Virus record (IMG/VR): IMGVR_UViG_3300025030_000300
Location: 1-34,231 of that record
Direction: 5' to 3' (one strand)
DNA: 34,231 nt
Source of the DNA: a virus
The notes under the pieces are model-generated. The model saw only the letters and a program-made list of their open reading frames with translations, had not been told where the DNA came from and ran no database searches. The position numbers and the translations under genes were made by a program. The first letter of the stretch is position 1, and the number at the start of each line of letters is the position of its first letter. Positions 1-34,231 of the stretch are shown here, in pieces.

Positions 1-444
1 CACGTCGAAGAACTTGTTCGTGGCGCTGATGCTGAAGCCATTCGGCACGCAATCCGTTAGCATCGATACCCGGCCGTTCGTGTTGTACTCTCGCGTGAGG
101 TACTTCTTCCGCGTGCGCAGGGCCGTGCCCACGCAGATGTTCCGGTAACTCTGCCCCGCGGTCAGCGTCGACGGCGTGAATAACCCGAGCGACAGCAGCC
201 AACTCTTGACGTTGCGCCGCACCGTCATGTAGTGCTTGTCGACAGGCGCCACGGTATCCTTGCCCGGCTTCGGGCGCAGCCCGATGAGCGCCACTGCGAG
301 CGAGTCATCCGTGTCCAACGACGGCAGGCCGGTCACCTTGTCGACCGCGGTCGGCCGGTAGTGGTCGGTCTGGCTCGCAGCTACGATGCCGAGCCCAGGC
401 TGCACGCCAATGTTCGAGTCATATTCCGGGTCGCCGTACGCCAT
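1..444 (-). CDS. Partial tail protein, possibly tail tube (C-terminus beyond left edge)
   Basis: An open frame begins at ATG 444 and runs without a stop to base 1, giving 148 codons, so the C-terminus lies outside the window. A strong Shine-Dalgarno (GAGGAG, about 6 nt before the ATG) supports the start, and it sits at the end of the preceding gene (stop at 448). The protein starts MAYGDPEYDS and is predicted soluble with mixed beta structure and no signal peptide. I do not recognise the family from sequence. The position after gp10-like and tail-terminator-like genes is where many siphophages and myophages carry the major tail tube or sheath protein, so that is the inferred role. A minor tail or neck protein is the alternative. 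Confidence 0.6.
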   Translation of the reverse strand, partial: MAYGDPEYDSNIGVQPGLGIVAASQTDHYRPTAVDKVTGLPSLDTDDSLAVALIGLRPKPGKDTVAPVDKHYMTVRRNVKSWLLSLGLFTPSTLTAGQSYRNICVGTALRTRKKYLTREYNTNGRVSMLTDCVPNGFSISATNKFFDV

Positions 445-447
445 GGG

Positions 448-741
448 TTACTCCTCATCCTCGCGCACGAGCTCCACGTCACCGATGCGCGACAGGAATT
501 CGACCGCCGAACGCAGCTTGAGATGGTCATCCGTGAAATCTGCCGCCACGCCGTGATGGATGTCAGTCGGCACGCTGCCGATACGGGCCTGCACCGTCAC
601 CGACCCGGACTCGTACCGAATGACGCGCATGCTCTCGACCCACCACCGCAGGTCTAGGTATCCACTCGCATCGAATAGCCCGAGCCCCTCGATGCCGATG
701 GTCGTTACTGGTCCACGGTTGATGAGTCCAAACTTTCGCAT
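448..741 (-). CDS. Hypothetical small tail-region protein (97 aa)
   Basis: The protein starts at ATG 741, one base after the preceding gene's stop (743-745). A longer reading from 819 would overlap that gene by 77 nt and is rejected. It begins MRKFGLINRG and is mostly beta-strand-like with an acidic C-terminus (VREDEE). No family recognised. Its place between the tail-terminator-like gene and the putative tail tube gene suggests a small neck or tail completion protein, but nothing in the sequence proves this. The Shine-Dalgarno is weak, and translational coupling to the upstream gene is likely. Confidence 0.65.
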   Translation of the reverse strand: MRKFGLINRGPVTTIGIEGLGLFDASGYLDLRWWVESMRVIRYESGSVTVQARIGSVPTDIHHGVAADFTDDHLKLRSAVEFLSRIGDVELVREDEE

Positions 742-742
742 G

Positions 743-1255
743 CTAGAAACCCGTACTTTCCTGTGGCTGATTGAGCAATGTGCCCTTGTATGTAGCCCGG
801 TAGTGCAACACGCCCGCACGCGACTCTGCCTGATTCTGCGGCAGTGACATGCTCCACACCTGCTGCGTGATACCGGCCTGCGCCGTGCCGAGCCGGCGGT
901 TCTGGTACTTGTTCAGCTTCTTCAGCACGTCGTGAAACAGCGTGTAGCTGGCCTGCCGCTCGGCTTCGCTCGTCGTGTCAGTGCGCAGACGCCATGCCTC
1001 GATGCGGAACGCAGGGTCTATCCTCACTTCGTGCCCGCCCACGCTGGAATCCACGACGGTTTCACCATCGCAGAAAACTTCCCACAGCGTGCGCGGCGTG
1101 TTGCCCGTGACGAGCAGAGCCCGCCAGTTGGCCTCGTTGCGCATGTCCTGACGGCCGATGCGCACATAGCCAATGCTCGCGAAGCCGCTCGGAACGAACG
1201 TCTCCATGAGGTCGCGTAGCGCGTCGAGCGCAGTCCACAGGTCAAGGGCGGCCAT
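743..1255 (-). CDS. Tail terminator-like / minor tail protein (170 aa)
   Basis: ATG 1255 overlaps the end of the gp10-like gene by 14 nt. The N-terminus is an amphipathic helix (LDLWTALDALRDLMETFVP) followed by a beta-rich body. That helix-then-sheet arrangement, the length and the position right after the HK97 gp10-like gene fit tail terminator or tail-to-head joining proteins, which cap the tail tube. I could not match a specific motif, so the function is positional inference. The neighbours on both sides are structural, and the whole set is co-directional and overlapping, which supports a single late transcript. Confidence 0.6.
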   Translation of the reverse strand: MAALDLWTALDALRDLMETFVPSGFASIGYVRIGRQDMRNEANWRALLVTGNTPRTLWEVFCDGETVVDSSVGGHEVRIDPAFRIEAWRLRTDTTSEAERQASYTLFHDVLKKLNKYQNRRLGTAQAGITQQVWSMSLPQNQAESRAGVLHYRATYKGTLLNQPQESTGF

Positions 1256-1634
1256 CGAGCTCCCTTAGCTTCGCCTCGAGCATGTCGACGGTCTTCTGTG
1301 CGGCAACGGGGCCTTCCTTGTCGTATGCATCGGCCATGAAGCGGCGAGGCTCGATGTGCCGCGTCCCGTCTTCGAGGTAGCCGGCATACGGCGCCTGCAC
1401 CACGACAGCGGCAGCGAATCCACGCTGCACCTGCGCGATGGGCAGGAGCTGCACGCTCCTCTTAAGTTGCCCTGTGCGCGTAACCGTGCGGTCCTCGATG
1501 TTCAACGTCGCGTGCCGCGCCAAATGCGCCATGCCGACCTGCATCGCCGTCGGCGTGTAGGCAGCCAGCTCCGCCATGGCTTCGGCAGGAGCCCGCAGCA
1601 TGATGCCGCTGACATCTACCGTCACGCTGATCAT
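1242..1634 (-). CDS. HK97 gp10-like neck / tail completion protein
   Basis: The 130-residue protein starts at ATG 1634, overlapping the upstream stop as ATGA. It carries the hallmark C-terminal pattern of the HK97 gp10 family: APYAGYLEDGTRHIEPRRF at about residues 81-99, the familiar 'Y..xlE.GT....pRpFm' block. An N-terminal helix with RTGQLKRS (about residues 53-60) is also typical. These proteins sit in the head-tail neck and help complete tail joining. The position between the adaptor gene and the tail-terminator-like gene matches the standard siphophage order. Family assignment is fairly firm; the exact role in this virion is inferred. Confidence 0.8.
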   Translation of the reverse strand: MISVTVDVSGIMLRAPAEAMAELAAYTPTAMQVGMAHLARHATLNIEDRTVTRTGQLKRSVQLLPIAQVQRGFAAAVVVQAPYAGYLEDGTRHIEPRRFMADAYDKEGPVAAQKTVDMLEAKLRELDGRP

Positions 1635-2698
1635 CGGACCCTAGACCCCTGCCGATTCAGCCAGTTCGTCGCGTTCCTATGCGGGTACCTGCGCGTGAGC
1701 TGGCGGAACAGCATCTCTGGCACCGCAGTAGTAGCTCCCGCCTGCGCCGACTGGAGTCGCTGCGACAGGAGCGCATCGCCTTCCTTCTGCCATGAGTCCG
1801 CGTCGACGCGCCGCTGGTCCGCCATCGCATGCCAGTTCACGCCGTCGGCTCCGTCCTGGTTTGTGTTCTCCGCGTGCGATGCCGCGATCTGCCGCGCGAG
1901 TCGCACACTCGACCATGCGACGATGATGCTCCAGTCCTGTGGCGGAATGGTCGTCTCTGCGGTGTTCGTCGTCGGAATCGTGGCACTAAGAATAGTACCG
2001 CTGGCGCTGTCGGTGTAGGTCGTCGTGCCCGCAGCCACGGCTGCGATGTAGCCTGTCGTACCGCCTGTGCTCCTGTAGACACGATACCCGCCCACGGCAT
2101 CGACGTTCGCTGCCCATGTGACTGTGTTCGTGTGCGTGGCGTCTAGCGGAGTCGCGCAGTTCGCTACGGTGACCTCCGTACCTGGTATCGTAACGCCGTA
2201 GTCGTCTACGCTCGCCACCCTGTAACCGAACGTCGTGGCGCCGGCCGCACCCGCATACACGACAGACGAAATCGCTGGCGCCGCGATGACCGGCAGGTGC
2301 GGCGCCTTATACGTGACGCGGATGTTGTCGGTCGCGAGCGTCGGAACGCTCGTGATGAACAGGATGTCCGTCGGCGAAGAGCTGAATGCCGGGTCAAGAC
2401 GCCAGTCCCGCGGCGACTGGAGAAACGTCCGCGGCCGCGTGCCTAGCGGATACTCCACCTCGAGCAGGCACGCGTGCCCCTCGCCGTACAGACGAATCGC
2501 CTGCGCAAGCGCAGTAGGCAATGGCACAGTCTCGGTGCCATCGCCACTCAGCAGTATCGTGCGTCGCCTATGGATAAACCGCGAGAAGTCGCGGACGGCG
2601 TACGCAATGGCCTCCTCGAGCTGGGCCGTGCTGACGGCAGACCCCACCCAGCGGACGCGGTTCGTGACCGCAGTCGAAAAGCTGGGTGAGGTCGCCAT
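1631..2698 (-). CDS. Head-tail connector/adaptor with inserted Fn3-like domain (355 aa)
   Basis: ATG 2698 begins a protein with a helical N-terminus (residues 1-45, LEEAIAYAVRDFSRF), a beta segment, and a C-terminal helical part rich in Gln/Arg, as in phage adaptor (gp6- or gp15-like) proteins. Residues about 139-233 form a Thr/Val/Gly-rich beta block with GYRVASVDDYG and GGYRVYRSTGG, which resembles a fibronectin-III-like domain inserted into the adaptor. Such Ig/Fn3 insertions are known on phage structural proteins and usually face the surface. It follows the decoration gene (stop 2710) and precedes the gp10-like gene. The adaptor role is inferred from order plus fold pattern. Confidence 0.65.
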   Translation of the reverse strand: MATSPSFSTAVTNRVRWVGSAVSTAQLEEAIAYAVRDFSRFIHRRRTILLSGDGTETVPLPTALAQAIRLYGEGHACLLEVEYPLGTRPRTFLQSPRDWRLDPAFSSSPTDILFITSVPTLATDNIRVTYKAPHLPVIAAPAISSVVYAGAAGATTFGYRVASVDDYGVTIPGTEVTVANCATPLDATHTNTVTWAANVDAVGGYRVYRSTGGTTGYIAAVAAGTTTYTDSASGTILSATIPTTNTAETTIPPQDWSIIVAWSSVRLARQIAASHAENTNQDGADGVNWHAMADQRRVDADSWQKEGDALLSQRLQSAQAGATTAVPEMLFRQLTRRYPHRNATNWLNRQGSRVR

Positions 2699-2709
2699 CC
2701 ATCACACCG

Positions 2710-3171
2710 CTACGCCGCGGTGAGCGCGTTGAACTGGATCCCGATGGCCTTGTAGTAGATCACGCCCGTCGTCCACACTACGCCACCGCCGGCTGCGGTG
2801 AACAGCAGATCGGTCGCCGCCGTGTACCACCGCGGCGAGAGACTGTCGGCCGCCAGCGTCGACGGGGCCGCGACAGTCGTCGCAGCAACCGCCAGTCCGG
2901 TGCCGTAGCGATCGGTGTCCGCCGTGACGCCGATGCTCCACGACGTGCAGCCTGTAATGATGGTGTCGACTCGAGCACAGACCCATAGCACCAAGAAGTT
3001 CGCCGGGAAGAAGCTCGCTACCGTGTGCGTGTCCGTGCCGTTGTTCGTCGTGACGGTCGTATTCCCGAGCACGATGAGAGAACCGTCGCCCTTGCGGCCA
3101 CCACCGCCGAAGAGCGCACTGATCTCGCCGAGCCCGTATGCCCTGATGTCGCCGATGCCAAGGTTCCGCAT
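2710..3171 (-). CDS. Capsid decoration / head-fibre-like protein (153 aa)
   Basis: ATG 3171 has a strong AGGAGG Shine-Dalgarno 6 nt upstream, and its start region lies just past the capsid stop codon (3181-3183). The protein is Gly-, Thr- and Ala-rich with short beta strands, no signal peptide and motifs such as FFPANFLVLWVCARV and TADTDRYGTGLAV, a pattern seen in small virion surface proteins encoded directly after major capsid genes. I infer it decorates the head. An alternative is a short head fibre or tail-associated protein. A longer open frame over the same region (2702-4003) is a mirror of the capsid gene and is not real. Confidence 0.65.
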   Translation of the reverse strand: MRNLGIGDIRAYGLGEISALFGGGGRKGDGSLIVLGNTTVTTNNGTDTHTVASFFPANFLVLWVCARVDTIITGCTSWSIGVTADTDRYGTGLAVAATTVAAPSTLAADSLSPRWYTAATDLLFTAAGGGVVWTTGVIYYKAIGIQFNALTAA

Positions 3172-3180
3172 GTTCGCCTC

Positions 3181-4728
3181 CTACCCCGTGAACGCCGCGG
3201 CAAACCGCGGATCCTGGATACCAGCGCCGCCGCCCCACTTGACCGCGAACTGCTTCACGGGCGAGGAGAACGACACACCGAATTGCTGGTTGTTGTTGAT
3301 GAAGATCTGCGGCGTCTTGATGCCCTTGTAGTCGCCCACCCTGAAGAGCTTCTTCGCCCCGCCGATGACGATGCGGGCAGTGGACGATGCAGTGTCCCAG
3401 TCGTTCGCGGCGTAGAACTTCAGGTTCCCGAACGCCATCACCGCCTGGTTCGCGTTCCTGTTCGTCGATGCCGGGTTCGTGTCGAGAGACATGTCCCGCA
3501 GCATGTCGAACAGCCGAACGACCGAAGACAGCACCCACGTTGGTTTGTTCCTGAGGTGCTCGATGTCCTGGTTGTTCACCCCGTGCCCGTACGCCCGCTG
3601 CGTGCAGTACGTGACGAGCAGTGCGACGAACTGGTCGAACGTGTAGGCGTTCGTGTTCGCGTTGAGGTTGCCGGCCGAGAACAGTGTGTTCCCTGCACCG
3701 CCAGCCGTCGCCGTGTTCGCCCGCAGGACCTCGGTCACGATGCGCCGACGCCTGCGCTGCATGGCGCGGTACATCTTGTCGGGGATCTGCTCGATGATCT
3801 TGATGCTCGCGGCGTTCGCCTCCGCCTGCTCGGATACCGTCACGATGCCGCCGTACAGCGTCACCGAGTAGGTCTCCTGGTAGTCGGACATCGCCTGCAT
3901 CTCCTGGTAGGAGTTGCCCTCGGTCACCGCCAGCGGGAGTTCGAACTCGGTGGAGTTGATGATCTTCGAGGTCTGGAAATCCGCCTTCGCCTCGTAGTCG
4001 CACATCTCGTCCAGTGGGACCGAGAACATCCCATCGTCGTCGACCTCGGTCTGCGCGTAGCCAGGATGCGGAATCTTGCCAACCGCATCCGCCGTCGCCT
4101 GGTCGATCCCGGTCGTGAGCACTGCGGCCTTCTGGCGCTCGCTGTCGAACCGCCCGCCCTCCTTCGCGACCTTCTCGCCGGCCACCGCGTACGCAGCCTT
4201 GCGGCGCTCCGTGATGTCCTCGACGTAGTCGTCGGCGTAGACATCACTGCGCTTGTGGTATTCGTCGAGGTAGAAGCCCGCGGCGCTCAGTGCGGCGTAC
4301 TTCAGGCCAGCCTGAGTGCGCTCGCTCTTGAACTCCGGAGCCACGCTCGTGTAGTACCGCTTGAGCAGCTCGTCCATCGACTCGAGATGCAGCTTCCGCG
4401 GCGACTCGGCCGCCGCGAAGAAGTCGCACACCATTGCCGATGCCTTCTCGCGCACGTCGACGAACGTCCCCGGCACGACGCCGGCAACAGGCTCCGCTGG
4501 CTGCGCCTGCGGCACTGGCTGTGCGGCGTTCTTTAGCCTGATGGCGTGCATCTCGGTGTAGACGTACTCGACCGGCGGATCGCCAGGCTTCCCGAGCTTG
4601 TCCAGTGGGGCCTCGGCGATGAACGCTCGCACGGACGCCATGTCCCGCTCTGAGAATGCCTGCATCTTCCCTGTGACCTCTGCGAGCCGCAGGGCCTGAT
4701 CTCGCAGTGCTTTCTCTTCTGGGTTCAT
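3181..4728 (-). CDS. Nested scaffold-major capsid protein from internal start (515 aa)
   Basis: ATG 4728 (Met733 of the polyprotein) is preceded by AGGGAGGT at 4733-4740, with 4 nt between that and the ATG, one of the best ribosome binding sites in the window. It lies exactly where protease-like sequence ends and a charged helical scaffold or delta-type segment begins (MNPEEKALRDQALRLAEV). The product would be a normal-looking capsid precursor: about 150-200 residues of scaffold followed by about 300 residues of HK97-fold capsid. In-frame nested starts of this kind are known in lambda, where Nu3 scaffold lies within the protease gene C. I infer that this is the abundant capsid product and that the full polyprotein is the minor one. 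Confidence 0.6.
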   Translation of the reverse strand: MNPEEKALRDQALRLAEVTGKMQAFSERDMASVRAFIAEAPLDKLGKPGDPPVEYVYTEMHAIRLKNAAQPVPQAQPAEPVAGVVPGTFVDVREKASAMVCDFFAAAESPRKLHLESMDELLKRYYTSVAPEFKSERTQAGLKYAALSAAGFYLDEYHKRSDVYADDYVEDITERRKAAYAVAGEKVAKEGGRFDSERQKAAVLTTGIDQATADAVGKIPHPGYAQTEVDDDGMFSVPLDEMCDYEAKADFQTSKIINSTEFELPLAVTEGNSYQEMQAMSDYQETYSVTLYGGIVTVSEQAEANAASIKIIEQIPDKMYRAMQRRRRRIVTEVLRANTATAGGAGNTLFSAGNLNANTNAYTFDQFVALLVTYCTQRAYGHGVNNQDIEHLRNKPTWVLSSVVRLFDMLRDMSLDTNPASTNRNANQAVMAFGNLKFYAANDWDTASSTARIVIGGAKKLFRVGDYKGIKTPQIFINNNQQFGVSFSSPVKQFAVKWGGGAGIQDPRFAAAFTG

Positions 4729-6924
4729 CGCGACCTCCCTGGGGTGTGACTCGGCGATCGCCTTGAGGCTCGCCGCTTGCCTCTCCTGCCACGTGCATCC
4801 TGCATGCGCCGCGCGGTTCACGAGAGCGATGTTGTAGTTCCTGTCGAAGTGGTGCACGACCTTGCGGCCGTCGGCCTTGCGGATGCCGCTCACGTCAGAG
4901 TCGTGAGAGAACTGATACGGGGCCGGAGCGCCCGCAGCCTTCGCCCGCTTGTGCCGAGCGATCAGCTCAGTGTCGAAGATGCCGACACGACTCTGCGCCT
5001 TCAGCACTGGCTCCCCAGTGGGGAGAGTGCCCCACTTAAGCATCGGGTCGCCGAGTAGCTGCCCGACCTTCTGGAGCACGCGACCATGCGGGAATGCCTT
5101 GTCGTCGGCCTCGGTGCCGTGATCCATCATGAGGTCGCTGCTCTTCAGCCTGCCGGTCTCCACGAGCTCGGCCACGGCCGATGGAAGCACTTCCGCATCG
5201 AGGTCCAGCCGCACGCCGGACTCAGCCACCGTGGCGATGCCTTCGACCCACTCGACGCCGCCGGCGCTCTTGATCTCGTAGCCGTCGCACAGTGTCAGCG
5301 CCTGCGCCGTCATGCGCTCGCTGAACACCGCACCGGCACTCGCCACCTGACGCTCTGCCACCGGCTCCGCGGGGGCCTGCACGTGCTCCGCGAGGTACGC
5401 CACGATGGCCTCCGGCGTCCACTTCTCGCGCGAGAAGCGGTAGCCCACCTGCGCAAGCTCGCCATCGACCACGGCCATCAGGAGCGAGGCGCCGTCCATG
5501 TCCTCGATCTCGTAGTCCTTCACGTCGGCGTAGTCGCCAGGCCGAGTCCAGAAGACGTACGCCTTACCATCGGCCGTCTCCTCGAGGTCGTATTCCATTT
5601 CGGCCTTGCTGACGCTGCCACCGCAGGCGACAGCGCACGCCGAGCAAGACTCGGCGCAAGCGCTGCACTTCTTGGCGCAGTCGCTGGCGCCAGAAGAACA
5701 TGCGTCCGAACACTCGCGACACGCCCGAGCGCATGCCAGGCACGCAGCGACGCAGGCCTCCATCCCCGGCACGCCGCGGCATGCCGAAGCGCAGGCATCG
5801 CACGCTTGAGCGCATGAGTCACAGGCGTCCTTGCACCTCTGCCTGGACGGAGAATCGCATCCTGCGTCGACGCAATCCCGGCAGGCCGAGGCGCACACGC
5901 TACACGCACTCGCGCATTCAGCCATTGCGTCGGAATGAGTCACCATCGCGGCCTTGTGGATGTGCTCCACCGCCGGGCGCCGGCCCTTGATTTTGTAGAA
6001 GCGCTTCGCGAGGTCTTTGTGCGCACAGCCGGCCTGCTCTCGGTCCGCTGCAGCGATGAAGCTGGGCATCATCCGCCCGATGGCCTTCACCGCCTGCCCG
6101 CACTTCGGGCACGCATCCATGCCTTCGGCCATCGGCGCCCCGCAGTGCTCGCACGTCGGCCCCTTCTTCTCCGCCGAGTCCAACATCTTGTGGAGTTGCG
6201 ACGCCATGGCTGAGCACTTCGCCGCCGTGTCGTTGTCTCCGCACTCGGCCGCGGCCTTATGTAGCGCCTCGCAGGCCACGGCGAGCGCAGGCTTGCCAAC
6301 GGGCTTCCCCTCGAGCTGCGCTACCTCTTCCGCCTTCGCCTCGTCTGCGGCGACGGTAGGCCCGTCTACGGCCGGATCCGCCTTGCGCACGATGGCGAAC
6401 CCCGTGATCTCGATGTCCTCCAGGAGCCGCTTCTCGTCGCCGTCTGCCGTCTTGACCACGCGCCCCGTAGCCTTCGCCTCGAGCGAGTGCCCCACGCTTC
6501 CGACGAGGGCCTCCGGAGCGCGGTACTTCACTACGAGCCAGCCGGCGCCGAATTTCTCGCCGGCAATCGTCATGTCCTCCGGGACCACGAAGGCGCCGTG
6601 GAATGCGGCCTTCTCGACATGCTCCGTCTCGTGGTCCACGTCGATGGTCACGACCTCGCGGGCGTTGAGACGACGCGCGGCCTTCTCGATTGCGACGTCC
6701 GTAACTAGGTCACCCTGCTCGTCGACGATGCCGGGCTTTAAGAGCACGCCGTAGAAGACGCCCTCGCTGGCCTTCACGACACTGGCCTTGATGGCGTCGG
6801 TAACGTTCGCCGACAGCGCCGCAAGGTGCGCCTGCGCCTCGTCCTTCGTGGCGTGGCACTTCACTTCCGCGCCGGTGTCGGAGCGGAGGACGCAGAGCCC
6901 GTTGTCACTGAGCTTGTACGGCAT
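3181..6924 (-). CDS. Protease - Cys-rich Csp-like domain - scaffold - major capsid polyprotein (1247 aa)
   Basis: One uninterrupted frame encodes several parts. Residues about 50-185 look like an XkdF-type prohead protease (VDHETEHVEKAAFHG, then GSVGHSLEAK and ITGFAIVRKADPAV). Residues 258-275 are a zinc ribbon (CEHC, CPKC). Residues 337-434 hold 24 cysteines in four helices. Residues about 550-712 form a second protease-like block (MMDHGTEADDKAFPHG, YQFSHDSDVSG). Residues 733-880 look like scaffold or delta domain, and about 950-1247 an HK97-type major capsid (FELPLAVTEGNSYQEMQAM, basic QRRRRR). HK97 phages usually keep protease and capsid as separate genes. The start is ATG 6924, 3 nt after the fibre-like gene's stop. 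An internal start at 4728 probably yields the capsid alone. Confidence 0.8.
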   Translation of the reverse strand: MPYKLSDNGLCVLRSDTGAEVKCHATKDEAQAHLAALSANVTDAIKASVVKASEGVFYGVLLKPGIVDEQGDLVTDVAIEKAARRLNAREVVTIDVDHETEHVEKAAFHGAFVVPEDMTIAGEKFGAGWLVVKYRAPEALVGSVGHSLEAKATGRVVKTADGDEKRLLEDIEITGFAIVRKADPAVDGPTVAADEAKAEEVAQLEGKPVGKPALAVACEALHKAAAECGDNDTAAKCSAMASQLHKMLDSAEKKGPTCEHCGAPMAEGMDACPKCGQAVKAIGRMMPSFIAAADREQAGCAHKDLAKRFYKIKGRRPAVEHIHKAAMVTHSDAMAECASACSVCASACRDCVDAGCDSPSRQRCKDACDSCAQACDACASACRGVPGMEACVAACLACARACRECSDACSSGASDCAKKCSACAESCSACAVACGGSVSKAEMEYDLEETADGKAYVFWTRPGDYADVKDYEIEDMDGASLLMAVVDGELAQVGYRFSREKWTPEAIVAYLAEHVQAPAEPVAERQVASAGAVFSERMTAQALTLCDGYEIKSAGGVEWVEGIATVAESGVRLDLDAEVLPSAVAELVETGRLKSSDLMMDHGTEADDKAFPHGRVLQKVGQLLGDPMLKWGTLPTGEPVLKAQSRVGIFDTELIARHKRAKAAGAPAPYQFSHDSDVSGIRKADGRKVVHHFDRNYNIALVNRAAHAGCTWQERQAASLKAIAESHPREVAMNPEEKALRDQALRLAEVTGKMQAFSERDMASVRAFIAEAPLDKLGKPGDPPVEYVYTEMHAIRLKNAAQPVPQAQPAEPVAGVVPGTFVDVREKASAMVCDFFAAAESPRKLHLESMDELLKRYYTSVAPEFKSERTQAGLKYAALSAAGFYLDEYHKRSDVYADDYVEDITERRKAAYAVAGEKVAKEGGRFDSERQKAAVLTTGIDQATADAVGKIPHPGYAQTEVDDDGMFSVPLDEMCDYEAKADFQTSKIINSTEFELPLAVTEGNSYQEMQAMSDYQETYSVTLYGGIVTVSEQAEANAASIKIIEQIPDKMYRAMQRRRRRIVTEVLRANTATAGGAGNTLFSAGNLNANTNAYTFDQFVALLVTYCTQRAYGHGVNNQDIEHLRNKPTWVLSSVVRLFDMLRDMSLDTNPASTNRNANQAVMAFGNLKFYAANDWDTASSTARIVIGGAKKLFRVGDYKGIKTPQIFINNNQQFGVSFSSPVKQFAVKWGGGAGIQDPRFAAAFTG
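4733..4740 (-). promoter_or_regulatory. Strong internal ribosome binding site for the capsid
   Basis: The minus strand reads AGGGAGGT here, followed by CGCG and ATG at 4728. The site lies in mid-frame of the polyprotein, where no upstream gene ends, so it is not needed for the long product and points to separate translation of the capsid portion. Confidence 0.6.
5623..5916 (-). other. 24-cysteine four-helix domain (DUF326/copper-storage-like) inside the polyprotein
   Basis: Residues 337-434 of the polyprotein carry cysteines at 337, 341, 344, 348, 351, 356 / 364, 368, 371, 375, 378, 382 / 391, 395, 398, 402, 405, 409 / 416, 420, 423, 427, 430, 434. This is four blocks of six, each following C-x3-C-x2-C-x3-C-x2-C-x3(4)-C, so the cysteines line one face of a helix. 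Short Gly/Ser/Pro turns separate the blocks. Csp copper-storage proteins and DUF326 proteins are four-helix bundles with Cys-lined cores that bind many Cu(I) ions. I infer a metal-binding bundle. Disulfide cross-linking is the main alternative. Confidence 0.75.
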
Positions 6925-6927
6925 GGC

Positions 6928-8484
6928 CTAGTTGCTCGATGCGTAGAGCAGGATGTCATTCAGCGTGGACTGGTCGCTCATGAAGTAGACCCGGTCATTG
7001 ACGTGGTCGATGAAAAAGTCCGTGTTCTCCACGAGTGCCGTGAAGGCGCCATTGCCGGCGTCTTCAACGAAAGAGAATCCGCTGCGGATGCCCCCGGGCT
7101 GGTTGATGGCGTTGAAAGCCAGGGCCGTCGATTCGGCGTTGTCTACCTTGACGAACTGATCGAAGGTGACGACCGCACTGTCCAGCTCCGTCGCATGGTT
7201 TGACGTGAGCACGAGATTCGCGACGACGTTTTTGTCAGCGTCCGCCACGGCCGAGATGTCGATTCGCTGTAGCGTCCACTGGTTCACCGCCGCGACGGCC
7301 CCGAGGTTGACGGTCGCGTCTGGAGCGGCCGTGTCGTCGTCGAGCGTCAGCGTAAGGGTGCCGGCCGACAGCGCAGCCGTGCTGCGGATCCAGAGGAAGA
7401 TGTACTCGTCCGCCGAGGCATCCCAGTTCCCGCCAGTCGCCATCGTCTCGGTAGCGTCCCCTACGCCGACATCCCCGAACGTCACCGACACGCCGCCGCT
7501 ACCCACGCGGTACGTCACCGCCGTGTCGGCATCGGTCGGAGGAACTGCACCCCCGGGGGTCCAGGTCGCCGCAGAGCCTGCTTCGCAGTTGTCGAGGATG
7601 ACATCCTGTGCCCCCGCAGTGCCGGCCACTACGTCCATGCGCACAGTTGGGACGCCTGACACGAGCTCGCCCGTACCTGCGTTGTAGCCGTCAAGGTCGG
7701 CACTCGTGACGCTGCCGTTCGTCGTGCTGATGGTCCCCGTCGCCGCGATTGTGGTGGCGTTGCTGATAGCTCCTGCGGCGGTCACATCAATCCCCGTGCT
7801 CGCCACCGCGAAGGTCGAGGACCCATCACCGAGGCTCACTGGAGCCGTCGTGGTAGAGATGCCCGTCCCCGCGATGGTCGTCGCGTTCGTGATCGCGCCG
7901 GCCGTGGAGATGTCGATGCCGTCGGACGCGACCGAGAAGTTGTCCCCACCGTCGCCGAGCACGACGATGCCGTTCGCCGTGAGGGTCCCGGTCGACGTGA
8001 CACCTCCCGTGCCAGTGATGAGTCCATCCGCCGTAAGTGCGCCCTCGCCGAAGATCTCCACCTCGCTCGCATCAGTGTTGTCTCCGACGCGCAGAATCGT
8101 GTCTCCGGCCGCAGGGTTCCCGCCATGCGTAACCGCGATGAGCACGTCGGCTCCGCCGGTCAGCGTGAACGGCGACGTGATGGTCCCGGTGACCGCGGCG
8201 GCGCCGAGCGTCACGCCAGGATTGAACGTCGTCGCCCCGATGCCAGCCGAGAACACTGGCACTGCCGCGAACGTCGCGACGCCAGTGCTCGACACGATGC
8301 TGAGCTGCGCCGTGCCGGACGTGTTGTCCACGCGAAACGCCGTCGCGTTCGCAGTGTCGGCGTTTGGCGTGATGCGCAGCGCGAGCGTGTTATCCAGCGC
8401 CTTCACCACGTCCAGGCGCGGCATAACGAGCGCCCCCACCAGCAGCGCCACTGTGACGATGAGAACCCGCGTTGCGTTGCGCAT
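6928..8484 (-). CDS. Secreted beta-rich fibre-like structural protein with signal peptide (518 aa)
   Basis: ATG 8484 follows AAGGAG by 7 nt. The N-terminus (MRNATRVLIVTVALLVGALV) is a basic-hydrophobic signal peptide or anchor. The body is Gly/Thr/Ala/Ser-rich beta sequence. A unit of about 40 residues occurs twice in tandem (GDGGDNFSVASDGIDISTAG and GDGSSTFAVASTGIDVTAAG, each followed by AI(T/S)NATTIA). Residues about 300-460 resemble a jelly-roll or carbohydrate-binding module. The gene sits between the MuF-side genes and the polyprotein, so it is probably a virion fibre or surface protein. An N-terminal signal peptide is odd for a virion protein. Exported host-surface protein is the alternative. 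Confidence 0.65.
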   Translation of the reverse strand: MRNATRVLIVTVALLVGALVMPRLDVVKALDNTLALRITPNADTANATAFRVDNTSGTAQLSIVSSTGVATFAAVPVFSAGIGATTFNPGVTLGAAAVTGTITSPFTLTGGADVLIAVTHGGNPAAGDTILRVGDNTDASEVEIFGEGALTADGLITGTGGVTSTGTLTANGIVVLGDGGDNFSVASDGIDISTAGAITNATTIAGTGISTTTAPVSLGDGSSTFAVASTGIDVTAAGAISNATTIAATGTISTTNGSVTSADLDGYNAGTGELVSGVPTVRMDVVAGTAGAQDVILDNCEAGSAATWTPGGAVPPTDADTAVTYRVGSGGVSVTFGDVGVGDATETMATGGNWDASADEYIFLWIRSTAALSAGTLTLTLDDDTAAPDATVNLGAVAAVNQWTLQRIDISAVADADKNVVANLVLTSNHATELDSAVVTFDQFVKVDNAESTALAFNAINQPGGIRSGFSFVEDAGNGAFTALVENTDFFIDHVNDRVYFMSDQSTLNDILLYASSN

Positions 8485-8495
8485 CACTCTCTCCT

Positions 8496-9290
8496 TCACG
8501 ACGCCGCCGCGTAATCGGGCAGCTTGTACGGATACGGGTCGGACTCGTACATCTGCGGCGGCTCTTTGTCCACCACGTCCGACAGCTTGGAGAACGCCTT
8601 CTGCTCGTTGAGCGCCTTGAGATCCCGCACCGGTTTGAAGACCCACTCATCCCAATCCAGGATGAACTCGCCAGTGTAGGCAGCGGCGAAGCAGTGCAGG
8701 TTCGCGCCGCTCGAGATGGCGCGGAACTCACCGCGCCCCTTGTTCACGATGCCGCTGATCCTTCCGACGCGGAGGTCACGCGGCCGCTCGGGATCGAGGC
8801 GAAACAGGCGCCCCTGATTCGTGCCGATGTCCATCACCTTCCGCTGCGAGGCCGCGCCCATGTCGACGAGCTTGACCGTCACAGACGAGATGACCTCATC
8901 CGCCATCGGCGTGTACTGGTCCTTCAACACCTTGCACGAGAAGCGGTCCACTGGGTTTCCGCTCGCGAAGTCCCTGTGCGCCCGCAGGTGCGCCGTCACG
9001 AGAATCGCACTACCCTTCGGCGTCTTCGCCTTGCGCAGGCACTCCAGGCTCTTCGCCCACATCTGCGAGTAGGTGCCGCCGCGAATCTCGCGGTCATCGT
9101 TCGGCAACACCCGCGTGATCCACTTGCACTGATCCGCCAGGCTCGACGCCGTATCGGTAGGCCCGGAAGGGTCGAGGTCGATGCGATGCAGCTCGTCCGG
9201 AGACGGATTGTGTCGCATGCGCTGCACCTGCTCTTGCGTGATCTGGTGCCGCAGTTCAATGAGTTCGTCCACGGTCGGGAAATCGTCCAT
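8496..9290 (-). CDS. Hypothetical head-region protein (264 aa)
   Basis: ATG 9290 overlaps the upstream stop by one base (TGATG), so this start is preferred over longer frames reaching 9452. The protein begins MDDFPTVDELIELRHQIT with a helical segment, then a mixed domain (SSVTVKLVDMGAASQRKVMDI, GRISGIVNKGRGEFRAISSG) and a C-terminal tail rich in Tyr/Pro (YESDPYPYKLPDY). No signal peptide or membrane segment. I do not recognise the family. It is translated with the 91-residue gene before it, behind a dedicated promoter, and lies 11 nt before the fibre-like gene, so it may be a virion or assembly component. Confidence 0.65.
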   Translation of the reverse strand: MDDFPTVDELIELRHQITQEQVQRMRHNPSPDELHRIDLDPSGPTDTASSLADQCKWITRVLPNDDREIRGGTYSQMWAKSLECLRKAKTPKGSAILVTAHLRAHRDFASGNPVDRFSCKVLKDQYTPMADEVISSVTVKLVDMGAASQRKVMDIGTNQGRLFRLDPERPRDLRVGRISGIVNKGRGEFRAISSGANLHCFAAAYTGEFILDWDEWVFKPVRDLKALNEQKAFSKLSDVVDKEPPQMYESDPYPYKLPDYAAAS

Positions 9291-9565
9291 CACTGACTCC
9301 ACTTCTCCCACGCCCGCGTTGCCTCGTTCATGGACTCGAGCACGCCATCGTGCATGCGGAACCACACGATGCCCTGCGGATGACCGTCCACGAGCACAGC
9401 CATCGCGCCATCGGTGGAATCGCTCACGATGCGGCCGAGACCCGCGACGCACTCGGCGAGTGTCTTCGGTTTAGCGCCGCCGCCAGTAGGCTCGGCGCGT
9501 GGAGTCGACGCAAGGGCCGCTGGCGGCGGCAAGGGCTTGGTTCGCTTATGTCTGTAGTCGTCCAT
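9290..9565 (-). CDS. Hypothetical protein (91 aa), first gene after a promoter
   Basis: ATG 9565 is chosen because a GGAG lies 9 nt upstream and the start falls about 22 nt after the predicted transcription start. The frame can be read back to 9622, but that would put the start within the -35 box. The N-terminus is basic and Pro/Ala-rich (MDDYRHKRTKPLPPPAALAS), followed by a compact domain (AECVAGLGRIVSDSTDGAMA, GHPQGIVWFRMHDG). No family recognised. It overlaps the next gene by one base. It could be a small virion or regulatory protein. Confidence 0.65.
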   Translation of the reverse strand: MDDYRHKRTKPLPPPAALASTPRAEPTGGGAKPKTLAECVAGLGRIVSDSTDGAMAVLVDGHPQGIVWFRMHDGVLESMNEATRAWEKWSQ

Positions 9566-9593
9566 CAGTGTGTGCTCCACGCGTTGATGAAGT

Positions 9594-9622
9594 TCTACAC
9601 AAATGCCGGGGGAGGGTGTCAA
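9594..9622 (-). promoter_or_regulatory. Sigma70-like promoter for the 9565-to-left operon
   Basis: On the minus strand a perfect TTGACA (9617-9622) is followed after 17 nt by TGTAGA (9594-9599), a weak -10 match. A run of seven A residues lies just upstream of the -35 (positions 9625-9631), as an UP element would. A CTTGACA preceded by an A-run recurs at 29270-29288. The position between the MuF gene's structured 3' region and the next start supports a real promoter. Confidence 0.5.
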
Positions 9623-9639
9623 GTGTTTTTTTCTGGCGT

Positions 9640-9688
9640 CGCACTGGCGGTGCGCCGAGTGCGCACGTAATGGCGTTTCGCCAGTGCG
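9640..9688 (-). repeat. 10-bp perfect inverted repeat in the 9566-9779 spacer
   Basis: CGCACTGGCG at 9640-9649 is perfectly complementary to CGCCAGTGCG at 9679-9688, with 29 nt between. A smaller hairpin (GGCG-AAA-CGCC on the minus strand) is nested at the right arm. It lies just upstream of the promoter A-run, so it may be an operator or the end of the structured element beside it. Confidence 0.5.
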
Positions 9689-9702
9689 CTATACTCGCGT
9701 AC

Positions 9703-9778
9703 GTCACGGGGCCGTCGCAGCGGCACTGCGCCGCCGGGCCTAGCGGCCAACGCCTACCGAAGCCCGGCGGCCCGTGAC
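9703..9778 (-). ncRNA. Structured element after the MuF gene (three-helix fold, possible terminator)
   Basis: Starting 2 nt after the MuF stop codon, arms 9772-9778 and 9703-9709 pair over 7 bp, arms 9762-9771 and 9730-9739 pair over 10 perfect bp, and 9717-9720 pairs with 9726-9729. Together these make a closed three-helix fold. No U-run follows, so a standard intrinsic terminator is not evident. It may end or process the upstream transcript. It does not read as a tRNA: no T-loop or CCA. Confidence 0.4.
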
Positions 9779-9779
9779 A

Positions 9780-10706
9780 CTACCGCAGCGCGAGGTCCGC
9801 GACGTATGGGAGCGATGCGCAGCGGCAGTTCCGCGTCTGCCACACAGGCGCTCGCGGGTCGAGCGGAAACATCACGCGGTCGTATCCGCCCTTCGGCGAT
9901 GGCACCTTGAACGGCTTGTCGTACGGCACCGGCACGTTGTTCGGCGGGCGCATCATCGCGTAGTGGAACCAGCGAGTGTTCCGCTGTAGCGTGGCGTTCC
10001 ATGTCTTCTGCAGGCCCGTCGTGCGCTCGCCCAGCTCATCGAGCCGCGCCTGTGTCTCCGTGCTCTGCATCGTGCCGATGCCTGTGCGTAAGAGAGACTT
10101 CGCTTGCCATCGCGGGGCATCGACGGCCGTCATCAATTCCGTCACGGCGACGCTCTGCGACACGTTACCGGCGCGTAGGTCTTCGGCGGTGCGGATAATC
10201 TGCCCTCGCGCCTCCACGCTCCAGCGGGCGAAGATGGCCGCGTACGGCCTGTATCCGAGGCTCCACGGGCCCCGAGGTGTCTCGTGTCCTGGCGCTCCTG
10301 GCGGCAGCCCGAGCGCCAACGCTGGCACGTCCACGAGGTCTCGAGCCAGACCGGCGACGCGCAGCATCTCCGCGTCGCGCTGCTCCGCGGCCTGGCGCAG
10401 TAGCCGCTCCGTCTCCGCGGCGATGCGAGCCGCGATGCGCTTCCCGTCTACGGCGCGACCGAGAGCGGCATCATCGACGAGCCTCTCCACCTCGCGCCGT
10501 ATCGCCTGCGCTTCCGCCCACAGGCGTTCGAGGTCGCCCTCGGCGCGAGGACGTACCTCATCGAGCTCGCGCTGCACGAGCCGCATCCTGCGCTCCACGG
10601 CGCGGCGCAGCGGGGCCCCTATCGCCTGCGCCTGCTCGTCGGCTCGCATGCGCTCGAGCAGCGGTGCGTGGTGGCGCGTCACGGGCTGCGCCCAGTACAC
10701 TAGCAC
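9780..10706 (-). CDS. MuF-type phage head morphogenesis protein (308 aa)
   Basis: The GTG start at 10706 has GGAG 8 nt upstream and is 2 nt after the portal stop (10709-10711). The N-terminal two-thirds is a long Arg/Glu-rich helical region. The C-terminal part (about residues 170-300) matches the Mu gpF/SPP1 gp7 fold: GIGTMQSTETQARLDELGE, NATLQRNTRWFHYAMM, FPLDPRAPVWQTRNCRC. The closing NCRC motif is diagnostic for this family. These minor head proteins sit with the portal and help early head assembly or DNA ejection. The gene order portal then MuF is standard. Confidence 0.85.
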   Translation of the reverse strand: MLVYWAQPVTRHHAPLLERMRADEQAQAIGAPLRRAVERRMRLVQRELDEVRPRAEGDLERLWAEAQAIRREVERLVDDAALGRAVDGKRIAARIAAETERLLRQAAEQRDAEMLRVAGLARDLVDVPALALGLPPGAPGHETPRGPWSLGYRPYAAIFARWSVEARGQIIRTAEDLRAGNVSQSVAVTELMTAVDAPRWQAKSLLRTGIGTMQSTETQARLDELGERTTGLQKTWNATLQRNTRWFHYAMMRPPNNVPVPYDKPFKVPSPKGGYDRVMFPLDPRAPVWQTRNCRCASLPYVADLALR

Positions 10707-10708
10707 CG

Positions 10709-12658
10709 CTACGGCTCCGGGAGTACGCGCACCCCTGGCGTCATCGCGGCGAGGCGATCAATCTCTTCGAGCTTCGCCTGCCGCGCTTGCTCGCTCGCGA
10801 GCCACTCGGTCTCGGCCTTGCGAACGGCGTCATCGATGGCCTTCCCGCCAGCAGGTCCGAACGCCTCCATCGCCGCGCTCTGCTCCGGCTCGCCCCCCCC
10901 CACACGCGCCATCTCCTCGGGCGTGATGAGCTCCGCCTTCACCGCGGCGTTGCGCAGAATCTTCAGCGCCTCGCCCTGCGGGAGCCCGGCCGCAAGCGCC
11001 TGCCCGACGCCGAGCGCGATGGCGTTGTAACTACCAGCCACCGCTGCACCCTTCGCCTCCGGCACCGCGACGGAGGTCTTGCCCTTCGCCGCGGCCTGCA
11101 TCTCCTCAATGGTCGTGAGCCCCTCGCTCGTGATGAGCGTTGTGAAGATCTGCGCCGCCGCGCGACGGTCGAGGAAGCCAGCGTCCACTGCCCGCTCCAG
11201 CAGCGGAACGACCTTCTCGATAACGCCAACATGCTGCGACACCTCGTCCTGGCGCAACCTCGGAAGCTCGATCGTGAACCTCGGATCAGCATCCATCTCG
11301 AGCGCTCCGTGCGCCCTCGCTGTACTGATGACGCCGTTGAGCCCAAGCGTGATGAACGCTTTTGCTTCGGCCTGCGCAAGCTCGAAGCGCTTGATCGTCG
11401 GCTCTTCATTGTCGATGCGCGAGAGCCCCGACGTCGGGTCTTCCGAGAACCACGCCGGAGGGAGATTGTCGCTCTGTAGGATGCGACCCTTGCTCAAGCG
11501 GAAGAACGTCTTCGTCTCATCAGCGCTCAGGCTCGGCGTGACGGCCTCAATGTCACACTCGTCCTTCGTGCCGTTGAGCCATGCGACGCTGCCCGGACGA
11601 GGCTCCCACTCCTCCTCCATCTTGCGCTTCAGTTCGTCGGTCGGCGTGCCCACGAATCGGTACTTGTAGAGGTAGTCCTTCAGGCGGGAGACGCGCTCCA
11701 TCTCCTCGCCGAACATCTGCTTGTCCTTCGCGATGTCGTCGAAGACGTCCGCGTAGTCTGGCACGCCGCGGGAGTTGCCCTCCCGGTTCACGCGGTAGTA
11801 GAGCACGTCGCCATCGTAGAGCTGCTCGCGCAGGAACGGCGCCATGTCGAGATGACCGCGCCATGACTCATCGAGGTCGCGGAGCCCGACAGCACGCCAC
11901 GCCGCGGGCACACTGCCGCCGATGGGCGCTTTGTAGTCCGGCTGCGCATCGAGCACGACACGCTTTCCGACGATGTGGCCCTTGCCGTCTAGCTGCTCGC
12001 GCGTCCGCGCGAACCCGGACGCGGTCTTCTCCGGCACGCTCTTCTCGATGATGACCGTATCGGGCAACGCATCGTTTCCACCGTCGCCGAAGACGACCTT
12101 CCGAATCGCGTACGGATGGAACCAGTGCAGGCGCACAATGCCGGGCCTGCGAATCCCGCACGCCGCCGCGTACTCGCCGAAGAGCCGCAGCCGCATGATG
12201 TCGACCCACGGCTCCCGGATGAGCGTGTTCGCAGGGTCATCCGCGAACATGTCGACGATCTGCTGAGTGCGCTTGTCGACGCAGTGCACAGCGATGCGCC
12301 CAGAGCCCACGGTGTAGGCCGTCTTCAGCCGATGCATGCCATGAAGAATCGACGAAGAGTAGTAGAGGTCGAGCGCGAGTTCTTGGTTGCGCTGCTGCTC
12401 ATCCGTGCGGTCAACGTCGGTCTTCCACTGCGCGACGGAGAGCGGCTGGAACCCCGCCGTCGTGAGCCAATCGTTGCGGTCGCCTTGGCTCGCGCCTGTG
12501 GGCTGGATGACCGCGGCGCGGCTGCGCCCGAGACCCGTCACGCGCTCTGCGCGGCGCGGCGCAGCGGGGGGGGGTACACCGCGCCATGCCGCCAACGCAG
12601 CGCGAAGGCGCACACGAAACGGCGGGCGGTAGATGTCAGCCACGGTTTTCGTCCCCAC
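10709..12658 (-). CDS. Phage portal protein (649 aa)
   Basis: The GTG start at 12658 overlaps the upstream gene by 23 nt; GTG 12643 is a second candidate. The protein has the layout of portal proteins: early GSGRIAVHC and WHF-type segments, a long wing region (LREQLYDGDVLYYRVNREG, DVFDDIAKDKQMFGEEMERV), then a stem region and a C-terminal helical crown. EMERVSRLKDYLYKYRFV and SRIDNEEPTIKRFELAQAEA are typical of large phage portals. It forms the dodecameric DNA gate at the head vertex. It lies downstream of TerL and directly before MuF. Two nine-base homopolymers lie within it (12564-12572 and 10893-10901). Confidence 0.85.
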   Translation of the reverse strand: MGTKTVADIYRPPFRVRLRAALAAWRGVPPPAAPRRAERVTGLGRSRAAVIQPTGASQGDRNDWLTTAGFQPLSVAQWKTDVDRTDEQQRNQELALDLYYSSSILHGMHRLKTAYTVGSGRIAVHCVDKRTQQIVDMFADDPANTLIREPWVDIMRLRLFGEYAAACGIRRPGIVRLHWFHPYAIRKVVFGDGGNDALPDTVIIEKSVPEKTASGFARTREQLDGKGHIVGKRVVLDAQPDYKAPIGGSVPAAWRAVGLRDLDESWRGHLDMAPFLREQLYDGDVLYYRVNREGNSRGVPDYADVFDDIAKDKQMFGEEMERVSRLKDYLYKYRFVGTPTDELKRKMEEEWEPRPGSVAWLNGTKDECDIEAVTPSLSADETKTFFRLSKGRILQSDNLPPAWFSEDPTSGLSRIDNEEPTIKRFELAQAEAKAFITLGLNGVISTARAHGALEMDADPRFTIELPRLRQDEVSQHVGVIEKVVPLLERAVDAGFLDRRAAAQIFTTLITSEGLTTIEEMQAAAKGKTSVAVPEAKGAAVAGSYNAIALGVGQALAAGLPQGEALKILRNAAVKAELITPEEMARVGGGEPEQSAAMEAFGPAGGKAIDDAVRKAETEWLASEQARQAKLEEIDRLAAMTPGVRVLPEP

Positions 12659-12974
12659 GGCGCAGCGCTCCGATGCGGGCCCGCTCGCACGACACCATCA
12701 CATGCGCCATGCACTCGGCGCACAGGTCCATCACGTAGCGTGGCGGGCCGTCAGGCTGCGGGAGCCGCACGGCGCCGAGCGCCTCGCCGTCGGCCTCCGG
12801 CAGTTCCACGCGCACAAAGGCGCGATGCGCCTCGGCCATGTCCAGCGCCACCTGCGTCGCTGCCTCGGCCGTGATGCGCGGCTCGAGAATCTCAGTCCGC
12901 GCCTGATGCGCGGTTACGTCAAGCGACTCCTCGGCGCCGCATCGGTCGCAGCGAAACACGAAGCGCGTGCTCAC
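12636..12974 (-). CDS. Small zinc-finger protein (112 aa)
   Basis: The GTG start at 12974 follows a promoter-like spacer. The N-terminus has CDRCGAEE (Cys9, Cys12) and the C-terminal half LCAECMAHVM, so four cysteines in two CxxC pairs probably bind one zinc. The middle is a helical acidic segment (EILEPRITAEAATQVALDMAE). No specific family recognised. It overlaps the portal start, so the two are probably co-translated. Small zinc-ribbon proteins of this sort are common next to phage packaging genes. Its function is unknown. Confidence 0.6.
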   Translation of the reverse strand: MSTRFVFRCDRCGAEESLDVTAHQARTEILEPRITAEAATQVALDMAEAHRAFVRVELPEADGEALGAVRLPQPDGPPRYVMDLCAECMAHVMVSCERARIGALRRGDENRG

Positions 12975-12997
12975 GACTGCAAGCCTTGCACACTGAC

Positions 12998-13022
12998 GGG
13001 GGAGGGTGTCAAGCCCTCCCCC
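12998..13022. repeat. Perfect 9-bp palindrome enclosing a -35-like TTGACA
   Basis: GGGGGAGGG (12998-13006) and CCCTCCCCC (13014-13022) are perfectly complementary, with the 7-nt loop TGTCAAG between. The loop plus left arm is 17 nt identical to the promoter at 9607-9623 (CGGGGGAGGGTGTCAAG). On the minus strand this gives TTGACACCCTCCCCCG. I see no good -10 box after it, so it may be an operator-type site or a poor promoter for the 12974 gene. Confidence 0.5.
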
Positions 13023-13046
13023 AGCCAGGTTGCTGCGACGCCGCGG

Positions 13047-13241
13047 CTATGACGGCCGCAGTGTGCCCACGCCGGCAAGAAACGCAAGAGCCGCAGCCCG
13101 CGACGACGTGTGCTCGATGAAGCTCATCGCGGCCGCCTTCTGCGCGGCCTCGAGGCTGCCGAACATCACGACCAGGACGGCGGCATCGACTCCACCGCGC
13201 ACCGCGCTCCACGGAATCGCGACGTCGTGCCACGCGTTCAT
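13047..13241 (-). CDS. Hypothetical small protein (64 aa)
   Basis: ATG 13241 overlaps the upstream stop as ATGA. The protein begins MNAWHDVAIPWSAV and has an Ala/Val-rich stretch (AAVLVVMFGSLEAAQKAAAM), which is borderline as a membrane segment but more like a buried amphipathic helix, ending RPS. No family recognised. It is followed by about 70 nt of non-coding DNA containing the palindrome at 12998-13022, so it may be the last gene of the terminase transcript. Confidence 0.5.
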   Translation of the reverse strand: MNAWHDVAIPWSAVRGGVDAAVLVVMFGSLEAAQKAAAMSFIEHTSSRAAALAFLAGVGTLRPS

Positions 13242-13615
13242 GAGCCTCTCACGACGCCAGGCGGCGGCACCATGCCCGGCACGACGATGCCACTCTGCGG
13301 CTGCGGCGGCGCCACGAGCTGCGCTCCAAGGACCGCGAAGCAGTTGGCGCACGAGACAATCGACACAGGAACGCCTAGCGTCAGCGACGTCCGCTGCCCG
13401 ATGGGCTCGCCACAGTGCGGGCACCACGGCGCCGCCTGCTCACGACGGCGCCGCAGATGCTCGGCCTCGGTTACGAGCGTGCGCAGGACGTCAGGCGCCT
13501 CGTGCTGCGACGGCGCATCGAGCCACTCACGCGCCTCGCGAAGCCGGTCGCGAGAGCACGCCGCCACCACGGTCGGCGCAGCGCCGTCCACGCGCGGGTC
13601 GCCGTCACCGTCCAC
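13238..13615 (-). CDS. Hypothetical zinc-ribbon protein (125 aa)
   Basis: The frame is open from GTG 13645. GTG 13615 is preferred because it overlaps the upstream gene by only 11 nt. It has an Arg-rich helix (LVTEAEHLRRRREQAA) and then CPHCGEP and CANC, two CxxC pairs that should form one zinc ribbon. The C-terminus is Pro/Gly-rich. No family recognised. It lies within the terminase operon and overlaps the next gene as ATGA. DNA- or protein-binding accessory is a guess only. Confidence 0.5.
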   Translation of the reverse strand: MDGDGDPRVDGAAPTVVAACSRDRLREAREWLDAPSQHEAPDVLRTLVTEAEHLRRRREQAAPWCPHCGEPIGQRTSLTLGVPVSIVSCANCFAVLGAQLVAPPQPQSGIVVPGMVPPPGVVRGS

Positions 13616-13814
13616 GGAACACCGCCATCCCGTTGCGCCACGCACGCATCTTCCGCCCGACCGCCTTCGCGTGGTCCCGCGTCATGCCGTACATCCTCGC
13701 GATCTCCGCCCACGAATAGCCGATGTAGTGCGCGAGTGAAATCTGCTGGTCGCGCGTGTAGGCCCGTCGCTTCCCTCTCGCTACCGTGAACTCCTCATAC
13801 CAGGCTGCCTTCAT
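13605..13814 (-). CDS. Small helix-turn-helix protein (69 aa)
   Basis: ATG 13814 overlaps the TerL stop as ATGA. The 69 residues are basic. Residues about 24-60 (QISLAHYIGYSWAEIARMYG, then MTRDHAKAVGRKMRAWR) give a clear helix-turn-helix of the sigma-region-4 type. It probably binds DNA. The position right after TerL could suit a late regulator or a small terminase-like DNA-recognition protein, since some phages have small HTH proteins next to TerL. The stronger candidate for TerS lies upstream at 15811-16233. Confidence 0.55.
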   Translation of the reverse strand: MKAAWYEEFTVARGKRRAYTRDQQISLAHYIGYSWAEIARMYGMTRDHAKAVGRKMRAWRNGMAVFRGR

Positions 13815-15421
13815 GCTCTGACTCCTTGTCGTCGTCTTCGTGCTCGGTCCGCGAACATCCGCTCTCGCGCCAGCTCCCTCCGCTTCAACCATGCATCCCG
13901 CGACACTGGCGTGCCATCGCCCTGCGGCGCCTGCGCCGGTCGCAGGTGCCGCAGGCATCTCGTGACCGCCGTCTCAATCGCGTCCTCCGGGTCATCGTGC
14001 TCCACGTCGCGAGAGTACACCCGGAACCTCCCGCGTACCTCGGCACTCGTGCGCCCACTACGAAACGTCCCTGACGGGAAGACGATGGTCCCGCGCTCGA
14101 TGTGCTCGCGCATGCCGACGATGCGCGGGTGCTTCTTGATGCCGGCGCGACTCACGCATTCAATCGTCGGATAGTGCCCACTCTGCCGCGCCAGGACCGT
14201 CACGTTTTGCGCGAGGCGCTTGTCCTCAAACAGCACGGCATCCGGGAGCCACGCTCGGATCCACTCGACGATGACGGCCTCCTGCTCGCTCAGCGGAATC
14301 TTGCGCCAGTCCACGTCGACGACGTGCACGCGGCCATCGGCCTGCCGCGCCGTCACGGCGAGCGCCGTGTAATCGTGGCGTGCACCGGTCTCCTTCGCAT
14401 CGTCGACCGCGAGCACGACGTATGAGCCTGCGGGGATCTCGAGTCGCGACGTGGGCGCGTGACCGATGCATCGCGCATCGGCAAGCAGCCAGTCTGGAAA
14501 CGCTGGATCCCCGGACAGCACAGGGCGCGTCCGGAACGATCGCTGCCACGCGCCAGGGTATGGAGCCAGGCGGAGCTTCTGACGCTCGAGCTCCGCCTCC
14601 GGCCAGCGCTCGAGCCAGTAGGACGTGCAGCCGTCGCGCAGGTAGCAGTCGTAACGGTATCGCCGCCACTCCGCGAACGCCGCAGTAGCGGCTTCGTCGC
14701 CATCGCCATAGTGCTCGCGAGCAATCGGATCTCGGTACGGATACCGCTCAAACATCTGCGCAATCGTCGCCCGCGGGTGCGAGAGGTTCTCGGCCCGCAC
14801 GAGTCGCGCCAGCGGGGATGTCCAGTCGAGGCGCGGGTAGAGCGTGTCGACGACAAACGTCTCGAACGCGCGGAACTCCGCCTCGCTCCCGTCCTCGCCG
14901 CCCTCGGCATCATCGGCGAGCGCAACCTGCGGACGCTGCGTGATGCCGGCCGTCGTGTGTACCATGCTCTTGAGGTCCATGTCGGGCGAGAGCGCAGAAA
15001 GCAGACACGTCGTGCCGCGGCGGCAGGGCTTCGCGATCTCGATAGCCTCTGTATTCCACCGCCCGCCGCGGAGCGTGCCGAACTCCGCGAGCGCATCGCT
15101 CTCGAGGAGCCGCGCGATGTTGCCGAGCTGCACGCGAGCTAAGGAATCCGTAGGACCGACGATGACGCCGCAAAGAAAGTCGGGCTCGAATAGCGCATCG
15201 TGCAGCATGCATGTACGCAGCACAGTCGATTTCGCGCTGCCAGCCGGGCCGACGATGGCAACAAGTCGCTGCGACCTGTCGAGCCATGTGCGCTCGATGT
15301 CCCGGTGCATCGCAGCAGGCGCACACGTGTAGGTCTGCGGCAGGTAGTGTACGCCGAATGCTAGCGGCGAGAGTGTGGCGTCGAGCGCGATCACGCCGGC
15401 TTCAGTTCCTCGCGCGAGCAC
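13811..15421 (-). CDS. terL: Terminase large subunit (536 aa)
   Basis: The start is GTG 15421, the first start codon after an in-frame TAG. The ATPase half has Walker A GPAGSAKST at residues 58-66 and Walker B with the catalytic acid as ALADDAEGG at about 167-175. The nuclease half shows VVLAVDDAKETGARHDYTALAV (first metal-binding Asp), VLFEDKRLAQNV and HDDPEDAIETAV near the C-terminus, the RNase-H-like acidic set. The enzyme translocates and cuts DNA during packaging. The gene lies after the putative small terminase genes and before small accessory genes and the portal, as in many tailed phages. Confidence 0.9.
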   Translation of the reverse strand: MLARGTEAGVIALDATLSPLAFGVHYLPQTYTCAPAAMHRDIERTWLDRSQRLVAIVGPAGSAKSTVLRTCMLHDALFEPDFLCGVIVGPTDSLARVQLGNIARLLESDALAEFGTLRGGRWNTEAIEIAKPCRRGTTCLLSALSPDMDLKSMVHTTAGITQRPQVALADDAEGGEDGSEAEFRAFETFVVDTLYPRLDWTSPLARLVRAENLSHPRATIAQMFERYPYRDPIAREHYGDGDEAATAAFAEWRRYRYDCYLRDGCTSYWLERWPEAELERQKLRLAPYPGAWQRSFRTRPVLSGDPAFPDWLLADARCIGHAPTSRLEIPAGSYVVLAVDDAKETGARHDYTALAVTARQADGRVHVVDVDWRKIPLSEQEAVIVEWIRAWLPDAVLFEDKRLAQNVTVLARQSGHYPTIECVSRAGIKKHPRIVGMREHIERGTIVFPSGTFRSGRTSAEVRGRFRVYSRDVEHDDPEDAIETAVTRCLRHLRPAQAPQGDGTPVSRDAWLKRRELARERMFADRARRRRQGVRA

Positions 15422-15440
15422 AGTAATCGCGTCCGGGCCG

Positions 15441-15713
15441 TCATCCTCGCATCCTCCCTAACGGGTCCACGGGCTCCCTCCGGATCGCCTCACTCACCGC
15501 CCGCAGCGCGTCCTCGACATTCTCGCATCGCGCATAGATTCCGCCTAGCGCGATGACCTTGCGGCGCTCATCTGCGCACTCACGCCCGAACTCGAGCACC
15601 ACGATTCTACCGTGCGGCCCGACCACACTCACGATGCGGTCGCGCTGGCGGTACGGCACGACGTCGCGACGCACGCGCAGCGCCCAGTAGATGCGGTCGA
15701 CGGGACCGCTCAC
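15441..15713 (-). CDS. Small protein resembling a degenerate VRR-NUC C-terminal half (90 aa)
   Basis: The GTG start at 15713 overlaps the preceding stop as GTGA. Residues 35-75 (HGRIVVLEFGR, LGGIYARCENVEDALRAV) align by eye with the C-terminal half of the VRR-NUC protein at 20635 (DGRRIELEVKR, FGGVYAVVRSVEEAVAAV). The Glu of the E-x-K motif is kept (Glu41) but Lys is replaced by Gly43, and no Gln follows at the usual place, so nuclease activity is unlikely. It lies directly before TerL. Function unknown; the resemblance may be convergent. Confidence 0.55.
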   Translation of the reverse strand: MSGPVDRIYWALRVRRDVVPYRQRDRIVSVVGPHGRIVVLEFGRECADERRKVIALGGIYARCENVEDALRAVSEAIRREPVDPLGRMRG

Positions 15714-15811
15714 GTATCTACCTGGCCGCTTGGGCTCGCGTCCACGCCGACCACGAACGGCGCGAGCGTCGCGAGGATCAGGTACCAGCACAGGTAAGCC
15801 CAGGTCTCCAT
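15710..15811 (-). CDS. Tiny membrane protein (33 aa)
   Basis: ATG 15811 overlaps the preceding stop by one base (TGATG) and has a strong GAGGAGG about 7 nt upstream. The protein starts METWAYLCWYLILATLAPFV, a single hydrophobic segment, and ends in a short polar tail. It ends in GTGA overlap with the next gene, so both ends fit translational coupling. No family recognised. Membrane micro-protein next to terminase genes; a holin role is unlikely from this position but cannot be excluded. Confidence 0.6.
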   Translation of the reverse strand: METWAYLCWYLILATLAPFVVGVDASPSGQVDT

Positions 15812-16233
15812 CAGCGCTCCTCCTCATCCATCGTCGCCTCTATCGCATGCGCCGTATCGAGCGTGATGATGCCGCGGTCGATGGCACGCTTCAGCCCCTC
15901 GAACACCGTCAGCCGCCGCTCGACGTTCTGCGCCTGGACCTGCATGACGTTGACCTGTGTCTGTGCGGCTGCCGCCGGATACAGCGCCCCATAGCCGCGG
16001 AACGCGACCGCGAATGACCGGCGCACTTCCTCGAGGTCGCCGCGCTCGGCAGCTTCATGCGCCATCACAATAAGCAGCGCCACCTGCTCCGGCAGCGCCT
16101 CGCGGAGTCGCGAAGCCAGCGCTCGTACCTGGCGCATACGCCGCGACTGCAGTCGCACGAGCTCCGGGTCACGTGGCAGCGGCGCCAGTGCGCGTGCTAC
16201 CTCCTCTGGGCTTGGTGCTGCGTCGTCTGTCAT
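15811..16233 (-). CDS. Putative small terminase-like protein (140 aa)
   Basis: ATG 16233 is chosen because the repeat-rich spacer begins right upstream; the frame itself runs back to 16380 through the repeats. The protein begins MTDDAAPSPEEVARALAPLP and is largely helical, with a long Gln/Val segment (AAAAQTQVNVMQVQAQNVERR) that could oligomerise as in TerS rings. No clear N-terminal HTH is visible. Being the first gene of the packaging block and followed by two small genes and TerL, it is the best TerS candidate. The alternative is a DNA-binding accessory of the origin. Confidence 0.5.
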   Translation of the reverse strand: MTDDAAPSPEEVARALAPLPRDPELVRLQSRRMRQVRALASRLREALPEQVALLIVMAHEAAERGDLEEVRRSFAVAFRGYGALYPAAAAQTQVNVMQVQAQNVERRLTVFEGLKRAIDRGIITLDTAHAIEATMDEEER

Positions 16234-16603
16234 CACCCGCCAGCCAGTGGTGACCCGTGTGGACAGCCGTGGTGACGCGGCTTTGCCGCGGAAAATGGCC
16301 CTGTTAGAGAGAGTGTCACCACTGTCACCACATATATATATATAGAAGGCATGTGCGCGGACCGATAGGGGGGTATCCAAATACCCGTTGTCCTATATAT
16401 AGGACTGTGGAAATTTGAATGATCCTTTACCCCCCCTCTACCTTCGCGCAAAAGTGGTGACAGACTTTTTTTCGGGCTAAGTGTTGATTCCATTGCAGTT
16501 ACTGCGACAAAGCTGTCACCACATGGCCGTGGTGACAAACATCTCGGACAATTTCGCTACCACGAATCCGGACTTTTTGTCATGGTCGGAACCTGACATT
16601 TTG
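16234..16603. other. Candidate replication origin: iterons plus AT-rich DNA
   Basis: This 370-bp gap between the putative TerS gene and the DUF927 gene is locally AT-rich in a GC-rich genome. It holds seven copies of GTGGTGAC: plus-strand orientation at 16247, 16269, 16454 and 16529, opposite orientation at 16315, 16324 and 16515. Five of the seven extend to GTGGTGACA. It also holds a 13-nt AT run (16332-16344), a 16-nt perfect palindrome (16390-16405), a 6-bp GC hairpin with AAA loop (16276-16290), and TTTTGTCATG twice (16575, 16599). Iterons beside an AT-rich unwinding element and next to a replication protein gene is the classic origin layout. Confidence 0.55.
16390..16405. repeat. 16-nt perfect palindrome GTCCTATATATAGGAC
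   Basis: The sequence equals its own reverse complement and contains TATATA at its centre. It lies 46 nt from the 13-nt AT run at 16332-16344, within the candidate origin. It could be an easily melted or cruciform element. Confidence 0.8.
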
Positions 16604-18604
16604 TCATGCTCCATCGTCTGGCACGATATCTGCTAGCCCAGGTGCTCCGTTCTTGCAGCGGAGCACTCTTACCCGCTCTGCGCCGACCCGCCGCTGAACG
16701 CGCAGGTGGCGCCCCTGGGAGGCGATCCAGCCGCGGACGTGCCAGGATGTCTCGAGGGAGCGGAGCGCCCCGTAGGGCGCCAGGAGGCGGGTCACGCGTG
16801 GGTGTACGGGGTTGATGTCCAGGTGCTCGGCCGTACGCCAGGCGAGCGGCTCATGGTCTAGGACGGCCTCAGACTCATCCGACACTGTGGGGGGTAGGAT
16901 GGATAGGGCCATCGAGATCAGGTCCTCCCAGGCGACGCTAGCCCGGTCTGCAGCCGACGTGCGCGCACCCGCCACCCTGCGACATAGCCAGGCGATCATG
17001 GGCGAGCTCCACTCGGGCGGCAAACCGAGGATACCCGCAAGCATGGCAGCGCCTAGCCAGAGCAGGGCGACGGAGGTAGCGTCGTCGCCGCCAAGGGCGG
17101 CCCACGATGCGCGGGCGGTTGTCTCGGCTGACGCTAGACACGCGGTGAGGTAGCCTACTGGGTCATCGATTGCAGAGACGAGGTCGCGAGGTAGGACGGC
17201 GGGGCCGAGGGCCAAATAGTCATGCCAGGCAAGGGCGAGGCACCCGTATGACCTCGAGGCGGCCTGGAGCAGGTGTGCGGTGGCAGCATTCGGGCACGGG
17301 GCGCCATCGAGCTGCAGGACTCGCTGTAGCACTCCGCCATGGCGGCCAGACACGAGCACGTCGCCCTCGGAGGCGTAGTAGCTGACGCCCCATCGGCGCT
17401 CGCCACCACGCGATACTTGGGTGCGCGAGGACGTGACGCGGCGCTGGCCGTTGCCGAGGTAGTAGAGAGTGTCCTCGATGTCGACGCCGTAGCGGCGGTC
17501 GGCGAGTCGTTGGATTTCATCTACGAAAACCGGAAGGTCTGCCGATAGGTATGCGAGGTCTTGAAGCCCGCGCGTCGTGCTCGACGCTGGGAGCGTAAGT
17601 TTCGCCGGGTCACCCCAGGCGCTTAGTGCGTAGGTGATAGCGCTGCCTTTGCCAGTGGAGGTTTCGCTCACGAGGCCCATGATGGGGCAGCGGCGGCCGG
17701 TGAGGCGCACGAGCGGTGATGCGACGGAGAGCGCCACGCAGGCAAGGGCGGTGTAGCCTGCGGTGCCGAGCGTGAGCAGATGGTCGACACCGCGGCGCCA
17801 TTCGGCGAGGGAGCCGGCGACGGCCGGCAGTTCCGGGCCGCACCATGCAAGGTACTGTTCGCCGCGGTAGACGGCGCCCGCCGCAGAGCGCCAAGTCCAC
17901 TGGCCGTTTATCCAACCCAGCCGAGACGTGAGTTTGACGTTCTGCTCTGGGGCGCGAGGAGTGGCATCGGAGAGCCAGTCAGACAGGCGATTCACGCGGC
18001 CGAGCGAGACAGGTGCACCGTCGAGGGCACGGAGCGCGGCGGCATCGCGAAGGGATTCCTCTGGGAGCCAGGCTGAGCCGTTGTGGGAATTGTCACCGGA
18101 CCATGCAACGCGGACGTAGTGCCGTTTGGTGGCGATGTCGGTGCCGGACGCTGCCGGATAGATTGGGCGAGTGGCGACGACACGTCCCAGGTCTGGCTCG
18201 ATGGAGCCACCTTCGGAGCGACGTGTGGGGTAGACGCCTCGGTCGGTCAGAAGCCATGGGAGTCCAGCCAGGTCCAGTCCGAAGGCCGACGTGTCCAGTT
18301 TGGCCGCACGTTGTTCGGCGCGTATGCGCAGGATGGATGACTGGACGAAACGTTTAGGGAGTTTGCGCGTCGAGCACAGTATCGCCGTCAGCTCTTGGGT
18401 GAGCACGAATGACACGACATCGGAGATGCGACCGATGATTACGTCAGTCGAAATGGTCGGGTCGTCAATGGCCGCCCTGATTGTGCGAGACTGGATTGCT
18501 TCGAGCTCGACGCGGGCCAGCACCGTAGGCTGTTCGCGTTTGCCCATACCGGCATCGCGCAGTGCGTCCTCGAGCTTGGCGGTATCGTCTGGAGTATCGG
18601 TCAC
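16604..18604 (-). CDS. DUF927-type helicase/primase-like replication protein (666 aa)
   Basis: GTG 18604 overlaps the upstream stop as GTGA; longer frames begin in the neighbour. Walker A is SETSTGKGS (residues 313-321) and Walker B LPVFVDEI (357-364), with an SRTQVSRGG sensor-like segment after it. The spacing and the surrounding YALSAWGDP and TTRGLQDLAYLSADLP motifs match DUF927, the C-terminal helicase domain of many phage and plasmid primase-helicases. The N-terminal 300 residues lack a primase motif I can see. It probably unwinds DNA at replication start. The adjacent iteron region (16234-16603) fits this job. Confidence 0.75.
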   Translation of the reverse strand: MTDTPDDTAKLEDALRDAGMGKREQPTVLARVELEAIQSRTIRAAIDDPTISTDVIIGRISDVVSFVLTQELTAILCSTRKLPKRFVQSSILRIRAEQRAAKLDTSAFGLDLAGLPWLLTDRGVYPTRRSEGGSIEPDLGRVVATRPIYPAASGTDIATKRHYVRVAWSGDNSHNGSAWLPEESLRDAAALRALDGAPVSLGRVNRLSDWLSDATPRAPEQNVKLTSRLGWINGQWTWRSAAGAVYRGEQYLAWCGPELPAVAGSLAEWRRGVDHLLTLGTAGYTALACVALSVASPLVRLTGRRCPIMGLVSETSTGKGSAITYALSAWGDPAKLTLPASSTTRGLQDLAYLSADLPVFVDEIQRLADRRYGVDIEDTLYYLGNGQRRVTSSRTQVSRGGERRWGVSYYASEGDVLVSGRHGGVLQRVLQLDGAPCPNAATAHLLQAASRSYGCLALAWHDYLALGPAVLPRDLVSAIDDPVGYLTACLASAETTARASWAALGGDDATSVALLWLGAAMLAGILGLPPEWSSPMIAWLCRRVAGARTSAADRASVAWEDLISMALSILPPTVSDESEAVLDHEPLAWRTAEHLDINPVHPRVTRLLAPYGALRSLETSWHVRGWIASQGRHLRVQRRVGAERVRVLRCKNGAPGLADIVPDDGA

Positions 18605-19185
18605 GGACGCTCGCCGTGCTCGAAGCGAGCGCCGGTGGCGGCCAAGTATGCGGCGGCGATACGTGGATGGTCGCCAGTGTAGCACTTGTGCCCGAAATTA
18701 CAGTCATGCATTATCCTCTCGCTCCTGGCTTCGAACTCGACACCAACGGCTCCGCACTTGGCACACACGCACCATGCGAATGGAGCATCCCATCCATGCT
18801 GGAAACCATCGTCTCCACGCGAATCGAAGAAAAAAGCTTCGAGGTTTTGAATATCGGGCCCAGTGGCGCCTAAAGCATTTCCGTCTGGCAGTTGCCCGGT
18901 AGCAACGATTAGGCGGGCGCTCTCGAACATCTCGATTTTTTCCTTGTCTGCGCCTGATGCTTCTACGCCTTTAACCTCAAACCACGTTCCGATGGAAGCA
19001 GGGGGGTCGGTTGACCCAATGCCAGGCAACCAGAAGTCGGGCAGGTAGCACAGCCCATTGCTTAGCACGAATCCTTGCGGCTCATATTCCCAGGTGATAC
19101 CTAGCGCATCGAAGAAGACTGCCCATCTGGCCTCGAGTCGTGAACGGAATCGGCATCCAGCATAGTACGTCTCGATAGGGCGCAT
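18601..19185 (-). CDS. Restriction-endonuclease-like phage protein (194 aa)
   Basis: ATG 19185 has GGAGG 4 nt upstream. The N-terminus (PIETYYAGCRFRSRLEARWA then VFFDALGITWEYEPQGF) and the YLPDFWLP plus TWFEVKG motifs are those of a widespread phage/actinobacterial family with a PD-(D/E)XK-like fold. The Asp of YLPDF and the Glu-Val-Lys of FEVKG are the putative catalytic set. The C-terminal part has CVCAKCG and CNFGHKCY, probably a zinc site. It overlaps the DUF927 gene as GTGA. Substrate is unknown; DNA repair or nick-processing during replication is inferred. Confidence 0.7.
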   Translation of the reverse strand: MRPIETYYAGCRFRSRLEARWAVFFDALGITWEYEPQGFVLSNGLCYLPDFWLPGIGSTDPPASIGTWFEVKGVEASGADKEKIEMFESARLIVATGQLPDGNALGATGPDIQNLEAFFFDSRGDDGFQHGWDAPFAWCVCAKCGAVGVEFEARSERIMHDCNFGHKCYTGDHPRIAAAYLAATGARFEHGERP

Positions 19186-19201
19186 TAGGCCTCCGAGGAT
19201 A

Positions 19202-19265
19202 CGTCGCCCAGGGCGGCAGGGCCCCAGGGCTCCGGCGCAGTGTGCGTCACGAGCCCTGGGCGACG
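19202..19265 (-). ncRNA. 13-bp hairpin in the leader of the 19185 gene
   Basis: CGTCGCCCAGGGC (19202-19214) is perfectly complementary to GCCCTGGGCGACG (19253-19265), with 38 nt between. The stem ends 7 nt before the Shine-Dalgarno (19190-19194) of the downstream gene. It could control access to that site. No U-run follows, so it is not a standard terminator. Confidence 0.5.
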
Positions 19266-19290
19266 GTCTACACGGTGGAGATGTTATCAC

Positions 19291-19920
19291 GCCAGGCCTG
19301 CCACGCCTGCCACGCCTGCCATGCCATGCCGCGCCCAGCCACGCCACGCCGCGCCCAGCCACGCCTGCCACGCCAGGCCTGCCACGCCTGCCACGCCTTG
19401 CCTGGCCGTGCCATGCCTCGCCTGGCCACGCCTGCCACGCCCTGCCGCGCCCCGCCGTGCCATGCCCCGCCTGCCACGCCCCGCCGCGCCGTGCCTTGCC
19501 AGCCGTGCCGTGCCACGCCACGCCTCGCCAGGCCTGCCTCGCCTCGCCTCGCCTCGCCTGGCCACGCCTGCCGTGCCATGCCCGGCCGCGCCCGGCCCAG
19601 CCTCGCCTCGCCTGCCGTGCCATGCCCGGCCGCGCCCGGCCCAGCCTGGCCTTGCCTGCCGTGCCATGCCTGGCCACGCCTTGCCTGCCATGCCAAGCCT
19701 AGCCCGGCCACGCCATGCCGCGCCGCGCCAAGCCTCGCCGGGCCACGCCAGGCCTGCCATGCCGCGCCCGGCCAAGCCACGCCTGCCATGCCATGCCAAG
19801 CCTAGCCCGGCCACGCCACGCCTCGCCAGGCCTGCCTCGCCTCGCCTCGCCTCGCCTCGCCTGCCGTGCCATGCCCGGCCGCGCCCGGCCCAGCCTGGCC
19901 TTGCCTGCCGTGCCTGCCAT
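19291..19920. repeat. 630-bp array of GCC every 4-5 nt
   Basis: On the plus strand nearly every 4 or 5 bases there is a GCC (units NGCC or NNGCC, such as ACGCC, TGCC, ATGCC, GCGCC). Larger blocks are also duplicated; for example TGCCATGCCAAGCCTAGCCC occurs near 19687 and again near 19789, and GCCGTGCCATGCCCGGCCGC occurs three times. It begins 15 nt after the leader region and ends 2 nt before a stop codon (19923-19925). All six frames are nearly open because of composition, so I do not call a gene. The minus-strand transcript would carry GG every few bases and might form two-layer G-quadruplexes. Confidence 0.9.
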
Positions 19921-19922
19921 GT

Positions 19923-20519
19923 CTACGCACCCGCACCATGGATTTCGAAGCGACCCCACCCTAGCGCCGAGGTCTTTTCGGGGCGCCCCTCGCAGATTCC
20001 GACGCCCCAGCCCGCCTGCTCGATGAGCGCGACGAGCTGTGCTTCCGAGACGAGGCGGGGGTTGAACTCGATGCGCAGACGTACCGTCCACTCGCTGTAC
20101 TGTGGCCGGTAGGCCAGTCCGCGGGTATTGATGCCGATGGTCACTGCGTCCTCGCGGATCGTGCCGATGGCCGGCTTCCCCGTCGGTGTCAGCAGCGGGA
20201 TTAGCGATGCCCCCGGCGAGTCGAGCGCATCGACGAAGACCGCCTGCCTCAGGCCTACCTTGGTGAGGTCGTCGAACGCCGATGCGGCGGAGACGATTGC
20301 CTTCTTCAGCGCAGTGACTGGGATGCACTCGCGCCCTTCCGTGTCGACGTAGCGGTTCGCCAGAAATTCGGCATTGGTGTCACGGATGCCTTTCTTGGTG
20401 CGAGCCTTGTGCTCCTGTTTGTCGCGGATCTCCTGTTTCGCCTTTTCGCCGAAGTTGTGGACGACGAGGATGGACCCCTGTTTGTTCCGCAATGTCACGT
20501 TGATTGTGTTGATTGGCAT
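19923..20519 (-). CDS. Phage protein of unknown function (198 aa), RAMP/Cas7-like in look
   Basis: ATG 20519 has GGAG 6 nt upstream. The N-terminus has MPINTINVTLRNKQGSILVV and a Lys/Arg-rich helix (AKQEIRDKQEHKARTKKG). The C-terminal half (GINTRGLAYRPQYSEWTVRL, then AGWGVGICEGRPE and GWGRFEI) matches the pattern of a phage family I know only as hypothetical, ending with 'IGlGd.RP..GrF'. That end resembles RAMP/Cas7-type RNA-binding proteins, but this is impression only. It is flanked on both sides by GCC arrays. It probably belongs to the replication operon. Confidence 0.65.
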   Translation of the reverse strand: MPINTINVTLRNKQGSILVVHNFGEKAKQEIRDKQEHKARTKKGIRDTNAEFLANRYVDTEGRECIPVTALKKAIVSAASAFDDLTKVGLRQAVFVDALDSPGASLIPLLTPTGKPAIGTIREDAVTIGINTRGLAYRPQYSEWTVRLRIEFNPRLVSEAQLVALIEQAGWGVGICEGRPEKTSALGWGRFEIHGAGA

Positions 20520-20569
20520 CTTGACTCCACTGGTGTTGTTCGCACTGTTAGTTCTCGCCCCTCACCAAT

Positions 20570-20630
20570 GCCGCGCCACGCCTTGCCTGCCATGCCGCGC
20601 CAGGGTCCGCCACGCCGAGCCGGGCCTCGC
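20570..20630. repeat. Short GCC-spaced array, second copy of the 19291 type
   Basis: About 60 bp of units such as GCGCC, ACGCC, TTGCC, TGCC and ATGCC lie between the VRR-NUC stop (20635) and the leader of the 20519 gene. The composition and spacing are the same as in the 19291-19920 array, and the gene at 19923-20519 sits between the two. Confidence 0.8.
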
Positions 20631-20634
20631 CCCG

Positions 20635-21072
20635 TCATCGCGCATTCTCCACCGCTGCCACCGCTTCTTCGACACTGCGCACGACGGCGTAAACGCCGCC
20701 GAACTTGACGATCATGGCACCCCATCGGTCTTGCTCTGGCGTCGTGCGCTCGCCCGGGCGCTTGACCTCGAGCTCGATACGCCGGCCGTCGGCGAAGATG
20801 CCGCTGATGTCGGCTTGTCCATGGACGCCGAATCGCACGGCGCGGTGGCCGTAGACTGCGACGCCGGTATTCTGTCGCCACACCCGGCAGTCTGGACGTG
20901 AGCCCAGGGCGGCGAGGATGGCGGCAGTAAGCTCTCGCTCGGTCATTCTCGACTCCTTCACGATATGCGGCACCCTGCGCGAGCACTCCTCGCACAGGCG
21001 CCATACGATTGCACCGCCATCTCGGCGCCATACGACTGTCGCGGGTGCGGCGTGGCAGTGGTCACAGGACAT
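20635..21072 (-). CDS. VRR-NUC nuclease with N-terminal zinc finger (145 aa)
   Basis: ATG 21072 overlaps the methyltransferase stop by 11 nt. Residues 3-30 hold two CxxC pairs (CDHC, CEEC), a zinc finger. From Met43 a VRR-NUC domain follows: FGVHGQADISGIF (Asp88), ELEVKRPGERTTPEQ (Glu102-x-Lys104, Gln114) and FGGVYAVVRSVEEAV. These are the PD-(D/E)XK catalytic residues. AAGGAG lies 7 nt before Met43 (ATG 20946), so the nuclease may also be made alone. Such small nucleases act as Holliday-junction or flap enzymes in phage recombination. Zinc-finger fusion versus two reading products is unresolved. Confidence 0.8.
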   Translation of the reverse strand: MSCDHCHAAPATVVWRRDGGAIVWRLCEECSRRVPHIVKESRMTERELTAAILAALGSRPDCRVWRQNTGVAVYGHRAVRFGVHGQADISGIFADGRRIELEVKRPGERTTPEQDRWGAMIVKFGGVYAVVRSVEEAVAAVENAR

Positions 21073-22042
21073 CGGCCATATCTCCGGCTTCGTAGAGGTC
21101 GAGTTGGCCGTGCGCGTCGCGTTTGGCCGCCTCGACGTTCTTGACGGCCTGGGCGTAGTAGCTGGCCTTCAGCTCGATGCCGATGGCGCGGCGGTGATTC
21201 AGGATGGCGCCGTAGACTTCCGACCCCACACCCATGAACGGGGTCAGCACCACCTCGTTCTCGTTGGACCATAGGATGACGGCCCGCTCGATTACGTCGA
21301 GTTGGAGTGGATGCACGTGCCGCTCGTCATCGTCTTCTCGGGCTTTCTTGTGCGGCAGTACCCTGTCGAGCCGTACGTCATCCCAGAATGCGGAGGCGTA
21401 CTGACGCCAGATCCAATGGGAGTACCTGTTTTCGAGTTGACTCCCAGTCCATCCACGGTACCGCAGTGTGTCTGCTGGCATCTTGCGCTCGCCGGCATAG
21501 TCTGTCAATCCGGCAGGATGCGTTACCGGTACCGCATTCTGTCCGGCCCTGCGGAAGACAAGCAGGTAGTCGGCACTGGCGATCGAGCATCGCGTAGAGT
21601 CCTCGGTTAGGTTCTTGTGTGACAGGCTCTTCGTCATGGTCCGATTGCGAATGGTTAGCGGCTCCTTCCACACGTGGTATCGTGCGACGTATGCGAATCC
21701 ATATCGTTCATGGAGCCTGATGATCTCCCCCGGGAAGTCGCGTAGATGGTCCAGCCCGGTGTTACCAGTCGGAATGTCCATGCAATGGACGGCCGACATA
21801 CGGCCCGGCATTGTGAGCCGATGAATCCCTTTCACCACGAACTCGTAATGCTCGAAGAATTCGCCGTAATCGAGACAGTTGGACAGGTCGCGTGGATCCG
21901 ATGAGTACGTGTACAGCCCACCGAACGGCGGCGAATACAGGGACAGATGGATGGACCCCTCGCGTAGCGATTGCATGACCTCGATGCAGTCGCCACGGTA
22001 TAGCGCCCACCTGCTGGATATGGTTTGCTCCGCTACAGCCAC
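21062..22042 (-). CDS. DNA methyltransferase, N6-adenine/N4-cytosine, beta class (326 aa)
   Basis: GTG 22042 has AGGAGGAGG about 8 nt upstream. The catalytic motif IV is SPPF (residues 37-40) and the SAM-binding motif comes later (LTPFMGVGSEVYGAI at 266-280, then GIELKASYYAQAV). This circular order is typical of beta-class N4/N6 enzymes, and SPP(Y/F) leans towards N4-cytosine. The target is not evident. The gene overlaps the stop of the helicase before it. A methylase next to a SNF2-like helicase recurs in phage genomes and is thought to protect phage DNA from restriction; that role is inferred. Confidence 0.85.
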   Translation of the reverse strand: MAVAEQTISSRWALYRGDCIEVMQSLREGSIHLSLYSPPFGGLYTYSSDPRDLSNCLDYGEFFEHYEFVVKGIHRLTMPGRMSAVHCMDIPTGNTGLDHLRDFPGEIIRLHERYGFAYVARYHVWKEPLTIRNRTMTKSLSHKNLTEDSTRCSIASADYLLVFRRAGQNAVPVTHPAGLTDYAGERKMPADTLRYRGWTGSQLENRYSHWIWRQYASAFWDDVRLDRVLPHKKAREDDDERHVHPLQLDVIERAVILWSNENEVVLTPFMGVGSEVYGAILNHRRAIGIELKASYYAQAVKNVEAAKRDAHGQLDLYEAGDMADVL

Positions 22043-23538
22043 GATGGAACCTCCTCCTTGCGCGTGCAGGCATTGACCGCAACGATGCGATTGGCATCGC
22101 CCATGTGCGAGACAAGTTCAACGAACATCGCATCTGCGGCCGTAGCCTTGCGGGCCATGTTCTCGCTGACGTATTGCTCTCCCGTAGTGGCGATGATGTC
22201 TACGGTTACCGGACGTTTCTGGCCAAAGCGCCAGCAGCGGCGGATGGACTGGTAATGCTGCTCCCAGGAGTGGGACACGAACGCCACGACATGAGCGCAG
22301 CACTGGAGATTCAGGCCGTATCCGAAGATGCGACTCTTGCTGATCAGGCGTCTTGGGCCATCGGCGCCATGCCCGCATCCGGTAGTTCTGAATCGTGGCA
22401 TGTCGCACAAACAACGCTTGCCTAAGAACCACTCCACTGCCTTCTCCTTATAGTCGTCGTCGTGACGGCCGGCCACCTGTAGCGAATGCGGGAGCATGTC
22501 CTCGAGCATGTCGCCTTCGGCATTCAGATGACACCAAACGATTGACAGGTCATGCTGCGCTACCAGGTCGCTTACGAGTCCAATGCGTTCCTCCATTGTG
22601 CGCCTGCGTTCGTCGCGTTCCGCCCGCAGTCCGAACGCAGGCAACGTAAACAGCATCCCATCCGGTGGGCGCATTGGCTCGATGATGTGTTCATGCTCTA
22701 TCAGTGGTGGTAAGACGAAACCATCATCGGGAAAGCCAAGGTCGCTAGGCATCCGGCAGGCTCTGGCCCACGAGGCAACCCATCTCCAGAATGGCTGCAC
22801 GGCATGCCCCTTCAGTCGCCATTGGCCAATGGATTGCGACACTCGGAAGGATAATTTCGCGAAGTGATTTCCACCGCGTGCCGCCCGTGTATTGTGTTCC
22901 CGATCGCTACGCCAGTTCTTGACATCCTGGAGACGATGTTGCTTTGTCTCGTCCTGCTTGAAGAATCGCGACAGCATGTCCGTACGGCCAAGTTCGCCCA
23001 GCGCTTCGCTGCTTGTCCCAAGTTCGATGTAGTCGTTCGGTGCCGCGGTGGCCGTGCATAGGAGACGATACGGCACCTTTGACATGAAGCGCGTAACGCT
23101 TTTTTGCGTCGCCCCGGTGAAGTGCTTCAGGCAGCTCGATTCGTCGCACACCACAGCGGCAAAATCCTCCGGCTTGAAGTGGTGCAGCCGCTCATAGTTT
23201 GTGATGACGATACCGCCGCCGTGGTTTCCCTCTCTGGAGCGTTCAACCTCCATGCTGAACTTCGCGCCCTCGTCTACGGTCTGAGCGCTGACGGCTAGCG
23301 GCGCAAGGATGAGCACTGGACGGTTTGTTTTGCGCACGATGTTCTCGGCCCACACGAGCTGCATGGGGGTTTTGCCCAATCCGGTGCCGGCGAAGATTGC
23401 CGCTCGTCCTCTTCGCAATGCCCATTCGACCAGGTGCTTCTGGAAGTCGAAAAGGAAGTCAGGCATCCATAGTGGAGCGAAGCCGTGGCGCTCTCCTGAT
23501 TGCGACTTCTGTGCGATGAATTCAGCGTACGTAAGCAT
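22033..23538 (-). CDS. SNF2-type DEAD-like helicase (501 aa)
   Basis: ATG 23538 has GGAGG 7 nt upstream and overlaps the previous gene by 17 nt. Motif I is FAGTGLGKT (49-57), motif II CDESS (131-135), motif III CTATAAP, and motif VI QSIRRCWRFGQKRPV near the C-terminus, the Swi2/Snf2 signature. Residues about 375-420 contain CLCDMPRFRTTGCGHG, a Cys-rich insertion that may bind zinc. SF2 translocases of this type remodel or unwind DNA during phage replication or recombination. The methylase after it overlaps by 10 nt, so the two are probably co-translated. Confidence 0.85.
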   Translation of the reverse strand: MLTYAEFIAQKSQSGERHGFAPLWMPDFLFDFQKHLVEWALRRGRAAIFAGTGLGKTPMQLVWAENIVRKTNRPVLILAPLAVSAQTVDEGAKFSMEVERSREGNHGGGIVITNYERLHHFKPEDFAAVVCDESSCLKHFTGATQKSVTRFMSKVPYRLLCTATAAPNDYIELGTSSEALGELGRTDMLSRFFKQDETKQHRLQDVKNWRSDREHNTRAARGGNHFAKLSFRVSQSIGQWRLKGHAVQPFWRWVASWARACRMPSDLGFPDDGFVLPPLIEHEHIIEPMRPPDGMLFTLPAFGLRAERDERRRTMEERIGLVSDLVAQHDLSIVWCHLNAEGDMLEDMLPHSLQVAGRHDDDYKEKAVEWFLGKRCLCDMPRFRTTGCGHGADGPRRLISKSRIFGYGLNLQCCAHVVAFVSHSWEQHYQSIRRCWRFGQKRPVTVDIIATTGEQYVSENMARKATAADAMFVELVSHMGDANRIVAVNACTRKEEVPSWL

Positions 23539-24817
23539 TCGCGGCCTCCACCTCACGCTCCGACGGCCACCGCTTGCGGATCCCATTGAATGCGCCGCGC
23601 ACCCAGCCGGTGCCGTACTGTCGTGTGCGGGCCTTCGCGATGAGCCGCGCGAGAATCAGCGTGTCGCCCGAGACGTTGCCGACGACGCGGTACTGCTTCA
23701 GCTCGGCTAGCTCGCCGGCTTTCGTACGGATTCGCTCGCGGGCCTGGATTGGGTTAGTAGCGCCGCAGCATGGGCAGACTACGCCAGAAAACACCGCAAA
23801 ACACTGACTGCACGTGCGCAGCGGAATGGCGTCAGATGGGCGTTTCACGCGGCCATCGAGAGTCCACTTGCGCATCTCATCGGGCAATCCGTTCCGGAGG
23901 CAGTTGCCGGCATGGTCGAGGATGAGTAGGTCGCGTTTGCCGTCGTATGGACGCATGCCCCTCCCGACCATTTGTAGGTGCAGGGCCATGGACTGCGTCG
24001 GACGCGCGAGCACGACGCACGAGACGCGAGGAACGTCCACACCGTACAGGAGCAGGTCTGCACAGCAGACGATGCCGATGCGTCCCTCGCGCATCCTGTC
24101 GAGAATGACTCCCTGGGTGCGGCTAGTACCGTCCAGTTGGATGCCTCCGAGCATCTCCGCCAGGTGTTTGCTATGCTCGATGCCCGCGCCGAAAACGAGT
24201 GTGGTGCGCCCTTCCCCGAGCCTGCGCCAGGTCACCGCTACATCGGCCACGAGGTGCGGCCTGTCGATGGCCTGCGCGAGAGCGCCTGGCATGTAGTCTC
24301 CGCCGAGCCGCGGGACACCGGTTACGTCCAGAGTCGCTGGAGCAAATGCTCGCGCCGGTACGAGGTATCCTCCGGCGATTAGTTCGCCGGGCGCGGCTGC
24401 CTCCACGAGTGACTGGTAGACCTCGCCGAGCCCGCGGCCATCGGTGCGGCACGGAGTCGCCGTCATGCCGAGCCACCTCGCCGCGGGCCATCGGCTAAGC
24501 AGTGTGAGTTGCGCGTCATGGTTCAGGTGCGCCTCGTCGACCACGAGCAGCGCCGGCTCCGCCACGTCGCGCCGCTGGAGCATCGCGAGCGTCATGACCT
24601 GCGCCGGCGCATCGCCGATGTGCTCGTGCGCCTGTCGCACGAGCTCGCGGCGTGGCGCTACCACGACGACAGGGCCCTTCGCCGATGGCACGATGGCGCG
24701 AAGCATGTGCCCCTTGCCCGCCCCCGTAGGAGCGACGAGCAGCACGCGCTTCGCCCCCGCGCGATAGGCTGCGCGAAGGCGCTCGATGGCTAGCGTCTGG
24801 TACTGGCGTAGACTCAT
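23522..24817 (-). CDS. DEAH-box SF2 helicase (431 aa)
   Basis: ATG 24817 overlaps the upstream stop as ATGA; the longer frame is a mirror of the pentapeptide gene. Motifs seen: Q-like LRQYQ (3-7), Walker A APTGAGKG (29-36), DEAH (94-97), TAT (119-121), and motif VI QMVGRGMRP (282-290). Cysteines at 336, 339, 348, 350 and 351 form a probable zinc ribbon after the core. The C-terminal helical part resembles phage UvsW- or RecQ-like helicases only loosely. It should unwind branched DNA in replication or recombination, working beside the SNF2-like protein. Confidence 0.85.
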   Translation of the reverse strand: MSLRQYQTLAIERLRAAYRAGAKRVLLVAPTGAGKGHMLRAIVPSAKGPVVVVAPRRELVRQAHEHIGDAPAQVMTLAMLQRRDVAEPALLVVDEAHLNHDAQLTLLSRWPAARWLGMTATPCRTDGRGLGEVYQSLVEAAAPGELIAGGYLVPARAFAPATLDVTGVPRLGGDYMPGALAQAIDRPHLVADVAVTWRRLGEGRTTLVFGAGIEHSKHLAEMLGGIQLDGTSRTQGVILDRMREGRIGIVCCADLLLYGVDVPRVSCVVLARPTQSMALHLQMVGRGMRPYDGKRDLLILDHAGNCLRNGLPDEMRKWTLDGRVKRPSDAIPLRTCSQCFAVFSGVVCPCCGATNPIQARERIRTKAGELAELKQYRVVGNVSGDTLILARLIAKARTRQYGTGWVRGAFNGIRKRWPSEREVEAANAYVR

Positions 24818-25638
24818 GGCAGCACAGTGATACGCCGTGCTCGGAATTTGCCATTCGAGGTAGCGATGATGTCGGACACATGGGCGACTACAGCGACCAC
24901 GGGAATGTCCCCGTAACTCCGAGTCAACCATTCGCGCGATGCCAGGTAGATTCCTGGATGACAGTCCGTTTCCGTATCGACGGAGAAAACCGGCGCCATA
25001 TACTCGCCAGGCGTATACGTCTGTGTGCCCACATGGCGTGACCTGGCGGTGCGCCACGCGTGGACAAAACCCTCTACGTCCGGAGGGATTCCAGCCTCCG
25101 TCAGTGCGGCCGTAGCGTCCGGAACCTGCGCCGCAGGGTCGAGGCATGTGTCGCTGAGGTTCACGCCGCGGAGGTTCGCGTCGCCGAGGTCCGCGCCGCG
25201 GAGGTTCACGCCGCGGAGGTTCGCGTCGCCGAGGTCCGCGCCGCTGAGGTTCACGCCGCGGAGGTTCGCGTCGCCGAGGTCCGCGCCGCCGAGGTACGCG
25301 CTGCCGAGGTTCGCGCCGCTGAGGTCCGCGTCGCCGAGGTACGCGCTGCCGAGGTTCGCGCCGCTGAGGTCCGCGTCGCCGAGGTACGCGCTGCCGAGGT
25401 TCGCGCCGCTGAGGTTCACGCCGCGGAGGTTCGCGCCGCTGAGGTCCGCGCTGCCGAGGTTCGCGCCGCTGAGGTCCGCGTCGCCGAGGTACGCGCTGCC
25501 GAGGTCCGCGCCGCTGAGGTTCACGCCGCGGAGGTTCGCGCGGACGAGGACCGCGCTGCCGAGGTTCGCGCGAACCCCCCCCGGCTTACGGCGCACCCAC
25601 GCCGCATGTAGCCGTAATGTTTCGGTGAGGTTAGCCAT
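24814..25638 (-). CDS. Pentapeptide-repeat protein with DUF5758-like C-terminus (274 aa)
   Basis: ATG 25638 has GGAGA 8 nt upstream. After a basic N-terminus, residues about 24-170 are roughly 29 pentapeptides of the A(D/N)LxX type (ADLSG, ANLGS, AYLGD, VNLSG), which fold as a right-handed four-sided beta-helix. The C-terminal 100 residues (GFVHAWRTARS, YTPGEYMAPVFSVDTETDCH, VVAVVAHVSDIIATSNGKFR) match the DUF5758 pattern. Pentapeptide proteins such as MfpA and Qnr mimic DNA and bind gyrase. Here such a role is a guess. The DNA repeats are 15-45 nt and near-identical, so copy number may vary. Confidence 0.8.
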   Translation of the reverse strand: MANLTETLRLHAAWVRRKPGGVRANLGSAVLVRANLRGVNLSGADLGSAYLGDADLSGANLGSADLSGANLRGVNLSGANLGSAYLGDADLSGANLGSAYLGDADLSGANLGSAYLGGADLGDANLRGVNLSGADLGDANLRGVNLRGADLGDANLRGVNLSDTCLDPAAQVPDATAALTEAGIPPDVEGFVHAWRTARSRHVGTQTYTPGEYMAPVFSVDTETDCHPGIYLASREWLTRSYGDIPVVAVVAHVSDIIATSNGKFRARRITVLP

Positions 25639-26425
25639 TGCACGATCTCCATTCCCACAGGCGCCGTAGCGCCAGGAACGCCTGCCAGTGGTCTTCCATG
25701 TCACTGGCCAGAATGAGCCGCGGCTCGATGCGGTCGCCTTCGGTCTTCGGAATTCGGACGATGACGCCGGCCACGTCGCTGATACCGTCGAGACGTTCGA
25801 CGGCACGGACGTATGCGGCGAGCTGAATCGAGTACTCCGGGTAGATGTCGCGCGAGGACTTCCAATCAACTACGACAGTGATCTCGGGACCGACTCGCAG
25901 GCGAGCGAGCATGTCAAGGCGCCCGGCGTAGCGATGCTCAGGGTGCCATACCTGCCGCTCGGTATCTAGCACGGTGAATCGCGTCTCGTCGGCCCACTGC
26001 TGCCACTGCTCTAGCGCGGCGAGCTGCGATTCTGAGAGGTCAGGCAGCGGCTTGTCCGTGAGCCGCGCCTCGATGGCCTCATGAATCCGCGTGCCCCAGT
26101 CCATCGCTCTGCGCGACTCACGCATGTAGGAGTATTTCCCTGCGGCGGCGCCGACGAGGTCGCAGGCGACCTGCGCCGCCTCCGGCCATACTGCAGACGG
26201 GTCAGTGAGCACGCGAGCGAGGCCGTCCGTTGGAGCGCTGAGCACGCGCCGCATCGCATCGAGCATGTGCGCCCGCTCCAGCTTGGCGGCCCACGGGACG
26301 AGAGCCTCCTTGGCGAGGAGCGCCAAGATTGAGGTCACGCGTGGGGCCTCGCCGGCCGCGAGCCTGGCCGTCGCCGGCCAGGCGTCGCGGAGCTCAGGGA
26401 TGATGTAGCGGTCGCGGCTAGGCAT
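25631..26425 (-). CDS. PD-(D/E)XK nuclease, RecB/Cas4-like exonuclease (264 aa)
   Basis: ATG 26425 overlaps the preceding stop by one base. The motifs run GTRIHEAIE (His115), RYAGRLDML (Asp171), VVVDWKSSRD (Asp187-x-Lys189) and SIQLAAYVRAV (Gln201), the RecB-family nuclease set. The size fits phage single-strand or 5'-3' exonucleases that act with a recombinase. It lies directly after the DUF669 gene and the Sak4-like gene, giving a recombination cassette of ATPase, ssDNA-binding-like protein and exonuclease. Polarity and substrate cannot be read from sequence. Confidence 0.85.
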   Translation of the reverse strand: MPSRDRYIIPELRDAWPATARLAAGEAPRVTSILALLAKEALVPWAAKLERAHMLDAMRRVLSAPTDGLARVLTDPSAVWPEAAQVACDLVGAAAGKYSYMRESRRAMDWGTRIHEAIEARLTDKPLPDLSESQLAALEQWQQWADETRFTVLDTERQVWHPEHRYAGRLDMLARLRVGPEITVVVDWKSSRDIYPEYSIQLAAYVRAVERLDGISDVAGVIVRIPKTEGDRIEPRLILASDMEDHWQAFLALRRLWEWRSCNG

Positions 26426-26835
26426 CAGAACGGCACGTCCACGTCAGACGGCGGCGGAGGCGGCGCTACCTGTCGCTTCGCCTTCGACGGTGCGAGGTAT
26501 GACTTGACACGATTCTTGTCGCCGTACTTCTCGTCGTGCTCGGTCTCGAGCCGTACGCGGACGTTGGCGTCAGAGAAGTTCTCGGCCTCGAGGTCCTCGC
26601 CCTCCTGGAATCCGCATGCGTCGCACAGTGCGCGAAGCCGCCACGCCGCAGGCCCGGCGAGCATGACATGGTCGTACACGTAGCGCTGACCCGCATCGGT
26701 GTAGACGGCCAGTGTGAGCGAGAGCATGTCATTTCCGTTTTTTGACGTTCGCTGCTCGCATGCATGGATGGTGGCATCGTACGTGCCGTCGGGCAGTAGC
26801 CCAGTGTCGTTCGGTCCGGGTGCCTTGAAGCTCAT
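26425..26835 (-). CDS. DUF669 ssDNA-binding-like protein (136 aa)
   Basis: ATG 26835 follows AAGGAG by 5 nt. The sequence LLPDGTYDATIHACEQRTSK then NGNDMLSLTLAVY, with VYDHVMLAGPAAWRLRALCD after it, is typical of DUF669 (phage OB-fold-like ssDNA binders and inhibitors of RecBCD or similar). The C-terminus is Pro-rich and ends DVDVPF, like the acidic tail of SSB proteins that recruits partners. It is paralogous to the protein at 28678-29190. It overlaps the exonuclease start by one base. A role in covering ssDNA in recombination is inferred. Confidence 0.8.
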   Translation of the reverse strand: MSFKAPGPNDTGLLPDGTYDATIHACEQRTSKNGNDMLSLTLAVYTDAGQRYVYDHVMLAGPAAWRLRALCDACGFQEGEDLEAENFSDANVRVRLETEHDEKYGDKNRVKSYLAPSKAKRQVAPPPPPSDVDVPF

Positions 26836-26837
26836 GT

Positions 26838-27833
26838 CTACTCCTTATCGGCCATTCGTTTGAGCATGTTCTGCTCGGCGATCCCTGCCGCAGCTACGAC
26901 GCCGCGAAGTGCTGCTACGCCGGCATCTGCCTCTTGCTGCTCCTGCGCGAGCTTCGTCTCCGCCCACGCCAGCATTGCCGAGGCTTTGTCCGGCGGGAGC
27001 TCGGCCAGTGCGCCCACGCCTACGCGAGCGAGCATCGCGTCGATGGCGGGAGCATCGATGCGGCCGGCCTTGCGCAGCAGTGTCACTGCCTGCGTGAGCC
27101 GCGCGATCACGTCCGGCTCTGCGAGCATCTGAGGCGTCGCAGGCGTCTCGATTGCTGCGGCGCCGTAGCGCTCCGCCAGCGCGGCGTACGTCGCCGGGAT
27201 CACGTCGCCGATGGCGAGCTGCGCGACGCGGCTCTTGACTACGACCGCCATCCGCTCCTTGCCGCGGAGCTCGAGGCGCAAGACGAGATCGAAGAGGTAG
27301 TCGAGCTTCGCCATCGCATCGAACGTCGTGCCAGCCTCCACGACCTCGCTCCCGCGCCGCTCCCACCGCGTCTTCGCATGCGCGGTCAGGATCACGCTCA
27401 TGTCCAGGCGCAGGAGCAGATGGAGCAAGCGCTTCAGCTCGCGGTCCGCCCTCCCCTTGTGCCGGCCGTACTCGGTGCCGTCGAACCCTCGCGCCGGGTC
27501 TGCCATCCTTTGCGCCGATGCGTCACAGAGTCCTTGGTAGATGACGGTGATCGGGTCGATGATGCACGTGCGGTAGGCGTGACGCTCAGTGAGGAGCGCC
27601 GTGACCTCGGCCGTGACTTCGGCGAGGTCGATGGAGGCGAATCGAGCCCCCCCCCGCTCGCGCAGGAGCGCGGCATACTGCGGCCTCTCCGCGCCGCGCT
27701 CACCATCGATGACGTACGGGCTCGGGAACTGTAGCGCGAGCGTCGTCTTGCCAACGCCGGGCTCGCCGTACAAGAGTAGCTTGAGTCGCGCTGCGCTCGG
27801 CGCTGGCAGGGTACCTCTCAGTGTGGTCATCAT
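26838..27833 (-). CDS. Sak4-like RecA-family ATPase (331 aa)
   Basis: ATG 27833 (MM start) has GAGGAG 5 nt upstream. Walker A is YGEPGVGKT (22-30), Walker B-like CIIDPIT (90-96), and SVILTAHAKTRWERRG fits the sensor region. Sequence and length match the phage AAA_24/Sak4 group, single-strand annealing or RecA-like ATPases in recombination modules. The DUF669 gene follows after 2 nt. A perfect pseudoknot-forming region lies in its leader (27855-27921), suggesting translational control. A 9-nt C run on the plus strand (27647-27655) falls within the gene. Confidence 0.85.
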   Translation of the reverse strand: MMTTLRGTLPAPSAARLKLLLYGEPGVGKTTLALQFPSPYVIDGERGAERPQYAALLRERGGARFASIDLAEVTAEVTALLTERHAYRTCIIDPITVIYQGLCDASAQRMADPARGFDGTEYGRHKGRADRELKRLLHLLLRLDMSVILTAHAKTRWERRGSEVVEAGTTFDAMAKLDYLFDLVLRLELRGKERMAVVVKSRVAQLAIGDVIPATYAALAERYGAAAIETPATPQMLAEPDVIARLTQAVTLLRKAGRIDAPAIDAMLARVGVGALAELPPDKASAMLAWAETKLAQEQQEADAGVAALRGVVAAAGIAEQNMLKRMADKE

Positions 27834-27854
27834 CGTACTCCTCGAGGATAGACG

Positions 27855-27921
27855 CCCCGCCCGGGGATGATGAGATGCGACGGCCGGCCCGGGCGGGGAC
27901 GAGGGTGTACCCGGCCGTCGC
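27855..27921 (-). ncRNA. Predicted H-type RNA pseudoknot upstream of the Sak4-like gene
   Basis: On the minus strand, arm GCGACGGCCGG (27921-27911) pairs with CCGGCCGTCGC (27887-27877) over 11 perfect bp. CCCCGCCCGGG (27898-27888) pairs with CCCGGGCGGGG (27865-27855) over 11 perfect bp. The two stems interlock in order 1-2-1'-2', with loops of 12, 0 and 11 nt, so they can stack coaxially as one pseudoknot, or act as two alternative hairpins. The element ends 11 nt before the Shine-Dalgarno region and lies between the stop of the previous gene (27929) and the Sak4-like start. Confidence 0.7.
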
Positions 27922-27928
27922 GATGGGA

Positions 27929-28171
27929 CTAGGTGATCGGCGTGGCGAGCGTGCCCATGCGCCGCAGCGCCTCCTGGCGAGCGTCGAGGTCGGCCTGGGC
28001 CGACGCGATGACGCTCTCGTAGGCGAGCCGCGCGGCATCGGCGCGGGTCTGGAGGGTCCCCCACCGCGAGTGCAGGCGCTCCGCTGCCCTGAACGGGTCG
28101 CGGGGGGCGCCGCGCGGCTTGCGCGGACGAGTGGGGGTGGACGGGTCGATCGGCTTGCGTGGTCTACCCAT
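27929..28171 (-). CDS. Small basic protein (80 aa)
   Basis: ATG 28171 overlaps the preceding stop by one base (TAATG). The protein begins MGRPRKPIDPSTPTRPRKPR, a Pro/Arg/Lys-rich, AT-hook-like stretch (GRPRKP is the core AT-hook motif), followed by a helix with a heptad-like pattern (ARLAYESVIASAQADLDARQ). It may bind DNA or histone-like host protein. No family recognised. It is the last gene before the pseudoknot leader. Confidence 0.65.
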   Translation of the reverse strand: MGRPRKPIDPSTPTRPRKPRGAPRDPFRAAERLHSRWGTLQTRADAARLAYESVIASAQADLDARQEALRRMGTLATPIT

Positions 28172-28389
28172 TATGACTCCTCTCGCGACCGTGAGACGTG
28201 CGCCGCTCGGCGCACGAGAGCTGGCCAGACCTCGCGGTCGCGGGCGAGATCGGCGGCATGGTGGCGGGTCCAATCCGCGAGCCGGCCGTGGAGCCGGACG
28301 CGGATGCGGTAGCGGGCGCGGAGAGCGCCGAGCGCGAGGGCTACGAGCCCCCACGCGCCAGCGCCGTAGACGAGGAGGCGGGCGAGCAT
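28171..28389 (-). CDS. Small membrane protein (72 aa)
   Basis: ATG 28389 overlaps the upstream stop by one base. Residues 4-24 (RLLVYGAGAWGLVALALGAL) form one transmembrane segment, followed by a strongly basic, Arg-rich tail, so the tail should be cytoplasmic. No family recognised. Its location in the early operon makes a lysis role less likely than a host-membrane-directed one. It is co-translated with its neighbours. Confidence 0.6.
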   Translation of the reverse strand: MLARLLVYGAGAWGLVALALGALRARYRIRVRLHGRLADWTRHHAADLARDREVWPALVRRAAHVSRSREES

Positions 28390-28676
28390 CAGTACCTCCC
28401 GCTCTCCGAGCGGCGGGCGCGGTCGAGCTCCTCGTGCTCACGGCGCCAGTGGCGGCGCTGGGCCAGGAGCCGGCGCACGCCTCGGCGCAGCACGTACCGC
28501 AGCACGGGGTCCGTGATGGTGCGTTGCCAGCGCCACAGGGAGCGGGCGTCGCGCTCCGCCGCATCGATGGCAGCCTCGCAGTCAGCCATCTCGTCGAGGC
28601 GCGGATCCTCGTCGTCGCCGTACCACCACGCGGGCGGCGTGGTCTTCCACTCGTCGTACCCGGGTAGGTCTTCCAT
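28389..28676 (-). CDS. Hypothetical acidic/basic protein (95 aa)
   Basis: ATG 28676 follows a strong GAGGAGG (with TAGC spacer) and lies one nt after the preceding stop codon (28678-28680). The N-terminus is acidic (MEDLPGYDEWKTTPPAWWYG, DDEDPRLDEM); the C-terminus is an Arg-rich helix (RGVRRLLAQRRHWRREHEEL). A charge-separated helical protein like this may bind nucleic acid or a partner. No family recognised. It overlaps the following gene by one base. Confidence 0.6.
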   Translation of the reverse strand: MEDLPGYDEWKTTPPAWWYGDDEDPRLDEMADCEAAIDAAERDARSLWRWQRTITDPVLRYVLRRGVRRLLAQRRHWRREHEELDRARRSESGRY

Positions 28677-28677
28677 G

Positions 28678-29190
28678 CTACCCCCTCCTCGCCGCCCCGA
28701 TCGCCAGCATGCGCCGGCGGAGATCCTCGCGCTCCGCGACGAGCCGGTCCTGGAGCGCCGGGTCCGCGGCGAAACCGAGCGCTGTGGTGATGGTGGAGTA
28801 GCGCTCGGCCAGCGCGACGATGTCCTCGTGGCGGGCCAGGAGCCCGCGCGTCGCGACGGTGTCAGCGTGGCGAGAAGGGGCCTCAGCCTCGTCGGGTACC
28901 GGATGGACCCTGCGAAGAACATCCCCGAGCTTTACGGACCTGCTTCGGGAGTACAGGACCGCGAGGCGCCAGGCTGCGGGGCCTTCGAGCATCACGTAGT
29001 CGTTGACCCAAGCATCTCGGCCGGCGCCGGGGATGCGCAGTGTGACCTTAAGCATCGGCGTGCCCGACTTGCTCATCACCTCCTCGCAGTCGCGGATGAC
29101 GGCATCGTAGGTGCCGTCCGGTAGCAGCGTACGCTCGTAGGTGCCGTCCGGTAGCAGCGTACGCTCGTAGTACTTCCTCGTCATCGTCAT
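28678..29190 (-). CDS. DUF669 paralogue with 10-residue tandem duplication (170 aa)
   Basis: The first gene after the early promoter. ATG 29190 or ATG 29184 could start it; the SD GAGGAG spaces better with 29184. Residues about 18-70 (LPDGTYDAVIRDCEEVMSKS, GTPMLKVTLRI, NDYVMLEGPAAWRLAVL) match the DUF669 protein at 26425. The C-terminal half differs: an amphipathic helical region, not the Pro-rich DVPF tail. YERTLLPDGT occurs twice in tandem near the start. It may be a divergent copy that regulates or supplements the other, for example binding ssDNA early. Confidence 0.7.
   Translation of the reverse strand: MTMTRKYYERTLLPDGTYERTLLPDGTYDAVIRDCEEVMSKSGTPMLKVTLRIPGAGRDAWVNDYVMLEGPAAWRLAVLYSRSRSVKLGDVLRRVHPVPDEAEAPSRHADTVATRGLLARHEDIVALAERYSTITTALGFAADPALQDRLVAEREDLRRRMLAIGAARRG
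29107..29166 (-). repeat. 30-bp exact tandem duplication in the DUF669 paralogue
   Basis: Two identical 30-nt units (29107-29136 and 29137-29166) encode YERTLLPDGT twice, with a short partial third start. The frame is kept. Recent slippage is likely because the copies have no differences. Confidence 0.95.
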
Positions 29191-29240
29191 CTCTCCTCTC
29201 GTCTCCGCGCCTTCGAGGGGGCGCGGTCCCTGTCTGCTAT

Positions 29241-29259
29241 GTACGCTATTCTAGCGTAC
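29241..29259. promoter_or_regulatory. Palindromic operator over the early promoter -10 box
   Basis: GTACGCTA-TTC-TAGCGTAC (plus strand) is a perfect 8+3+8 inverted repeat. It covers the TAGAAT -10 box, as a repressor site would. The nearest DNA-binding gene is the XRE-type HTH ending 12 nt away. Confidence 0.6.
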
Positions 29260-29275
29260 CAGCGCCGCATGTCAA
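29248..29275 (-). promoter_or_regulatory. Early sigma70-like promoter
   Basis: On the minus strand TTGACA (29270-29275, perfect) is followed after 16 nt by TAGAAT (29248-29253, 5 of 6). An eight-A run (29279-29286) lies just upstream. It fires to the left into the DUF669 paralogue, with a start near 29241. The -35 box overlaps the stop codon of the XRE gene. Confidence 0.7.
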
Positions 29276-29493
29276 GCGTTTTTTTTCGCGCGGCGTATCT
29301 CATGCAGTGTCAATGATATGCCGGCATCGATCAGCCGTATCAGCTCCGCCGCGCGAGGGAGGCCGCGGCCCTGCTCCCAGCGCTCCAGCGTGCGAGGCAT
29401 GACGCATAGCGTCATAGCCGCGACGCGACGCGTCATACCCCGCGCCTCGCGCCACGCTCGCAGCGCAGCGGCGACTCTACTCGGCGACGGCAC
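29272..29493 (-). CDS. XRE-family HTH protein (73 aa), putative repressor
   Basis: GTG 29493 has GGAGA 5 nt upstream. The frame can be read to 29601 but that would overlap the previous gene by over 100 nt. Residues about 10-55 (LRAWREARGMTRRVAAMTLC then VMPRTLERWEQGRGLPRAAE) give a Cro/CI-type helix-turn-helix. The stop codon lies in the -35 box of the early promoter and a perfect palindrome overlaps its -10 box, so this protein is the best candidate to repress that promoter. Confidence 0.65.
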   Translation of the reverse strand: MPSPSRVAAALRAWREARGMTRRVAAMTLCVMPRTLERWEQGRGLPRAAELIRLIDAGISLTLHEIRRAKKNA

Positions 29494-29845
29494 CGGCTCT
29501 CCGCATCTGCCGCGCGAGACGCCACGTCCAGATCGCCGCGCGGACCATGATGCGCACGGCGTAGTCATCGGGGACGAGTGGGATATCGAGTCCGCTCGCA
29601 TCGAGGATGCCGGTGATCACGCGCACGACGATGCGCTCGCGCTCCTTGCGGTCCGCGAGGTCAGGGCACACGTCGCCGACTACGCCCACGATGATCTTGA
29701 CGCGGGCATAGATGGGCGCGAGCACCTCTCCTGCCGGCCGCTGCCCCGTGCGCCACGTCTGCCAGAGCTCCGGCAGGTCGCTCACGAGTCCTCTGCACTG
29801 TTCGATCAGCCCCTGTATGTCGTCGTGCATCGTGTGGGTGTCCAT
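29477..29845 (-). CDS. Hypothetical protein (122 aa)
   Basis: ATG 29845 has GAGGAG 6 nt upstream and overlaps the HTH gene before it by 40 nt. The protein is helical, with MDTHTMHDDIQGLIEQCRGL, KIIVGVVGDVCPDLADRKE and VRIMVRAAIWTWRLARQMRR. The middle hydrophobic piece is too short and polar for a confident membrane call. No family recognised. Its position after the endolysin and small HTH and before the XRE gene suggests a late or regulatory accessory protein. Confidence 0.65.
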   Translation of the reverse strand: MDTHTMHDDIQGLIEQCRGLVSDLPELWQTWRTGQRPAGEVLAPIYARVKIIVGVVGDVCPDLADRKERERIVVRVITGILDASGLDIPLVPDDYAVRIMVRAAIWTWRLARQMRRAGAVAE

Positions 29846-30030
29846 CGTAGTCTCCTCTTCGCTCGCTCGATGGCGGCATGTGCGCCGCTGACAGTGTATC
29901 CGGTCGCATCTGCGATATCGCGCAGGCGCAGCCCCTCGAGCCGGAGGCGCAGCGCCAGCGCGGCGCGTCTGCCTACGAGCACCGGCAGATCATGCTCGAG
30001 TGCGACTCGGGCGAGCACGGGCGCTAGCAT
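29806..30030 (-). CDS. Small sigma-like HTH protein (74 aa)
   Basis: ATG 30030 overlaps the endolysin stop (30024-30026) by 7 nt. Residues about 34-62 (GLRLRDIADATGYTVSGAHA then AIERAKRRLR) form a helix-turn-helix of the sigma-region-4/LuxR type. It probably binds DNA. It may act with the XRE protein in control of this region. No closer family recognised. Longer frames over this interval are mirrors of the endolysin gene. Confidence 0.6.
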   Translation of the reverse strand: MLAPVLARVALEHDLPVLVGRRAALALRLRLEGLRLRDIADATGYTVSGAHAAIERAKRRLRWTPTRCTTTYRG

Positions 30031-30548
30031 CCCAGCGCATCTCGCGCCGCGGCGTAGTACCGCCAGCGCGACGCGAGCCCATTGAGGCCGCCATTGATAC
30101 GGCGCGTGATCGCCCTGAAGGCGCCGCGGTCCGCCAGTTCGTTGCAGCCGTGCGTCGCCCAGAACCAGCCGGACACGCCCCCGGCCACGTCGGGGCGCTC
30201 CATCAACTCCGGCTGCTCCTCGAGCGGGAGCCCAAGCACGAGCCCGGCTGCGCGGGCGTTGTCGCGTCCCGTGATCGAGATCCACCCCCTGCCTCGATAG
30301 CGACGGCCGTCGCCAGGCCGCACGTTGCCGAGGTCTTTGCGGCCCTCGTACGCTTCGCCACTGGCGATCTCGCGCACGTAGACGAAGCCGCCGCTCTCGT
30401 GGGCGAGCTGCGCGAGCCAGTGGGCGACGCGGGAGGACGTAGTAATCTCGAAGCGCTCGGCGGCCTCGACGAGCCCAGGAAGCGCCTCCTTGAGCCGGCG
30501 GCGAGGAGTCGTGGGGCAGATGGCGCGGAGGATGTCGAGTGTGATCAA
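30024..30548 (-). CDS. GH19 chitinase-like endolysin (174 aa)
   Basis: I choose TTG 30548, which overlaps the upstream stop as TTGA and has AGGAGG 10 nt before; ATG 30575 is possible but overlaps more. The glycoside hydrolase 19 signature is clear: WLAQLAHESGGF (catalytic Glu in AHES), SGEAYEGRKDLGN, RRYRGRGWISITGRDN and GWFWATHGCNELADRGAFR, then ITRRINGG. Phage GH19 enzymes cut peptidoglycan at lysis. No signal peptide is seen, so a holin or spanin partner is expected. Small membrane proteins upstream are candidates. Confidence 0.85.
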   Translation of the reverse strand: MITLDILRAICPTTPRRRLKEALPGLVEAAERFEITTSSRVAHWLAQLAHESGGFVYVREIASGEAYEGRKDLGNVRPGDGRRYRGRGWISITGRDNARAAGLVLGLPLEEQPELMERPDVAGGVSGWFWATHGCNELADRGAFRAITRRINGGLNGLASRWRYYAAARDALGC

Positions 30549-30739
30549 AGCGGTAGCGCCTCCTGCGCCGAACATTCACCGGGTAGCGGCACCTTGGCCC
30601 ATGCTGCGCCAATGACACTGAGATCCCACCCTACGAAGCGCACCGTTTCCTCGCCGCAACGCGAGCACGCATACACGTACTCGTCCTGTCGCGACACACT
30701 GCACGAACGCCGGTACTGGATGCGCCAGTCGTGGGTCAT
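30545..30739 (-). CDS. Hypothetical protein with CxxC (64 aa)
   Basis: ATG 30739 overlaps the methylase stop as ATGA. The protein begins MTHDWRIQYRRSCSVSRQDE and has CSRCGEE at residues 25-31; another Cys at 13 and 56 may help bind a metal. No family recognised. It is tightly coupled to the methylase before it and the endolysin after it (TTGA overlap). Small zinc-binding accessory is the best description. Confidence 0.6.
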   Translation of the reverse strand: MTHDWRIQYRRSCSVSRQDEYVYACSRCGEETVRFVGWDLSVIGAAWAKVPLPGECSAQEALPL

Positions 30740-31902
30740 GGTTGTGTGCCACCCATGGCGCTGTCTCGCGATGTCGAGAAAAGCGACGGCCTCTCGTCGA
30801 TGCACCCCGGCGACAACCAGATCCGCTCCTTGTGTCGGTTCTTTCTGTTGACCCCACCGACTCCTCCGCCAAGATACGCTCCGCTCGACGACCAGGAGTG
30901 AACGCGCCAAGAGTCGGGCATCTCGTGCTCGCCATCGTAGCCGCAGAGCGCGATCCGGAGGTGCTGATCGTCGCCGTGGTCGAGCGCCCACGTTCGAACG
31001 TCACCAGCGATATCGCCCCCATCGACCCCATAGAGATCCGATGTGCGAACATCACCCCCGTAGGGCGGGTCAAGGAACACGCCCACGGTGCCCCACCTTG
31101 ACAGCACCCCATCGGTAACGACGCGGCTCCAGTCACCGCAGCAGACACGGACGCGACGAAGGCGGGTCTGGAGCGCCCGCATGTAGCCATACACAAGTGG
31201 CTCTTCGCCCCGCCTCCAATGGGCAGCCGAATCCCATGTGGCTGTCGTGGCGCCAGAACCGCCGCTCGTCATGTCACCAGAAGAGTGAACGGCACCCTGC
31301 CCGGCGTCACCGAGGTGCGGGCGCTGGCGGTTCACGCCCTGCCCGGCGTCACCGAGGTGCGGGCACTGGCGGTTCACGCCCTGCCCGGCGTCACCGAGGT
31401 GCGGGCACTGGCGGTTCACGCCCTGCCCGGCGTCCCCGAGGTGGGGAAGTTGGCGCGTATCGACGAGCAGGCCGTCGCGCGCGACCCAGGGGCCGGTGCC
31501 GGCACACCATCCACTTCCGATCCACGAGCATTGCCCCCACAGCCACCACCCGGCGACCTTGGCATCAAAGAAGTCGGGATCGCCCTCGATCTGTGCTATC
31601 CGTTCGCGGCCAGAGGTTACGAGCCATGCATGGCGGGCAACGAGATCAACTTCGTTAACGGGAGAGTCGGCCCACCGTGCGACATCGTCCGGAGCGGCGC
31701 TGATAGCTCGCCACAGGTTCGCGATGTAGGCGTCGGCGTCATTCACGGTCTCGACGCGATGCGAGTGGTGCGCGGGCCGCTCTAGCAGCACCGCGAGGCT
31801 ACCAGCGAACGGCTCAACATAGTTGTCCACGTCGCCTAGCGCAGACCACGCCTCTGGTGCCACACGACGTTTACCACCGAACCACGGGAAGGGGGCCTTC
31901 AC
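30736..31902 (-). CDS. DNA adenine methylase, D12 class, with internal tandem repeat (388 aa)
   Basis: GTG 31902 overlaps the tiny gene before it as GTGA. The N-terminus PFPWFGGKRRVAPEAWSALG and NYVEPFAGSLAVLL (motif I) and the catalytic LDPPYGG (DPPY, 278-281) are typical of phage Dam-like N6-adenine methylases. Motif I has Leu36 where FxGxG-type enzymes have Gly. Residues 151-204 are four copies of a 14-residue unit (HLGDAGQGVN...), inserted between the catalytic and recognition regions. The enzyme probably protects phage DNA from restriction. The insert may change target choice. Confidence 0.85.
   Translation of the reverse strand: MKAPFPWFGGKRRVAPEAWSALGDVDNYVEPFAGSLAVLLERPAHHSHRVETVNDADAYIANLWRAISAAPDDVARWADSPVNEVDLVARHAWLVTSGRERIAQIEGDPDFFDAKVAGWWLWGQCSWIGSGWCAGTGPWVARDGLLVDTRQLPHLGDAGQGVNRQCPHLGDAGQGVNRQCPHLGDAGQGVNRQRPHLGDAGQGAVHSSGDMTSGGSGATTATWDSAAHWRRGEEPLVYGYMRALQTRLRRVRVCCGDWSRVVTDGVLSRWGTVGVFLDPPYGGDVRTSDLYGVDGGDIAGDVRTWALDHGDDQHLRIALCGYDGEHEMPDSWRVHSWSSSGAYLGGGVGGVNRKNRHKERIWLSPGCIDERPSLFSTSRDSAMGGTQP
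31295..31462 (-). repeat. 42-bp tandem repeat inside the methylase (4 units)
   Basis: Units start at 31295, 31337, 31379 and 31421, period 42 nt. The first three are nearly identical and the last is degenerate. Forty-two is a multiple of three, so gain or loss of a unit keeps the frame. Confidence 0.95.
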
Positions 31903-32000
31903 GACTTACGCCACACCCGTTCTCTTGACACCCCCGCCGCGAGTCCGGCCACGAAGCCGATTGCGATGCCGATGGCGCAGGCGAGGATGGAGACGCTCAC
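31899..32000 (-). CDS. Tiny membrane protein (33 aa)
   Basis: GTG 32000 overlaps the preceding stop as GTGA and its own stop overlaps the methylase start as GTGA. The protein is VSVSILACAIGIAIGFVAGL followed by a basic tail (SRERVWRKS), one membrane segment with the tail probably inside. It is upstream of the endolysin, so a holin-like or regulator role is possible but unproven. Shorter than typical gene-caller limits. Confidence 0.6.
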   Translation of the reverse strand: MSVSILACAIGIAIGFVAGLAAGVSRERVWRKS

Positions 32001-32212
32001 TGCGCACCTCCGGGGACCGGAGCCTTTGGCAGCGCCGCCTTCGCGGCACACTCCTCTGGCGCCTCTCCCCACGGTCTCCCGCAGCGGCAGGCGAAGCTGA
32101 CGCGCCCGGCGTGCGGCGGGTCCACGCAGCGCCACTCGTCATCGCGCCATTCGGCCCATGCGCCGCATGTCCGGCACGTGCGGCGAGTCCCGGCGTCCTC
32201 GCGGGTGATCAT
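31997..32212 (-). CDS. Small zinc-ribbon protein (71 aa)
   Basis: ATG 32212 overlaps the previous stop as ATGA. The sequence has CRTC at residues 13-16 then CVDPPHAG and CRCG later (Cys29, 42, 44), which could form a zinc ribbon. Ends with an Ala/Pro-rich tail. No family recognised. It sits among small overlapping genes upstream of the methylase. Confidence 0.6.
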   Translation of the reverse strand: MITREDAGTRRTCRTCGAWAEWRDDEWRCVDPPHAGRVSFACRCGRPWGEAPEECAAKAALPKAPVPGGAQ

Positions 32213-32415
32213 GCTGGCGGCTCCTCGCCCGTCGCCCGCCGCGCGTCCTCGATACGGGCCCGTAGCTCTCGTGCTGCACGACGGGCGGCGCGTGCATCGC
32301 GCCATCGGCCCCACAGCGACCGCACCCACGCGAGGTTGCCACCGCCGGCCGGGCGCGGCACGCCCTCGCGGCGTGGGGCACGGAGCCACGGAGCGCCTAC
32401 GGGGTCGTTCGTCAC
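32209..32415 (-). CDS. Hypothetical Arg/Ala-rich protein (68 aa)
   Basis: GTG 32415 overlaps the previous stop as GTGA. The second half is an Arg/Ala helix (WRDARAARRAARELRARIED), basic and possibly nucleic-acid-binding. No membrane segment. No family recognised. Confidence 0.5.
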   Translation of the reverse strand: MTNDPVGAPWLRAPRREGVPRPAGGGNLAWVRSLWGRWRDARAARRAARELRARIEDARRATGEEPPA

Positions 32416-32690
32416 GGCGTCGCTCCGGCGTGGCAGCCTGCCTTTGCCGCGAGGCGTTCGTCAGCGATTCGCGCCCACTCGCGATGAGCCCACGCAACCA
32501 ACTCGAAGTAGGCGCCTGGGGCCCGCCCTGGCGTCACCGACACGGCGCCACCTTCTGGACGCGCATCGAGCCCGATGGCCCGGAGTTGCGCCGCCACGTC
32601 CCATTGACGAGCCGACGCCGGAGCGTCCTCGTCTACCGTTATCGTGGTGCCGTCCAACACGCACAGCGGTCGCTTCACGGCGTCATCCAC
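32412..32690 (-). CDS. Hypothetical protein (92 aa)
   Basis: GTG 32690 or GTG 32678 could start it; the second overlaps the upstream stop as GTGA. It begins VDDAVKRPLCVLDGTTITVD and has a helical C-terminus (YFELVAWAHREWARIADERL). No motif recognised. It is co-directional and overlapping with both neighbours. Confidence 0.5.
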   Translation of the reverse strand: MDDAVKRPLCVLDGTTITVDEDAPASARQWDVAAQLRAIGLDARPEGGAVSVTPGRAPGAYFELVAWAHREWARIADERLAAKAGCHAGATP

Positions 32691-33118
32691 CCGCTCAGCT
32701 CGACCACGGCCTCGCCGTTCTCGTCGGTGACGGCCGAGCGTGTGACGGTCTGCGCCTCTGGCATCGGTACGAAGTCCTCGATGAACACACGGACATCAGC
32801 GACCGGCACTCCGTCTTGGGTCAGGCGCAGCCGCCGCGTTACGGTGCCGGTGGCAGACAGCTCGATCAGGATGTCCCCGTCTGCGTCAACCACGCGCAGC
32901 GGCGGCGGCGATGGGCTCGCATGCGGCGCAATCGTGAACGTTTGCCCGGAGGACCTCGGTTCCTCTGGCGGCGGCCAGAGTAGCCACACTGCGAACAGGA
33001 ACACTATCGGCGTCAGTGCCAGGAGCACCCAGGCAGCCATGCGTACGGAATGCTCGCTGGGCCACATCGCTAGGGTCCAGGCCATGAGGCGCCTCCAGGC
33101 TTGCGCCTGGCCCGTCAC
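32675..33118 (-). CDS. Membrane-anchored beta-sandwich protein (147 aa)
   Basis: GTG 33118 overlaps the lipoprotein stop as GTGA; ATG 33085 is an alternative. A single N-terminal membrane segment (MAAWVLLALTPIVFLFAVWL, about residues 27-46) is followed by a Pro/Ser-rich linker and a beta domain (RRLRLTQDGVPVADVRVFIE, TDENGEAVVELSGW) that looks transthyretin- or carboxypeptidase-regulatory-like. The lipoprotein encoded just before has a similar domain. The pair may span the periplasm like a two-component spanin. Confidence 0.6.
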   Translation of the reverse strand: MTGQAQAWRRLMAWTLAMWPSEHSVRMAAWVLLALTPIVFLFAVWLLWPPPEEPRSSGQTFTIAPHASPSPPPLRVVDADGDILIELSATGTVTRRLRLTQDGVPVADVRVFIEDFVPMPEAQTVTRSAVTDENGEAVVELSGWMTP

Positions 33119-33507
33119 CGCCGCACCACGACGTGATAGAGCCCCACCGTCCCGCGGTCGGGCTGGACGGCGCCGGTCACGGATTCGCTGTCCACAAGGA
33201 GCCGCGTCAGCGGGCCCTCCAGGACGAGCACGGCAACACCCGTCGCGTCCGTAGTGCCGCTCCGCCAGTCCGCGGCGGCGGAGTCCCACGCCTCCACCTT
33301 GAGCCCGGCCGGTCCAGGCCGCTCGTCGTCGAGTACGGCTACACGGTACGTCCGCGCGACGAGCCCGGCCCCCGAGAGCGCCGAGCCCTCGCGGGACGCC
33401 TGCGCCTGGCTGGCATCGCCGAGCGCGACAGAGGCGCGAGCCCCGAGGCCCCGCGGCGTGGCGCAGCCGGTGAGGATGATGATGCCGAGTGCTAGGATTC
33501 TGCGCAT
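33115..33507 (-). CDS. Lipoprotein with beta-sandwich domain (130 aa)
   Basis: ATG 33507 has GGAGGAG upstream. MRRILALGIIILTGC is a lipoprotein signal with lipobox LTGC (Cys15). The mature part has AVLDDERPGPAGLKVEAWDS and TTDATGVAVLVLEGPL, a transthyretin-like beta pattern. An outer-membrane lipoprotein implies a Gram-negative host. It overlaps the DUF6745-like gene by 16 nt and the next gene as GTGA. It could be an o-spanin partner of the membrane-anchored protein after it, though its beta fold and gene order differ from classic Rz1. Confidence 0.65.
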   Translation of the reverse strand: MRRILALGIIILTGCATPRGLGARASVALGDASQAQASREGSALSGAGLVARTYRVAVLDDERPGPAGLKVEAWDSAAADWRSGTTDATGVAVLVLEGPLTRLLVDSESVTGAVQPDRGTVGLYHVVVRR

Positions 33508-34231
33508 GGTGCGTACTCCTCCCCCCTGAGAAAAAACGTCGATGCGATCGCGTTGCGTGCCGTGGGCTCCTGGGGTTCTCCGAGGTCAAGCCTGCCATCG
33601 GTGCGCACACGCATGGGCCGCAGCTCCGGGTGGACCGGGAGCACGTAGCGACGCCGGCTCCCGTTCGGTCCCGGAGTGCTGTTGAGCACGGAGACCGCGT
33701 AGCTGTCGCCGATTCGGTACAGCTCCCCCGTTTCGTCCCAGTGGACTGGCACAGCCCCACTCTCAGACAGGTAGCGCTCATGCCCGAAGCGCTCCGTCAT
33801 CACGCGGCGGACTTCGGCGTTGGACTCGCCGTCTATGATCTCGCGCGTAATCCAGTCAGGCCGGACTACAACGAAAGCCGGCACCATCACGCCATGCCAG
33901 AAGTACAACCGCTCGATCGCCGACTCTACAGCGGCGCCAGTCGCATTATGGAGCCTGCGCCGGCCGTTGGTTCGATCCACATGCACGCGTGGCTTTGAGG
34001 CCCAATAGAGGGTGCCAGCTGTCCAGTAGAGGAGCCACGCCCCGGCACAGTACGCCTCGAACAGTGGCGCTGCCCACGCGTCCACCTTGGGTTTGCTGGT
34101 GGCACCCAGGTGCGTGGTGACGACGTAGGATAGCTCGCGCACGGAGTACCACCAGCTCCACGACTGCATGCACCAGGCCGCGAATCGACGGAGGGCGCCA
34201 GCCCTGCGTCGTTCGCGGCGGGCGTCGAGGG
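33492..34231 (-). CDS. DUF6745-like protein, 5' end beyond the right edge
   Basis: ATG 34169 is the first start in the window, but the frame is open upstream to 34231 with sensible residues (ALRRFAAWC), so the true N-terminus is probably outside. The motif set WHGVMVPAFVVVRPDWITRE, NAEVRRVMTERFGHERYL and WDETGELYRIG matches the DUF6745 family, which lacks an assigned function. The W/Y-rich N-terminus (SWSWWYSVRELSYVV) is also typical of it. The gene overlaps the lipoprotein by 16 nt. Role unknown. Confidence 0.7.
   Translation of the reverse strand, partial: LDARRERRRAGALRRFAAWCMQSWSWWYSVRELSYVVTTHLGATSKPKVDAWAAPLFEAYCAGAWLLYWTAGTLYWASKPRVHVDRTNGRRRLHNATGAAVESAIERLYFWHGVMVPAFVVVRPDWITREIIDGESNAEVRRVMTERFGHERYLSESGAVPVHWDETGELYRIGDSYAVSVLNSTPGPNGSRRRYVLPVHPELRPMRVRTDGRLDLGEPQEPTARNAIASTFFLRGEEYAPCAES

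Follow-up and report, generated by a model that had tools for sequence, protein, structure and literature searches.

The locus described here raises the question of what a segment of 98 residues that contains 24 cysteines is doing inside a phage head protein. The window, by which we mean the whole stretch of DNA analysed, is an entire IMG/VR virus record of 34,231 bp. Its minus strand carries a 1247-codon reading frame, which an initial annotation, made from the sequence alone, had read as a capsid polyprotein with an embedded four-helix domain of the copper storage protein (Csp, DUF326) type.

Architecture of the 1247-residue reading frame

The features of the frame, in window coordinates and with the evidence for each in brackets, are as follows.

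3181..6924 (-): 1247-aa ORF, consisting of head protease, zinc ribbon, Csp-like domain, scaffold-like region and major capsid protein (domain profiles, Cys count, uniform GC3)
6520..6771 (-): XkdF-type head maturation protease domain, residues 52-135 (PF14550 and phrog_3017)
6094..6153 (-): zinc-ribbon-like CxxC...CxxC motif, residues 258-277 (PF13240, sub-threshold)
5623..5916 (-): 24-Cys Csp-like four-helix domain, residues 337-434 (Cys count, Csp comparison, predicted fold)
5857..5916 (-): Cys helix 1, residues 337-356 (Cys count)
5779..5835 (-): Cys helix 2, residues 364-382 (Cys count, pattern search)
5698..5754 (-): Cys helix 3, residues 391-409, the best DUF326 match (Cys count, pattern search)
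5623..5679 (-): Cys helix 4, residues 416-434 (Cys count, pattern search)
3199..3981 (-): major capsid protein domain, residues 982-1242 (PF25209 and phrog_133)

In a Pfam search of the frame, PF14550 matched residues 52-135 (E 9e-8, 32.6 bits against a cut-off of 24) and PF25209 (Phage_capsid_4) matched residues 982-1242 (E 2e-12, 48.4 bits against a cut-off of 27). Searches of the PHROGs gave phrog_3017, a head maturation protease, for the first of these domains and phrog_133 for the second, and head-maturation-protease PHROGs were matched by both ends of the ORF. An XkdF-type protease and a capsid domain, each above its curated cut-off, are therefore present in a single frame, and the proposal that the polyprotein ends in a major capsid protein was borne out. 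The frame resembles known XkdF protease/capsid fusions (PF14550, PF25209, NF045541) in having an N-terminal protease and a C-terminal capsid protein in one frame; it differs from them in carrying the Csp-like insert and a zinc ribbon (PF13240, E 0.0002-0.003, under the cut-off) and in its weak match to NF045541, the prohead protease/MCP fusion model (36.7 bits, below the cut-off of 525). The initial annotation had also placed the cysteine domain between two protease-like segments. This held for the N-terminal segment, which is the PF14550 protease, but not for the C-terminal one: a second protease domain at residues ~440-730 was rejected for want of profile support, and profile searches of the ORF gave no recognisable domain in residues ~440-930.

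There was one further observation concerning the protease region. A family labelled DNA methyltransferase, phrog_1530, matches the XkdF domain (6520-6771) as well as the XkdF gene of a second phage described below (G399); the label may be wrong, or members of phrog_1530 may be fused proteins. The window itself contains two different DNA methyltransferase-type genes, at 21062-22042 and 30736-31902 (N6_N4_Mtase E 9e-14; D12 class E 2e-7).

Residues 337-434 (window 5916..5623) account for 24 of the 39 cysteines of the ORF, distributed as six in each of four blocks, exactly as first described. Within a block the cysteines fall at positions i, i+4, i+7, i+11, i+14 and i+18, a spacing of 4-3-4-3-4 that is broken once, by a step of 5 at the end of block 1. 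Such spacing places every cysteine on the a/d face of its helix, and, judging from this heptad, all 24 would face the core of the bundle. The background frequency of cysteine is 1.3% (56 of 4279 residues in eight other long ORFs and 15 of 1149 in the remainder of this one), from which the probability of 24 cysteines in 98 residues by chance is ~1e-23. The exact six-cysteine pattern occurred three times in the window and not at all in 100 shuffles.

Reverse frames of low-complexity genes do yield cysteine-rich patterns, and we therefore considered whether the domain is a chance or antisense low-complexity reading, or the product of a chimeric assembly. The observations make this very improbable. 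GC3 is 0.73-0.90 along the entire ORF, and codon-position GC indicates a single coding frame; this uniformity leaves no frameshift visible. The codons are non-repetitive: the cysteine blocks share 53-63% nucleotide identity, and 32-58% at third positions, so that they are not a recent DNA repeat, and alanine is specified by four codons. Moreover, as described below, the similarity to Csps exceeds that of shuffles and similar fusions occur in other records. We conclude that the 24-Cys domain is neither an artefact nor unique.

Comparison with copper storage proteins

When the domain was compared by phmmer with PDB sequences, 12 matches were obtained, 10 of them named Csps, the best of these being RkCSP3 (6zif, E 2e-5); the top match overall, 3lmf (5.8e-6), shares the cysteine pattern and is uncharacterised, and a designed protein (E 3) came twelfth. 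When scored with a profile built on six bacterial-type Csps, the domain reached 13.7 bits, as compared to -29 (sd 4.6) for full shuffles and -0.1 (sd 4.5, maximum 18.4) for shuffles in which the cysteines were held fixed. The Csp likeness is thus mostly a matter of cysteine placement, to which the other residues add modestly. The score with PF03860 (DUF326) was 17.1 bits, under the cut-off of 20.4; run alongside it, two canonical Csp3-type proteins also stayed below that value (18.7 and 12.8).

In common with Csp3/Ccsp (6ei0, 6q58, 5arm, 5fig, 6zif; DUF326), the domain is predicted to be a four-helix bundle, with core cysteines in all helices and C-x3-C-x2-C spacing. Its 24 cysteines compare with the minimum of 13 core cysteines expected of a Csp, and its core columns agree with those of Csps (13-15 invariant columns). 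It differs from Csp3 in having 24 rather than 18-19 cysteines, in having no histidine within residues 337-434, whereas Csp3 is recognised by three histidines at the mouth of the bundle (alpha3-loop-alpha4), and in lying inside a 1247-aa head protein, whereas Csps are free-standing small proteins, which bind Cu(I) as homotetramers. Among 42 sequences gathered, the four phage-type domains had 20-27 cysteines and 0-2 histidines, and the 38 cellular-type domains 12-19 and 1-8, respectively. On account of the additional cysteines and the missing mouth histidines, we refer to the domain as Csp-like and not as Csp3.

Structure prediction, for which the initial annotation had called, gave four helices in both of the models made (pLDDT 88-89). 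The single-sequence AlphaFold model was a four-helix bundle (pLDDT 87.9), although it overlaid Csps poorly (TM ~0.45, 10-12 A). For a second model, built from an alignment of 14 related sequences, mostly Csps, the best 18 PDB matches were all Csps (TM 0.88-0.89, 2.0 A at best; TM 0.88 to 6ei0), with 23-34% identity to the solved Csps in structural alignment. The agreement at TM 0.88 is not independent evidence, since the alignment itself contains Csps; a Csp-like overlay was obtained only with that alignment. In the aggregate, the four-helix models, the sequence match to Csps, the alignment-based fold match and the similar phage fusions described below support the original Csp-like reading.

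A bundle of this kind might also be purely structural, that is, a thiol-packed, disulfide-stapled or zinc-bound helical core of the scaffold in which copper is uninvolved. The domain occupies a scaffold position, and scaffolds oligomerise (PMC12749128); the histidine mouth of Csp3 is absent from the phage forms, and a zinc ribbon lies close by in the same ORF. Yet the core cysteine columns agree with those of Csps, and the cores of apo-Csp3 are reported not to form disulfides easily (PMC5171941). We regard a structural core without copper as unlikely, though deserving of serious attention.

Similar domains in other phages

We scanned IMG/VR for the cysteine pattern without regard to capsid genes, and then filtered the matches with the Csp profile. 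Almost all matches of the first scan were antisense low-complexity readings and were set aside. The scans gave canonical Csps, a free-standing Csp-like protein (L146) and at least 3 further fusions to head proteins. In the phage that we designate G001 (L211/L270), a 27-Cys domain is followed by an S78-like protease and then by a PF05065 capsid gene (4e-48); the protease is 26-27% identical to Salinibacter phage proteins that directly precede a capsid-like gene. In G399 (L305/L411), an XkdF protease gene (5e-7) is followed by a 570-aa protein, which has ~20 cysteines in its Csp domain and a stretch matching the head maturation protease family phrog_3017 (9e-4), and then by a capsid gene (phrog_1623 virion structural protein, 4e-21; weak Phage_capsid). 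In G400 (L326/L412), an S49 protease (9e-20; phrog_53, 7e-52) carries half a bundle, of two helices, in its scaffold tail; cement-like and then Mu gpT-like capsid genes lie downstream, and a Mu-type portal upstream. The survey of other phages that had been suggested therefore yielded a similar domain in at least three further, dissimilar phages.

In four of the four phages the Csp-like domain is part of a protease/scaffold protein that is either fused to the capsid protein or no more than two genes from the capsid gene. The phages are dissimilar, with proteases and capsids drawn from different families. By a rough estimate a random gene would occupy that slot ~1 time in 40, so that three of three by chance would be expected at ~1e-5. 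Unless the domain has some function in head assembly, its recurrence in one and the same slot is difficult to account for. Single-protein IMG/VR scans with the Cys domain, the capsid region or the protease region gave no relatives, and searches of named phages with the ORF, the Cys domain and the terminase were all without match, the domain search being limited by low-complexity filtering. We also rejected a DUF326 protein of Acinetobacter 'phage MD-2021a' (L415, CAKLQH020000032.1) as a phage fusion; in this stretch the record looks like part of a bacterial chromosome, and the locus is one for copper resistance.

The finding that the domain is fused to, or one gene from, three kinds of head protease would be accounted for if the bundle were a metal or redox switch, whose loading or lack of metal times protease activation. 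On the other hand, the structure of Csp3 is barely altered by Cu(I) (PMC5171941), so that a switch by change of conformation is less likely, and we consider this role quite improbable.

The free-standing protein L146 is a cysteine-saturated, Csp-like protein encoded in a 242-kb viral record. In a part of the same record (L413; G002 contig 78000-97900), many ORFs, e.g. those at 9433, 9115, 5927, 12396 and 16649, start with a MKYLKKFFEDLEE- or MLHLKLFEEF-like leader. These leaders are reminiscent of the capsid-targeting leaders of T4-type phages; if they are indeed capsid-targeting, the head would be expected to contain the L146 Csp as well. The existence of a free-standing phage protein of this type would agree with a role of the module in copper defence of the infected cell, or in delivery of copper to the next host by a loaded head; Csp3 does shield bacteria from copper (PMC5171941). 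But a module joined to a head protein whose usual fate is cleavage and release would make a strange vehicle, and no other copper genes were seen among the window ORFs scanned. To defence or delivery we give little credence.

Sequence comparisons connect these domains to cellular Csps. The G399 domain is 40% identical over 93 residues to an Acinetobacter Csp whose gene adjoins cueR, a metal ATPase and a copper chaperone, and it also matches a Rhodococcus 'four-helix bundle copper-binding protein'. The G001 protein is 31% identical to a Serinicoccus Csp, which adjoins a multicopper oxidase and a Cu ATPase (recognised from translations). In a tree, the window domain, G001 and L146 were grouped (92/93) and G399 was placed with the Acinetobacter Csp (100/91); at least two changes are required by the starred branches, a tentative reading in view of the long branches and the biased composition. 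Among 396 Actinomycetota genomes, 52 had Csp-like matches, and the longer frames inspected were Csps without head-protein sequence. An actinobacterial Csp-like protein at L299 2032-2691 (+) is also very methionine-rich (MDSMMMGAMSEDMMSMPGMQ...).

Proposed placement in the procapsid and possible role

Two further features bear on how many copies of the domain a head might contain.

4733..4739 (-): internal Shine-Dalgarno sequence gggaggt before the ATG at residue 733 (best among the 86 candidate starts)
3181..4728 (-): probable separately initiated scaffold and capsid product, residues 733-1247 (from the Shine-Dalgarno sequence)

The calculated value for gggaggt at ATG 733 was -11.3 kcal/mol, by far the best among the 86 candidate starts in the ORF, versus -2.2 at the ORF start. 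From this, a 515-aa scaffold and capsid protein is probably also made alone from M733. There is precedent in the C/Nu3 gene pair of lambda, in which an internal start yields a shorter product. Given a separate capsid start, the Csp-like domain, as part of the long protease form, need not sit on every capsid subunit. Its copy number may then approach that of the ~60 proteases of the HK97 prohead rather than that of the 415 capsid subunits (PMC12749128).

We favour, as the best and a reasonably probable explanation, that the protease/scaffold brings with it, into the assembling procapsid, a Cu(I)-thiolate bundle of the Csp type, which is cut off at maturation. The thiol-lined four-helix bundle would be built into the protease/scaffold part of the head-assembly protein and would enter the procapsid alongside the maturation protease. 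In the reducing cytosol of the infected cell it would most likely load Cu(I), at about one ion per cysteine as in Csp3, which binds ~18-20 Cu(I) per monomer with 18-19 cysteines (PMC5171941). Once loaded, the bundle would be a rigid metal-thiolate element inside the procapsid, to be removed at maturation. The least certain step is the benefit, which might be stability of the scaffold or shielding of protease and DNA from copper. Against this explanation count the missing mouth histidines, the DUF326 score below cut-off, the poor single-sequence overlay, the largely cysteine-driven similarity and the failure to see a copper gene among the window ORFs scanned. A bolder proposal, about which we are doubtful, is that procapsids of some tailed phages assemble round a core loaded with copper or another soft metal, with Csp modules acquired separately, at least about a thousand Cu(I) ions per core, and loading required for assembly or maturation.

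The HK97/D3 scaffold (delta) domain and lambda C/Nu3 are comparable in that a scaffold is joined to the capsid protein or protease; we know of no cysteine-lined bundle in either. T4 internal head proteins with a capsid-targeting sequence likewise enter the prohead with the scaffold core, but they are products of separate genes, have a cleaved leader, and have not been described as having a metal-storage domain (PMC3012670, PMC5694885). In agreement with the earlier supposition that no described phage has a Csp domain in its protease/capsid protein, our searches of the open-access literature turned up no paper that places a Csp domain in a phage head protein. To our knowledge, no copper-storage fold has been implicated in virus capsid assembly. 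Csps and head protease/scaffold proteins are each known; their combination and its recurrence appear to be new. The occurrence of a similar domain in the same slot of at least three other dissimilar phages suggests that metal or thiol chemistry is part of head assembly in some phages. The copper content of such procapsids becomes a simple, testable question, and an unusually cysteine-dense natural bundle is on offer for bioinorganic work.
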